In this document: one piece after another, positions 1 to 49,325 of the stretch
Layout of the letters: the number at the start of each line of letters is the position of its first letter
Position numbering within the stretch: position 1 is the first letter of the stretch
Source: Halanaerobium sp.
GTDB lineage: Bacteria > Bacillota > Halanaerobiia > Halanaerobiales > Halanaerobiaceae
Direction of reading: 5' to 3'
DNA length: 49,325 nt
Assembly (NCBI GenBank): GCA_018399955.1
Contig: JAGYNO010000007.1
Coordinates: 1-49,325 of the forward strand
Position numbers and translations under genes: made by a program
The notes under the pieces: model-generated
Told to the model about the DNA's origin: nothing
Seen by the model: the letters and a program-made list of their open reading frames with translations, nothing else
The model's database searches: none

Positions 1-1
1 T

Positions 2-352
2 CCAGTTACTTTTCCATATGCACCTAATGCTGTAATAATTGGTTTTCTATTCAGCTTTTTAGGTGGGATTATTGGCATGTTCTTCCTGGGACCTATTGGC
101 CTTTCACTTATAATTCCCGGTATGGTACCTCACTTTTTTACTGGTGCAACTGCAGGTGTTTTTGGTAATGCAACTGGTGGTAAAAAAGGAGCTATGCTTG
201 GAGGTTTTGTAAACGGATTATTAATCACATTCCTGCCTGCTATGCTGCTTCCTGTACTCGGACAGCTCGGATTTGCTAATACCACTTTTGGTGATGCGGA
301 CTTTGGAGTTGTTGGTATTGTAATCGGATTTATCGCAAGGTTATTTGCTTAA
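2..352 (+). CDS. ulaA: PTS ascorbate-type permease EIIC, C-terminal part
   Basis: The frame is open from the left edge, so the gene starts outside the window and only about 116 C-terminal residues are visible. They contain [17 protein letters not shown] followed by [14 protein letters not shown] and a TTFGDADFG motif near the end, which matches the C-terminus of the UlaA/SgaT family, the EIIC channel that takes up L-ascorbate or a related acid with phosphorylation. The segment is hydrophobic and glycine-rich, as expected for membrane helices. The PRD regulator starts right after the stop and a transketolase follows, fitting an operon for a sugar acid that feeds the pentose phosphate pathway. 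The substrate is inferred from family similarity only. Confidence 0.85.
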
Positions 353-353
353 A

Positions 354-2528
354 ATGAATAAAAACAAGAGATTATCAACATTAGTTAAATATTTATTAGA
401 TCAGAAAGAGCCTGTTACAATTAAGGCTCTTTCTGAAATGCTTTCAGTTAGTAAAAGGACGATAAGATATGATCTTGATGAAATTGAAGATTTTTTAAGC
501 AGTACTGATTTTAATCTAAAACGGAAGCCAAACTATGGTATTTATATTGAAGGAGATAGAAACAGTGTTTCAGAATTAAATAATACCTTTGATGATTTTT
601 ATAATAACAGACATTTTCGTTCAGCTGAAAAGAGAAAATACATTATTTTATACAGACTTTTTCAAAAGAAAGAAGCAATATTAATGTTTGAGCTTGCAGA
701 TTTTTTAGGTTTAAGTATAACAACTGTTAGTAAAGATTTAGATAATGTTGAAGAATGGCTTGAAGAAAACAATCTTAAATTAATAAGAAAAAGAAATTAT
801 GGTGTGGAAATTGTTGGTGATGAATTAAAAATCCGGCATGCAATGAAAGTTTTAATAAATGAAACATATGAAAGTGGAGAAATGATTGAGCTTTTAAATG
901 AAATAAATGAACGAGAAGATTATAGCGGCAGGCTTGAACATGGGTTTAGTGCTCAGATCAAAAATCTTCTTGGTGAAGAAAAACTAAAAAAACTTGAAAA
1001 AATAATAAATAAAGCTGAAAAAGATTTGGGACATGAGTTCACAGATGATGCTTATGCAGGTCTTGTTTTCCATATTGCTTTTGCGGTTTCAAGATTAAAA
1101 TCAAATAAAGATATAACAATAGATGCTGAAAGATTAAAAATACTTAAAGAAAACGAAGAGTTTAAGATATCAGAAGTAATTGCAGAGCTGCTTGAAAATG
1201 AATTTTCTATAAAAGTACCAGAAGATGAAATAGGATTTATAACTCTTCATCTGCTTGGAGCAAGGATGCGCAAAGATAGACTTAGAAAAAACAGTCAAAA
1301 ACAGACTAAAATTGAAATGCTGGCTTCTCAAATAATTGAAATTGTCAGCAGTTATTTTGATATTGATCTGACTAGAGATGAAAAATTGTTTTCAGGACTT
1401 TTAATACATCTTAAAGCTGCTTTAAACAGGCTTTTATTTGACCTACCAATAGAAAATCCTCTTTTAAATGATATAAAATCAAAATATGCAGAAATTTTCA
1501 ATGCTACTTCACAGGCAGCCAGATTAATTCAAAATGAATATTATATTGAAATAAGTGAAGAAGAAATCGCTTATCTGACAATTCATTTTGGGGCTGCACT
1601 TGAAAGACTAAATTTTCCCTTAAAGAAATCTGCAAAAGTAGTAATAGTATGTTCAAGTGGAGTGGGAACAACTAATTTGTTGGAAGTAAGATTAAAGAAT
1701 GAATTCAAAGGTATTAAAATTATAGATAACCTTTCGACTTTTGAAGTTAAAGAATCAGATGATATACTTGAGGAGATAGATTTTATTATCTCTACTCTGC
1801 CTTTTAAATGTGATAAAAAAGATGTGATTGTAGTTAAACCTTTTTTAGATGAAGATGATATTGAAAAAATTAAGAATTATCTCAGGCTCCATCAAATAGG
1901 ATATGGAATTTTCCCAGAAGAAAATGCAAGTTTAGTTGATAATAATGCTGCTGAAGAAATTGCAAATTTGATTTCTCCATATGTAGAGCAGGATAAAAAA
2001 GATGAAGTTAAGAGTATTATTGAAAATTATTTTATTAATGGTGATTCAATTGAAAAAAATAATCATCCTGAAGATTGCGGTTTGTTTAAATTTCTTGATA
2101 AAAATCTAATTAATATCTTTGAGAGGAAATTCGATTGGAAAACCGCACTTAAACTTGCTGGAGAGCTTTTAACTGCAGATGATTTTATTGAACAGAGTTA
2201 TATAAAGAGAATGATAGAAATTGTTGAAGAAAAAGGTCCATATATTGCAATAGCACCTCATATATGTCTTGCACATGCAGGTCTTGAAGATGGTATAAAT
2301 AAAGCGGGTATTGGTCTGGGTGTATTTAAAAAAGGCTTTAATATTAAACATGATTTTGATCCAATAAATTTTGTTTTTGTTCTTGCACCAGAAGATAAAA
2401 AAAGTCATCTACCTGCTCTGACAGATATAATGAAAATAGCCAATAGTAATGAACTGCTTGAGCAATTATTAGAAGCAGAAAACAAAAATAAAATCTATAA
2501 TTTAATTCAAGACTTTTTGAATGATTAG
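354..2528 (+). CDS. BglG-family PRD regulator with EIIB and EIIA domains
   Basis: A transcriptional regulator controlled by PTS phosphorylation. In order it shows an N-terminal helix-turn-helix (around residues 5-60, SKRTIRYDLDEI), a second winged-helix segment, two PRD regions (about 190-400), an EIIB-like domain with the phospho-cysteine loop VVIVCSSGVGTT (about 427-440), and a C-terminal EIIA domain (about 585-720) whose likely phospho-histidine lies in AHAGLEDG. This resembles UlaR/MtlR-type activators more than RNA-binding BglG antiterminators. ATG at 354 is preferred over the in-frame TTG at 345, because AAGG at 337-340 is too close to the TTG. The gene starts 1 nt after the permease stop and ends 15 nt before the transketolase, so it probably controls this operon. 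Confidence 0.85.
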   Translation: MNKNKRLSTLVKYLLDQKEPVTIKALSEMLSVSKRTIRYDLDEIEDFLSSTDFNLKRKPNYGIYIEGDRNSVSELNNTFDDFYNNRHFRSAEKRKYIILYRLFQKKEAILMFELADFLGLSITTVSKDLDNVEEWLEENNLKLIRKRNYGVEIVGDELKIRHAMKVLINETYESGEMIELLNEINEREDYSGRLEHGFSAQIKNLLGEEKLKKLEKIINKAEKDLGHEFTDDAYAGLVFHIAFAVSRLKSNKDITIDAERLKILKENEEFKISEVIAELLENEFSIKVPEDEIGFITLHLLGARMRKDRLRKNSQKQTKIEMLASQIIEIVSSYFDIDLTRDEKLFSGLLIHLKAALNRLLFDLPIENPLLNDIKSKYAEIFNATSQAARLIQNEYYIEISEEEIAYLTIHFGAALERLNFPLKKSAKVVIVCSSGVGTTNLLEVRLKNEFKGIKIIDNLSTFEVKESDDILEEIDFIISTLPFKCDKKDVIVVKPFLDEDDIEKIKNYLRLHQIGYGIFPEENASLVDNNAAEEIANLISPYVEQDKKDEVKSIIENYFINGDSIEKNNHPEDCGLFKFLDKNLINIFERKFDWKTALKLAGELLTADDFIEQSYIKRMIEIVEEKGPYIAIAPHICLAHAGLEDGINKAGIGLGVFKKGFNIKHDFDPINFVFVLAPEDKKSHLPALTDIMKIANSNELLEQLLEAENKNKIYNLIQDFLND

Positions 2529-2543
2529 AAAGGAGATTTTGCT

Positions 2544-4523
2544 ATGCTTCAAAAAATAGCTGATGCAGTTAGAGTTATATCAGCAGAAGCAGTTGAGAAA
2601 AAGGGTTCTGGTCATCCTGGTATGCCTATGGGGTGTGCAGAGATAGGGGCCTATTTATTTTCAAATGTTTTGAAATATAATCCAGAAAAACCTGAATGGA
2701 TAAATAGAGATAGACTTTTTCTATCAGCCGGACACGGTTCTTTATGGCTTTATGTACTTCTACATTTATCCGGTTATGATCTCAGCCTTGAAGACTTAAA
2801 AAAATATAGAGAGTTTGATTCTAAAACACCCTCACATCCAGAATATGGACGCACGTCAGGTGCAGAAATGACAACAGGTCCTCTAGGTCAGGGCTTTGCA
2901 AGTGCAGTGGGAGCTGCTGCAGCAGAAGAAATTTTAGCAGAAAAGTATAATAAAGATGACTATAATTTGCTTAATCACTATACTTATGTGCTTGCTGGTG
3001 ATGGAGATCTTATGGAAGGGATTAGTTATGAGGCTGCATCTCTTGCAGGCAGTCTGAATTTATCTAAACTAATCGTTATCTATGACAGTAATAGTGTTTC
3101 AATTGATGGTCCAACAGATTTAACTTTTATAGATGATATTAGAAAACGCTTCAGTTCTGTTGGCTGGCAGGTGATAGATAATATTGATGGAAGTAATTTT
3201 AAGGATCTTGAATATGCATTCAGAAAAGCTAAAGATAATAAAGAAAGTCCAAGTATTATTATTGCAGATACTATTATTGGGAAAGGTGCTCCAGCCAAGC
3301 AGGGAAAAAGTTCTGCTCACGCCTCTCCACTGGGCAGAGAAGAAATAGATAAACTGAAAGAAAATCTTGGCTGGTCAAAAGAAGAATTTTTTATTCCTGA
3401 TTCAGTATATAATTATTTTAAAAAACATAAAAAAACTTTAGAAAATAATTATCAGCAGTGGCTGGAGCAAGAAAAAGAATATAAAGAGCTGTATCCAGGC
3501 TTATATGATGAATTAGAAGCTGGAATTAAGCTTAATCTAAAAGAGCATATCAAAGACTTTGAAATTATGTTTAAAGATAATAAAGCACCAAGAGATTTTT
3601 CTGGAGAATATTTTATATATTTTGCAGATCAATTATCCTATTTGATTTCAGGTTCAGCTGACCTCAGTGGATCAACTAGAGTAAAATTGACTAAATATAG
3701 AGATATCAATGGAGGTAATTTTTCGGGCAGAAGTGTAAAATTTGGTGTAAGAGAACATGCTATGGCTGCATTTGCATCTGGTTTAATGCTGCATAAAGGT
3801 TTAAGACCGGTTATTTCTACTTATTTAAGTTTTTCAGATTATATGAGGCCTTCGATCAGACTTGCAGCAATGATGAATTTGCCTGTAATATATATTTTTA
3901 CTCATGACTCGATTTATGTTGGTGAAGATGGCCCAACTCATCAGCCAGTTGAACAGCTGGAATCATTGAGATTAATTCCTAATCTGAGAGTTATACGACC
4001 AGCTGATGAAAAAGAAGTGAGATTTGCCTGGAGAAATATACTTGAAGAAAATAACCGACCTACTGCATTAGTATTGGCAAGACAGAGCTTGGAAAAACTT
4101 GATAATCAAGAAATCTCATATGAGGAATTTTGCAGAGGTGGATATATATTAAAAGATTATGAGAAGCAAAATAATGATAAAAAGAAGATAGTTATTTTAG
4201 CTGGTGGGAGTGAACTTTCTTTAGCCGTAAGAGCAGCAAAAATTATAGATAAAACTGCAGATATTAAAATAATATCAGTATCAGAAAGAAATAAGTTAGC
4301 AGAAGACCAACAATTAGCTGAAAAAATAATTGGAGAATATGATTTAGCTGTTACCATTGAAGCTGGAGTTAAAACAGGCTGGTATCAAATTGTTGATAAG
4401 CCAAGACTCATTTTGGGAATAGAGGATTTTGGTATCAGCGGTAGTGGAGAAAAAAATGCTGAATATTTTTCTTTTACAGCTGAACAGGTTGCAGAAAAAA
4501 TATTAGGGAAATTGGACATTTAA
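2544..4523 (+). CDS. tkt: Transketolase
   Basis: A full-length (659 residue) thiamine-diphosphate enzyme that moves two-carbon units between pentose-pathway sugars in the cytoplasm. The N-terminal cofactor domain has GSGHPGMPMG (about 22-31) and the diphosphate/metal motif GDGDLMEG (about 152) ending in DSNSVSIDGPT. The pyrimidine domain has GVREHAMAAF (about 400) with the catalytic glutamate, then the conserved EDGPTHQPVEQL. The C-terminal domain ends with an EAGVKTGW-like segment. Length and domain order are those of a normal single-chain transketolase, not the split archaeal form. SD AAAGGAG at 2530-2536 decides the ATG start. It is the last gene of the PTS operon and presumably channels the imported sugar acid into the pentose phosphate pathway. 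Confidence 0.95.
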   Translation: MLQKIADAVRVISAEAVEKKGSGHPGMPMGCAEIGAYLFSNVLKYNPEKPEWINRDRLFLSAGHGSLWLYVLLHLSGYDLSLEDLKKYREFDSKTPSHPEYGRTSGAEMTTGPLGQGFASAVGAAAAEEILAEKYNKDDYNLLNHYTYVLAGDGDLMEGISYEAASLAGSLNLSKLIVIYDSNSVSIDGPTDLTFIDDIRKRFSSVGWQVIDNIDGSNFKDLEYAFRKAKDNKESPSIIIADTIIGKGAPAKQGKSSAHASPLGREEIDKLKENLGWSKEEFFIPDSVYNYFKKHKKTLENNYQQWLEQEKEYKELYPGLYDELEAGIKLNLKEHIKDFEIMFKDNKAPRDFSGEYFIYFADQLSYLISGSADLSGSTRVKLTKYRDINGGNFSGRSVKFGVREHAMAAFASGLMLHKGLRPVISTYLSFSDYMRPSIRLAAMMNLPVIYIFTHDSIYVGEDGPTHQPVEQLESLRLIPNLRVIRPADEKEVRFAWRNILEENNRPTALVLARQSLEKLDNQEISYEEFCRGGYILKDYEKQNNDKKKIVILAGGSELSLAVRAAKIIDKTADIKIISVSERNKLAEDQQLAEKIIGEYDLAVTIEAGVKTGWYQIVDKPRLILGIEDFGISGSGEKNAEYFSFTAEQVAEKILGKLDI

Positions 4524-4595
4524 ATAGAGATGGAATTCTCTCAATTTACTTCAAAATAATATAAATAATTATTATCAATAATAGTAATATATTCT

Positions 4596-4625
4596 AAAAG
4601 AGCAGTTTTACTGCTCTTTTTCTAC
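4596..4625 (+). terminator. Rho-independent terminator after tkt
   Basis: Perfect 10-bp stem: AAAAGAGCAG (4596-4605) and CTGCTCTTTT (4611-4620) around the loop TTTTA, running into a T tract. It closes the PTS-regulator-transketolase operon. Confidence 0.9.
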
Positions 4626-4666
4626 ATTTTATTACATTTATTTAAAATTTTCGTAATAAAAGAGGA

Positions 4667-4695
4667 TTTTCAAGAAAAACATTGAAATATATAAT
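4667..4695 (+). promoter_or_regulatory. Possible promoter of the peptide/HD-GYP unit
   Basis: A perfect -10 hexamer TATAAT at 4690-4695 with a weak -35 (TTTTCA, 4667-4672) at 17 bp. Transcription would begin near 4702, inside the left arm of the 13-bp inverted repeat, so that arm would form the 5' end of the RNA. Confidence 0.45.
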
Positions 4696-4697
4696 TA

Positions 4698-4923
4698 TGG
4701 TAATCTGACGGCAGAGAGACTAGCTTAATTAAAAACGAGCTTAGCTTACCTTCGTACACCGAGCTTAGATACAACGTTACGAAGGGAGCTGACACTTAAT
4801 GAAAAAGCTTTATATTGCAATTACAACAGCTTTAATAACTTTTGGTACAGCTATATCTGTATTAGCTGACTCCAGTAGTTGGGGTTAAATATTAATTAGA
4901 TTTTAACTATCGTCAGATTACCA
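4698..4923 (+). promoter_or_regulatory. Structured leader bounded by a 13-bp inverted repeat
   Basis: TGGTAATCTGACG (4698-4710) is exactly complementary to CGTCAGATTACCA (4911-4923), 200 nt apart, and the pair encloses the small peptide gene. Inside, CCTTCGTA (4749-4756) can pair with TACGAAGG (4778-4785), which covers the SD of the peptide gene, and a direct repeat CGAGCTTAG occurs at 4736-4744 and 4760-4768. The arrangement suggests a folded RNA that controls the peptide and the HD-GYP gene behind it. I could not match it to a riboswitch class I know. Confidence 0.5.
4799..4888 (+). CDS. Small secreted-type peptide (29 residues)
   Basis: A short reading frame with ATG behind SD AAGGGAG (4782-4788, spacing 10). 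The product starts MKKLY, continues with a hydrophobic stretch rich in Ala, Thr and Ile of about 18 residues, and has a likely signal-peptidase site after VLA, leaving the tail DSSSWG. It therefore looks like a signal peptide carrying a six-residue exported peptide, or a very small membrane peptide. It sits alone inside the 13-bp inverted repeat and just ahead of a membrane HD-GYP gene, which suggests a signalling peptide or a leader peptide, but no function is established. I do not recognise a named family. That it is a real gene rests on the SD, the signal-peptide pattern and the surrounding structure. Confidence 0.55.
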   Translation: MKKLYIAITTALITFGTAISVLADSSSWG

Positions 4924-4953
4924 AATTTATTGAGTTGAAGAGGAGGTTCTTCA

Positions 4954-6243
4954 TTGAAGAAAGAACTAAAAATATACTTGTTTATTATATTTTTTTCCAC
5001 TCTAATTATTATGATTAATTTAGCAAGAACTTATATAATAGATTTCCCTATATATAAACTTATGTTTTTTATTTTAGCAATGATAGTAGTTAGAAATATG
5101 AGTATGCTATTTAATTCTATTTCTAATGTTATAACTTCAATGAATTTACCGGTGCTTTTAACTGCAATTGTATATTTGAACCCTTTTTGGATTGGCATTG
5201 TATCTGCATTCGGGACAATAGAATTTAAATTTAGAAATTCAAGTTTTGTCTGGTATAAGTTTTTATTTAATAGATGTGTTTTCTTTTTATCTGGAGGTTT
5301 AGCAGGATTAACTTTTATTTATAGTAGAAATATGTTTGGGACTGAAGGATTTCCTTTTTTTCCATTGCTCATAGCTGCAGCAACTCATTTCGTTGTAGAT
5401 AATTTATTGGTATATATTGTTCTTCGTATAGCTGAGGAAGATACAAATAATACTTCTTTGTTTATATATTTTCAAGAATTATCAAAAAATCTTGTTACTT
5501 CATATTTTTTAGGTCTTATTTTACTTGTTTCTTATCAATATTTTGGTTATGTGTTTTTTGTATTAGTAATTGTACTCTTATTTATAATAAAAGATTTTTT
5601 CTATTCAAGGATTCAGCAGCTGAACTCCTACACTCAAATTATAGAAAGTTTTTTGAAAGTAATTGATTCAAAAGATCATTATACAGAAGGTCATTGTCAA
5701 AGAGTTGCCTATTATACTTATCATCTGGCTAAGAAGCTGGGATTATCACGAGGGAAAACAGAAAAGATAGTTAATGTAGCAAAAATACATGATATTGGTA
5801 AAATATATGTGGATGATAGTATTCTTAAAAGTTCAGACAAATTGAGTGATAAAGAATATGAAGAGATAAAAAGACATTCTGAATATGGGTATGAACTATT
5901 AAAGGATATTGATATTTTAAAGGATGAACTTAAAGTTATTATGCATCATCATGAAAAATGGGATGGATATGGCTATCCAGACGGTCTAAAAGAAGAAGAA
6001 ATTCCAATTGGTGCAAGGATTTTAAATGTTACGGATTCATTTGATGTAATGACTACAGGGAGAAAATATAAACCTGCCTTAAATAAGAATGAAACTATTC
6101 AAGAATTAAAAGATTGTTCTGGTACTCAATTTGATCCAGAAATAGCTTCTAAAATGATTGAACTTATTGAAGGTGGCTTTTTTGATAACAGTTTTGAGAG
6201 TGAAGAACTGGTTAATGAGTATGAATTTTCTATAGAATACTAA
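4954..6243 (+). CDS. Membrane-anchored HD-GYP domain protein
   Basis: About 190 N-terminal residues form several hydrophobic helices (five or six), followed by an HD-GYP domain from about 215 to 400. It carries the HD pair in KIHDIGKIYV (H279, D280), the metal-binding HHHEKWDGYGYP (about 331-342) with an intact GYP, and a conserved FDP near the end. HD-GYP enzymes hydrolyse the second messenger c-di-GMP; the membrane part probably senses an external or envelope signal. The start is TTG at 4954, chosen because SD AGGAGG (4941-4946) is 7 nt upstream. It lies downstream of the structured leader and peptide gene and 19 nt before an unknown gene, probably as one operon. Catalytic activity is inferred from the intact motifs. 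Confidence 0.85.
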   Translation: MKKELKIYLFIIFFSTLIIMINLARTYIIDFPIYKLMFFILAMIVVRNMSMLFNSISNVITSMNLPVLLTAIVYLNPFWIGIVSAFGTIEFKFRNSSFVWYKFLFNRCVFFLSGGLAGLTFIYSRNMFGTEGFPFFPLLIAAATHFVVDNLLVYIVLRIAEEDTNNTSLFIYFQELSKNLVTSYFLGLILLVSYQYFGYVFFVLVIVLLFIIKDFFYSRIQQLNSYTQIIESFLKVIDSKDHYTEGHCQRVAYYTYHLAKKLGLSRGKTEKIVNVAKIHDIGKIYVDDSILKSSDKLSDKEYEEIKRHSEYGYELLKDIDILKDELKVIMHHHEKWDGYGYPDGLKEEEIPIGARILNVTDSFDVMTTGRKYKPALNKNETIQELKDCSGTQFDPEIASKMIELIEGGFFDNSFESEELVNEYEFSIEY

Positions 6244-6262
6244 TATAAACGGGAGGGTGACT

Positions 6263-6877
6263 ATGTCCAGAGAAATGGAAGATATGATCAAAGAGCTTGA
6301 GGGTGTTGTTTCTTGTACTGTTACAGGGGGCAAGGAGATTGACGAGATACATATTATTGCTGATAAAAAAAGAGACCCAAAAAGAATTGTTAGAGATGTA
6401 GAAACTGTATTTTTGGTACATAATGATCAAAAAATAGATCATAAAAAAATTAGTATAGCAAGAATTAGAAGTAATATATCTAAAAACATATCCGAATTTA
6501 GTTCAAACAGAGTTGAATTAATTACAGTTTATACAGAAAATAACCGCTCCTGCTGTACTGTGAAAATGTTGATTGATGATCAGGAAGTAGAAGAACATTT
6601 TGAGGCACAGCTTGGAGAAAAAATTGAGAAACTAATTGCTAGAGCTATTATTGATATGCTGAATAAATATTTTGATTTGGGTGGACAGTTACTGGTTGAA
6701 GATATTTTTACCATAAAGGGTAAAGAAGAGCTTGTTATTGCTCAGATTTCTAAGTTTGATAAAGATAGAAATAGGCTCGAGGAGAAATTGGTCGGTGCTG
6801 TTTATTTAGAAAACAATATAACACTTGCTATAGCCAAGGCATGTTTAAAAGCAGTGAACAGAAAATTATATAGATAA
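6263..6877 (+). CDS. Conserved-looking protein of unknown function
   Basis: Unrecognised 205-residue soluble protein. ATG at 6263 is chosen over the GTG at 6257 because GGGAGG (6251-6256) then has a 6-nt spacing. The first ~75 residues (SCTVTGGKEIDEIHIIAD, then KIDHKKISIARI) read as an alternating beta/alpha fold that could be ACT- or BON-like, and the C-terminal half has a second region of mixed strands and helices. There is no signal peptide and no membrane helix. It follows the HD-GYP gene by 19 nt and is probably co-transcribed, so a role in the same signalling pathway is a reasonable guess and no more. Confidence 0.6.
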   Translation: MSREMEDMIKELEGVVSCTVTGGKEIDEIHIIADKKRDPKRIVRDVETVFLVHNDQKIDHKKISIARIRSNISKNISEFSSNRVELITVYTENNRSCCTVKMLIDDQEVEEHFEAQLGEKIEKLIARAIIDMLNKYFDLGGQLLVEDIFTIKGKEELVIAQISKFDKDRNRLEEKLVGAVYLENNITLAIAKACLKAVNRKLYR

Positions 6878-7037
6878 TACTCCATTTTTAAATTAAATTT
6901 TATAAAATATTTAAGAAATGAAAAATAGAGATGATATGATTCTCTCATACTTCAATTATTGTTTAGTTAGCTTTGGAATATACCCATAGGTTAATAGATT
7001 TTCATTGTCGAAGAGGAGTTAAACTTACACGATAATC

Positions 7038-7066
7038 TTGACAATGGAAATTGTCTTTGCTATAAT
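7038..7066 (+). promoter_or_regulatory. Consensus sigma-A-type promoter of the TetR gene
   Basis: TTGACA (7038-7043), a 17-bp spacer and TATAAT (7061-7066), a perfect match at optimal spacing. The start site is predicted near 7073, inside the palindromic operator. The -10 box lies immediately before the ATG at 7067, so that codon cannot be the start of an mRNA from this promoter. Confidence 0.85.
7040..7055. promoter_or_regulatory. Inverted repeat GACAAT-N4-ATTGTC in the TetR promoter
   Basis: A 6-4-6 inverted repeat placed between the -35 and -10 boxes and overlapping the -35. The same half-sites with the same spacing occur at 45264-45279 ahead of the dihydrolipoyl dehydrogenase gene, so this may be the site of a second regulator. 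Confidence 0.3.
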
Positions 7067-7067
7067 A

Positions 7068-7085
7068 TGAATGAACATTCATTCA
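7068..7085. promoter_or_regulatory. TetR operator 1 (autoregulatory)
   Basis: TGAATGAACATTCATTCA, 8-bp arms around a two-base centre, covering the predicted start site of the TetR gene. It is the same element as the perfect palindromes at 7685-7710 and 8280-8297. The core resembles operators I recall for FadR-type TetR repressors of Bacillus. Confidence 0.75.
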
Positions 7086-7099
7086 AGGAGATGGTTAAA

Positions 7100-7669
7100 G
7101 TGGCTGCAGATACAAAAAATGATATTAGAAATGCTGCTGTAGAAGTAATTTCAATTAAAGGTTTTCATAATACAAGAATGCAGGAAATTGCTGACAAGGC
7201 TGGACTTGCTGTTGGTACACTCTATAATTATTTTTCCAGTAAAAATGAAATTCTCGAATATATCTTTGAGATGGAAATGAAAAGAAGAGTGGGAATTATG
7301 CATGATTTAAAAGCTGAAAACCTATCGATCAAAGAACTTTTGAGAGAATTTTTGAAGAGACATTATGAAATATTAATTAGAAATCCACATTTAGGTAGAG
7401 TAGTTGTACGTGAAAAAGACTTTTCTAAAAACAAAAAAGCCGGAGAGATTAAGAAATTTATGCAGACCTTAATTAATAGTATAGAAAAAATATTTAAAAA
7501 TGGCGTTGAAAATGGAGAAATCAAAGATATAGACTGTCATCTTATGGCTGTATTCTTTTTCGGAGCCATCCACGGTATTATAGAACATTCTTTAACAGAA
7601 CCAGAAATGGAAATACTGCAGGATGCCCCAGATTTTATTATGCAGCGAATTGATCATATATTTATTTAA
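7100..7669 (+). CDS. TetR/AcrR-family transcriptional repressor
   Basis: A 189-residue repressor with a canonical N-terminal TetR DNA-binding domain: IRNAAVEVISIKGFHNTRM, then the recognition region EIADKAGLAVGTLYNYF. The C-terminal ligand domain is helical, as in FadR/AcrR-like members. GTG at 7100 is chosen because SD AAGGAG (7085-7090) has a 9-nt spacing to it, while the longer form starting at 7067 would begin at the -10 box and spend its first codons inside the operator. The palindrome at its own promoter recurs upstream of the cupin and efflux genes, so it probably represses itself and both of them until a ligand (drug, fatty acid or similar) binds. Confidence 0.9.
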   Translation: MAADTKNDIRNAAVEVISIKGFHNTRMQEIADKAGLAVGTLYNYFSSKNEILEYIFEMEMKRRVGIMHDLKAENLSIKELLREFLKRHYEILIRNPHLGRVVVREKDFSKNKKAGEIKKFMQTLINSIEKIFKNGVENGEIKDIDCHLMAVFFFGAIHGIIEHSLTEPEMEILQDAPDFIMQRIDHIFI

Positions 7670-7684
7670 ATCAAAATTTGATAC

Positions 7685-7710
7685 TTTATGAATGAATATT
7701 CATTCATAAA
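7685..7710. promoter_or_regulatory. TetR operator 2, upstream of the cupin gene
   Basis: A perfect 26-bp palindrome whose core TGAATGAATATTCATTCA lies at 7689-7706, flanked symmetrically by TTTA and TAAA. It follows the TetR gene by 16 nt and precedes the cupin gene by about 130 nt. Confidence 0.75.
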
Positions 7711-7722
7711 GTTTTATTTAAG

Positions 7723-7764
7723 TGATATATATCATAGAAATAATTAAAGTATAGTAATATACTT
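7723..7764. promoter_or_regulatory. Two further inverted repeats ahead of the cupin gene
   Basis: TGATATATATCA (7723-7734) is a perfect 12-bp palindrome, and AAGTAT (7747-7752) pairs with ATACTT (7759-7764). Both are AT-rich and may only reflect base composition; they could also be part of the cupin promoter region. Confidence 0.25.
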
Positions 7765-7841
7765 AAGTTAAGATATAAGATTAATAATAAGCAGTAAAAA
7801 TAAAGACACTGTTTTTTATAAAAAAGGAAGGAATGGTTTTA

Positions 7842-8159
7842 ATGGAAATTATTAAATTAGATGAGTTAAAAGGAAAAAAGAACAAAAGAGGAGTAGTTGC
7901 AAAGGCTGTTTTAAAGAATGACAATGCACAGGTTATGAATTTGATTTTATCAGAAGGAGATATAGTACCTGCCCATCAGGTGCCTGTAGATGTGTTTTTC
8001 TATGTTAGAGAAGGTAAAGGAACATTAAGAATTGGTGATCAGGCAAATGTAGTTGAAGAGGGTACAATAATTACCTGTCCTCCAAACACAGAAATGGAAC
8101 TTAAAGCAGACCAGGGTGAAAAATTTGAAGTTCTAAACGTAAAAACTCCTTCACTCTAA
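7842..8159 (+). CDS. Small single-domain cupin protein
   Basis: A 105-residue protein with one cupin barrel: the first motif reads GDIVPAHQVPVDVFFYVREGKG and the second continues through EEGTIITCPPNTEMEL. The usual second histidine of the HxH pair is replaced (HQV), so metal binding may be altered. ATG at 7842 is preferred to 7833, which would sit on top of the SD AAGGAAGG. Small cupins of this type act as dioxygenase-like enzymes, ligand sensors or stress proteins; nothing here says which. Operator 2 upstream suggests it belongs to the TetR regulon, and a hairpin follows it. Confidence 0.75.
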   Translation: MEIIKLDELKGKKNKRGVVAKAVLKNDNAQVMNLILSEGDIVPAHQVPVDVFFYVREGKGTLRIGDQANVVEEGTIITCPPNTEMELKADQGEKFEVLNVKTPSL

Positions 8160-8238
8160 ATATGAGTTGAAGCAAAATCGGGATTTTTGAGAACTACTTA
8201 TTTTAGTTACTAGTTTTCTGAGATTTAAGCAAGAAAAA

Positions 8239-8270
8239 AGCCGGCTGTTTTAAACAGCTGGTTAATTATT
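8239..8270 (+). terminator. Probable terminator after the cupin gene
   Basis: AGCCGGCTGTTT (8239-8250) pairs with AAACAGCTGGTT (8252-8263) with two G-U pairs; the tip must open to form a loop. The tract after it (AATTATT) is weak, so termination may be partial. Confidence 0.55.
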
Positions 8271-8279
8271 ACAATTTAA

Positions 8280-8297
8280 TGAATGAATATTCATTCA
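8280..8297. promoter_or_regulatory. TetR operator 3, upstream of the efflux operon
   Basis: Perfect palindrome TGAATGAATATTCATTCA, identical in its 18 bases to the core of operator 2. It ends 17 nt before the TTG start of the first efflux gene, where a bound repressor would block the operon. Confidence 0.75.
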
Positions 8298-8314
8298 TAA
8301 AGGGGTTGATTTTT

Positions 8315-9391
8315 TTGAAAGAACAGCTAGCTGTATTTTTGCTTTTAGTATTTATGTTATTTTCTGTAACACTTAATGTCTATGCTGAAGAAATTACAGT
8401 TGATTTAGACAGCTATCTAAAAAGTAGTTTAGAGAACAGTAGAGAATTTAAAGAAGCAGAATTGAATCTAAATGCAAAAAAAATTAATTTAAAAGAGGTA
8501 GAAGCAGAACAGGAAGTGAGTCCGTCACCATTATTACTTGCACAGGCAGAATTGGAATTAGAGCTTGCTGAGAAAAAAATGTTGAGAAAAGAAGATGAAT
8601 TAATAAATAAATATATCAATGAATTTTTTAATTATTATAAAACAGAAAATTTAATTGAAGTTCACCAGAAATATCTAAGTGTACTAGAAGATGAAATGGA
8701 AAATATAAAAGATAAATATCAGCAGGGTTTGCTTACTAAATCGGATATCTATAAAGCAGAGGTAGAATTAAAAACTGCCCAAAGCAATTTAATAAAGGCT
8801 GAAAACAATAATCAGCGGGTTGGTTTTAAACTTAAACAAAATTTAAAAGTTGAAAAAGATAGTCAATTAAATATTAAATTTTCAAAATCAGATTTGAAAG
8901 CATGGGAGTTAGATGAAGATTTTAATGAGCTGCTGGAAATTGCTCTGGAGCACAGAATTGAAATTAAAGAAGCTGAAGTTAATAAAGAGTTAAAAAATAT
9001 TAATTATAAATTGGCAGCAGGAGATTACAGTCCTAAGTTAAAAGAAAAAGAAGCTGAAAATGAGTATTTAAGTGCTGTAAATAATAAAGAAATTGTAAAA
9101 GATATGGTAGAACTTGATCTGAATAATTCTTATTTGAATTTTAAAGATAGTATTGTAAATATAAATAGAGATAGAAAGTTAATTGAAAGTCATAAAGAAG
9201 CACTGAGAGTTAAAAAATTATATTTTGAAGAAGATTATATTACTGGTACTGAACTGCTTGAAACTCAGGTAGATCTTTATCAGGCAGAAGTAAGTTTATC
9301 TCACAGTGAGGTAGATTATTATCTTAGTCTTGCAGAATTATATCTCAGTACAGGAGATTTTAAGGAGTTGTTGATTTATGCTGAGAAATAA
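8315..9391 (+). CDS. TolC-like outer membrane efflux family protein, apparently barrel-less
   Basis: A 358-residue exported helical protein. TTG at 8315 is chosen: SD AAAGGGG (8299-8305) is 9 nt upstream and the product then begins with a clean signal peptide (MKEQLAVFLLL, cleavage after VYA). A start at 8279 would lie in the operator. Two long coiled-coil hairpins of the outer-membrane-efflux type are visible (KYQQGLLTKSDIYKAEVELK is the usual first-half signature). Members are normally 420-490 residues with beta strands between the hairpins; here GDYSPKL runs straight into charged helix and the first strand region is also missing. It may be a periplasmic helical partner of the pump. It overlaps the next gene by 14 nt. 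Confidence 0.75.
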   Translation: MKEQLAVFLLLVFMLFSVTLNVYAEEITVDLDSYLKSSLENSREFKEAELNLNAKKINLKEVEAEQEVSPSPLLLAQAELELELAEKKMLRKEDELINKYINEFFNYYKTENLIEVHQKYLSVLEDEMENIKDKYQQGLLTKSDIYKAEVELKTAQSNLIKAENNNQRVGFKLKQNLKVEKDSQLNIKFSKSDLKAWELDEDFNELLEIALEHRIEIKEAEVNKELKNINYKLAAGDYSPKLKEKEAENEYLSAVNNKEIVKDMVELDLNNSYLNFKDSIVNINRDRKLIESHKEALRVKKLYFEEDYITGTELLETQVDLYQAEVSLSHSEVDYYLSLAELYLSTGDFKELLIYAEK

Positions 9392-10775
9392 ATTGTTTAT
9401 AATAATCATGGTTCTTCTCTTTTTGCTGGGCAGTGCAGCAGTTAATGTTTCTGCAGAAGAAATTAATTTAAGAACAGCGCTTGAATCTGCTCTAGAAAAT
9501 AACAGCAGTCTGCTTGCAGCAGAAGAAAAGCTAAAAGCAGCAGAAAGTAAAAAGTCTGCAGCAGATTCTATTATGAATTCAAAATTAAGTGGAGAAATCG
9601 CCTGGCAGGATGAAGAGTTAAGTGATGAGGGTGATTTTGTTACTTCTCTTAATTACAGTAAAATATTTGCAGAATCAAGAGGAACAAAAGCACAGCTTAG
9701 ACAGGCTGAAATTGATTTTCTTATTGCAAACTTAGAATATCAAAAAATAAGGGATGAAATTCTGCATAATGTGATCAAACAGTACTACGCACTTTTGAAA
9801 AATCAGAAGTTAATTGAAAAACAGCAAACTATATTAAAAGAGGCAGAAGCACTATATAAAGATGCTGAGCTGCGTTATGAGGATTCTCTGTTAACAAAAG
9901 CAGGTCTTTTAAAATTAGAAATAAATCTTGATAAAAGCAGACAGATATTGAATAGTTTAAAAAATCAATATCTGACAAATATAGAACAGTTCGAAAGATT
10001 AACTGGGATCTCAATTGAAAAAGAAAAAATGGAAGTCAGCGAAGAAATGGTTTTTAATGAGAAGGAAATTAGTTTAGATAATGGAGATTTATTTTTAAAA
10101 ACTGCATTAAATAATAGAAGTGATTATCTGATTCAAATTTTAAATTCAGATGGTTTAGAGAGCAGCATTAATTATCTTGAATCAGAAAAAGGACCCACCT
10201 TTAGTTTAGGTGGAGAATATAATTTTGATGATGGAAAAGTAGAAGCTGTGGTAAACAATGATTATCAATTAAATATTAAAACAAGACTGGATACAATTGA
10301 AAGAGAAGAAATGTATGTCTCATTGGCTGATATGCAGCTCTTTGAAGAAAGTGAATGGAAAATTACTGCAGCTGTGAGTTATGATTTCAGTGATGGCGGC
10401 AAAAAAAATGCTGAAATTGAGGCTGCTCAGGCAAATTTAAATGGAAATAAAATTAAGATTAAAGATATGGAAGAAGAAATAAAGATTCTGCTTAATGCTA
10501 AATTAAGAGAGCTGTCTGACAGCAGAGCAAGAATTGAAACAGCAGCAAAAAATCTTAAGAGAGCAGAATTAGAATATCAGAGTGCTGAGAAAAGATTTAA
10601 ATTAGGTGCTGTGACTGAAAGTGGATTAATTTCTGCCCAGAGTCTTTTAGAGGAAGCAGAAACCGAAAAAATTGAAGCCGAATATAATTATGAATTGAAA
10701 AAAGCAGAACTGCTTTCTGAAATGCAGATTATTTATAAAGAATTAGTTGATGGAAAATCTGGAGGGGATTTATAA
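9378..10775 (+). CDS. TolC-family outer membrane efflux protein
   Basis: A 465-residue outer membrane channel subunit with a signal peptide (MLRNKLFIIIMVLLFLL, cleavage near VSA). It has the two-repeat TolC architecture: helical hairpin, beta segment (GEIAWQDEEL to TSLNYSK), helices with the RYEDSLLTKAGLLKLEINL signature, a long second beta region (FSLGGEYNFDDGK and later AAVSYDFSDGGKK), and a final coiled coil ending LLSEMQIIYKEL. In contrast to its neighbour it keeps both beta segments and should form the channel of the tripartite pump. SD AAGGAG (9362-9367) lies within the preceding gene, and the stop overlaps the ATG of the next gene (TAATG), so the operon is tightly coupled. Confidence 0.88.
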   Translation: MLRNKLFIIIMVLLFLLGSAAVNVSAEEINLRTALESALENNSSLLAAEEKLKAAESKKSAADSIMNSKLSGEIAWQDEELSDEGDFVTSLNYSKIFAESRGTKAQLRQAEIDFLIANLEYQKIRDEILHNVIKQYYALLKNQKLIEKQQTILKEAEALYKDAELRYEDSLLTKAGLLKLEINLDKSRQILNSLKNQYLTNIEQFERLTGISIEKEKMEVSEEMVFNEKEISLDNGDLFLKTALNNRSDYLIQILNSDGLESSINYLESEKGPTFSLGGEYNFDDGKVEAVVNNDYQLNIKTRLDTIEREEMYVSLADMQLFEESEWKITAAVSYDFSDGGKKNAEIEAAQANLNGNKIKIKDMEEEIKILLNAKLRELSDSRARIETAAKNLKRAELEYQSAEKRFKLGAVTESGLISAQSLLEEAETEKIEAEYNYELKKAELLSEMQIIYKELVDGKSGGDL

Positions 10776-12061
10776 TGAAAAAAAACAAAAGAACAATTAT
10801 AATTATAGCTTTAATTATAGTATTTGGGGCTGCTGCACTCTTTTTTATAATACAGCTTAGAAATCGTGCTCCAGAACAAAGTGCTGAATTAAATTTAGGT
10901 GTGCCGGTAGAAACTGAAACAGTAATCAGAGATGATTTTGAAATCGTATATAATTACAGCGGCACAGCCGAATATAAAGACAAAACAAAGATCTCAGCAC
11001 GTATGTCGGGAGAAATTGAGGAGATTTATGTTGAAGAAGGAGATGAGGTAGAACAAGGACAACTGCTTGCAAAAATTGATGATCAAGAACTCTTAAACAA
11101 AGCTGATTCTGCAAAAGAGAGTATAAAAGAAGCTGAAGCTGCTCTTAAGAAAGCTGAACTCTCCAGAGAAATTTCTGAAAATAATCTTGCAGAAAGCAGA
11201 GCATCTTTAAGAGAAGCAGAAAGTGAATATAATCAGGTGGAAAATGATTATCAACGTGATAAAAAATTATATGAAGAAAATGCAATAGCTAAAGCTAAAT
11301 TTGAGCAAACAAAAACTCTGTATGAAAAAGCTGAGGCAGGGCTGCAGAGGATAAATACAGGAGTGAAAAGTGCAGAAAAAAGAATAGAAATTGCTGAATT
11401 AGATATTGAAAATGCTGAAAGCAGGCTGGAAAAAAGCAAAAATGAATTAAAAAATATTAAATTACAGCTGGACTATACTGAAATACGAGCCCCACTTTCT
11501 GCTAAGATATTAAATAAATTTATCGAAAGAGGAGAAATCACTGCAGCTGCTCACCCTGTTTTTGAAGCTGCAGAAACTGAAAAGATAGAAATAGTTTCAT
11601 ATATTGGTATGAAAGATATTGCTAATCTTAGAGAAGGAAGTAAAGTATTGATATCTTATTCAGGATATTCTGAGATGAAAATAAAAGCAGAAATAACAGA
11701 GATAAGTCCAATTTCTAATCCGAAAACCAGAACTACTGAAGTGAGAATAATACTCGATAATGAAAACTCTTATCTTAAAGATGGAATGGCAGTATCTGCA
11801 GAAATCACAGCAGAAAGAAGAGAAAATGTTTTAATTGTTCCAAATAAAGCAATCTTTGAGTTTGAGTCAGCTCCACATGTTTATGTAATTAAAGATGGAA
11901 TTGCTGAGCGAAGAAGAATCGAAAGAGGTATTAGTGATGGTCATTATACAGTTGTAAAATCAGCTTTAAATGAAAATGAGATTATTGTTGTAAGTAATAT
12001 TAATGATTTAAGAGATGGCGCTAAAATTTATCTTCCTGATCAGCAGAATGGGGATGATTAA
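10775..12061 (+). CDS. RND efflux periplasmic adaptor (membrane fusion protein)
   Basis: A 428-residue HlyD/AcrA-type adaptor linking the inner-membrane pump to the outer channel. An N-terminal hydrophobic helix (residues 6-28) anchors it. A lipoyl-like half-motif (SGEIEEIYVEEGDEVEQGQLLAKIDD, broken by a helical hairpin) follows, then about 130 residues of heptad-rich coiled coil (KESIKEAEAALKKAEL onwards), the second lipoyl half (LDYTEIRAPLSAKI), a beta-barrel domain and a membrane-proximal domain (VLIVPNKAIFEF). The coiled coil is long for a simple AcrA, closer to adaptors that meet TolC deep in the periplasm. It overlaps the previous stop by 1 nt and is 3 nt before the pump gene. Confidence 0.9.
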   Translation: MKKNKRTIIIIALIIVFGAAALFFIIQLRNRAPEQSAELNLGVPVETETVIRDDFEIVYNYSGTAEYKDKTKISARMSGEIEEIYVEEGDEVEQGQLLAKIDDQELLNKADSAKESIKEAEAALKKAELSREISENNLAESRASLREAESEYNQVENDYQRDKKLYEENAIAKAKFEQTKTLYEKAEAGLQRINTGVKSAEKRIEIAELDIENAESRLEKSKNELKNIKLQLDYTEIRAPLSAKILNKFIERGEITAAAHPVFEAAETEKIEIVSYIGMKDIANLREGSKVLISYSGYSEMKIKAEITEISPISNPKTRTTEVRIILDNENSYLKDGMAVSAEITAERRENVLIVPNKAIFEFESAPHVYVIKDGIAERRRIERGISDGHYTVVKSALNENEIIVVSNINDLRDGAKIYLPDQQNGDD

Positions 12062-12064
12062 GTT

Positions 12065-15000
12065 ATGACACTTGCAGAATTTGCAGTTAAGAAAAAATAT
12101 ACTACTATTGCTGCGGTATTTGCAGTTATTCTTCTGGGTATTGGAGCACTTTTAACATTGAATATTCAGCTTAGTCCAGATGTTGATCCAGTAGTTGTTA
12201 GCATACAGACTGCCTACCAGGGGGTTTCGGCTTCTGATATAGCTGAACAGGTTAATGAAATACTAGAAGAAGAACTGGGGACAATTGAAGGTGTCGATAA
12301 TATCAGCTCTGATGCCATGGAAGGTGTATCCATGATAAGTGTCGAGTTTGATTATGACAAAGATATTGATACTGCAGCAGTAGATGTGCAGAATGTTATC
12401 AACAAGGTGAGAAATGATCTTCCTGAAGATATTGATGAACCTAAGGTTCAGAAGTTCAGTACTTCTGATCGACCTGTATTAACACTTGCAGTTAGTGGAC
12501 CCCGAAATGATATAGATTTACGAACCCTTGCAGATAATCAATTAAAAAACAGGCTGCAGATGGTCAGTGGAGTAGCAAATATTGATGTTTATGGAGGTAA
12601 AAAAAGAGAAATTCAGGTAAATGTTGATCGAGAAAAACTTAATGCTTACGGTATACCAGTTGGAAGAATTGTAGAGAGATTAGATGCTGAAAATATTAAT
12701 TTTCCTGGTGGCCGTATCACAAGAGATGAAAGCGAATATTTAATTAGAACAGTTGGTGAATATCAAAATTTAGAATCAATTAGAAATTTAATTATCTCAT
12801 CCACTGATTTTGGAGATATTTATTTAAAAGACCTGGCTGAAGTTGAGGATACTCATGCTGAAATCAGAAGTAAATTTCGCGTTGACGGAGAAGAAACTAC
12901 TGCTATAAATATTTTAAAACAGCAGGATGCCAATACAGTTGAAGTGGTAAATAATGTTAGATCTGAAATTGAAAATTTAGAAAAAGAATTTCCAGATTTA
13001 AAATTTGATATTACTGATGATCAATCTGATTTAGTCAGGTTAGTTATTAATAATATGGCCAGTACTCTTTTTATCGGAATAATTTTAACTATTATTGTAA
13101 TTTACCTCTTTTTAGAAAGCTGGAGGAGTACACTTGCTGTTTCAATATCTATTCCAACTACTTTTGTTTTTACACTTGCCCTGCTTAAAGCATTTGGCTT
13201 GAGTCTAAATACAGTTACTATGACAGGTTTGATTTTATCTATTGGTATGCTTGTCGATAATTCTATAGTTGTTATTGAAAATGTGACAAGACATTTTGAA
13301 GAATTAGATAAGACTCCATTTGAGGCAGCAGTAGATGGAACAAATGAGATGATTCTTGCTGTTGTTGCAGGTACCACCACTTCGATGATTGTATTAACTC
13401 CAGTAATGTTTATCGGAGGATTTGTGCAGCAGATGTTTAGACCGCTTTCTATGACACTGCTTTTTGCCTGGACAGGTTCAGTTATTAGTTCATTTACTAT
13501 TGTGCCTCTTATTCTGGCCCTTGTTTTGAAAGCAGAAGATAGTAAGAAGCCTTCATCTAAAGTATCTGCAGTGCTGAAAAAGCTTGGTAATCTTTTTACT
13601 AAGCTGCTTTATAAAAGTAGAGATAATTATTTAAATCTGCTCGAAAAAGCCTTGGCTAATAGAGCTATTGTTGTTTTAATTGGAATAGTACTGCTTGTGA
13701 TTACTATTAGTCTTTTACCAATGATTGGATCCGAAATGACTCCAGTTATGGACAGTGGACAGAGTTATATATCAATTGAAACTGAAGCCGGTTCATCACT
13801 TGAAAAAACAGAGGAGATCTCTAAGAAAGTAGAAAAAATTGTAGAAAATGTACCTGAATTAATTATTTACTCAAATCAGCTTGGATTTGAGCAGGGGTCT
13901 GGAACCCAGGCAACAACAGGTGCTAATGGTGTTCAGCAGTCATTTATGTCATTAATTTATAAAGATAGAAACAGCAGAGAAAGATCAATCTGGGAAATTC
14001 AAGAAGATTTGAGAAATCAAATTGCTACAATACCCGGTATAAAAGCCTATGTTGTGGAAGAAGCGGGCTCTACTTCAATTTCTACCACTCAGGCTCCATT
14101 AGTAGTGCGTGTGAGCGGCAAAGACCAGGGTATTCTCTACAGTATAGCTGAAGACCTCTCAGACAAGGTTGCTGCAGTACCAGGTGCAACAAATATTAAT
14201 TTGCGCTGGTCAATAGATAGTCCGGAATATCATATAACAGTAAATAGAAGTAGAGCAGCCGAGGTTGGTTTATCTACAAAGGAAGTATCACAGCAGATTT
14301 CTGCTTCGGTAAAAGGTATTGAAACAAAAGAAGATTATAATCTATCTGGACAGAGAGATGCTGCTATACTTGTTAAATACAAAAATGAACAGATGACATC
14401 TCAGGGTATGCTTGAAAACCTGGTTGTTGTAACTCCAGTCGGGGAAAATGTTTTGCTCCGTGATATAGCAGATATTGAAGCTGCAGAGGGGCCAAACCTC
14501 GTAAGTAGAGAAGATATGCAGTATAAACTTGATATCTTAGGTTTCAGCAAAGATAGACCTTTAAGTAAAATCAATCAGGATATCAATAAAATACTTGAAG
14601 AATATCCTCTTCCTTCTGGTTATAATGCAGAAGTTACAGGAGAACAGGATAACATGACTGATGCGTTAGGAAGACTGGCAGTTAGTTTAGTCTTTGCTAT
14701 AGCATTTATCTATCTGCTGCTTGTTTCTCAATTTAAATCATTATTACATCCTATTACAATAATGGTATCTCTACCACTGGAATTAGTAGGTGTTGCAGCA
14801 GCTCTGCTATTAACAAATACCTATCTTTCTATGCCGGCAATGATGGGATTAATTTTACTCTCGGGAATTGCTGTTAATGATGCAATTCATTTAATCGATT
14901 TTGTTATTGAGGCAGAAAAAGAAGGCAAAAATACAAAAGATGCTATTTTAGAAGGAGCAAAACTTCGCTATAGACCAATTCTAATGACTACGTTTTCTAC

Positions 15001-15172
15001 ACTTGCAGGTATGACACCTTTAGCGTTAGAGCTTGCTGTTGGAACAGAACAGTATTCTCCACTTGCTAAAGTAGTAATGGGTGGATTGTTTTCTTCCACA
15101 ATGCTGTTGTTGATTTTTGTACCGGTAATTTACAGTTTGTTTGAAGATCTCAAAAAGTTGATACGAAGATAA
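12065..15172 (+). CDS. RND-family efflux pump, inner membrane transporter
   Basis: A 1035-residue proton-driven pump of the AcrB/HAE-1 type, with the expected twofold layout: helix 1 near the N-terminus, a large porter domain, a cluster of helices (about 335-500), a second porter domain and a second helix cluster (about 865-1030). The helix-4 motif reads GMLVDNSIVVIENV: the first aspartate of the AcrB pair is kept (about D398) and the second is Asn, common outside the proteobacterial AcrB group. Substrates cannot be told from sequence; the TetR control suggests an inducing toxic or lipidic compound. It is the last gene of the operon and is followed by a strong terminator. Confidence 0.92.
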   Translation: MTLAEFAVKKKYTTIAAVFAVILLGIGALLTLNIQLSPDVDPVVVSIQTAYQGVSASDIAEQVNEILEEELGTIEGVDNISSDAMEGVSMISVEFDYDKDIDTAAVDVQNVINKVRNDLPEDIDEPKVQKFSTSDRPVLTLAVSGPRNDIDLRTLADNQLKNRLQMVSGVANIDVYGGKKREIQVNVDREKLNAYGIPVGRIVERLDAENINFPGGRITRDESEYLIRTVGEYQNLESIRNLIISSTDFGDIYLKDLAEVEDTHAEIRSKFRVDGEETTAINILKQQDANTVEVVNNVRSEIENLEKEFPDLKFDITDDQSDLVRLVINNMASTLFIGIILTIIVIYLFLESWRSTLAVSISIPTTFVFTLALLKAFGLSLNTVTMTGLILSIGMLVDNSIVVIENVTRHFEELDKTPFEAAVDGTNEMILAVVAGTTTSMIVLTPVMFIGGFVQQMFRPLSMTLLFAWTGSVISSFTIVPLILALVLKAEDSKKPSSKVSAVLKKLGNLFTKLLYKSRDNYLNLLEKALANRAIVVLIGIVLLVITISLLPMIGSEMTPVMDSGQSYISIETEAGSSLEKTEEISKKVEKIVENVPELIIYSNQLGFEQGSGTQATTGANGVQQSFMSLIYKDRNSRERSIWEIQEDLRNQIATIPGIKAYVVEEAGSTSISTTQAPLVVRVSGKDQGILYSIAEDLSDKVAAVPGATNINLRWSIDSPEYHITVNRSRAAEVGLSTKEVSQQISASVKGIETKEDYNLSGQRDAAILVKYKNEQMTSQGMLENLVVVTPVGENVLLRDIADIEAAEGPNLVSREDMQYKLDILGFSKDRPLSKINQDINKILEEYPLPSGYNAEVTGEQDNMTDALGRLAVSLVFAIAFIYLLLVSQFKSLLHPITIMVSLPLELVGVAAALLLTNTYLSMPAMMGLILLSGIAVNDAIHLIDFVIEAEKEGKNTKDAILEGAKLRYRPILMTTFSTLAGMTPLALELAVGTEQYSPLAKVVMGGLFSSTMLLLIFVPVIYSLFEDLKKLIRR

Positions 15173-15246
15173 TAGATTTGTATTCAATGTTTCGTTTTCA
15201 CTTAATGTCAAGCTAATAGTTTTAAATATAATTAAATATTTATTCT

Positions 15247-15287
15247 GTGGAGAGGTTCATAAATTTTTATGGATCTCTCCACTTTTT
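15247..15287 (+). terminator. Terminator after the efflux operon
   Basis: GTGGAGAG (15247-15254) pairs with CTCTCCAC (15275-15282). The stem extends inward by about six imperfect pairs around an A/T loop, and TTTTT follows directly. Confidence 0.9.
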
Positions 15288-15436
15288 AATCTTCTTTTTT
15301 CTACTCTTTAATTAGCAATAAAACTTGATTAGATCACTTTAATAAGATAAAATAAGCAAAAGATCATCTATAAGAAAAATAGTAACAGTAATCGTTAAAA
15401 ATAATCAAATAATTACAGCAAATGGGAGATGGTATA

Positions 15437-16543
15437 ATGATAAAGGTCAGTATTGTTGGTTCAACAGGTTATGTGGGTATAGAATTAATGCGGCTTCTGC
15501 ACCAGCATCCAGAAGTAGAAATTTTAGATTTAATTTCTAAAAGCAGTGCAGGTGAAAAACTTATTGATATTTTTCCTCAGTTCAGGGGATCAAAACTTGA
15601 AAAGTATAATTTGATAGCTATAGAAGATTTTGAACCAGAAAATAGTGACCTGATATTTACTGCTTTACCTCATGGTGTATCCCAGGATATTACAACAGAA
15701 CTTGTGGGAAGAGGGGCAAAGATAATTGACATGAGCGGTGATTTCCGCTATCATGATCTGGAAATTTACGAAAAATGGTATGGTGTAAAACACCGTCACC
15801 CTGAGATAGCTCGTAAAGCTGTATATGGACTGGTAGAATTAAATAGAGAAAAAATTAAGAAAGCTGAATTAATAGCCAATCCCGGCTGTTATGTAACTGC
15901 ATCTCTACTTGGGCTGTTACCAATTGTAAAAACTGGTATGGCAGATTTATCTTCAATAATAATCGATGCTAAATCTGGAGTCAGTGGAGCTGGGAGAAGT
16001 TTAAAAAGCTCACTGCTTTTTACAGAAACTCACAATACATTAAAGGCCTATAGTCCTGCTGTACATAGACATAGTTCTGAAATTGAATATATTCTAAATA
16101 AATATCTGTCAGGACGATATAACAGCAAATCTGCTGAAAATAAAAAGATGAAAAGTAATAATTTGAATAATTTAAATAATACTGCTGAAATTTTATTTAC
16201 ACCTCATCTTGTGCCTGTAAAACGGGGGATTCTTTCAACAATGTATATTAATTTAAATGGAAAAAGTTCTCAAGAAGAAATGAATGAATTATACAGGAGT
16301 TTTTATGAAAATGAAAATTTTGTTCAAATTTTAGAAAATGAACTACCTGAGATAAAGAATGTGGCAGGGTCTAATTATACTCAGATTGCATGTAAATATG
16401 ATGATAGGACTGATAGGTTAATAGTGATTTCTGCTCTTGATAATATGCTTAAAGGTGCATCAGGACAGGCAGTGCAGAATATGAACCTTCTTTTTGGTTT
16501 TCCAGAAGATATGGGGCTGAAGTCAACTGCTTTATTTCCTTAA
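15437..16543 (+). CDS. argC: N-acetyl-gamma-glutamyl-phosphate reductase
   Basis: Third step of arginine synthesis: NADPH-dependent reduction of N-acetylglutamyl phosphate. The N-terminal dinucleotide fold begins MIKVSIVGSTGYVGIELMRLL, the catalytic cysteine is in NPGCYVTASLL, and SGVSGAGR and HRHSSEIEYIL, with the conserved histidines, follow. ATG at 15437 is used, since GGGAG at 15424-15428 gives an 8-nt spacing; the upstream ATG at 15422 lies beside the SD. Residues about 227-252 are a lysine-, serine- and asparagine-rich insertion (N-N-L-N-N-L-N-N pattern) not seen in typical ArgC proteins, placed in a surface loop before the FTPHLVPV strand. It is first in an argC-argB-argD cluster. Confidence 0.95.
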   Translation: MIKVSIVGSTGYVGIELMRLLHQHPEVEILDLISKSSAGEKLIDIFPQFRGSKLEKYNLIAIEDFEPENSDLIFTALPHGVSQDITTELVGRGAKIIDMSGDFRYHDLEIYEKWYGVKHRHPEIARKAVYGLVELNREKIKKAELIANPGCYVTASLLGLLPIVKTGMADLSSIIIDAKSGVSGAGRSLKSSLLFTETHNTLKAYSPAVHRHSSEIEYILNKYLSGRYNSKSAENKKMKSNNLNNLNNTAEILFTPHLVPVKRGILSTMYINLNGKSSQEEMNELYRSFYENENFVQILENELPEIKNVAGSNYTQIACKYDDRTDRLIVISALDNMLKGASGQAVQNMNLLFGFPEDMGLKSTALFP

Positions 16544-16623
16544 AAATTATCTTTTTAAACAGAAATTTCTATGTAAAAAGATTATAATATAAATAAACAG
16601 TCTTAAATGAGGAGGAGAGTACA

Positions 16624-17493
16624 ATAGAAGAATTAATAGAAAAGGCATATGTTTTGATAGAGGCATTACCTTACTTTAAAGATTATTATGGCAGGACTTT
16701 TGTTATTAAATACGGCGGCAGTATCATGGCTGATGATAAATTGAAGAAGAATTTAATTGAAGATATTACTTTATTAAAATATGTTGGCATTAATCCAGTT
16801 ATCGTGCATGGAGGGGGTCCGGCGATAACTAAGACTCTTAATAGGCTAAATATTGAAGCAAATTTTATTGATGGACTGCGGGTTACAGATAAAGAAACTA
16901 TGGAGATAGTAGAGATGGTTCTTTCTGCCCAGATTAACAAAGAGATTGTAGCCTTAATTAATAATATGCAGGCAAGTGCAGTTGGTATTTCAGGTAAGGA
17001 TGGAAATTTAATTAAAGCTGTAAAGAAAACTTTTGATTCACCAGATAAAGACTTAGGTTTTGTAGGTGAAATCGAACATATTAACCCAGAACTTGTGCAA
17101 AAATTAATCGAAGATGGGTATATTCCGGTCATTGCTCCAGTTGGTGTAAATGATAAAGGTGAAACTCTTAATATTAATGCAGATAATGTGGCAGGAGAGC
17201 TTGCTGCTGCATTAAAAGCAGAAAAATTAATATATTTAACAGATGTTGATGGGATTCGTTATGATGCAGATGATGAAACAAGTAGGGTTTCTGAACTTAA
17301 TTTTAAAGAAATAGATGATTGGATTAAAAAAGGAAAAATCAAAGGTGGTATGCTGCCAAAAGTTGAAGGCTGTAAACATGCTGTTGAAAGAGGTGTACTA
17401 AGAACTCACATTTTGAATGGACTTGTTCCCCATCCATTACTGCTTGAGATATTTACTGATCAAGGTGTAGGAACAATGATTAAAAAAGATTAA
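16624..17493 (+). CDS. argB: Acetylglutamate kinase with a probable AUA start
   Basis: Phosphorylates N-acetylglutamate, the committed step of arginine synthesis. The amino-acid-kinase fold shows VIKYGGSIM, the substrate-binding VHGGGPAI, RVTDKETMEIVEMVL and GGMLPKVEGC. In the frame, codons from ATA at 16624 encode EELIEKAYVLIEALPYFK, which matches the usual ArgB N-terminus. SD GGAGGAG (16611-16617) is 6 nt before this ATA, and between the in-frame stop at 16594 and the ATA there is no ATG, GTG or TTG. The only canonical alternative is TTG at 16654, which would remove ten conserved residues. A non-standard AUA start is therefore likely. The motif set and length suggest an active enzyme. Confidence 0.92.
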   Translation: MEELIEKAYVLIEALPYFKDYYGRTFVIKYGGSIMADDKLKKNLIEDITLLKYVGINPVIVHGGGPAITKTLNRLNIEANFIDGLRVTDKETMEIVEMVLSAQINKEIVALINNMQASAVGISGKDGNLIKAVKKTFDSPDKDLGFVGEIEHINPELVQKLIEDGYIPVIAPVGVNDKGETLNINADNVAGELAAALKAEKLIYLTDVDGIRYDADDETSRVSELNFKEIDDWIKKGKIKGGMLPKVEGCKHAVERGVLRTHILNGLVPHPLLLEIFTDQGVGTMIKKD

Positions 17494-17526
17494 CTTAATT
17501 TTGAATAATACAATAGGAGGTAGTAT

Positions 17527-18723
17527 TTGAGTATGGAAATAGAAGATATTATTAAAAGTGATAAAGATCATTTTATGAATGTTTATAGTGGAAGATATCC
17601 ACTTTTTGCTGATAGAGCAGAAGGTATCACCATTTACAGTAAAGATGGTAAAAGTTATAAGGATTTTTTAGCGGGTATTGGTGTTAACTCAATTGGATAC
17701 AGCAATCAGCGTTTTAAGGATGTTTTAAAAGATCAAATTGATAAAATTATTCACTGTTCAAATTTTTATTATATTGAAGCACAGGCAGAATTAGAAAAAA
17801 TGCTGGCAGAAAACTCCTGCTGTGATAAAGTTTTTTTCGCTAATAGTGGTTCTGAAGCAAATGAGGGTGCTTTAAAACTTGCAAGAAAATATTTTAAGAG
17901 AAAAGGTTTGAAAAAATATGAAACAATTACTGCTGACAAATCTTTTCACGGCAGAACAATGAGCACTGTTACTGCAACCGGACAGGATAAATATAAAAAG
18001 CCATTTACTCCACTACCAGAAGGATTTATTACTGTTCCATTTAATGATTTAGATGCACTTAAAAAAGCTGTTACAGATCAAACAGCTGCTGTCATGCTTG
18101 AACCAATTCAAGGTGAAGGTGGAATTTATCCAGCTGAACAGAAATATTTAGAAGGTGTAAGAGAATTATGTGATCAAAAAGATATTCTCTTAATATTTGA
18201 TGAGGTTCAGTGTGGAATGGGCAGAAGTGGTAAACTATTTGCATATGAACATTATGGAGTAGAACCTGATATAATTTCTTTAGCTAAAGCATTAGGGGGA
18301 GGAGTACCAATCGGTTCATTTATGGCAAAAAAAGAAGTTGCTGATGCATTTGAGCCAGGTGACCACGGCACTACATTTGGTGGTAATCCACTTGCTACAA
18401 GAGCTGCAGTAGAAGTAATGAATATTATGCTTGAAGATGGTTATCTTGAGATGGTTAGAGAAAAGGGTGAATATTTTAGAAATAAATTAGATGGACTTGT
18501 AGAATCAAATGAAAATTTAGTTGAAACTAGAGGTAAGGGATTAATGCTGGCTTTAGAACTTAAGGGAAATCTCTCTGCTAAAAATATTACTCAGGAATTA
18601 TTTGAGAGAGGATTTTTGGTTAATGCAGTAAAAGAACATACACTGAGATTTCTACCACCTTTTGTTGTAAAAAAAGAAGATATAGATTTATTAATAGATA
18701 ATCTTAAAGAGTTAATAATATAA
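17527..18723 (+). CDS. argD: Acetylornithine aminotransferase
   Basis: Class-III PLP aminotransferase that converts N-acetylglutamate semialdehyde to N-acetylornithine. It has the PLP-phosphate region NSGSEANEGALKLARKYF (about 105-122), the aspartate in LIFDEVQCGMGRSG, the Schiff-base lysine in SLAKALGGGVPIGSFMA and the C-terminal THGT-like segment GTTFGGNPLA. The length (399 with the TTG start) is normal. TTG at 17527 sits 6 nt after SD AGGAGG (17515-17520); the ATG at 17533 would have a long 12-nt spacing. It is 33 nt after argB in the same operon. The remaining arginine genes (argJ, argF, argG, argH) are not in the window. Confidence 0.93.
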   Translation: MSMEIEDIIKSDKDHFMNVYSGRYPLFADRAEGITIYSKDGKSYKDFLAGIGVNSIGYSNQRFKDVLKDQIDKIIHCSNFYYIEAQAELEKMLAENSCCDKVFFANSGSEANEGALKLARKYFKRKGLKKYETITADKSFHGRTMSTVTATGQDKYKKPFTPLPEGFITVPFNDLDALKKAVTDQTAAVMLEPIQGEGGIYPAEQKYLEGVRELCDQKDILLIFDEVQCGMGRSGKLFAYEHYGVEPDIISLAKALGGGVPIGSFMAKKEVADAFEPGDHGTTFGGNPLATRAAVEVMNIMLEDGYLEMVREKGEYFRNKLDGLVESNENLVETRGKGLMLALELKGNLSAKNITQELFERGFLVNAVKEHTLRFLPPFVVKKEDIDLLIDNLKELII

Positions 18724-18822
18724 TTTTTTTTAGCAGAATGCTGTAAAAAGAAATTTAAATATTTTTCTGAATTTATAAACTTCAATCATGACAAATTATT
18801 TTATATGAGGATGGTTTTTTAT

Positions 18823-20727
18823 ATGGATAACTTAAAATATATCAAAAATGTTATAGAGAAAGGTAAGAATAACGATACTATTAGAAATTATAGTATTGGA
18901 AGAAATGAATCCTGTCCATGTGGAAGTGGAAAGAAATACAAAAAATGCTGTGCTCGTAATGATCCTGAAAAAAATATTGAAGATTATTTTGCCATGGTAA
19001 AAACTGCAGAAAGTGAAGCCGATATTATAGAAATTCTTAAAAATGCTGTAAAAGACTATCCTGAGGAGCAGACCTTTCTGCTGCCTTTAATTGTCTATTC
19101 ACTTCAGAGCGGTAATTATGATCAGGCAGCACAGTATTTAAAACATGCCTGGCAGTTAATGGAGACTGATCTTGATGAAGCATTTATTTCCCCATTAGTA
19201 AATCTACTCTTGGACGAAGGTAAAATCGAAAAAGCGGAAAAAATAGTGAGAGAATCACTTAAAGCCAAAGGTGAATCTATCCCTTTACTGCTTGCTCTGG
19301 GTGAGGTATATAAAAGAGAAGATAAAATACAGAAGGTTAATGATATTATAGAAAGAGCAATGCAGCTTGATGCAGATAATACTCAGTTAATTATTTTTAG
19401 ATTAGAAACTTTAATGGATATGGATGATGTTGTAAGCTCACTTGCACTTTTTAATAAATACTATGATGATCTAAAAGACTATAAAAATATGCGTGTCATC
19501 GACTTTTTAGATGATTTTATTAAAACACGTTTTAATCTTAAAGAAAATAAAAGGCTTAAGAAAAAAGAAGCATTAGATAAAGCAGTTAAATTGTATAATG
19601 TTTTTCAGCAGATAGATAATCTGAAGCTTAAATCTGATTCTGAAAAGGTTAATGATCTACTCAATAATATAAAAGAACTGCCGCCTCTAAATTCACAGGC
19701 AGCTCTTGATATTTTATCCCGCTACTTAGCAGCAGAATTATATGATGAATTTGAAAAATATGCTGCAAAAATTGCTGAATTTCAAGAAAACAATCCTGAT
19801 TTTTTAAGAATTCTCTATTTAAAAGATTATAATCAGGGGAATATAGGTGAAGCCTCCGAAAAAATAAAAAGAGCTTTTAAATTAGAAAAAGAAAGAAAAG
19901 ATGAGCACTTCCATAACTGGCAGGTAGCATCTGATTATCTGCAGTTCTTAGTAGATAATGGGAGTAATGAAGACTTAAAAGACTTTATAGATGATTTTGA
20001 TAGATTGCTTGATAAATCTGAGAATTTGCTTGCAAACTTAATGATGCTCATTGAAAATGAACAGACAAAAGGTTATCAGAGAAAACTGCTTAATAAACTT
20101 TTGAATTTAATTAATGAAGATAATTTTGAACGGATTTCTGAAAAAGATATATATAATAATATTCTTTTTATTAATCTTGCAGCATTAGATGGAGAAGAAA
20201 CTTTATATAAAGCAGGTACTGATAAAACAACTGAAGATATAGAAAATTTAATTAGAGAAATTGAATCTGTTGATATAATTACTCCAGCTTTAAACTATGC
20301 TAAGTTAAGATTGATGAGATATAAATCAGAGCTTGAAGACGAAGAAAAAGAAAAATTGCTTCAAAGAGTTGAAAAATCAGAAATAGAAAGTTACTTTGAT
20401 GCTGTAGCTTATTATGAAAGTGTTATTCGTTTTGGTGATCCTTCAATAATTATTACAGAAATTCCTCATGGAAATTATTTAGATGATGATTACCTTGATT
20501 TTTACAGATTGGCAGCAGCTTTAAAACTTGGCTATTATGAAATTGGAACAGAAATTTTCCACCGTCAGGTTCTTAAAAAGAGTCAGCAAAATAAGTTGAT
20601 GAGTTATCTGGTTAGACTGCTTAGATATTTTGAAATAGAAGAATTATTGGAACATTTAGAAGCAATGGATGTTAGTGAAGAAATATACAATTATCTAATT
20701 CAACTAGATAAAATATCAAATAATTAA
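18823..20727 (+). CDS. SEC-C motif protein with TPR-like repeats
   Basis: A 634-residue cytoplasmic protein. Near the N-terminus (about 25-42) it has a zinc-binding SEC-C motif, RNESCPCGSGKKYKKCC, as found at the C-terminus of SecA and in many stand-alone proteins. The rest is helical, with several TPR-like pairs (for example LLLALGEVYKREDKIQKVND followed by an aliphatic/aspartate repeat around 130-210), suggesting a protein-binding scaffold. Function is unknown; a role in protein quality control or secretion is a guess from the motif. ATG at 18823 is selected over 18805 and 18811, which lie in or before the weak SD. It stands alone, with no visible operon partner. Confidence 0.7.
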   Translation: MDNLKYIKNVIEKGKNNDTIRNYSIGRNESCPCGSGKKYKKCCARNDPEKNIEDYFAMVKTAESEADIIEILKNAVKDYPEEQTFLLPLIVYSLQSGNYDQAAQYLKHAWQLMETDLDEAFISPLVNLLLDEGKIEKAEKIVRESLKAKGESIPLLLALGEVYKREDKIQKVNDIIERAMQLDADNTQLIIFRLETLMDMDDVVSSLALFNKYYDDLKDYKNMRVIDFLDDFIKTRFNLKENKRLKKKEALDKAVKLYNVFQQIDNLKLKSDSEKVNDLLNNIKELPPLNSQAALDILSRYLAAELYDEFEKYAAKIAEFQENNPDFLRILYLKDYNQGNIGEASEKIKRAFKLEKERKDEHFHNWQVASDYLQFLVDNGSNEDLKDFIDDFDRLLDKSENLLANLMMLIENEQTKGYQRKLLNKLLNLINEDNFERISEKDIYNNILFINLAALDGEETLYKAGTDKTTEDIENLIREIESVDIITPALNYAKLRLMRYKSELEDEEKEKLLQRVEKSEIESYFDAVAYYESVIRFGDPSIIITEIPHGNYLDDDYLDFYRLAAALKLGYYEIGTEIFHRQVLKKSQQNKLMSYLVRLLRYFEIEELLEHLEAMDVSEEIYNYLIQLDKISNN

Positions 20728-20736
20728 ATAAATCAC

Positions 20737-20765
20737 TTGTAAATCAGTTTATTTATTACTATAAT
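20737..20765 (+). promoter_or_regulatory. Promoter of the ECF S-component gene
   Basis: TTGTAA (20737-20742), a 17-bp spacer and perfect TATAAT (20760-20765). The predicted start near 20772 falls just before the first hairpin of the leader. Confidence 0.6.
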
Positions 20766-20773
20766 ATATTTAT

Positions 20774-20873
20774 AACAGCAGGGGCGGGATTCAGTAATGA
20801 GACTGCACCCAATATATGCTGTTAAATACAATTCAAGTATAGTCCACCTGGATCAATGGACTGGGATGGGAGG
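20774..20873 (+). promoter_or_regulatory. Structured leader, candidate riboswitch
   Basis: The roughly 110-nt leader starts with AACAGCA (20774-20780) pairing TGCTGTT (20817-20823), enclosing a GGGG/CCC pair and the hairpin CAGT-AATGAG-ACTG (20792-20805). A second hairpin AGTCCA/TGGACT (20841-20846, 20857-20862) ends 5 nt before the SD GGGAGG (20868-20873). CCACC in its loop could pair with the SD. ECF vitamin transporters are often controlled by riboswitches, but this sequence does not match the TPP, FMN, cobalamin, THF or preQ1 consensus as I remember them. Confidence 0.45.
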
Positions 20874-20881
20874 AAAAGAAA

Positions 20882-21400
20882 ATAAAGCTTAACACAAGAC
20901 AGATCGTAATTGCTGGTATGTTGGGAGCTATTTCTATTATTTTAGGTGCTACAGGATTGGGGTTGATTCCCGTGCCAACTCCGGCCGGACATGTTACAAT
21001 AATGCATCTTCCGGCTATTTTAGGAGGCATAATCGAAGGACCTATAGTAGGACTGCTGATTGGATTAATTTTTGGAGTATTTAGTTTTATAAGAGCAACA
21101 AATCCGATATTTGCAGATCCTTTAATTGCAGTTCTGCCGAGACTATTTATTGGTGTTGCAGCATATTATGTCTATCGTTCAACATTAAAGCTAAATCAGA
21201 ATTTTTCTTTAGCTTTAGCAGGAATTATAGGTACAGCTGTTAACACAGCCGGAGTTTTATCTCTAGCAGTTTACAGAGGTTATCTTCCTAGAAGTGCAGC
21301 ACTTGCTGTTGCTGGTACACATGGAATTCCTGAAGCGATTGTTGCAGCTATTTTTGCAGTTTTGCTTGGTAGAATACTGCTTAATTATCAAAATAAGTAG
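20882..21400 (+). CDS. ECF transporter S component, probable AUA start
   Basis: A membrane-embedded substrate-binding subunit (about 173 residues, five or six helices) that works with a shared EcfA/EcfT energising module encoded elsewhere. The segment GHVTIMHLPAILGGIIEGPIVG and the following FGVFSFI are typical of the ECF S-component family with vitamin-like substrates; which vitamin is unknown. The frame is open upstream of the ATG at 20918 and encodes KLNTRQIVIAG, the usual N-terminus of this family. ATA at 20882 is 8 nt after SD GGGAGG (20868-20873), and after the in-frame stop at 20840 there is no ATG, GTG or TTG before 20918. An AUA start is therefore likely, as in argB. Confidence 0.82.
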   Translation: MKLNTRQIVIAGMLGAISIILGATGLGLIPVPTPAGHVTIMHLPAILGGIIEGPIVGLLIGLIFGVFSFIRATNPIFADPLIAVLPRLFIGVAAYYVYRSTLKLNQNFSLALAGIIGTAVNTAGVLSLAVYRGYLPRSAALAVAGTHGIPEAIVAAIFAVLLGRILLNYQNK

Positions 21401-21463
21401 TTTGAAAACCTATGAAAATCAACTTGGAATAAAATTATATAAAGTTTAATAATAAAAACATCA

Positions 21464-21493
21464 AAAAAAGAAGGCCAAACTGCCTTCTTTTTT
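21464..21493 (+). terminator. Terminator after the ECF S-component gene
   Basis: AAAAAAGAAGGC (21464-21475) pairs with GCCTTCTTTTTT (21482-21493) around the loop CAAACT, with the T tract inside the stem. Confidence 0.9.
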
Positions 21494-21604
21494 GACTTAA
21501 AACACATTTGTAATGTATAATTAATATATAAAGTAGGGAGTAAGAACTGTTATTTTTTTAAATGACAATTAAACTCCATTTCAGGCCTGAAAGGAGGAGT
21601 TAAA

Positions 21605-22342
21605 ATGCAAAACAAGAAAAAAATTAAAGAAGTTCTTGAGAATACAGAAATTCTTATGGAACCTGATGATTTGATTTCGACATCACAAGATACAACACTC
21701 CACTATTTCGTGCTCAGTGAGCCATATTATCTGGCAGAATTTCCAGAAGAAGGACCTGAAACAAAAGTAAGAGAAGGAAGGATCACCTGGGAAAAACCAA
21801 AACTTCTCACACCTGACTATATGATTAATATGAGTGGTTTTAGTGGTGAAGCCAAAAAAGCAATGGAAATGATAGCAAGTGATAATCCTGATCTGGCTGG
21901 TTTGTTATATAAGATGAACTATAAAAAGCAATCTATCAGTACTTTTACTCTTGCTAGAGATATAGAAGAAGCAAAAGATGAGATTGAGGAAGATATGATT
22001 AATGATGAAGATAATTTAACAGTTATTATTAAAGGTGTTGATGAACTCTGGGATGTGTCATTAATGAAATTCATTCAGAGCCTCATGCTAAAAAGTGCAT
22101 ATAAGTCACAACTTCCTTATTATGAAGATAAAGGCTATTTAAGTACTGATGATGAGGGTTATTCTGTAGTAACAAGGAATCTTGAAGGACTTCCTATTGC
22201 TGCAAGTGAAGAAATTGAAAGAATGTTTAAATTGGTAAAAAAAGGAGAAGAAGATCCATCAAAATTAAAACAAGAATTGGATAGATGGGGAGTTTTTGAT
22301 GCTTATCAAGATAGATTTTTTGATCTTTTTAAGGAGGACTGA
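21605..22342 (+). CDS. Unknown acidic protein, first of a pair
   Basis: An unrecognised 245-residue soluble protein with no signal peptide or membrane helix. It begins KKIKEVLENTEILMEPDDLI, has an aromatic-rich segment (LHYFVLSEPYYLAEF), a helical middle and a charged C-terminus (LKQELDRWGVFDAYQDRF). SD AAAGGAGG (21590-21597) is 7 nt before the ATG. The next gene starts 5 nt after its stop and is surely co-transcribed. A PHA-granule- or gas-vesicle-like role was considered because of the coiled-coil partner, but nothing in the sequence supports it. Confidence 0.6.
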   Translation: MQNKKKIKEVLENTEILMEPDDLISTSQDTTLHYFVLSEPYYLAEFPEEGPETKVREGRITWEKPKLLTPDYMINMSGFSGEAKKAMEMIASDNPDLAGLLYKMNYKKQSISTFTLARDIEEAKDEIEEDMINDEDNLTVIIKGVDELWDVSLMKFIQSLMLKSAYKSQLPYYEDKGYLSTDDEGYSVVTRNLEGLPIAASEEIERMFKLVKKGEEDPSKLKQELDRWGVFDAYQDRFFDLFKED

Positions 22343-22347
22343 TAGTT

Positions 22348-22923
22348 TTGAAGAGTGCTTATGAGAAGGCAATGGAAAGAGCCGAGAAATTTTATGATGA
22401 TGATGGTGATAATTCTTTAGAGATTAGAGAAAATCTTAAAGATATTATGGCGCCGTTTTTTAAAGCTAAGATAAATGCAGAAGAACTTTGGGATGAATTA
22501 AAAAATGCTGACGAAAAAGTTCTGGCAGAAGCACAGCTAATGTTGGTTGAATCAATAGGCCTGAGAAATTCTACTGATCAGATTAAAAGACGAAAAGAGG
22601 CTGTGGTTGCTTTAGAATCACTGCGCGAGACAGAAAACAGCAGTTATTTTGAAAAGGCATTTACTCAAGCACAAAGCCTTCAGCAGCAGTATGAAACTCA
22701 AAAGAAACAGTTAGATGAACAGGTTCAGCAGGCATTAAATGGTGCTCAGGGGCAGCAAAATAGCCTGGCTGCACAAGCACAATCTGGCTCAGCTAATGAA
22801 CAAAATAATGGTATGAGCAGTCAGATGCAGCAGCAGCTTGCAAAAAAACTTTCTGATTTTCAGAAAAGTTATAATCAAAGATTTGATAAATTAATTAAAG
22901 AGATAAAAGATCAAATTCAATAA
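22348..22923 (+). CDS. Unknown coiled-coil, glutamine-rich protein, second of a pair
   Basis: An unrecognised 191-residue hydrophilic protein. TTG at 22348 is used because SD AAGGAGG (22331-22337) lies 10 nt upstream, inside the end of the preceding gene. About 110 N-terminal residues are charged helix. Residues 115-175 are glutamine-rich (LQQQYETQKKQLDEQVQQAL, then SSQMQQQLAKKL), and the C-terminus is a coiled coil. It probably forms an oligomer or binds the preceding gene's product. A terminator follows directly. Confidence 0.6.
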   Translation: MKSAYEKAMERAEKFYDDDGDNSLEIRENLKDIMAPFFKAKINAEELWDELKNADEKVLAEAQLMLVESIGLRNSTDQIKRRKEAVVALESLRETENSSYFEKAFTQAQSLQQQYETQKKQLDEQVQQALNGAQGQQNSLAAQAQSGSANEQNNGMSSQMQQQLAKKLSDFQKSYNQRFDKLIKEIKDQIQ

Positions 22924-22977
22924 TTTGTAAAGTATTTTATCATTAAAACTTCTTATATTATTATAATAATTAATTAA

Positions 22978-23002
22978 ATCCGGCTTTATGCCGGTTTTTT
23001 TT
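22978..23002 (+). terminator. Terminator after the unknown gene pair
   Basis: CCGGC (22980-22984), loop TTTAT, GCCGG (22990-22994), then a run of eight T. Confidence 0.88.
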
Positions 23003-23049
23003 ATTTAAAAAAGCAAATATACAGGGAATATAGCATATAACTAGAATTA

Positions 23050-23079
23050 TATATTTAAGATGATAAAATCTTAAATATA
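23050..23079. promoter_or_regulatory. 12-bp inverted repeat upstream of the MscS gene
   Basis: TATATTTAAGAT (23050-23061) and ATCTTAAATATA (23068-23079) are perfectly complementary around GATAAA. It sits 65 nt before the start codon, as an operator or an RNA hairpin; no T tract follows, so it is not a terminator. Confidence 0.4.
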
Positions 23080-23143
23080 GGGGTAATAAAGATCAAAGTC
23101 TGTTTGCATATTATGTGGGCTTACCTCGAGGGGGGGTCAATCA

Positions 23144-24472
23144 ATGTTCGAGTCAGTTCAATTTGAAGAATATCTAAATCTCATAATTACTCAAATAAGA
23201 AATAATATTTTTGTAGTTTCAAATTTAGTTGAGCTTATTATATTTGCTGTAATGACAGCATCAGCCTACTTTTTAAGTGTACTTTTAAATAAAAAAATTG
23301 ACAAATTTCTAATGAAAATAAGAATTCTAAAAGAATCAAAAAGAAAAAGAATTATAAATAAATTACTTTTTCCATTTTTATTGATGATCTTTATCTGGAC
23401 TTATTTTATTATAGCTACAGCTTTTTCTTTACCTGCTGTTATCATAAATATTTTTGGTAATCTTGTGACAGCTTGGTTAATAGTTAAATCAATAACTATG
23501 TTTTTTCCACGTAATAAAATGTTCCGTTTTTTATCACTTATAATCTGGATTATAGCGGCTCTTAGAATATTAAATATTTATCAGGAGACTATTAATTTTT
23601 TAGATGGTCTTGCTTTTACAAGTGGGAATCTACGTATTTCGATTCTTTTAATAACAAAAGTTATAATTATCTTCAGTATATTATTCTGGCTGGCGGGGAA
23701 AATAAGCAAAATTACAAGTAGGAGGATAAATAGAAGTTCTGACTTAACTCCTTCTGTTAAAGTTTTATTGAATAAAATTAGTAAAATTTTAATTTATATA
23801 TCTGCAGCTTTATTTACCCTTAGTGCAGTTGGTGTCAATTTAAGTGCATTTGCTTTTCTTGGTGGTGCTGTTGGTGTTGGTATTGGTTTTGGACTGCAAA
23901 AAATTGTATCTAATTTTATAAGTGGAATAATTATTCTTGCTGATAAATCAATAAAACCTGGAGATATTGTTGAAATAGGTAGTGTTTATGGTTGGGTTAA
24001 AAATTTAGATACAAGATTTGCTTCCATAGTTACAAGATCAGGCAAAGAATATTTAATTCCAAATGAAGATTTTATTACAAAAGAGGTTATAAACTGGTCA
24101 TATAGTGATGATCTGGTCAGGGTAAATGCAGAAGTTGGTGTTTCTTATAATAGTGATTTACGACTTGTTGAAAAACTAATTCTAAATTCTGTTGAAGATA
24201 AAAAAAGGATTTTAGATTCTCCTAAACCAAGATGTATATTATTAGGTTTTGGTGATAATTCAGTTAATTTTGAACTGCACTTTTGGATAAGTGACCCCAG
24301 GAATGGAATCCCCAATATTCGAAGTGAAGTATTATTTTCAATCTGGGATAGTTTTCAAGAACACGATATTGAGATACCTTTTCCACAGAGAGATTATCAT
24401 TTAAAATCTATTTCTGAATCTGTGAGGGAAGATTTAGAAAAATACAGAAAACCAGAACAGAGAGATGAATAA
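23144..24472 (+). CDS. MscS-family mechanosensitive channel
   Basis: A 442-residue channel that releases solutes on hypo-osmotic shock. Several N-terminal hydrophobic helices (from about 25 to 200) are followed by the pore-lining helix with its Gly/Ala pattern (AFLGGAVGVGIGFGLQKIVS, about 240-260) and the beta domain starting ISGIIILADKSIKPGDIVEIG, with TRSGKEYLIPNEDF. The C-terminal alpha/beta domain ends in a charged tail. The longer N-terminus compared with E. coli MscS (286 residues) is common in YnaI/YbiO-like members. SD GAGGGGGG precedes the ATG. For a halophile that accumulates compatible solutes, such a valve fits the sucrose genes further on, though it is not in the same operon. Confidence 0.92.
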   Translation: MFESVQFEEYLNLIITQIRNNIFVVSNLVELIIFAVMTASAYFLSVLLNKKIDKFLMKIRILKESKRKRIINKLLFPFLLMIFIWTYFIIATAFSLPAVIINIFGNLVTAWLIVKSITMFFPRNKMFRFLSLIIWIIAALRILNIYQETINFLDGLAFTSGNLRISILLITKVIIIFSILFWLAGKISKITSRRINRSSDLTPSVKVLLNKISKILIYISAALFTLSAVGVNLSAFAFLGGAVGVGIGFGLQKIVSNFISGIIILADKSIKPGDIVEIGSVYGWVKNLDTRFASIVTRSGKEYLIPNEDFITKEVINWSYSDDLVRVNAEVGVSYNSDLRLVEKLILNSVEDKKRILDSPKPRCILLGFGDNSVNFELHFWISDPRNGIPNIRSEVLFSIWDSFQEHDIEIPFPQRDYHLKSISESVREDLEKYRKPEQRDE

Positions 24473-24632
24473 AATTTATCTTTTTAATAGCTTTACAATA
24501 TTAATGCTGTTTAATATACTTAAATTAACTTAAGATATATAATGATTTTTTAACTAAAGATTCTGCTGATTTTAGTTTTTCAAGCAAATAATTTAATTTC
24601 ATTAAAGCAATAATATTCAAGGAGGTAAATTT

Positions 24633-25184
24633 ATGCAAAAGATATTAATTCCACTTGCAGAGGGTTTTGAGGAGATTGAAGCGGTGACCAATATTGATGT
24701 TCTTAGAAGAGCAGGCTTTAATGTTGTTACTGCAGGGATAGGTAGTAAGAACATTAAAGGAGATCATGGTATAAAAATTGAAACAGATCTTGAAATAAAA
24801 GAAGTGCAAAAAGAAAAAATTACAGATGTTGTTTTACCTGGAGGTATGCCGGGAGCAGCAAATTTAAGAGATAGTTCTGAACTGCTTAAGATTATCAGAA
24901 ATGTAAATGATAGAGGAGGACTCTGTGCTGCTATCTGTGCTGCACCAATGGTGCTTGAAGCAGCCGAAATACTAGAAAATAAGAATGCTACCAGTTACCC
25001 TGGTTTTGATGATCAGATGGAGTCCGCAAATTATAAAAAAGACCGGGTAGTTAAAGATGATAATATAATTACTGGAAGAGGACCAGGAGTTGCTTTAGAA
25101 TTTGCTCTTGAGGTTGTAGAATATTTAGCTGATAAAAGTTCAGCTGATGAGCTTAAAAAGGCCATGTTGTTTAAAAAATGTTAA
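24633..25184 (+). CDS. DJ-1/PfpI-family protein
   Basis: A 183-residue single-domain protein of the DJ-1/YajL/ThiJ branch. It begins KILIPLAEGFEEIEA, carrying the conserved glutamate (about E16), and has the nucleophile-elbow cysteine in AICAAPMVLEA (C102), followed by a GRGPG segment near the C-terminus. Members are described as glyoxalase III or protein/nucleotide deglycases or oxidative-stress sensors, so the exact role is open. SD GGAGG (24620-24624) precedes the ATG. It is monocistronic, with an imperfect hairpin after it shared with the convergent gene. Confidence 0.9.
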   Translation: MQKILIPLAEGFEEIEAVTNIDVLRRAGFNVVTAGIGSKNIKGDHGIKIETDLEIKEVQKEKITDVVLPGGMPGAANLRDSSELLKIIRNVNDRGGLCAAICAAPMVLEAAEILENKNATSYPGFDDQMESANYKKDRVVKDDNIITGRGPGVALEFALEVVEYLADKSSADELKKAMLFKKC

Positions 25185-25247
25185 ATCTTTGTTAAAATTA
25201 TTTTCAATAATATTAGTTATACAGGCTAAATAATTATCAATATACAA

Positions 25248-25300
25248 CTAAAGGTTCTCTAATATCCTCAGTAAAAGACTGAGTATCAGGGAACCTTTAG
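25248..25300. terminator. Two-tier hairpin between convergent genes
   Basis: CTAAAGGTTC (25248-25257) pairs with GAACCTTTAG (25291-25300), and inside them CTCAGT (25267-25272) pairs with ACTGAG (25278-25283). It lies between the DJ-1 gene (+) and the next gene (-). The flanking T tracts are poor on both strands, so a terminator role is likely but not certain. Confidence 0.5.
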
Positions 25301-25383
25301 ATTATTACTATAATTTAGAGTAGAGTCGTATAAAATAATTATCATTTCTTTTTAATCAAATTAAGAGTTTAACTCGAACAAAT

Positions 25384-26610
25384 TCACTCAAGGTTGTTTT
25401 CTAGATAATCTACAAATTCTGGATTAACATAATATTCATCATATTCTACATCAAAATCTCCATCAATTTGAGAGCTTATAGTTTTCACTTCTTCTATTAC
25501 TTCATCTGCATGTTCTTTTAAGATATATGACTGCAGATAAAAATTATCAGAATATACTTTCATTCCAATAACTTTTTCATAACCTGAAAGATCATTTATT
25601 GAAGCATATACTGGAGCATAATAAGGGGCTCTAATTAGACCAGTTGTATCTTCAACCTTACGTCTGGCAAAGTTATCAATCATAGTTTTAAATTTACTTA
25701 ATTCATTTATATCTGCAAATTCTATTAATATATCATAAGATGCAGAACCAACAACAACTCTATTTTCTGCAATTTCTTCAATTACAGAATTAGGGTCAGG
25801 TTCTCCCCATTCATCACTGTGATGTACATAGGAAGAAATTCTGCTTTGAATATCCCAGTGTGCATCGAAATTTTCTCTTCTTAATAAAGATATCATCTGC
25901 AGTAAATGGCCTAAATTTCCATGATCATATCTGATCATATGAGATTGATTAAATATTGGATTTTCATTATGGTCTTTTATATTGTACCCAGTAAATTTTC
26001 CTCCTGAAATTTCCTGGAGTGCTTTAACTCCTAATGAAAATAACTGAGAAGCCTCTTCACGGAAATAATCGATATTGATTGACTCGTATTTTTTTCGGCT
26101 TTCTCTATAAATATCTTCATCATTAACATGACCTAAATACGGCTTATAATAACCCAACTCTGTCCTTGCATATAAAAGAAGATTTAAGCTGTTCTCATAA
26201 TTTAATTCTTGTTCATAATCTTCTCTTGGGATCAAATTAATCGTTTCTGCAGCTCTAGAAAATCTCTCTTTTTGAGATAGCTGATCATTATATGTATAAA
26301 CAAATTCTTCCTGATCAATAGCTTTGATTATCTGTGCATATGCCTGAATCAGGTCAGGCTCTTTTTCCCAGATTAAATCAAGGTCAATTTCATGTCCTGG
26401 AAGGGCTTTCTGAAAAAGATGATTAAATTCATTCCAGCCAAGTTTAGAATCCATCTCAATTTTTTCGTTATCTAAAACCCCAATTCTGTAAAAATAATTA
26501 CTTAATTCTGCTTTATTTTCAACAACAGCAGATGCATTTATTTGAGCAGCAGAAATAAGAAGCAGAGCTAATAAGAGTACTAAAAAATAAATATTTCTTT
26601 TTTTAAACAT
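25384..26610 (-). CDS. Secreted protein of unknown function
   Basis: An unrecognised 408-residue protein with a clear signal peptide (MFKKRNIYFLVLLLALLLIS, cleavage around NAS-A), so probably periplasmic. The mature part has an N-terminal helical half (LGWNEFNHLFQKALPG, SLNLLLYARTELGYYKPYLG) and a C-terminal alpha/beta part (SASYDILIEFADINELSKFK, then PYYAPVYASI). It reads as a two-domain binding or hydrolytic protein, but I see no catalytic motif I can name. SD AAGGAGGG lies 7 nt before the ATG on the minus strand. It stands alone between two hairpins. The adjacent phosphorylase operon suggests, weakly, a link with polysaccharide use. Confidence 0.65.
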   Translation of the reverse strand: MFKKRNIYFLVLLLALLLISAAQINASAVVENKAELSNYFYRIGVLDNEKIEMDSKLGWNEFNHLFQKALPGHEIDLDLIWEKEPDLIQAYAQIIKAIDQEEFVYTYNDQLSQKERFSRAAETINLIPREDYEQELNYENSLNLLLYARTELGYYKPYLGHVNDEDIYRESRKKYESINIDYFREEASQLFSLGVKALQEISGGKFTGYNIKDHNENPIFNQSHMIRYDHGNLGHLLQMISLLRRENFDAHWDIQSRISSYVHHSDEWGEPDPNSVIEEIAENRVVVGSASYDILIEFADINELSKFKTMIDNFARRKVEDTTGLIRAPYYAPVYASINDLSGYEKVIGMKVYSDNFYLQSYILKEHADEVIEEVKTISSQIDGDFDVEYDEYYVNPEFVDYLENNLE

Positions 26611-26696
26611 TTGCTTTCCCTCCTTGAAATATAAAGTATTTTCTACTTTAATTCTACCAAATATTTATAATAATATCAATAAATTAAATATTCAAA

Positions 26697-26745
26697 AAAA
26701 TAAACAAAAATGGTTCCTCTATTAAAACATCTATGAGGAACCATT
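26697..26745 (-). terminator. Terminator of the phosphorylase gene
   Basis: On the minus strand the arms TGGTTCCTC and GAGGAACCA (plus-strand 26711-26719 and 26735-26743) form a 9-bp stem, followed by TTTTTGTTTATTTTTT. It closes the minus-strand unit ending at 26779. Confidence 0.85.
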
Positions 26746-26778
26746 AAATCATATTAATATGATTTAAAAAAATATTCT

Positions 26779-28389
26779 TTATTTATTGTACATTTCATCA
26801 TAATATCTTTCTACCATTCTTTTAGCAGAAAATCTTTCATAGCTTGTATCAATACTTTCTTTCATCATATCTTTCCAGCGATCTTTGTTGCCGTAGAAAG
26901 TTGGAATTACTTCATTAAAGAGTACTCTATAGAGGGCATAAAGGTCACTTTCATCTTGACCTTCACCTGCGTAGCCGTCACCAAACTGCCAGCCATTAAT
27001 TCCATGCTCACAACCTTCAACCCACCAGCCGTCAAGTATACTTAAGTTTAAGCCGCCATTCATAGCTGCTTTCATTCCAGAAGTCCCACTTGCTTCAAGG
27101 GGTTTGCGGGGGTTATTAAGCCAGATATCAACACCTCTGGTCATATAGCGTGCGATTTCCATATTGTAGTCCTCTAAGAATACAACACTATTTGGAAACT
27201 GTTTTGCTTTTTTTACAATATTAGCTACAATGTCTTTTCCATTATCATCAGTTGGATGTGCCTTACCTGAGAATACTAACTGAATTTCTCCACATTCAAG
27301 ATAAGGATCGATCACATCTGATTTTTTAAAAATCAAGTTTGGCCTCTTATAAGCTGTAGCTCTTCGTGCAAAACCAATAATTAATTTTTCTGGATCAAGT
27401 TGAGCACCATTGGTCTTTTTTACAAAGTCAACAAGTTCCTGTTTCATCTTTTTGTGAACATCATATATTTTTTCTTGATCATCCATATTATTAATAATGC
27501 GCTGGTCAACCCATGTTTTTCTGTGTACACCATTTGTAATGGAAATAATAGGAGATTTACCTTTAACATTTTTCCACATTTCACGCGAAGTTTGTCCATG
27601 TAACTTTGCTACACCATTAGAGATTCTGGAGAGACGTAAACCTGCTACTGTCATACTGAAAGGACTATCACCAAGTTCTTTCATTTGTTTTCTGCTTAAA
27701 GAGTTAAATGCACCCATTTTTTTGAGGCTGTCAAGGCTGTGTGCCTCATTCCCTTCTTTTACAGGTGTATGAGTTGTAAAGACTATATTATCTTTAACTT
27801 CTGTCCATGCTTCTTTGAATTTCATGCCATTTTTCATTTTTTCCCTAATTAATTCTGTTCCTGCAAGTACAGCATGACCTTCATTGAAATGATAAATATC
27901 AATATTAAGGCCTAATTTTCTGATAGCCTTCACACCACCAATACCCAAAACAATCTCCTGAGAAATTCTTTTCTCATTGAAACCATCATATAAACCATCA
28001 GTAATATTTTGATATTTTCTGTTTTCAGGAAGATTTGAATCAAGCAGATATAAAGTTGCATTATTAAACTTGTCCAATTTCCAGATTTTAAGTTTCACAT
28101 CTTGATTTTTAATCTTCACTGAGACGATTTCTCCAGTATCTTTAGCGTGCTCATAAATTTCTTTGTTTACTGGATGATGATCTTCAGGACGTCCATCTTC
28201 ATTGATTACCTGTTTTGAATAACCTTTGTGCCACATTAACCCAATACCGGTGACTGGATACGAAAATTCTTTAGCAGCTTTCAGTATATCACCTGCTAAA
28301 ATACCTAGTCCTCCTGCATAAATCCTCATATTCTCGTCTAAACCATATTCCATACAGAAATAAGCCGTATGAGGCTTATTATTGTTCAT
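26779..28389 (-). CDS. glgP: Alpha-glucan (glycogen) phosphorylase, short form
   Basis: Cleaves glycogen with phosphate to release glucose 1-phosphate, using PLP. At 536 residues it belongs to the short phosphorylase group, roughly 300 residues shorter than the E. coli enzyme. It starts directly at the catalytic part: YFCMEYGLDENMRIYAGGLGILAGD, then FNEGHAVLAGTEL, FTTHTPVKEGNEAH, FARRATAYKRPNL and the PLP-lysine region EASGTSGMKAAMNGGLNLS. All of these fit an active enzyme. ATG at 28389 is preferred over the TTG at 28395 because the SD AAGGGAG then has a 10-nt spacing. It is 126 nt downstream of the sucrose-phosphate synthase gene on the same strand. Confidence 0.93.
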   Translation of the reverse strand: MNNNKPHTAYFCMEYGLDENMRIYAGGLGILAGDILKAAKEFSYPVTGIGLMWHKGYSKQVINEDGRPEDHHPVNKEIYEHAKDTGEIVSVKIKNQDVKLKIWKLDKFNNATLYLLDSNLPENRKYQNITDGLYDGFNEKRISQEIVLGIGGVKAIRKLGLNIDIYHFNEGHAVLAGTELIREKMKNGMKFKEAWTEVKDNIVFTTHTPVKEGNEAHSLDSLKKMGAFNSLSRKQMKELGDSPFSMTVAGLRLSRISNGVAKLHGQTSREMWKNVKGKSPIISITNGVHRKTWVDQRIINNMDDQEKIYDVHKKMKQELVDFVKKTNGAQLDPEKLIIGFARRATAYKRPNLIFKKSDVIDPYLECGEIQLVFSGKAHPTDDNGKDIVANIVKKAKQFPNSVVFLEDYNMEIARYMTRGVDIWLNNPRKPLEASGTSGMKAAMNGGLNLSILDGWWVEGCEHGINGWQFGDGYAGEGQDESDLYALYRVLFNEVIPTFYGNKDRWKDMMKESIDTSYERFSAKRMVERYYDEMYNK

Positions 28390-28514
28390 CTTCAAAACAC
28401 TCCCTTAGTTAATAAATTTCTTATTTCTCCTTAATAAGATATAAACAATACAAATTCAAATTTATTGTTTTTTTGGTGTACAATTATATATTATATCAAA
28501 TTTTCAGCAAATGT

Positions 28515-29999
28515 CTATTTTTTCTCCAACTTGGCGTTAAATTTTTCCAGAAGCTTGTGTTCATTGTCACTGTCTGGAAGAAAAAAGTAATCTGGAATAT
28601 CACTGTGATCTATTGGTATTTCAAGTTCTAATCCTTTTTTCATTGCTTTTAAATATCTTTTTGCTGTTTGATCCCAGGTATATTTTGATTTCACTCTATA
28701 GATAGCTTTATCATGATATTTTTTCCAGACTTCTTTGTTACCAACAATTTTTTTAAGTCCTTCTGCAATATCTTCGGGATCTTCAGGGTCTATTAAAATT
28801 CCATATTCATCATTTTCCATAATTTCTTTTTGTCCACCATTTTTTGTAACAACAGCTGGTAATCCTGCTGCCATAGCTTCAACTGGTGCTAGTCCAAAAG
28901 GCTCATAAAAAGATGTCAATGAAAATACAGATTTTTTGTCAGCAAGATATCCATAGCATTCGGCAAGTTCTTTTTGGCTTGAAATAGGGAACATGCTTAT
29001 TTTTCCTTTTAAATTTGCTTCATCAATAATCTTAATAATTTGATTAAGTATTTCTTTTTCCTCTCCATCAGCAGAACTGTAATCTTCAAATGGATTTATT
29101 ATTCCTCTGAGAGTTATGACTAGATTTCCGCTTGACTGAAGTTTTTTATCTTCTGCAAAAGCTTTTACAAGTGCTACATGATTTTTTTTCTGATCCAGTC
29201 TGCTCGCAGAAATTATACAGGGGAGTTCTAATCTGTCTGCATCAATATCTCTAGCTAGATAATTATCAATCAAAGCTGCAGTTTCTTTTGAATAATTTCC
29301 ATCAAAAACCGCAGTATTTACTCCTGGGGGTATAACAGAAAATTTCTTATCATTTTCCACATCTACCGCTCCTTGATAATAGGGATGGGTATACTGTTCA
29401 AATCTCTCCTGAGATGTGCTTACTATTATTTGATTGGCATATTTCATTGAGAGCCTTTCTGCAATTATTCTGCTGTGAAACTTAAATCTATCAATTAATT
29501 TATTATAATTTTCTTCACCAAAATTAAGCTTATCCATTTTTTGAGCACCTAAAGAATGACCAGTGAAAGAAAATGGTTTCTCCATTTTTTCTTTAAGTAA
29601 AACACCTGTCAGTCCACCGTCACCATAATGAGTTGTAAAGAAATCTGGAAAAGCTCCTTCTTCATCATAAAATTCTGCAACTGAATCTACAAATTCTTTT
29701 AAATAAGGCCATAGTCTTTCTTTTTCTAAAAATCTATTTCCGCCAAATGGGAGCCTAATAATTCTCAGATTATTTGTATCTGGATAAGAGTCGTAAAGGG
29801 AGCTGAATTCAGGCCATTCTGGATCATTAATCTGACGTGTAATAATATCAACTTTTACACCAAGATTTGCTAAGGCCTTAGTTACTTCTTTTACATAGAC
29901 CAGCTGCCCCCCAAAGTCGGGATGTTCGGTCCAGTAGCTGTCACTGCCATCAAAATTACCTTGTGGATTTAAAAAAGCTGCATGTTTTATATTAGTCAT
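28515..29999 (-). CDS. Sucrose-phosphate synthase
   Basis: A GT4-family glycosyltransferase of 494 residues that joins UDP- or ADP-glucose to fructose 6-phosphate, giving sucrose 6-phosphate. The N-terminal domain has LNPQGNFDGSDSYWTEHPDF followed by the GGQLVYVKE loop, then FTGHSLGAQKMDKLN and VIPPGVNTAVF. The nucleotide-sugar domain has SRLDQKKNH and the E-x7-E motif in FYEPFGLAPVEAMAAGLPAV. The sequence closely resembles the structurally known Halothermothrix orenii enzyme as I remember it. No C-terminal phosphatase domain is present, so a separate sucrose-phosphate phosphatase is needed. Its start overlaps the stop of the PfkB kinase gene by 1 nt, so the two form an operon. Sucrose is a likely compatible solute here. 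Confidence 0.93.
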   Translation of the reverse strand: MTNIKHAAFLNPQGNFDGSDSYWTEHPDFGGQLVYVKEVTKALANLGVKVDIITRQINDPEWPEFSSLYDSYPDTNNLRIIRLPFGGNRFLEKERLWPYLKEFVDSVAEFYDEEGAFPDFFTTHYGDGGLTGVLLKEKMEKPFSFTGHSLGAQKMDKLNFGEENYNKLIDRFKFHSRIIAERLSMKYANQIIVSTSQERFEQYTHPYYQGAVDVENDKKFSVIPPGVNTAVFDGNYSKETAALIDNYLARDIDADRLELPCIISASRLDQKKNHVALVKAFAEDKKLQSSGNLVITLRGIINPFEDYSSADGEEKEILNQIIKIIDEANLKGKISMFPISSQKELAECYGYLADKKSVFSLTSFYEPFGLAPVEAMAAGLPAVVTKNGGQKEIMENDEYGILIDPEDPEDIAEGLKKIVGNKEVWKKYHDKAIYRVKSKYTWDQTAKRYLKAMKKGLELEIPIDHSDIPDYFFLPDSDNEHKLLEKFNAKLEKK

Positions 30000-30994
30000 T
30001 AAATTTCTCCCCTTTCAGATGGATTTATATTATAATAAGACATTATCTCGGATAATGGTGGTATTGATGAGAGAGCACCAACTCCCTGAATTTTAAATGC
30101 TGCAACTGCATTTCCCAGTTCTGCAGCTGCCCTAATTGTTAGGCCGTTAATTATTCCACTTAAAAATCCTGACCAAAAAGAATCGCCTGCTCCTGTAACA
30201 TCAATCACTTTTTTAGAGAATACGGGTATCTGTAGTGGCTCATTTTTTCCATCTGAAATAAGCACACCATTTTTACCAAGGGTTAAAATAACTATACCTG
30301 CTCCAATATCATGGTATTTTTTGAGATAATTTTCTGGATTATCTTTTCCAAAAAGATGAAAAGCATCATCTAATGATGGTTTGATAAAATCAGATTCACT
30401 GATTATTTCTTTAATAATTTCTTTGCCCTTTTTACTATCAGGCCAAAGTCTTGCTCTAAAACTTGGATCAAAGGCAATAATTTTATTATGATTAAGAGCA
30501 AATTCTATACTTTTTAGTGCTGTTTTTCTGGCAGGATTTTGGGAAAGAATAAAACTGCCAATAAAATATACAGCAGTCTGTTTGATTTTTTCATATATGT
30601 TTTTATTTTCTTCTATATTTATATCTGCACCTCTATAAGGCAGCCAGGAAGGAGTTTCTTTACTTTTGTTTACAAAAATAATTGGTGTAGCTAATTTATC
30701 ATCGAACTGCATACAATCTAAATTAACGTTTTCTTCTTCAAGAATGGCTGTAAGATATTCACCAAAGTCATCTCTTCCAACTCGACTGATAAATGCAGTA
30801 GCATTATTTAGTCTCTGTAAATTTACAAGGACATTTGCTGGTGAACCTCCAAAATAACGAGTAAAGTTTTGACATTGTCTGAGAGGTGCTTCCTCTCTGG
30901 ATATCATATCTATCAAAACTTCTCCATAAGCTGTAACATCAATCGAATTATCCTTGATTTCTAAACTATCATTAATTGTTAGCAATTCACTCAC
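29999..30994 (-). CDS. PfkB-family sugar kinase (probable fructokinase)
   Basis: A 331-residue ribokinase-fold kinase. It shows the N-terminal GEVLIDMI and FGGSPANVLVNLQRL signatures (substrate-binding lid), and the C-terminal DVTGAGDSFWSGFLSG with the catalytic aspartate and anion hole, then the GVGALSS tail. It phosphorylates a sugar, most plausibly fructose, given its position immediately before sucrose-phosphate synthase, whose acceptor is fructose 6-phosphate. The genes overlap by 1 nt, which indicates translational coupling. The region upstream (30995-31203) is shared with the divergent pullulanase gene and must hold two promoters. The fructose assignment is an inference from context. 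Confidence 0.88.
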   Translation of the reverse strand: MSELLTINDSLEIKDNSIDVTAYGEVLIDMISREEAPLRQCQNFTRYFGGSPANVLVNLQRLNNATAFISRVGRDDFGEYLTAILEEENVNLDCMQFDDKLATPIIFVNKSKETPSWLPYRGADINIEENKNIYEKIKQTAVYFIGSFILSQNPARKTALKSIEFALNHNKIIAFDPSFRARLWPDSKKGKEIIKEIISESDFIKPSLDDAFHLFGKDNPENYLKKYHDIGAGIVILTLGKNGVLISDGKNEPLQIPVFSKKVIDVTGAGDSFWSGFLSGIINGLTIRAAAELGNAVAAFKIQGVGALSSIPPLSEIMSYYNINPSERGEI

Positions 30995-31203
30995 CTCAAA
31001 ATTCTATTATATACTTCCTATTAATCATTATTTCTACATAAATAGAAAATAACCTGTTTTTTTGGGAGAATTATATCTCTATTGTGCAGGAATAGCCTTA
31101 TATATAAAGAACTAAATAAAGTGATGCCAAAGATAACAGGCTTAAGTTATATCTTAATTTAGATATTATCAAACTTTTTAATTAGTAATGAGGATGATTT
31201 AGT

Positions 31204-33123
31204 ATGTTAAATAAAAGATCACATTTAAAACCTGGAAAATTATATTATTCTGGTGATGATCTAGGCCTTTCTTTTTATAAAAATCATATCCAATATAAGA
31301 TCTGGTCTCCTCCGGCTCAGAAAGCATTTATAGAGATATATGCTGATGATAAGGGAGAAAAAAAGCTGGATGAATTTAGCTTAATTAAGTCTTTAAGTGA
31401 CACATTTAAAATTGACTTACCTATAAAATATTATAATAGGTATTATAAATTAAGGCTTGAAATGCCCAGGAAGACATATAATTTTGTTGATCCTTGGGTT
31501 AAAGCAGTTGGCACAAATAGTAATTATGGGCTAATTGTTGATCCAACAAAAGTTTTCCCCCCCAGTTGGACTAAAGACCAGAGAGTTGGAATAGAAGATC
31601 CAGTAGATGCTGTTATTTATGAACTCCATGTAAAAGATTTTTCTATATCAAAAGAGAGTGGAATCAGAAATCGCGGTAAATATAATGCTTTTACTGAAAG
31701 ACATAGTGTAAATAGAGAAGGTATGCTGACAGGTATTTCTCATCTCAAAGAATTGGGAGTAACTCATGTGCATCTTCTGCCTGTTTATGATTTTGCAACT
31801 GCTGATGATACTGATTTAGAGAGTTATAACTGGGGATATGACCCATTATTTTACATGGTTCCAGAAGGCTCTTATGCTTCTAATCCGGCTAATAAAAGCA
31901 GGATTTATGAGTTTAAAAAAATGGTAAAAACACTTCACTCATTTGGAATTGGAGTTATTATGGATGTTGTTTACAATCATACCTATCACACTCAAAATTC
32001 ACCCTTTCAGAAGATATTTCCTAATTATTTTTATAGATTTACAGAAGAAGGACATTTTGCCAATGCTTCTGGTGTTGGCAATGAGATTGCAACTGAAAGG
32101 CCAATGATGAGGAAGTTTATAATTGATTCTTTACTTTATTGGAGTGAAGAATATCATATTGATGGTTTTAGATTTGATTTAATGTCAGCTGTTGATAGAG
32201 AAACTCTGCTGCTTGCTGGGGAAAAATTAAGAGAAAAAAATCCATCTGTTATGTTATATGGTGAGCCCTGGACAGCTTTAGAACCTCAGCTGCATGATTA
32301 TCAGCAGATACACAAGGGTGATCAAAAAGGAACTGGATATTCTGTTTTTAATGATAATTTCAGGAATGTAATAAAAGGTGATAATGATGGGGTAGCTAAG
32401 GGTTTTATTCAAGCTAAAATTGGACTTGAAATGCAGATTGATGAGGGGGTTATTGGTTCTGTAGGATATGCAGAAAGACGACTTTATGGTTTTGCACTTC
32501 ACCCATGTGAAAGCATTAATTATGTGGAGTCTCATGATAATTTAACTCTTTGGGACAAACTGGCTCGTTCTTCTCCTGGCGCAAATGAAGAGGAAAGAAA
32601 AAAAATGCAAAAACTTGCTATGGTCATAATATTAACTTCACAAGGAGTGCCATTTTTACAGGCAGGGACTGAATTTTTGCGGACAAAATTTGGAGATAAA
32701 AATAGTTTTGATTCAGGGATTGAAATAAATGAATTAAAATGGGAGCGTAAAACTACATATCGAGATCATTTTAATTTTGTAAAAGGATTAATTAATTTGC
32801 GCAGTCATCATCCTGCATTTAGAATGCGAAAAAGGGGAGAAATAAGAGAAAATATAGAGTTTATTGAGTCTCCATTTGGAACTGTAGGTTACTGCATTAA
32901 TAATAATGCAAATGGTGATGCCTGGGAAAAAATAATGGTTTTTTTAAATCCTTCACGTGAGTGGAAGCAATTTTTTCTGCCTGAAAATAGGACCTGGGCA
33001 ATAGTCGTCGATGATAAAGAAGCAGGAACTGAACCAATAAGGTTTTTTCATTCAAATGAGGTTATGGTACCACCAATAACAGGGATGGTTATATATTCAG
33101 CAGATTTGGTAACTGGATATTAA
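31204..33123 (+). CDS. pulA: Type I pullulanase (glycogen debranching, GH13)
   Basis: A 639-residue enzyme hydrolysing alpha-1,6 branches of glycogen or pullulan. An N-terminal CBM48-type beta domain (about 20-115) precedes the GH13 barrel. The pullulanase signature YNWGYDP is present, as is VIMDVVYNHTY. The catalytic residues lie in DGFRFDLM (nucleophile), LYGEPW (acid/base) and VESHDNLTLWD (transition-state stabiliser). There is no signal peptide, so it acts inside the cell on stored glycogen. The C-terminal beta domain is short. ATG at 31204 follows the SD GAGGATG, a modest site. It is divergent from the PfkB-SPS operon. Confidence 0.93.
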   Translation: MLNKRSHLKPGKLYYSGDDLGLSFYKNHIQYKIWSPPAQKAFIEIYADDKGEKKLDEFSLIKSLSDTFKIDLPIKYYNRYYKLRLEMPRKTYNFVDPWVKAVGTNSNYGLIVDPTKVFPPSWTKDQRVGIEDPVDAVIYELHVKDFSISKESGIRNRGKYNAFTERHSVNREGMLTGISHLKELGVTHVHLLPVYDFATADDTDLESYNWGYDPLFYMVPEGSYASNPANKSRIYEFKKMVKTLHSFGIGVIMDVVYNHTYHTQNSPFQKIFPNYFYRFTEEGHFANASGVGNEIATERPMMRKFIIDSLLYWSEEYHIDGFRFDLMSAVDRETLLLAGEKLREKNPSVMLYGEPWTALEPQLHDYQQIHKGDQKGTGYSVFNDNFRNVIKGDNDGVAKGFIQAKIGLEMQIDEGVIGSVGYAERRLYGFALHPCESINYVESHDNLTLWDKLARSSPGANEEERKKMQKLAMVIILTSQGVPFLQAGTEFLRTKFGDKNSFDSGIEINELKWERKTTYRDHFNFVKGLINLRSHHPAFRMRKRGEIRENIEFIESPFGTVGYCINNNANGDAWEKIMVFLNPSREWKQFFLPENRTWAIVVDDKEAGTEPIRFFHSNEVMVPPITGMVIYSADLVTGY

Positions 33124-33269
33124 AGCTTGTAAGAAACAAACTTTTATGATAATATCTATTATAATACAAATTTCACTTTAATATTCTAATAGTTTAAATT
33201 AGTAATATTTTGATGCTATTTAAGGAAGTAGTATTTTAGTTCAAAACAGCTTTTGAGTAATGGAAAATT

Positions 33270-33334
33270 ACAAACAGCTGAATATTAACTGATAAAATAA
33301 TTTATATAAGCTAAAATATTCAGCTCTACTGTTT
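33270..33334. promoter_or_regulatory. Inverted repeat upstream of the DUF4914 gene
   Basis: AGCTGAATATT (33276-33286) and AATATTCAGCT (33315-33325) are exact complements 28 nt apart, and the flanking AAACAG/CTGTTT can extend the stem. It ends about 50 nt before the ATG and may be an operator pair or an RNA hairpin in the leader. The rest of 33124-33381 shows nothing else I can name. Confidence 0.4.
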
Positions 33335-33381
33335 GCTAACTAAAAATTATGAAGATGAGAAAGGAGAAGAGAGTATTTTAT

Positions 33382-35280
33382 ATGATTAAAACTCAAGAAT
33401 TAGAAAATGTCACTTTGCCGTCAGAATTAGAAGAACTTCTCGAGGCATGTCCGAATTATATTGTTGCACATAATGAAAATGAACTTGTAGAATTATCAGT
33501 TAGAGATGCAAAAAATGGATGTCATGAAGTTAAATATGATATTCCTGGTAAAGGGGAGGTAGTAGAGACTGTTGTTTGTAAAGTAAGGAATGGTTTATCT
33601 GCAAATTATACAGAACCCTATATGAGAAGAAGAGACCCCAACTGTATGTTAATTGCTGATGATAAACCTACAGATAAAGAAAGATATGAAGAACGTTATG
33701 CTGAAAAATTCGAGGGAATGCGTGAAGAAACATTTGAATGGCTTAAAACACAAGAGCTAGCATTATTCTTTTTTGAAACAGGTCCTTCTGGTCTTGGAGT
33801 TCAAGCTGTGGCAGTAGTCCCGGCTAATGCAGCATTTTTTGCTTTTGGACTGTCTTTACTACAAGGGATTGTTGACACACGTGAAAGAAAAGAAAATTTC
33901 GAACCTAAATCATTTATATATATAGCACCACCATTTAGACATACTCATTTTGATGGAAATCAGGTTGTTGTTCATAGAAGACTTGAAGATAAATATGAAA
34001 TGTTTGCTTATAATCTTTATCCAGGTCCAAGTGCAAAAAAGGGAGTATATGGGATGCTGATAAATCAGGGAGAAAAAGAGAATTGGTTAACTCTTCACTG
34101 TTCAGCAGTACAGGTTGTTACTCCTTATGGAAACACAGTAAATATTTCTCACGAAGGTGCCAGTGGTGGTGGTAAGAGTGAGATGCTGGAAGATATGCAC
34201 AGAGAAAGAAGTGGACGCCTTCTTTTAGGTAAAAATATTGTGACAGATGAAAAATATGAGATTACACTGCCTCAGGGCTGTGGATTAAGGCCGATGACTG
34301 ATGATATGGCTGTTACCCATAATTCTATACAGAAAAATGATGGCAAATTAACTCTTATGGATGCTGAAGACTCTTGGTTTGTACGTGTAGACCATATTGA
34401 TCAATATGGTAAGGAGCCTAACTTAGAAGCTATTACTTCTAGGCCGGAAAAGCCGCTTCTATTTTTGAATATTGATGCAGCACCAAACAGTACAGCTTTA
34501 ATATGGGAGCATATTGAGGATGAGCCGGGAAAACCCTGTCCAAACCCTCGGGTTACAATCCCTAGAGATATTATACCTGATGTATTGAAAGAGCCTCTAA
34601 CAATTGATGTAAGGAGTTTTGGAGTTAGGGTTCCGCCGAGCACAAAAGAAAATCCAACTTATGGTATTTTAGGATTATTTCATGTGCTGCCTCCAGCACT
34701 TGCCTGGTTGTGGAGATTGGTTTCTCCTCGTGGTCATGGGAATCCAAGTATAATAACTGGTGAAGGAATGAGTTCTGAAGGAGTTGGTTCTTATTGGCCT
34801 TTTGCAACTGGTAAAAAAATTGATCAGGCAAATTTGCTTTTAGAACAGATCATTGACACTCCAAAAGTTAAGTATATACTTGTTCCAAATCAGCATATAG
34901 GAGCCTGGGATGTAGGATTCATGCCAGAATGGATTACCAGAGAATATCTTGCTCGCCGCGGTGGAGCTTGGTTTACAGAAGGTCAATTGAAACCTGCCAG
35001 GATGCCACTTTTAGGTTATGCTTTAAAAGAACTGCTTGTAGAAGGACAGCATATAGAAAAAGAATTTCTGCAGGTGCATCGTCAGCCTGAAGTTGGCGAA
35101 AAAGCATATGATATTGGTGCTGAGATATTATCTGATTTCTTTAAAGATATGATTAAACAGTATTTAGAACCAGAACTTAATCCAGTTGGTAAAAAGATTA
35201 TTGAAACCTGTTTGAATAATGGTACAGTTGAAGATTATTGTGATTTAATTAATGGAGAAGCAATAATTAAAAATATATAA
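33382..35280 (+). CDS. DUF4914-type protein with an HPr-kinase/PEPCK-like P-loop
   Basis: A 632-residue cytoplasmic protein that I assign to the DUF4914 family from memory of its pattern (ELEELLEACPNYIVAHNENE at the N-terminus). Around residues 238-270 it reads LTLHCSAVQVV, then GNTVNISHEGASGGGKSEML: the phosphate-binding loop G-A-S-G-G-G-K-S-E resembles the GxSGxGKSE loop of HPr kinase and the kinase-1 motif of PEP carboxykinase. A phosphotransfer role is thus possible, and no substrate is known. ATG at 33382 is used; the earlier ATG at 33349 lies ahead of the SD AAGGAG (33361-33366). It sits between pullulanase and branching enzyme, suggesting control of glycogen metabolism, with a shared terminator on its 3' side. 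Confidence 0.7.
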   Translation: MIKTQELENVTLPSELEELLEACPNYIVAHNENELVELSVRDAKNGCHEVKYDIPGKGEVVETVVCKVRNGLSANYTEPYMRRRDPNCMLIADDKPTDKERYEERYAEKFEGMREETFEWLKTQELALFFFETGPSGLGVQAVAVVPANAAFFAFGLSLLQGIVDTRERKENFEPKSFIYIAPPFRHTHFDGNQVVVHRRLEDKYEMFAYNLYPGPSAKKGVYGMLINQGEKENWLTLHCSAVQVVTPYGNTVNISHEGASGGGKSEMLEDMHRERSGRLLLGKNIVTDEKYEITLPQGCGLRPMTDDMAVTHNSIQKNDGKLTLMDAEDSWFVRVDHIDQYGKEPNLEAITSRPEKPLLFLNIDAAPNSTALIWEHIEDEPGKPCPNPRVTIPRDIIPDVLKEPLTIDVRSFGVRVPPSTKENPTYGILGLFHVLPPALAWLWRLVSPRGHGNPSIITGEGMSSEGVGSYWPFATGKKIDQANLLLEQIIDTPKVKYILVPNQHIGAWDVGFMPEWITREYLARRGGAWFTEGQLKPARMPLLGYALKELLVEGQHIEKEFLQVHRQPEVGEKAYDIGAEILSDFFKDMIKQYLEPELNPVGKKIIETCLNNGTVEDYCDLINGEAIIKNI

Positions 35281-35301
35281 AAATTAGTTTGTATAAAATA
35301 A

Positions 35302-35345
35302 AACGCAGGCAGCAGAGTTATATTCTCTGTTACCTGCGTTTTTGA
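35302..35345. terminator. Bidirectional terminator
   Basis: An arm beginning AAACGCAGG (from 35301) and ending CAGAG (35317) pairs with one from CTCTG (35325) to CCTGCGTTT (35333-35341) with a few G-U and mismatched positions, with A tracts on the left and T tracts on the right. It serves the convergent DUF4914 and branching enzyme genes. Confidence 0.88.
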
Positions 35346-35373
35346 AATTTATTTAAAGTATTATATTTTTTAC

Positions 35374-37326
35374 CTAATTACTTTTTTCTAATTCTTCCTG
35401 GTTATATTTTAAATAAACTCCAGAAAGAGGTGGTATGTTAATACTGATTGAATATTCGAAGCCGTGGAATGGCTTTTTATTTGCTTTTACTCTCGCAGAA
35501 GTATCATAATCAGACCCTCCATATACTTTCTGGTCACTATTTAAAAGTAATTCATATTCACCAGGTCCAGGTACACCAACTCTGTAATCATCTCTTGGTG
35601 TTGGAGTAAAATTAAGAAGTACAATTATCTGCTGTTTATAATTTTGAGAACTTCTAATAAAGCTGATCACACTTTGTTCATAATCATCTGCTTCTATCCA
35701 GCGAAATCCTTCAACCTGATGGTCAAGTTCCCAGAGAGCTTTTTCTTTTTGATAAACCTGATTCAGTTCCTGAATAAAATCCTGTATCTGCTGGTGTTTT
35801 TCATAATCAAGAAGCAGCCAGTCAAGTTCCTGTTTGTAATTCCATTCTATAAACTGGCCAAACTCGCCCCCCATAAAAAGAAGATTTTTACCAGGATGAG
35901 CATACATGTAGCTGTAGAGAAGTCTTAAATTAGCAAATTTTTGCCAGTAATCACCTGGCATTTTATTTAATAGTGATTTCTTACCATGTACTACTTCATC
36001 ATGTGACAAAGGAAGCATATAATTTTCGCTGTGGCTGTACATGCTGGAGAAGGTCAGTTTATTGTGTTCCCATTGTCTATAAACTGGTTCTTTTTCCATA
36101 TAATCCAATGTATCATTCATCCAGCCCATATTCCATTTAAAATTAAAGCCTAGCCCCCCCTCATCAACAGGAGCAGTAACTAAAGGCCAGGCACTTGATT
36201 CTTCAGCTATCATTAATAGTCCTGGATAACGGCTGAATAGTTCTGTATTCATTTCTTTAATGAACTCGATTGCTTCTAGATTTTCAAAACCTCCATATTC
36301 ATTTGCTGCCCACTGTCCATCTTCCTTCTCATAATTAAGATAGAGCATATTACTAACAGCATCAACTCTTAAACCATCTATATGAAATTTTTCAAGCCAG
36401 TAATTAGCACTTGAAATCAAAAAACTCCAAACTTCATTTTGGCCAAAATCAAAATTGAGTGTATCCCACTGGATATTTTCTGCTTTGCGGGGATCACCGC
36501 TTTCATAAAGTTGAGTTCCATCAAATAAACGCAATCCATGGTCATCTTTGCAAAAATGACTTGGTACCCAGTCCATGATTACACCTATATTATTTTTATG
36601 CATTTTGTTAACAAAGTACATAAAATCTTCTGGTGTTCCATAACGTGATGTTAAGGCAAAATATCCTATTGTCTGATATCCCCATGAGCCAGGAAATGGA
36701 TATTCTGTTAGCGGCATTAATTCTATATGGGTAAAACCCATCTTTTTTAGATATGGTACAAGTTCATCTGCAATATCTCTATAATTCATTAACTCACCGA
36801 CTGCTTCATGTTCACCTACTTCTTCTTCTGGCTTTTTTTCTCCTTGTTTCCAAGAACCTAGATGTACTTCATAAATGCTCAAAGGCTCTCTGAGGTAGTT
36901 TTTATGTTCTCTTTTTTTAACCCATTTTTTATCTTCCCAGTCAAAATCTTTAATTTCATAAATTTGGGAAGCTGTTTTTGGTGCTTTTTCCTGGCGTCTG
37001 GCATAAGGATCCGATTTCACTCTAATTACTCCTCTATAACCCCTAATCCAATACTTGTAATGCATTTTATCTTCTGCGTCGGGCACAAATACTGTCCAGA
37101 TTCCTGATTCTTTAATCTTTTTAAGTGGATTTTTTGTTTTGTCCCAGTCATTAAAATCACCAATCACACTAATCTTTTCTGCATTGGGAGCCCAGAGTGA
37201 AAATCTAACTCCTTTTTTACCATTTTCTTCAACAACATGAGCTCCTAAAAATTGATAGCTTTCATAATGTCTTCCCTGATGAAAAAGATATCTGTCATAA
37301 TCTCCAGGATAATTATTTTTAGGCAT
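35374..37326 (-). CDS. glgB: 1,4-alpha-glucan branching enzyme
   Basis: Makes the alpha-1,6 branches of glycogen. The N-terminal CBM48 module (LGAHVVEENGKKGVRFSLWA, with VIGDFNDWD) is followed by the GH13 barrel: VIMDWVPSHF, DGLRVDAVSNML (nucleophile), IAEESSAWPLV (acid/base) and LSHDEVVHGKKSLL. GWMNDTLDYM and FGQFIEWNY are typical GlgB. The 650-residue length matches the shorter branching enzymes without the extra N-terminal module. ATG at 37326 is 5-6 nt after the SD; the adjacent TTG at 37329 is less likely. It is convergent with DUF4914 and divergent from glgA across a 290-bp intergenic region. Confidence 0.95.
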   Translation of the reverse strand: MPKNNYPGDYDRYLFHQGRHYESYQFLGAHVVEENGKKGVRFSLWAPNAEKISVIGDFNDWDKTKNPLKKIKESGIWTVFVPDAEDKMHYKYWIRGYRGVIRVKSDPYARRQEKAPKTASQIYEIKDFDWEDKKWVKKREHKNYLREPLSIYEVHLGSWKQGEKKPEEEVGEHEAVGELMNYRDIADELVPYLKKMGFTHIELMPLTEYPFPGSWGYQTIGYFALTSRYGTPEDFMYFVNKMHKNNIGVIMDWVPSHFCKDDHGLRLFDGTQLYESGDPRKAENIQWDTLNFDFGQNEVWSFLISSANYWLEKFHIDGLRVDAVSNMLYLNYEKEDGQWAANEYGGFENLEAIEFIKEMNTELFSRYPGLLMIAEESSAWPLVTAPVDEGGLGFNFKWNMGWMNDTLDYMEKEPVYRQWEHNKLTFSSMYSHSENYMLPLSHDEVVHGKKSLLNKMPGDYWQKFANLRLLYSYMYAHPGKNLLFMGGEFGQFIEWNYKQELDWLLLDYEKHQQIQDFIQELNQVYQKEKALWELDHQVEGFRWIEADDYEQSVISFIRSSQNYKQQIIVLLNFTPTPRDDYRVGVPGPGEYELLLNSDQKVYGGSDYDTSARVKANKKPFHGFEYSISINIPPLSGVYLKYNQEELEKSN

Positions 37327-37496
37327 CAAACTCCCCCTTTCAAAATAAAAAGAAATCGTATACTTCGCTAAAGTTAGTAAATGTTCTGTATTATATTTAT
37401 TCTCTATTTACTCTTTATTTCCTTTAAATAATCTTCTTCAGCATTTGATATTCGATATATTTTTCATTTTTAAGAATAATCAGAAAATCCTTTCAT

Positions 37497-37525
37497 TTGA
37501 CAGCAACTCAGAGTTTTAATAAACT
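37497..37525 (+). promoter_or_regulatory. Possible promoter of glgA
   Basis: TTGACA (37497-37502), 17-bp spacer, TAAACT (37520-37525, 4 of 6 matches). It lies about 90 nt before the glgA start. The rest of the 290-bp glgB-glgA intergenic region is AT-rich without other clear signals; the glgB promoter must be on the opposite strand. Confidence 0.4.
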
Positions 37526-37617
37526 AGTGGTATACAGGAGATTTTAAATTGCTTGATTTTGTAAATTATTGAATTGTTGGAGATATAGTTTTTTGCACAT
37601 TAATAGGAGGTGGCTCC

Positions 37618-39423
37618 ATGGAAAAGAAAAAGTTGAAAATTTTGTTTGTAGCTTCTGAGGCCGATCCATTTATCAAAACAGGTGGACTTGCAGATGTTGC
37701 AGGCTCTTTACCTCAGGCACTAAAAGAAGAGGGACATGATGTTAGACTTGTAATTCCAGAATACCGACAAATTCCAGAAAAATATAAAGAAAGAATGGAA
37801 TCGGTATGTCATTTTAGAACTAATCTTGCCTGGAGAGACAGATATTTAGGTGTTAATAAATTGGAGGAAGATGGTGTAACAGTTTATTTTATTGATAATA
37901 AATATTATTTCGATAGAGATTCTATTTATGAGAATGAAGATAAGCATGAACAATTTGCATTTTTCTCACAGGCTGTACTAGATATGCTGCCTATAATAGG
38001 TTTTCAACCTGATGTGATTCATGCAAATGACTGGCAGACCGGTCCATTACCAGTACTTTTTGCAGACCGCTATCGTCAGCAGAGTTTTTATAAAGATATG
38101 AAAACAGTATTTACCATCCATAATATCCGTTATCAGGGTCAATTTGCTGGAGAAGCTGCTGGAGATGTTCTAGGTCTTGCTCCACATCACTGGGCAAGTG
38201 GTAATATTCGCCACAATGGTCTTTTAAATTATATGAAGTCAGGTATAATGTATGCAGATAAAGTAACTACTGTTAGTGAAAGTTATGCCCAAGAAATTCA
38301 GACTTCATATTTTGGTGAAGGTTTGGACTATGCTTTAAGGATGCGTGGAAATGATTTAAGTGGTATTGTAAATGGTATAAGCTACAGTAAGTTTAATCCT
38401 GAGACTAATAAAAATTTAGCAGTTCGTTATTCCAAAGGAGAAATTGATAAAAAAATTGCTAATAAAGTACATATACAGCAGAAGTTAGGACTTGAAGTTG
38501 ATGGAGATAAACCTCTAATTGGCTTTATATCAAGACTTGTTGAGCAAAAAGGTATTGACCTTGTCAAAGCTGTATTTGATGAAATAATGGCTTCAGGAGC
38601 TCAATTTTTAATATTAGGAACAGGTTTTAGAGAATATGAGGAGTTTTTAAAAGCAAAACAGGAAGAATATCCAGATAATCTTTCTGTTAATATTATGTAT
38701 GATAGTCAGTTAGCAGATCAAATTTATGCTGGAAGTGATATGTTCTTAATGCCATCCCGCTATGAACCCTGTGGTTTAAGCCAACTGATAAGCTTTCGCT
38801 ATGGTACTATACCTATTGTCAGGGAAACTGGAGGTCTTAATGACACTGTTATAGCATATAATGAGGAAACAGGTGAGGGAACAGGCTTTTCTTTCAGCAA
38901 TTATAATGCTCATGATATGCTGCATTCAATAGAAAGAGCAGTTTCTTTTTATGATAAAAAGGGTATCTGGAATAGGCTTATTACAAGAGTTATGGAATTA
39001 GATTACAGCTGGCATAATTCAGCAAAAAAATATGCTGATTTATATGCAGAAGTAAGCGGCTATAAAATCGAAGAAGCTGATGAGAAGAAATCTCCTGTAG
39101 AGATAAAAACTTTTAAACCTGATATTGATGAAATAGATTATACTGAAGAAAGTCCTGAAGAAAAAGCTGTTCAAGAATCTGAAACAATTACTATTAAAGG
39201 AACAGCTGCTGAAAAAAGTGTCCAGGAATCTGAAATGATTAATCTAAATCTGGCTTCAGCCAAAAAACTTGCTGAGCTGCCAGGAATTGGATCAGCATAT
39301 GCAGAGAGAATAGTAAATTATAGAAAGGAAAATGGTTTATTTAAAAAATCTGAAGAAATAACTAAAATCAGAGGTATTGGCCAGAAAAAATATGAGAGTA
39401 TTGCGGATATGATAATTGTATAA
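37618..39423 (+). CDS. glgA: Glycogen synthase with C-terminal helix-hairpin-helix extension
   Basis: A GT5 enzyme that extends glycogen from ADP-glucose. The N-terminal Rossmann domain has KTGGLADVAGSLPQAL (about 19-34) and HANDWQTGPLPVLF; the C-terminal GT domain has GFISRLVEQKGID and PSRYEPCGLSQLISFRYGTIP (about 378-398). Ordinary GlgA ends near residue 483 (DLYAEVSGY here). This protein continues for 118 residues: an acidic linker (about 484-539) with a twofold repeat E-K-x-V-Q-E-S-E, then residues 540-601 forming a ComEA-type helix-hairpin-helix module (INLNLASAKKLAELPGIG, then a second GIG turn in TKIRGIGQKKY). Such modules usually bind DNA. ATG has SD AGGAGG (37605-37610). No frame break is needed, and a terminator follows. 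Confidence 0.93.
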   Translation: MEKKKLKILFVASEADPFIKTGGLADVAGSLPQALKEEGHDVRLVIPEYRQIPEKYKERMESVCHFRTNLAWRDRYLGVNKLEEDGVTVYFIDNKYYFDRDSIYENEDKHEQFAFFSQAVLDMLPIIGFQPDVIHANDWQTGPLPVLFADRYRQQSFYKDMKTVFTIHNIRYQGQFAGEAAGDVLGLAPHHWASGNIRHNGLLNYMKSGIMYADKVTTVSESYAQEIQTSYFGEGLDYALRMRGNDLSGIVNGISYSKFNPETNKNLAVRYSKGEIDKKIANKVHIQQKLGLEVDGDKPLIGFISRLVEQKGIDLVKAVFDEIMASGAQFLILGTGFREYEEFLKAKQEEYPDNLSVNIMYDSQLADQIYAGSDMFLMPSRYEPCGLSQLISFRYGTIPIVRETGGLNDTVIAYNEETGEGTGFSFSNYNAHDMLHSIERAVSFYDKKGIWNRLITRVMELDYSWHNSAKKYADLYAEVSGYKIEEADEKKSPVEIKTFKPDIDEIDYTEESPEEKAVQESETITIKGTAAEKSVQESEMINLNLASAKKLAELPGIGSAYAERIVNYRKENGLFKKSEEITKIRGIGQKKYESIADMIIV

Positions 39424-39453
39424 TGAGTTTTAAAATAGTATAATACAGAATAG

Positions 39454-39477
39454 GGCTGTCTTAGACAGCCTTTTTTT
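39454..39477 (+). terminator. Terminator after glgA
   Basis: GGCTGTC (39454-39460), loop TTA, GACAGCC (39464-39470), then seven T. Confidence 0.92.
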
Positions 39478-39525
39478 GTTTTTTGAGCATTAATTCACAA
39501 ATTTTAATTATATATTAAAAAATGT

Positions 39526-39554
39526 TTGCTAAATTGCTTTAAATTAAATATAAT
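39526..39554 (+). promoter_or_regulatory. Promoter before the isomerase-like gene
   Basis: TTGCTA (39526-39531, 4 of 6), 17-bp spacer, TATAAT (39549-39554), about 95 nt ahead of the start codon. Confidence 0.45.
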
Positions 39555-39649
39555 ATAAGTAGATTACTAAGGTATAGATATTAATATAATTTAATATTAT
39601 TTAAAATCGTATAATCTAAGCTGTTTGAGATAATGGAGGTTATTAAAAT

Positions 39650-40873
39650 ATGAAAATTGCTCTTGTTTCATTTTTGGCAGATATAAATGATCAACAACTA
39701 ATTGATGAGGGGCTTGCTGATAAGTATCAAAGCTTAAATAAAGATTTTAAAATAACAGAAATTGATGCTGATGAAGTTCCATATCATGATTTTTCTGAGT
39801 ATGACCTTACTCTTAACTTTATTAAGTCAGGTGGGTGCGAAAATAAATTTGCAGAAGTTTTCGATTATCTTTCTAAACCGATTTATTTGTATGCTGTTGA
39901 GCTGTATAATTCATTACCCGCAGCACTTGAAATATTAAGTTTTATTAAATCAGAAGATGAATCAGCAAAGATACTGCATGGTGAGATGGATCAAATAAAT
40001 GCAGAGATTAAAAAATTAGCTGAATATAAAAAGGTAAGAGAAAGTATTACTGAGGCAAGAGTTGGAATTATTGGTAGACCATCAGATTGGCTGATTGGAA
40101 GTAAAGTTGATTATGAACATGCTGGACATCACTGGGGAACACAATTTATAGATATTGAAATGGAAGAATTTTATAAAATTTATGATAAAGTTGATGACAA
40201 AAAAGCAGAGAAAAGAGCAGTTGAACTAGAAGATGCTGCTGAAAAGATGGTGGAAAATTCTCATCAGGATCTTGTGGAAGCAGCTAAAATATATTATGCT
40301 CTTAAAGAAATTATAGGAAGATATAACTTGAACGCTCTGACTTTAAGATGTTTTGATATAGTTGCAGAGTTAAATACAACAGGTTGTCTGGCTCTTGCGT
40401 TATTAAACAATGAGGGAATAATTGCTGGTTGTGAAGGAGATATACCTGCTGTATTTACAATGTATTTAACATATAAATTAACAGGTGAAATACCATTTAT
40501 GGCTAATCCGGCTGCTGTTGACAGCAAAAAAGATGATATTATATTTGCTCACTGTACAATTGCAACAGCTATTACTGATAAATTTATACTGCGTTCACAT
40601 TTTGAAACTGGAATTGGAGTAGGAATTCAGGGTATTGTAGATGAAGGAACTGTAACTGTTTTTAAAATTGCAGGAGCAGGACTTGAACAATATTTTGCCG
40701 CGGAGGGAAGAATCATTGGTAATCTTGATAATTCAACTGCCTGCAGAACCCAGCTTAAAGTTAATCTGCCTGGAGGTTCTGATTACTTTTTGAATGATGC
40801 AGCTGCAAATCATCATATTTTAATATCTGGGAGTCATACAGATAAAATCAATGAATTTTTAGGGATGGAATAA
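39650..40873 (+). CDS. L-fucose/L-arabinose isomerase-like protein
   Basis: A 407-residue cytoplasmic protein. The start MKIALVSFLADI, the central GRPSDWLIGSKVDYEHAGHHWG and the C-terminal AHCTIATAITDKFILRSHFETG are typical of the fucose-isomerase-like family, in which glutamate, aspartate and histidine side chains bind the metal. This is shorter than true fucose isomerase (about 590 residues), so a different or reduced substrate range is likely. SD GGAGG (39632-39636) precedes the ATG. It has its own promoter and terminates before the iron-sulfur genes without a clear hairpin. The substrate is unknown; an aldose-ketose isomerisation is the family expectation. Confidence 0.75.
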   Translation: MKIALVSFLADINDQQLIDEGLADKYQSLNKDFKITEIDADEVPYHDFSEYDLTLNFIKSGGCENKFAEVFDYLSKPIYLYAVELYNSLPAALEILSFIKSEDESAKILHGEMDQINAEIKKLAEYKKVRESITEARVGIIGRPSDWLIGSKVDYEHAGHHWGTQFIDIEMEEFYKIYDKVDDKKAEKRAVELEDAAEKMVENSHQDLVEAAKIYYALKEIIGRYNLNALTLRCFDIVAELNTTGCLALALLNNEGIIAGCEGDIPAVFTMYLTYKLTGEIPFMANPAAVDSKKDDIIFAHCTIATAITDKFILRSHFETGIGVGIQGIVDEGTVTVFKIAGAGLEQYFAAEGRIIGNLDNSTACRTQLKVNLPGGSDYFLNDAAANHHILISGSHTDKINEFLGME

Positions 40874-40941
40874 GATATCTAATATAAATTTACTTTTTCA
40901 AAATTATTTTTAATTCAATCTAAATTATCAGGAGGTTTATA

Positions 40942-41691
40942 ATGTCAAAACTGCTTGAAGTAAAAGATCTAAATTTAAAAATTGAAGATACCGAAATATT
41001 AAAAGGAATTGATTTTTCTCTAGAGAAGGGTGAAGTTTTTGCACTTATTGGTCCTAATGGTTGTGGTAAATCAACTTTAGCTTATACATTAATGGGAATT
41101 AATAATTATTATCCAGACAAAGGAGAGCTTTTGTTTAAAGGTGAAAAAATTAATGATTTAAAGATAAATGAAAGAGCAAAAAAAGGGATTACACTTGCCT
41201 GGCAGGAGCCGGCAAGATATCAAGGGGTTACTGTGAGAGAGTTTTTGTCACTTGGTTTAAAGAGTAAAGGAGAGGAAGTTACTGAGGGAAAATTGGCTAA
41301 TGCACTAAATAAAGTTGCTATCAGACCAGCTCAGTATATGGATCGCTTTGTTGATAAAAGTTTAAGCGGTGGTGAGAGAAAAAGAATAGAGTTAGCGGCA
41401 CTGATTTTGATGCACCCAGAATTAATTATACTTGATGAACCTGATTCCGGTGTTGATGTTGTGGCATTAAATAATATTGCTGATATGATAAATTATTTTA
41501 AAGATTCAGGCAGTGGTATTCTCTTGATTACTCATTCTGAAGAAATGTTAAATTATGCTGATAAGGCAGCATTAATATGTGATGGAGAAATTATCCGGCA
41601 GGGAGACACCTCATCAATTAGTGATTATTTTAAATCATATTGTGGACCCTGTGCAAAATCAGAAGAATGTGAAACGGAGGTGGCAAGCTAA
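40942..41691 (+). CDS. SufC-type ATPase of a minimal iron-sulfur system
   Basis: An ABC-type ATPase of 249 residues that powers iron-sulfur cluster assembly on its SufB-type partner. It shows Walker A GPNGCGKSTL, the Q-loop segment LAWQEPARYQG, the signature LSGGERKRIELAAL and Walker B LIILDEPDSGVD. The last ~18 residues carry three cysteines (C-G-P-C, then C six residues later: C234, C237, C243), a tail that classical SufC lacks and that could ligate a metal or a cluster. Only one SufB/D-like gene follows, which is the SMS (SufB/SufC minimal) arrangement. SD GGAGG (40931-40935) precedes the ATG, and the stop overlaps the next ATG. Confidence 0.92.
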   Translation: MSKLLEVKDLNLKIEDTEILKGIDFSLEKGEVFALIGPNGCGKSTLAYTLMGINNYYPDKGELLFKGEKINDLKINERAKKGITLAWQEPARYQGVTVREFLSLGLKSKGEEVTEGKLANALNKVAIRPAQYMDRFVDKSLSGGERKRIELAALILMHPELIILDEPDSGVDVVALNNIADMINYFKDSGSGILLITHSEEMLNYADKAALICDGEIIRQGDTSSISDYFKSYCGPCAKSEECETEVAS

Positions 41692-42629
41692 TGAATGATT
41701 ATGATATGATGGTTGATGCGTATAAAGAAGCTGGTGGAGAGGATGTTTTTGCTGAGAGTGATGTGGCCCACTTAGTTTTAGAAAGAGATAAAGTTTTAGG
41801 GGCACATAAAGTTGAAGGCCTTGAAGTTGATGCTAAAAAAATAGCTGAAGATACTGTTAAAGTTAAGGTTACAATTAAAGAAGGATATCAGATAGAAAAT
41901 ACAGTGCATATGTGTTTTGGTGTGCTTCCAAAAGAAGGTAGACAAAAAATAGATATGGAGGTTGAAGTGCAGAAAGATGCACATGTAGAAGTAAAAGCTG
42001 ATTGTGTTTTTCCCAATGCAGTAAAAGTTCAGCATATTATGGATGCTGTAATTAATGTAGAACAGGGAGGCAGCTATATTTACAAAGAACACCATTTCCA
42101 TGGAGAAAATGGTGGTGTAGAAGTAATAGCTAAATCTGAAATTTATGTTAAATCACACGGTAGTTTGGTTACTAAATTTGATCTGCTAAAGGGTAGAGCT
42201 GGTAAAATGGATTTTGATTATGAAGCTCACCTTGATGAACATGCAAAAGTTGATATGCTTGCCAGAATAAGTGCACAGGATGATGATGTTATTAAAATTA
42301 GAGAATCTGCCCATCTAAACGGACAATATTCTCGGGGAGTACTTGATTCAAAAATTGCTCTTAAAGACAAAGCGGAAGCTGAAATCTATAATGAACTTAC
42401 TGCTGATGCTCCAGGAGCGATGGGTCATGTTGACTGTACAGAAATTATTAAGGATAATGCAGTTGCAAGAGCCATACCGATTGTTGATGTAAGGCATCCA
42501 GAGGCTAAGGTTACTCATGAGGCAGCTATCGGAAGTGTTGACAGCACCCAGCTGCAGACATTAATGGCAAGAGGTCTTGATGAGGAAGAAGCTGCTGAAG
42601 TAATAATACAGGGGCTTTTAAATGATTAG
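41691..42629 (+). CDS. SufB/SufD-type scaffold of the minimal system
   Basis: A 312-residue protein that assembles iron-sulfur clusters with the SufC-type ATPase. Its beta-helix-like core (GGVEVIAKSEIYVKSHGSLV) and C-terminal motif VRHPEAKVTHEAAIGSVD are diagnostic of the SufBD family. It is much shorter than SufB (about 470-490) and lacks the N-terminal extension, matching the single SmsB-type protein described for archaea and some anaerobic bacteria. Possible cluster or sulfur ligands are C76 and C102 in the N-terminal half and C in VDCTEI near the end. Start and stop are coupled to the ATPase gene (TAATGA). No SufS, SufU or SufD is present here, so the sulfur donor must be encoded elsewhere. 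Confidence 0.9.
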   Translation: MNDYDMMVDAYKEAGGEDVFAESDVAHLVLERDKVLGAHKVEGLEVDAKKIAEDTVKVKVTIKEGYQIENTVHMCFGVLPKEGRQKIDMEVEVQKDAHVEVKADCVFPNAVKVQHIMDAVINVEQGGSYIYKEHHFHGENGGVEVIAKSEIYVKSHGSLVTKFDLLKGRAGKMDFDYEAHLDEHAKVDMLARISAQDDDVIKIRESAHLNGQYSRGVLDSKIALKDKAEAEIYNELTADAPGAMGHVDCTEIIKDNAVARAIPIVDVRHPEAKVTHEAAIGSVDSTQLQTLMARGLDEEEAAEVIIQGLLND

Positions 42630-42674
42630 TTTAGTCCTAAAAGTTTATTAATCTTTATCAAACTTTTACTAATC
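42624..42674 (+). other. Hairpin after the SufB-type gene
   Basis: GATTAGT (42624-42630) pairs with ACTAATC (42668-42674) and AAAAGTTT (42639-42646) with AAACTTTT (42660-42667), with a bulge on the left side. It overlaps the stop codon at 42627-42629. No T run follows, so it may be an attenuator or a processing signal rather than a strong terminator. Confidence 0.45.
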
Positions 42675-42724
42675 GGATTTAGATTAATTAAAATATTTAA
42701 ATTAATTAAGTGGAGGTAAAATTT

Positions 42725-43684
42725 ATGTTCTGTAAAAAGACCAAAAAACTAACTGTTTTTTCTCTAATATTATTAATTTTGGCTGCTGTTTTTATTCCAT
42801 CAGCAGCTCAGGCTGTGGAAGTTAATGTTCAAGCTCCTACAGTCCCTGCTGCTATTCCATTTTTGTGGATGCAGGATGAGGGTAAAATTCCATCAGCAGT
42901 TGATTTTAATTTAACTTTATCATCTGATCATCAGCGAGGGATGTCACTTATCTCTCAAAATGAAATAGGATTTTTGATTACAGGAAGCAATGTGGCTGCA
43001 AATGCCTATAATCGAGGAATTGATTTGAAAATGCTAAATATTAATACGTGGGCCATAGATTACCTTTTAACAAATAATTTTAAGGCAGATAATTGGGATG
43101 ACTTAAAGGGCAAATCACTTGCTTTACCACTGCAGGGTGGACCACTCGATTTTCTGGCCCGCTATTTGCTGGCTGAAAATAATATAAATCCTGAAGAGGT
43201 TAATCTGGTTTACAGAGCTTTACCGGGAGCAGCTCAGTATTTTATGGCAGGCAATGTAGATGCAATAATATTACCTGAACCTCTTGTGACAGTCACACTG
43301 GCAAAGTCTGATCAAGCGGTGCTTTCTCTTGACATTCAAAAAGAATGGGCAGAGATTCACGGAGATGAGCGCATTCCTTTCGTTGGATTATTTGTAAATG
43401 GAAAATTTGCTGAAGATAATCCTCAATTTGTAGAAATCTTTAATGGCCTTTATAAACAGGGAGTAAGTTGGGTTAACGAAAATCCAGCTGAGGCAGCAGA
43501 TTTAGCTGCAGCAAATTTTGATATGCCTGCTCCGATTTTAAAGAAATCAATGCAGAGAGTTAATCTAAACATTTATTCTGATCAGGAGAGTAAAGAAATT
43601 ACTGAATTGTATTTATCCGAAATATTGGAGATGTATCCTGAAATGTTAGGCGGCAGTATGATAGATGAAGAATTCTATTATTAA
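42725..43684 (+). CDS. ABC transporter substrate-binding protein, NMT1/SsuA type
   Basis: A 319-residue periplasmic binding protein. The signal peptide runs from MFCKKTKKLTVFSLILLILA to AQA, cleaved before VEVN. The mature part has the two-lobe fold of the NMT1/SsuA group (QAPTVPAAIPFLWMQDEGKI at the start, DDLKGKSLALPLQGGPLDFL in the hinge). Such proteins bind sulfonates, nitrate, thiamine precursors or other small molecules; the ligand cannot be read off. ATG at 42725 is used because SD GGAGG (42712-42716) has an 8-nt spacing. It overlaps the permease gene by 20 nt. Confidence 0.88.
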   Translation: MFCKKTKKLTVFSLILLILAAVFIPSAAQAVEVNVQAPTVPAAIPFLWMQDEGKIPSAVDFNLTLSSDHQRGMSLISQNEIGFLITGSNVAANAYNRGIDLKMLNINTWAIDYLLTNNFKADNWDDLKGKSLALPLQGGPLDFLARYLLAENNINPEEVNLVYRALPGAAQYFMAGNVDAIILPEPLVTVTLAKSDQAVLSLDIQKEWAEIHGDERIPFVGLFVNGKFAEDNPQFVEIFNGLYKQGVSWVNENPAEAADLAAANFDMPAPILKKSMQRVNLNIYSDQESKEITELYLSEILEMYPEMLGGSMIDEEFYY

Positions 43685-44417
43685 ACCATTTTGCTTTGTG
43701 TTAATAATATTAATCATTGTCTGGGAGCAGAGTGCGGCTGGTCTAAACAGCCTCATTCTGCCTTCAGTTGGTGAAACAATTAATGCTTTAATTGAGCTTG
43801 CAGAATCAGGAGTGCTTTTCAGCAGTTTTATTATTACTCTAGAGAGGACTATAATTGCTTACAGTGCAGCTGTAGTAGTAGGTGTTGTACTAGCTCTTTT
43901 GATGCATCGCTTTGAACTTTTTAATAGGGCTTTCAGGCCTCTTATTACTTTAATTCAAGCAACACCTCCTGTAGTCTGGATAGCTTTAGCGATAATCTGG
44001 TTTGGTGTAGCTGAAGATTTAACACCAATTTTTTTGATTTTTATTGTTTCAATGCCTGTTATATTTGTTAATGTTTTTCAGGGTGTTGAAGATATGAATA
44101 ATGATTTAATTGAGATGGCTGAAGTTTATTCCACACCTAGAATCAGGATTTTAAAAGAAATATATCTACCTTCACTGCTCCCATCTTTAGTATCTGCACT
44201 TAGTGTAGCATTTGCTTTTGCCTGGAAATCATCTGTATTTGCTGAATTTATTGGTTCTTCAAGTGGGATAGGCTATCAAATAAGCAGAGCTAATAGTTTG
44301 ATGGCTACAGATAGATTATTTGCCTGGACAATAATACTTTTGCTTTTCATGATCTTTGTGGAATATTATCTCTTAGAAAAATTAAAAGCTAAAGTAAGCA
44401 GGTGGAAAAATGAATAA
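43665..44417 (+). CDS. ABC transporter permease
   Basis: A 250-residue inner-membrane subunit with six hydrophobic helices and the EAA loop typical of the binding-protein-dependent permease family (MAEVYSTPRIRILKEIYLPS, about 160-180), the contact point for the ATPase. It is of the SsuC/TauC type. Its start lies 20 nt inside the preceding gene and its stop overlaps the ATPase gene by 8 nt, so the three form one unit. Confidence 0.9.
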   Translation: MKNSIIKPFCFVLIILIIVWEQSAAGLNSLILPSVGETINALIELAESGVLFSSFIITLERTIIAYSAAVVVGVVLALLMHRFELFNRAFRPLITLIQATPPVVWIALAIIWFGVAEDLTPIFLIFIVSMPVIFVNVFQGVEDMNNDLIEMAEVYSTPRIRILKEIYLPSLLPSLVSALSVAFAFAWKSSVFAEFIGSSSGIGYQISRANSLMATDRLFAWTIILLLFMIFVEYYLLEKLKAKVSRWKNE

Positions 44418-45180
44418 AAAAGAAGTTATATTAGAATTAAAAAATATAAATAAAAATTATGCAGAATTAACAGTATTAAATAATTTAAATCTAAAAGTTT
44501 ATGATGGAGAAATCACCTGTCTTTTAGGTCCATCAGGCAGTGGTAAAACTACAGTGTTTAGAACAGCATCTGGACTTGAATCTATTGATAGTGGTAAAGT
44601 CATGAAAAAAGATAATGTCAGAAGTGCTTTTGTTTTTCAGGAACCAAGGCTCCTGCCCTGGAAAACTGCTGAGGAGAATGTAGAATTTGTACAGCAGAAT
44701 TATGATATTAAAAATGCTGAAGAATTGAGAGATCTGCTTTTTCAATTATCAGGATTATCTGAATTTAAAAAGAGCTATCCACATCAGCTTTCAGGGGGAA
44801 TGAGGCAGAGACTTGAATTAATTAGGGCTTTTTCCATTAAAGCAGATTTAGTTTTTTTAGATGAACCATTTAAATCACTTGATATGAAAACAAAATACAA
44901 TCTCCGCAAACTTATTTCTGCGGTACATAGAGAAACATCTGTTACTCTTTTTTTAATAACTCATGATCCGGAAGAGGCTCTTTTATTAGGTGATAGAGTA
45001 TACATACTTGCAGGTAAAGGTGAAGGAATAAAAAAAGAAATAAGTATTGATAAGCCCCGCAGTCAGAGAAAAATTGGAGATCCAGAAATATTTGAAATGC
45101 TGGAGGAGATAATGGAAGTCTTTACTGATCTTGTTGCAGAATTTGATGATCAGACAAAAAGATTGAGAGAGTTGTATTAA
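44410..45180 (+). CDS. ABC transporter ATP-binding protein
   Basis: A 256-residue ATPase of the SsuB/TauB type. Walker A is GPSGSGKTTVF, the Q loop VFQEPRLLPWKTA, the signature LSGGMRQRLELIRAF, Walker B LVFLDEPFKSLD and the H loop LFLITHDPEEALLL. It drives import of the unknown ligand. ATG at 44410 is coupled to the permease stop. There is no clear terminator before the next promoter region. Confidence 0.92.
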   Translation: MNKKEVILELKNINKNYAELTVLNNLNLKVYDGEITCLLGPSGSGKTTVFRTASGLESIDSGKVMKKDNVRSAFVFQEPRLLPWKTAEENVEFVQQNYDIKNAEELRDLLFQLSGLSEFKKSYPHQLSGGMRQRLELIRAFSIKADLVFLDEPFKSLDMKTKYNLRKLISAVHRETSVTLFLITHDPEEALLLGDRVYILAGKGEGIKKEISIDKPRSQRKIGDPEIFEMLEEIMEVFTDLVAEFDDQTKRLRELY

Positions 45181-45238
45181 TTTTAAAGCTTAATTATTAT
45201 TCTTAAATAATTTATAAATAGAAAATATCTTTAATATT

Positions 45239-45247
45239 TGTTATAAT
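45239..45247 (+). promoter_or_regulatory. Extended -10 promoter ahead of the dihydrolipoyl dehydrogenase gene
   Basis: TGTTATAAT is a TGn extended -10 (TG at 45239-45240, TATAAT at 45242-45247). No good -35 lies at the proper distance. Transcription would begin near 45254, about 125 nt before the start codon. Confidence 0.5.
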
Positions 45248-45263
45248 AGTATTTAAATTTACT

Positions 45264-45279
45264 GACAATTGATATTGTC
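45264..45279. promoter_or_regulatory. Inverted repeat GACAAT-N4-ATTGTC
   Basis: Perfect 6-4-6 inverted repeat in the leader just after the predicted start site. Identical half-sites and spacing are found in the TetR promoter at 7040-7055, suggesting one shared regulator. Confidence 0.3.
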
Positions 45280-45379
45280 TGCTCTGTTATTTAATAAATA
45301 ATTATTATAATTTAAGAACATAATTTGCAATATTAAAATAATAGAGCAAATTTTTACAATTAATAAGGGGAGTGAGAAG

Positions 45380-46783
45380 ATGTCAAATCAAAAGTACGAT
45401 ATTGCTATTGTTGGGGGCGGACCAGGTGGTTATGTAGCAGCGATAAGAGCAGGTCAGATGGGAGCTAAAACTGTCTTGATCGAAAAAGAAGTACTTGGGG
45501 GTACTTGTTTAAACTGGGGGTGTATACCAACTAAAGCCTTTGTTCGTTCTGCAGAAGTTTTTGCAGATATCAAAGAAGCTAAGAGTTTTGGTATAAAAGT
45601 AGAAAATGCAGAAGTGGATTTTCCGGCTGTGGTTAAAAGAAAAGATCAAATTGTAAATAGGCTTGTCAAAGGAGTAGAACATCTGCTCAAATCACATGAT
45701 GTAGATATGATGGAAGGGGAAGCATCTTTTTTAAGTGATAATTATTTAATTGTTGAAAGTGATGCTGGGAGAAAAGCAGTAGAAGCAGAAAACATAATTA
45801 TAGCGACAGGTTCAAAACCTTCTCAGCTGCCGATTAAAGGTGCAGATCTTGATGGAATTTTAAACAGCAGAGCTGCACTAGATCTTAAAGAACTTCCCGA
45901 GTCAATGGTAGTTGTTGGTGGAGGAGTTATTGGTATGGAATTTGCTTTTATCTTCAACAGTTTTGGAGTTGATGTGACAGTTGTAGAATATCTCGATCAG
46001 CTTGTTACAGGAGTTGATGGGGAAATTGCAAAAGAACTTGATCGTGCCGCTAGAAGAAGAAAGATTAGTGTTAAAACAGGATCTGAGGTAAAAGAAATCA
46101 AAAAAAATGGCTCAAGTTATGATGTTGTCTACAAACGTAGAGATAAAGAAGAGACAGTAACTGGAGAAAAGGTATTGATGGCTGTTGGCCGTCGCCCTTA
46201 TCATGAAGGCTTAAAAATAGATAAGCTTGGTATTGAAACTGAAGGGAGACGAGATGCCATTAAAGTAAATAGTAAGATGCAAACAAATGTAGAAGGTGTA
46301 TATGCTATAGGTGATGTCACAGATAAGGTTCTATTGGCTCATGTAGCTTCACATCAGGGAATAGTGGCTGTAGAAAATATTATGGGCCATGATAAAGAAA
46401 TGGATTATAAAGCTGTACCAGGTGCAATATTTACTTCACCAGAGGTAGGGACAGTCGGAATAACAGAAGAGGAAGCAAAAGATCAGGGTATAGATTATAA
46501 TGTGGGAACTTTCCCATTTGCTGCAAGTGGTAAGGTAATGGCCATGGGAGAAAGAGAAGGTAAGGTAAAGATAATCGCAGAAAAAGAAAGCGGAAAAATA
46601 TTAGGAGCTGCTTTAATTGGAATTGAGTCAAGTGATTTGATAGCAGAGTTGACACTGGCAGTTAATCTTGGTTTAACAGCAGATGATTTGGCGGAAACTA
46701 TCCATGCTCATCCAACCACCGCTGAGGTTATCCATGAAGCAGCTTTAGATCTAAAAGGTGGTGCTATTCATTTCAGTGGTTGA
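45380..46783 (+). CDS. lpdA: Dihydrolipoyl dehydrogenase
   Basis: A 467-residue flavoenzyme that reoxidises dihydrolipoyl groups with NAD. FAD binding: IAIVGGGPGGYVAAI; redox cysteines in GGTCLNWGCIPTK (C43 and C48); NAD binding: VVVGGGVIGMEFAFIF; C-terminal active-site histidine in HAHPTTAEVIHEAAL. It is a full-length E3 component, yet no E1 or E2 gene is adjacent, so it must serve a lipoyl complex elsewhere (pyruvate or glycine cleavage type). It has its own extended -10 promoter and overlaps the lipoate ligase gene by 8 to 26 nt depending on the start chosen. Confidence 0.95.
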   Translation: MSNQKYDIAIVGGGPGGYVAAIRAGQMGAKTVLIEKEVLGGTCLNWGCIPTKAFVRSAEVFADIKEAKSFGIKVENAEVDFPAVVKRKDQIVNRLVKGVEHLLKSHDVDMMEGEASFLSDNYLIVESDAGRKAVEAENIIIATGSKPSQLPIKGADLDGILNSRAALDLKELPESMVVVGGGVIGMEFAFIFNSFGVDVTVVEYLDQLVTGVDGEIAKELDRAARRRKISVKTGSEVKEIKKNGSSYDVVYKRRDKEETVTGEKVLMAVGRRPYHEGLKIDKLGIETEGRRDAIKVNSKMQTNVEGVYAIGDVTDKVLLAHVASHQGIVAVENIMGHDKEMDYKAVPGAIFTSPEVGTVGITEEEAKDQGIDYNVGTFPFAASGKVMAMGEREGKVKIIAEKESGKILGAALIGIESSDLIAELTLAVNLGLTADDLAETIHAHPTTAEVIHEAALDLKGGAIHFSG

Positions 46784-47831
46784 GAATAAAGAAAATAATT
46801 TAGATAATAATAAATATAATATTGAGAAAGCAGATAAGTTAAGGATTTTTTATTCAGAAGAATATAATCCCTGGTATAATCTTGCTTTAGAAGAATATTT
46901 GCTTGAACAGGTAAAAAATGATGAAATCATATTATACTTATGGCAGAATGAACATACTGTTGTAATTGGTAGAAACCAAAATGCCTGGAAAGAATGCCGC
47001 TGCTCAAAACTAGAAGATGAGGATGGTGGATTTCTGGCCAGAAGGCTTTCCGGTGGTGGTGCTGTTTATCATGATTTAGGTAATTTGAATTTTACCTTTT
47101 TGATGGAAAGAAAAAATTATGATTTACATCAGCAGCTTTCTGTCATTTTGGATGCAGTAAAAAAGCTTGGTATTGAAGCCGAATTTTCAGGTAGAAATGA
47201 CTTGACAGCTCAGGATAAAAAGTTTTCAGGTAATGCTTTTTATTTTGGAACAGATAAGGCATATCACCACGGCACGATTCTTTACGATACTGAAATTGAA
47301 CCATTGCTTGAGTATCTTGCTGTTTCTAAAGAAAAGATTAAGTCAAAAGGTATAGAATCTGTAAGATCAAGAGTGATTAATCTTAAAAATATAAATGTCG
47401 AATTAACTTTAGATTCTATAAAACAGGAGTTAGAAAGAAGTTTTGTTGATATTTATGGTAATGGAAACACTGTTAAAGAAATTGAAAGAATTAGACCTTC
47501 TGAAATGGAAGAATTAGAAGAATTATATGATAAATATTCTTCCTGGGATTGGCGTTATGGTATGACTCCAGATTTTGATATTTATTTTGAAAATAGATTC
47601 GACTGGGGAGGCTTAGAGCTTGGCCTAAATTTAAAAGATGGAATTATTAAAGAGGCCGGTGTTTATTCTGATGCGATGCAGGCTGATTTATTTGCAAAAA
47701 TGGCTCCTATGTTGGATAATATTAAGTTTAATAAAGATAAAATAAATGAGCAAATAAATAAATTAAAAAATGAAGAAACAGAGGCTATAATCACTGATAT
47801 AACAGAATGGATAGCTGCTCGAGATATTTAA
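46776..47831 (+). CDS. lplA: Lipoate-protein ligase A
   Basis: Activates free lipoate with ATP and attaches it to lipoyl domains. The catalytic domain shows YNLALEEYLL, the RRLSGGGAVYHDLGNLNFTF loop and the lysine motif DKKFSGNAFYFG, with YHHGTILYDT. The C-terminal accessory domain (about 260-350) includes WDWRYGMTPDFDIYFENRFDWGG. Length fits a full LplA. The start is uncertain: GTG codons at 46758, 46761 and 46776 are in frame, none with a perfectly spaced SD. Translation may be coupled to the dehydrogenase gene that it overlaps. Pairing of E3 with LplA suggests dependence on scavenged lipoate. Confidence 0.88.
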   Translation: MVENKENNLDNNKYNIEKADKLRIFYSEEYNPWYNLALEEYLLEQVKNDEIILYLWQNEHTVVIGRNQNAWKECRCSKLEDEDGGFLARRLSGGGAVYHDLGNLNFTFLMERKNYDLHQQLSVILDAVKKLGIEAEFSGRNDLTAQDKKFSGNAFYFGTDKAYHHGTILYDTEIEPLLEYLAVSKEKIKSKGIESVRSRVINLKNINVELTLDSIKQELERSFVDIYGNGNTVKEIERIRPSEMEELEELYDKYSSWDWRYGMTPDFDIYFENRFDWGGLELGLNLKDGIIKEAGVYSDAMQADLFAKMAPMLDNIKFNKDKINEQINKLKNEETEAIITDITEWIAARDI

Positions 47832-47838
47832 CTGTTAT

Positions 47839-47867
47839 TTGACATTAAGAGGAAAAAAATATATAAT
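47839..47867 (+). promoter_or_regulatory. Consensus promoter of the encapsulin operon
   Basis: TTGACA (47839-47844), 17-bp spacer, TATAAT (47862-47867), a perfect match, 7 nt after the lplA stop. The predicted start site near 47874 lies on the Fur-like box. Confidence 0.85.
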
Positions 47868-47872
47868 GTGTT

Positions 47873-47887
47873 TGATAATAATTATCG
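47873..47887. promoter_or_regulatory. Fur-like box at the encapsulin start site
   Basis: TGATAAT-A-ATTATCG, a 7-1-7 repeat differing by one base from the Fur consensus TGATAATNATTATCA as I recall it. Binding there would block initiation, giving iron-dependent control of the ferritin-encapsulin genes. A PerR box has TTATAAT arms and fits less well. Confidence 0.6.
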
Positions 47888-47935
47888 ATTATAAACTTTT
47901 TTTGAAGTCGAAGAACTTGAAAGGGAGGTATATTT

Positions 47936-48307
47936 ATGAGCGAGTTTCATGAAGATGGATTATCAGAAGAAGCAAAAGAATTTCACAGAATGATTAAAAG
48001 TGTAATTGAAGAATTAGAGGCAGTTGACTGGTACAATCAGAGGGCAGATGTTACCACTGATCCAGATTTAAAAGCGATTGTTGAACATAATCGTGATGAA
48101 GAAGTTGAACATGCTTGTATGGGTCTTGAATGGCTGCGCCGTAAAAACCCAGTATTTGATGAAATGTTAACAACTTTTCTTTTTAGAGGTAATATTCCAA
48201 TAACCGAAATTGAAGAGACTCTTGAAGGTGGAGAAGAAGGAGAAGAAGCGGAAGCTTCTAGCTCTAGTGGTTCATTAGGATTAGGAAACATGAGAGGGGG
48301 AAATTAA
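47936..48307 (+). CDS. Encapsulated ferritin-like cargo protein (EncFtn)
   Basis: A 123-residue helical ferroxidase packed inside the encapsulin shell. The conserved core DWYNQRADVTTDPDLKAIV followed by HNRDEEVEHA matches EncFtn. The ferroxidase ligands seem kept (E26, E56, H59) along with W32 and Y33. It forms an annular decamer in the described members. A Ser/Glu-rich linker (EGGEEGEEAEASSSSG) leads to the C-terminal targeting peptide SLGLGNMRG that docks on the shell interior. SD AAGGGAGG lies before the ATG, and the shell gene begins right after the stop. The protein should oxidise Fe(II) and pass it into the shell lumen. Confidence 0.95.
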   Translation: MSEFHEDGLSEEAKEFHRMIKSVIEELEAVDWYNQRADVTTDPDLKAIVEHNRDEEVEHACMGLEWLRRKNPVFDEMLTTFLFRGNIPITEIEETLEGGEEGEEAEASSSSGSLGLGNMRGGN

Positions 48308-49108
48308 ATGGATATTTTGAAACGCTCTTTAGCACCATTTTCTAATGAGGCTTGGGATTTTTTAGATGAAGAAGCAACTGATGTCTTATCTCAAAAGTTA
48401 AGAGCTAGACAAGAAGTTGATTTTTTAGGTCCTAAAGGTCTTGAACTTTCATCTATAAGTACCGGTCGTTTTGTCGATGCTGGTATTGAAGATGTAGAAG
48501 GTGTACAGTATGCAACTAGAGAGGTATTACCTTTAGTAGAACTTAAGGTTCCATTTAAAATGAAATTAAGTGAAATAGATGCACTTGCAAGAGGTGCAGA
48601 AGATGTTGATACTGATGCTTTAATAGAAGCTGCTGCAAAAGTTGCTCAAGCTGAAAATAAGGCTGTTTATTATGGTCTTGATGAAGTAGGTATCGAGGGT
48701 ATTGTAGATGCTTCTAAATATGAAGAAGTTAGTGTGTCTGGAGGTCAAAAAGAACTTATTTCTGGTCTTTTAAAGGCGCTTTCATTATTTGAAGAAAATA
48801 GTGTTGGTGGTAGTAAACGTCTTCTCTTAGGTCCAGATCTTTATGCTCTTCTTTATGAGCTTGATGATAAAGGTTATCCACTGAAGCGCAAAGTTTCAGA
48901 AATGGTTGAGGCTGGAGTAGAATTTGTACCTGATTTAGGTAATAGAGGTCTGCTTATTTCTGAACGTGGTGGAGACTTTGAATTAACAATAGGGCAGGAT
49001 ATTTCTTTAGGTTTTGAAGATAGAAATGGTGATGAGGTAGAATTGTTCTTCCTTGAAACATTTACCTTCAGAGTAAATGGACCTGAAGCTGCTGTTGTCC
49101 TTAAATAA
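48308..49108 (+). CDS. Encapsulin shell protein, family 1
   Basis: A 266-residue HK97-fold protein that assembles into an icosahedral nanocompartment. It starts DILKRSLAPFSNEAWDFLDEE, has RRxx-like basic patches, LPLVELKVPFKMKLSEIDAL (E-loop region), ENKAVYYGL, and the C-terminal IGQDISLGFEDRNGDEVELF strand, all characteristic of classical encapsulins. The length is close to the Thermotoga maritima shell protein (about 265), which forms a 60-mer. It follows the cargo gene directly with an SD inside its last codons (GAGAGGGGG), so the two are translated together. A terminator comes 30 nt later, so nothing else is in the operon. Confidence 0.96.
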   Translation: MDILKRSLAPFSNEAWDFLDEEATDVLSQKLRARQEVDFLGPKGLELSSISTGRFVDAGIEDVEGVQYATREVLPLVELKVPFKMKLSEIDALARGAEDVDTDALIEAAAKVAQAENKAVYYGLDEVGIEGIVDASKYEEVSVSGGQKELISGLLKALSLFEENSVGGSKRLLLGPDLYALLYELDDKGYPLKRKVSEMVEAGVEFVPDLGNRGLLISERGGDFELTIGQDISLGFEDRNGDEVELFFLETFTFRVNGPEAAVVLK

Positions 49109-49139
49109 ACTTGTTTCATAAATCAAAGTATATATAAAT

Positions 49140-49172
49140 CTACCGTCTATTGTGATAATAGGCGGTATTTTT
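49140..49172 (+). terminator. Terminator after the encapsulin gene
   Basis: TACCGTCTATT pairs with AATAGGCGGTA (one G-U), loop GTGAT, followed by TTTTTTT. Confidence 0.88.
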
Positions 49173-49243
49173 TTGTGGCAAAACGAACTGACGTATGTTA
49201 TAATTTAATTAGTCCTTTAAAAATACAATCTTCATTTAACGCA

Positions 49244-49323
49244 ATTTATTTGAATTTCAGAGAGCTGCTCTAACTCCTTGCGTCAGACATGGAGCAGCTT
49301 TAAACTCTTAAATTCAAATAAAT
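49244..49323. repeat. Nested palindromic element
   Basis: ATTTATTTGAATTT (49244-49257) is exactly complementary to AAATTCAAATAAAT (49310-49323); inside, AGCTGCTC (49263-49270) is complementary to GAGCAGCT (49292-49299), around a 21-nt loop. No reading frame covers it. It could be a dispersed palindromic repeat, a small RNA or the 5' part of a leader beyond the window. Confidence 0.5.
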
Positions 49324-49325
49324 AT

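What the first reader, a model, noticed from the sequence alone, without database searches (positions are those of the whole stretch)
37618..39423. Glycogen synthase fused to a ComEA-type helix-hairpin-helix module
After a normal GT5 glycogen synthase (to about residue 483) the same frame continues through an acidic linker with a twofold repeat into about 62 residues that read as a tandem HhH domain (LPGIG and IRGIG turns, INLNLAS start). Such modules normally bind DNA in competence and repair proteins; I know of none on GlgA. The module might tether glycogen synthesis to the nucleoid, or act as a protein-protein domain.
Basis: partly seen in the sequence, partly recalled or inferred. Interest (0 to 1): 0.78.

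Follow-up and report, generated by a model that had tools for sequence, protein, structure and literature searches.

The report
Glycogen synthase with DNA-binding-type tail
In a group of salt-loving bacteria, the enzyme that builds glycogen carries a small, conserved extra domain of the kind that usually grips DNA, which suggests these cells anchor their sugar store to a particular place, possibly the chromosome.

Summary
Confirmed. ORF 37618-39423 (601 aa) is a GT5 glycogen synthase (residues 6-479), a linker predicted disordered, and a ComEA-type double helix-hairpin-helix module (HHH_3, 538-599, E 7e-20). It is no frameshift: an in-frame tail occurs in 31 of the 45 GlgA-bearing genomes of the class, including all 12 of the window's genus, evolves under purifying selection and is followed by a terminator-like hairpin. 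Outside the class none was seen (59 GlgA-bearing genomes of one other class; the printed part of a phylum sample). The modelled tail matches G. stearothermophilus ComEA (TM 0.90).

Function is undecided. For nucleic acid binding: both GxG hairpins are nearly always kept and the domain is mostly basic. Against: of four ComEA lysines tested by mutation the window keeps one, and the essential one (Gs K166) is Tyr, Phe or Leu in all 32 tails. HhH_3 is also joined to DUF4912 (once as GlgA-HhH-DUF4912) and to a CBM48/X25-like domain in this class, so docking is a serious rival. Best reading: a flexibly tethered localisation module, nucleic acid slightly preferred. No description was found in print (searches listed).

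The parts
37618..39423 (+). glgA-HhH gene, 601 aa plus stop
37605..37610 (+). AGGAGG, ribosome-binding-site-like sequence before the ATG
   Evidence: read from the sequence
37633..39054 (+). GT5 glycogen synthase catalytic region, residues 6-479
   Evidence: NF001898 1.2e-201; Glyco_transf_5 4.3e-88 and Glycos_transf_1 2.5e-17
39055..39228 (+). linker, residues 480-537, predicted disordered (483-537 pLDDT below 50), acidic here
   Evidence: (net charge -11)
39103..39123 (+). linker motif IKTFKPD (residues 496-502); [IL]K[VIT][YF]xP is in 12 of 12 linkers of the genus and in 0 of 20 other tailed GlgA
39160..39192 (+). first copy of the linker repeat
   Evidence: 26 of 33 nt identical to the second copy
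39211..39243 (+). second copy of the linker repeat, running into the HhH start
39229..39420 (+). double helix-hairpin-helix module HHH_3, residues 538-601
   Evidence: model mean pLDDT 88.6; Foldseek best match 8dss ComEA, TM 0.90
39277..39291 (+). first hairpin LPGIG, residues 554-558
39298..39300 (+). Y561, at the place of ComEA(Gs) K166, the essential DNA-contact lysine
   Evidence: PMC9747964 passages
39370..39381 (+). second hairpin RGIG, residues 585-588, followed by Q589 K590 K591
39452..39472 (+). intrinsic-terminator-like hairpin and T run right after the gene
35374..37329 (-). glgB (branching enzyme: alpha-amylase domain with CBM48 and GlgB_N), divergent neighbour

Best explanation
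The tail is a ComEA-fold helix-hairpin-helix module on a flexible linker that localises glycogen synthase without taking part in catalysis. The most likely ligand is nucleic acid, bound without sequence specificity through the hairpin backbones and the lysine-rich second hairpin, so that glycogen is made next to, and perhaps carried with, the nucleoid. Shown: the fusion, its conservation and purifying selection. Predicted: its fold and the loose linker. Inferred: the localising role. Inferred and weakly supported: nucleic acid as the ligand.
For: The tail is conserved in frame in 31 of 45 GlgA-bearing genomes of the class. dN/dS of the HhH is 0.07-0.34 in the 7 of 8 pairs within the genus that gave a value, against 0.02-0.06 for the catalytic part (8 of 8) and 0.26-0.83 for the linker (4 of 8). 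The closest solved folds are ComEA and Tex. The first hairpin GxG is kept in 31 of 32 tails and the second in 30 of 32. Position 196 (Gs numbering) is K/R in 27 of 32 tails. Mean net charge of the domain core is +4.5 (32 tails, window +4) against -0.9 for 16 ComEA-like domains of the same class. Some linkers of the genus are themselves strongly basic, up to +15.
Against: The K166 position of ComEA, whose change to Ala abolishes the gel shift (PMC9747964), is Y 23, F 4, L 5 in 32 tails and never basic, against 12 of 16 basic in ComEA-like domains. Of the four ComEA lysines mutated in that paper (Gs K166, K195, K199, K201) the window keeps only K195 (K590); the others are Y561, S594 and A596. 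Six of 32 tails have net charge 0 or below. The window's linker is acidic, and the two pairs that include the window give the highest HhH dN/dS, 0.23 and 0.34. HHH_3 relatives such as PsbU and GspK are protein-binding (general knowledge). No tool here tests binding. HhH on other alpha-glucan proteins equally suggests docking.
Confidence: 0.42

Rival explanations
1. The HhH is a protein docking module of the alpha-glucan machinery: HhH units on GlgA, on DUF4912 proteins and on CBM48/X25-like proteins bind each other or one common partner and assemble a glycogen-making complex. DNA is not involved.
For: One of 59 genomes encodes GlgA-HhH-DUF4912 in one chain. Four genomes have separate HhH-DUF4912 proteins (Pfam on one of the four; DUF4912 and HhH matches in the same frame for the other three). 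DUF4912 lies next to or about 3 kb from glgA in 9 further genomes, with a GH57 branching enzyme and phosphorylase in the two operons read. Ten genomes have an HhH plus CBM48/X25-like protein (Pfam on three of the ten). Genomes with a tail-less GlgA have such a separate HhH protein more often: 8 of 14 against 6 of 31, p 0.017 without correction for relatedness. The essential ComEA lysine is absent.
Against: The window's genus has no DUF4912 (0 of 12) and no HhH-CBM match at E 1e-9 (0 of 12), yet all 12 keep the tail. Both hairpin GxG turns and, in 26 of 32 tails, a positive charge are kept, which a pure docking module would not need. The p values rest on related genomes.
Confidence: 0.39
2. The HhH face has been reworked to bind glucan: the conserved aromatic residue at the first hairpin (Y/F in 27 of 32 tails) stacks on glucose, so the tail acts as an unusual carbohydrate-binding module.
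For: Aromatic Y/F stands at the place of the DNA-contact Lys in 27 of 32 tails, 27 of 27 in the window's order.
Against: No HhH domain is known to me to bind glycans; five tails have Leu; the separate HhH-CBM proteins already carry a glucan-binding-like domain, so HhH would be redundant there.
Confidence: 0.08
3. The tail is a neutral leftover of an old fusion that is being lost at random.
For: At least 7 gains or losses of the tail on the GlgA tree; 14 of 45 GlgA-bearing genomes lack it.
Against: dN/dS well below 1 within the genus and hairpins kept in nearly all tails; kept in 14 of 14 genomes of the window's family.
Confidence: 0.06

Closest known systems
Bacterial GlgA glycogen synthase, GT5 (NF001898, TIGR02095; PDB 2qzs, 3d1j)
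   Same: Whole catalytic region, residues 6-479, above the curated cut-off
   Different: The close bacterial GlgA chains in the PDB (3d1j, 2qzs, 3cop, 1rzu) are 477-485 residues long; this one has 122 residues after 479, ending in HHH_3
ComEA DNA-binding domain (TIGR00426; PDB 8dss, 8dfk, 2duy)
   Same: Same fold by model (8dss TM 0.90, rmsd 0.9 A), same two hairpins, same INxNxA-type start
   Different: On a glycogen synthase; membrane anchor and oligomerisation domain of ComEA (PMC9747964) not found here; K166 replaced by Tyr/Phe/Leu; more basic residues at the second hairpin
Tex transcription accessory protein HhH (PDB 3bzk)
   Same: Second closest fold (TM 0.87); HhH module inside a larger protein
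   Different: Unrelated partner domains; in the HhH tree two Tex-like rows (named by me) form their own long branch
PsbU and T2SS GspK, HHH_3 relatives
   Same: Related fold (PsbU TM 0.55-0.67; T2SSK Pfam 0.036)
   Different: Much more distant; recalled to be protein-binding with a degenerate second hairpin, which GlgA tails keep
HhH-DUF4912 and HhH-CBM48/X25-like proteins of the same class
   Same: Same HHH_3 module joined to alpha-glucan-linked domains
   Different: Separate genes (except the G049 fusion); no GT5 domain

Membership tests
GlgA glycogen synthase (GT5) | Full-length match over the curated cut-off | tested here: met
   NF001898 670.5 bits against 603
GlgA glycogen synthase (GT5) | ADP-glucose-dependent glucan synthase activity | not testable with these tools
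   needs an assay
HHH_3 / ComEA helix-hairpin-helix domain | Profile match over the cut-off | tested here: met
   PF12836 71.3 bits against 27; TIGR00426 54.4 against 53.1
HHH_3 / ComEA helix-hairpin-helix domain | Two hairpins with GxG turns | tested here: met
   both present in the window; first hairpin GxG in 31 of 32 tails, second in 30 of 32
HHH_3 / ComEA helix-hairpin-helix domain | Fold | tested here: met
   predicted only: AlphaFold2 mean pLDDT 88.6; Foldseek 8dss TM 0.90
ComEA-like DNA binding | Lys at Gs166 / Bs164 | tested here: not met
   Y561 here; 0 of 32 tails basic
ComEA-like DNA binding | Lys at Gs195 (second hairpin) | tested here: met
   window K590; K 17 and R 2 of 32 tails
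ComEA-like DNA binding | Lys at Gs199 and Gs201 | tested here: not met
   window S594 and A596; over all tails K 15 and K 17 of 32
ComEA-like DNA binding | Binding of DNA | not testable with these tools
   needs EMSA or anisotropy
ComEA protein (TIGR01259) | Whole-protein match | tested here: not met
   66.5 bits against a cut-off of 152.35

The most novel reading that the evidence does not exclude
These bacteria make glycogen on the nucleoid: the HhH tail ties glycogen synthase to chromosomal DNA, so glycogen is spread and partitioned with the chromosome instead of collecting at an old cell pole, where in an E. coli csrA mutant glycogen was reported to exclude the chromosome (PMC4836754, passages read).
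Probability: 0.2. Interest if true: 0.85.

Novelty: new variant of a known kind. Interest (0 to 1): 0.55.

Why it matters
How bacteria choose where glycogen is made and how it is shared between daughter cells is largely open (my reading of the field, not searched). An enzyme with a dedicated, removable localisation module gives a direct way to test it: cut the tail and look. It also points to DUF4912, for which one search listed a single paper, on cotton callus (listing only), and to small HhH-CBM proteins as further parts of alpha-glucan biology.

Tried and rejected
Frameshift or neighbour artefact: rejected by conserved in-frame tails. Wide spread in the phylum: searches (398 genomes, 220 with GlgA, only part of the match rows printed; 151 genomes of another class, 59 with GlgA) gave no further tail; eleven loci with long open frames (L086-L096) and G516 were read and have no HhH. 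Because cut its list, weaker GlgA matches of that sample were not judged. Outside the phylum no search for the fusion was made.

Single origin of the tail: not rejected (p-AU 0.143) but not shown; 65 columns for 71 rows is too little. The GlgA tree is a quick one with SH-aLRT support only. Two GlgA matches of G030 (C109, C22) were left out of it; their alignments end at residues 479-480. Duplicate loci of one gene were dropped before the counts. The 'ComEA', 'MBL' and 'Tex' groups were named by me from frame length and sequence, not by a family search. The ComEA-like group's four f10/f11 rows have T or L at position 166, so the Lys contrast holds for the window's order only (27 of 27 GlgA tails Y/F, 12 of 12 ComEA-like rows K/R). 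The first charge means (+5.4 and -0.2) included flanking residues; the report uses the domain core. Only 5 of the 10 HhH-CBM proteins were read in full.

The full-length structure model is poor (mean pLDDT 51.7, 7 sequences in the alignment); only tail and linker are used from it. Similarity of the CBM-like part to designed TIM barrels in the PDB search was taken as spurious. The CBM call rests on sub-threshold Pfam matches (X25 at best 25.1 of 27, CBM_48 at best 19.9 of 22.4 bits). An internal ATG at M540 with AGGA upstream was not pursued. Of the 20 loci only L193, L196 and L197 were annotated. Papers: PMC9747964, PMC4836754 and PMC11046441 were read as passages only; the rest as search listings.

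Full report
The frame 37618-39420 (stop to 39423) encodes 601 residues with an ATG, an AGGAGG before it and a terminator-like hairpin right after it. Residues 6-479 are a complete GT5 glycogen synthase (NF001898, E 1.2e-201, above cut-off). Residues 538-599 match HHH_3 (PF12836, E 7.3e-20) and, just above its cut-off, the ComEA repeat model TIGR00426.

It is a conserved fusion. The order search covered 38 genomes and the class search 59. Of the 59, 45 have a GlgA match; 31 of the 45 carry at least one GlgA with the tail in the same frame, 14 do not. All 14 genomes of the window's family, 12 of them of its genus, have it. Of 52 GlgA matches in these genomes 32 have a tail; 50 of the 52 went into the tree. 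On that tree 47 GlgA of the class form one side of a starred branch, all 32 tails lie in it, and the three GlgA that fall among outgroups (G009, G030, second copy of G031) have no tail. The tree needs at least 7 gains or losses. In a second class of the phylum 59 of 151 genomes had GlgA and none a tail. In a phylum sample 220 of 398 had GlgA; among the rows printed none outside the class aligned beyond residue 499, but not all rows were printed.

It is under selection. Among eight pairs within the genus the HhH gives dN/dS 0.07-0.34 (7 of 8 finite), the catalytic region 0.02-0.06 (8 of 8), the linker 0.26-0.83 (4 of 8 finite); the two pairs with the window give the two highest HhH values. Inside the otherwise fast-changing linker a short motif, [IL]K[VIT][YF]xP, is present in 12 of 12 GlgA of the genus (residues 496-501 here) and in 0 of 20 other tailed GlgA; I have no explanation for it beyond a possible docking site. 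Linker charge runs from -13 to +15 over 32 linkers, so the acidic linker of the window is no general property.

Fold. The tail modelled alone has mean pLDDT 88.6 and four helices in two hairpins. Its best solved match is G. stearothermophilus ComEA (8dss, TM 0.90, 0.9 A, 65 columns), then Tex (3bzk, 0.87), then ComEA-related 2duy and KIF22, and, weaker, PsbU and XPF.

Does it bind DNA? For ComEA, Lys166 (Gs numbering) contacts DNA in the authors' computed model and the K166A protein gives no gel shift; Lys195 and Thr196 also contact DNA in that model, and the B. subtilis counterpart of Lys201 is needed for transformation (PMC9747964, passages). On an alignment of 32 GlgA tails and 16 ComEA-like domains of the class, position 166 is Y 23, F 4, L 5 in GlgA, never basic, and K 10, R 2, T 2, L 2 in ComEA-like rows. 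Split by group: in the window's order 27 of 27 tails have Y/F and 12 of 12 ComEA-like rows K/R; in families f10 and f11 five of five tails have L and four of four ComEA-like rows T or L, so there the contrast vanishes. Of the four lysines mutated in the paper (166, 195, 199, 201) the window has Y561, K590, S594, A596. In the second hairpin GlgA tails are more basic: position 194 K 18, position 195 K 17 or R 2, position 196 K 21 or R 6 (Thr in 15 of 16 ComEA-like rows). Mean net charge of the domain core is +4.5 against -0.9, with 6 of 32 tails at 0 or below. GxG is kept in 31 (first hairpin) and 30 (second) of 32 tails. The signs point both ways: the general HhH means of holding a phosphate backbone are present, the specific ComEA lysine is not.

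Other HhH proteins of the class matter for the reading. G049 encodes GlgA-HhH-DUF4912 in one 782-residue chain. G052, G056, G057 and G058 have separate HhH-DUF4912 proteins. A DUF4912 gene lies directly downstream of glgA on the same strand in G052, G054, G055, G057 and G058, and about 3 kb upstream of it in G046, G047, G048 and G050; in the two operons read (G055, G058) a GH57 branching enzyme and a phosphorylase follow, and in G031 a DUF4912 gene abuts a GH57 branching enzyme. In all DUF4912 was found in 22 of 59 genomes and in none of the window's family. Ten genomes have a small protein of HhH plus a CBM48/X25-like domain (Pfam matches for three of the ten, below the curated cut-offs). These separate HhH proteins are commoner where GlgA lacks the tail (8 of 14 against 6 of 31, p 0.017; HhH-CBM alone 6 of 14 against 4 of 31, p 0.049), but the genomes are related and the test ignores that. 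HHH_3 in this class is thus joined repeatedly to alpha-glucan proteins. A common ligand, DNA or a partner protein, would explain this; which of the two is not settled. HhH is also found on MBL-fold-like proteins and on a dynamin-like GTPase, so the module is generally mobile here.

Verdict. A localisation module on a flexible tether is the safest functional statement. I put nucleic acid slightly ahead of protein docking (0.42 against 0.39). If the chromosome is the anchor, the consequence would be notable: in an E. coli csrA mutant GlgA-GFP gathers at the old pole and glycogen there was reported to exclude the chromosome (PMC4836754, passages). A DNA-tied synthase might avoid this. Nothing here tests that.

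Print. Searches for glycogen or starch synthase with helix-hairpin-helix, ComEA, Halanaerobi or nucleoid, and for DUF4912 and Halanaerobium with glycogen, listed no paper whose title or abstract start describes such a fusion (5 of 5 papers listed; 28: 1 of 1; 29: 20 of 28; 55: 10 of 19; 69: 10 of 65). In the held part of a 2024 review of prokaryotic alpha-glucan enzymes (PMC11046441) the passages for hairpin, nucleoid, DNA-binding, C-terminal extension, fused and bifunctional mention none. The library holds open-licence papers only, and automatic domain annotations in sequence databases may already show the architecture.

Noticed in passing
L166-L175 (G001, G032, G028, G030, G047, G029, G024, G026, G023, G051): Small proteins (open frames of 152-182 aa in the five read) of HhH_3 plus a CBM48/X25-like domain; Pfam matches of the second part are below cut-off.
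   Followed up: partly
L072/L109 (G049), L111 (G056), L144 (G058), L155 (G057), L156 (G052): HhH_3 joined to DUF4912; DUF4912 sits in alpha-glucan gene clusters with GH57 branching enzyme, so it is probably part of glycogen metabolism.
   Followed up: partly
window 39103-39123: Short linker motif [IL]K[VIT][YF]xP kept in 12 of 12 GlgA linkers of the genus although the rest of the linker varies freely.
   Followed up: partly
L110 (G058:C26): Dynamin-like GTPase with two HHH_3 modules at its C-terminus.
   Followed up: no
L097-L104, L106-L108, L113: Proteins that look MBL-fold by eye, with a hydrophobic N-terminal stretch and a C-terminal HhH_3; 7 of 12 have Trp before the first hairpin and 6 of 12 lack the second GxG.
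   Followed up: no
window 33349-35280: Full-length DUF4914 protein beyond glgB (PF16260, 1048 bits), function unknown.
   Followed up: no
window 39650-40873: 407-aa ORF with no Pfam match at 1e-5, just downstream of glgA; resembles sugar isomerases to the eye only.
   Followed up: no
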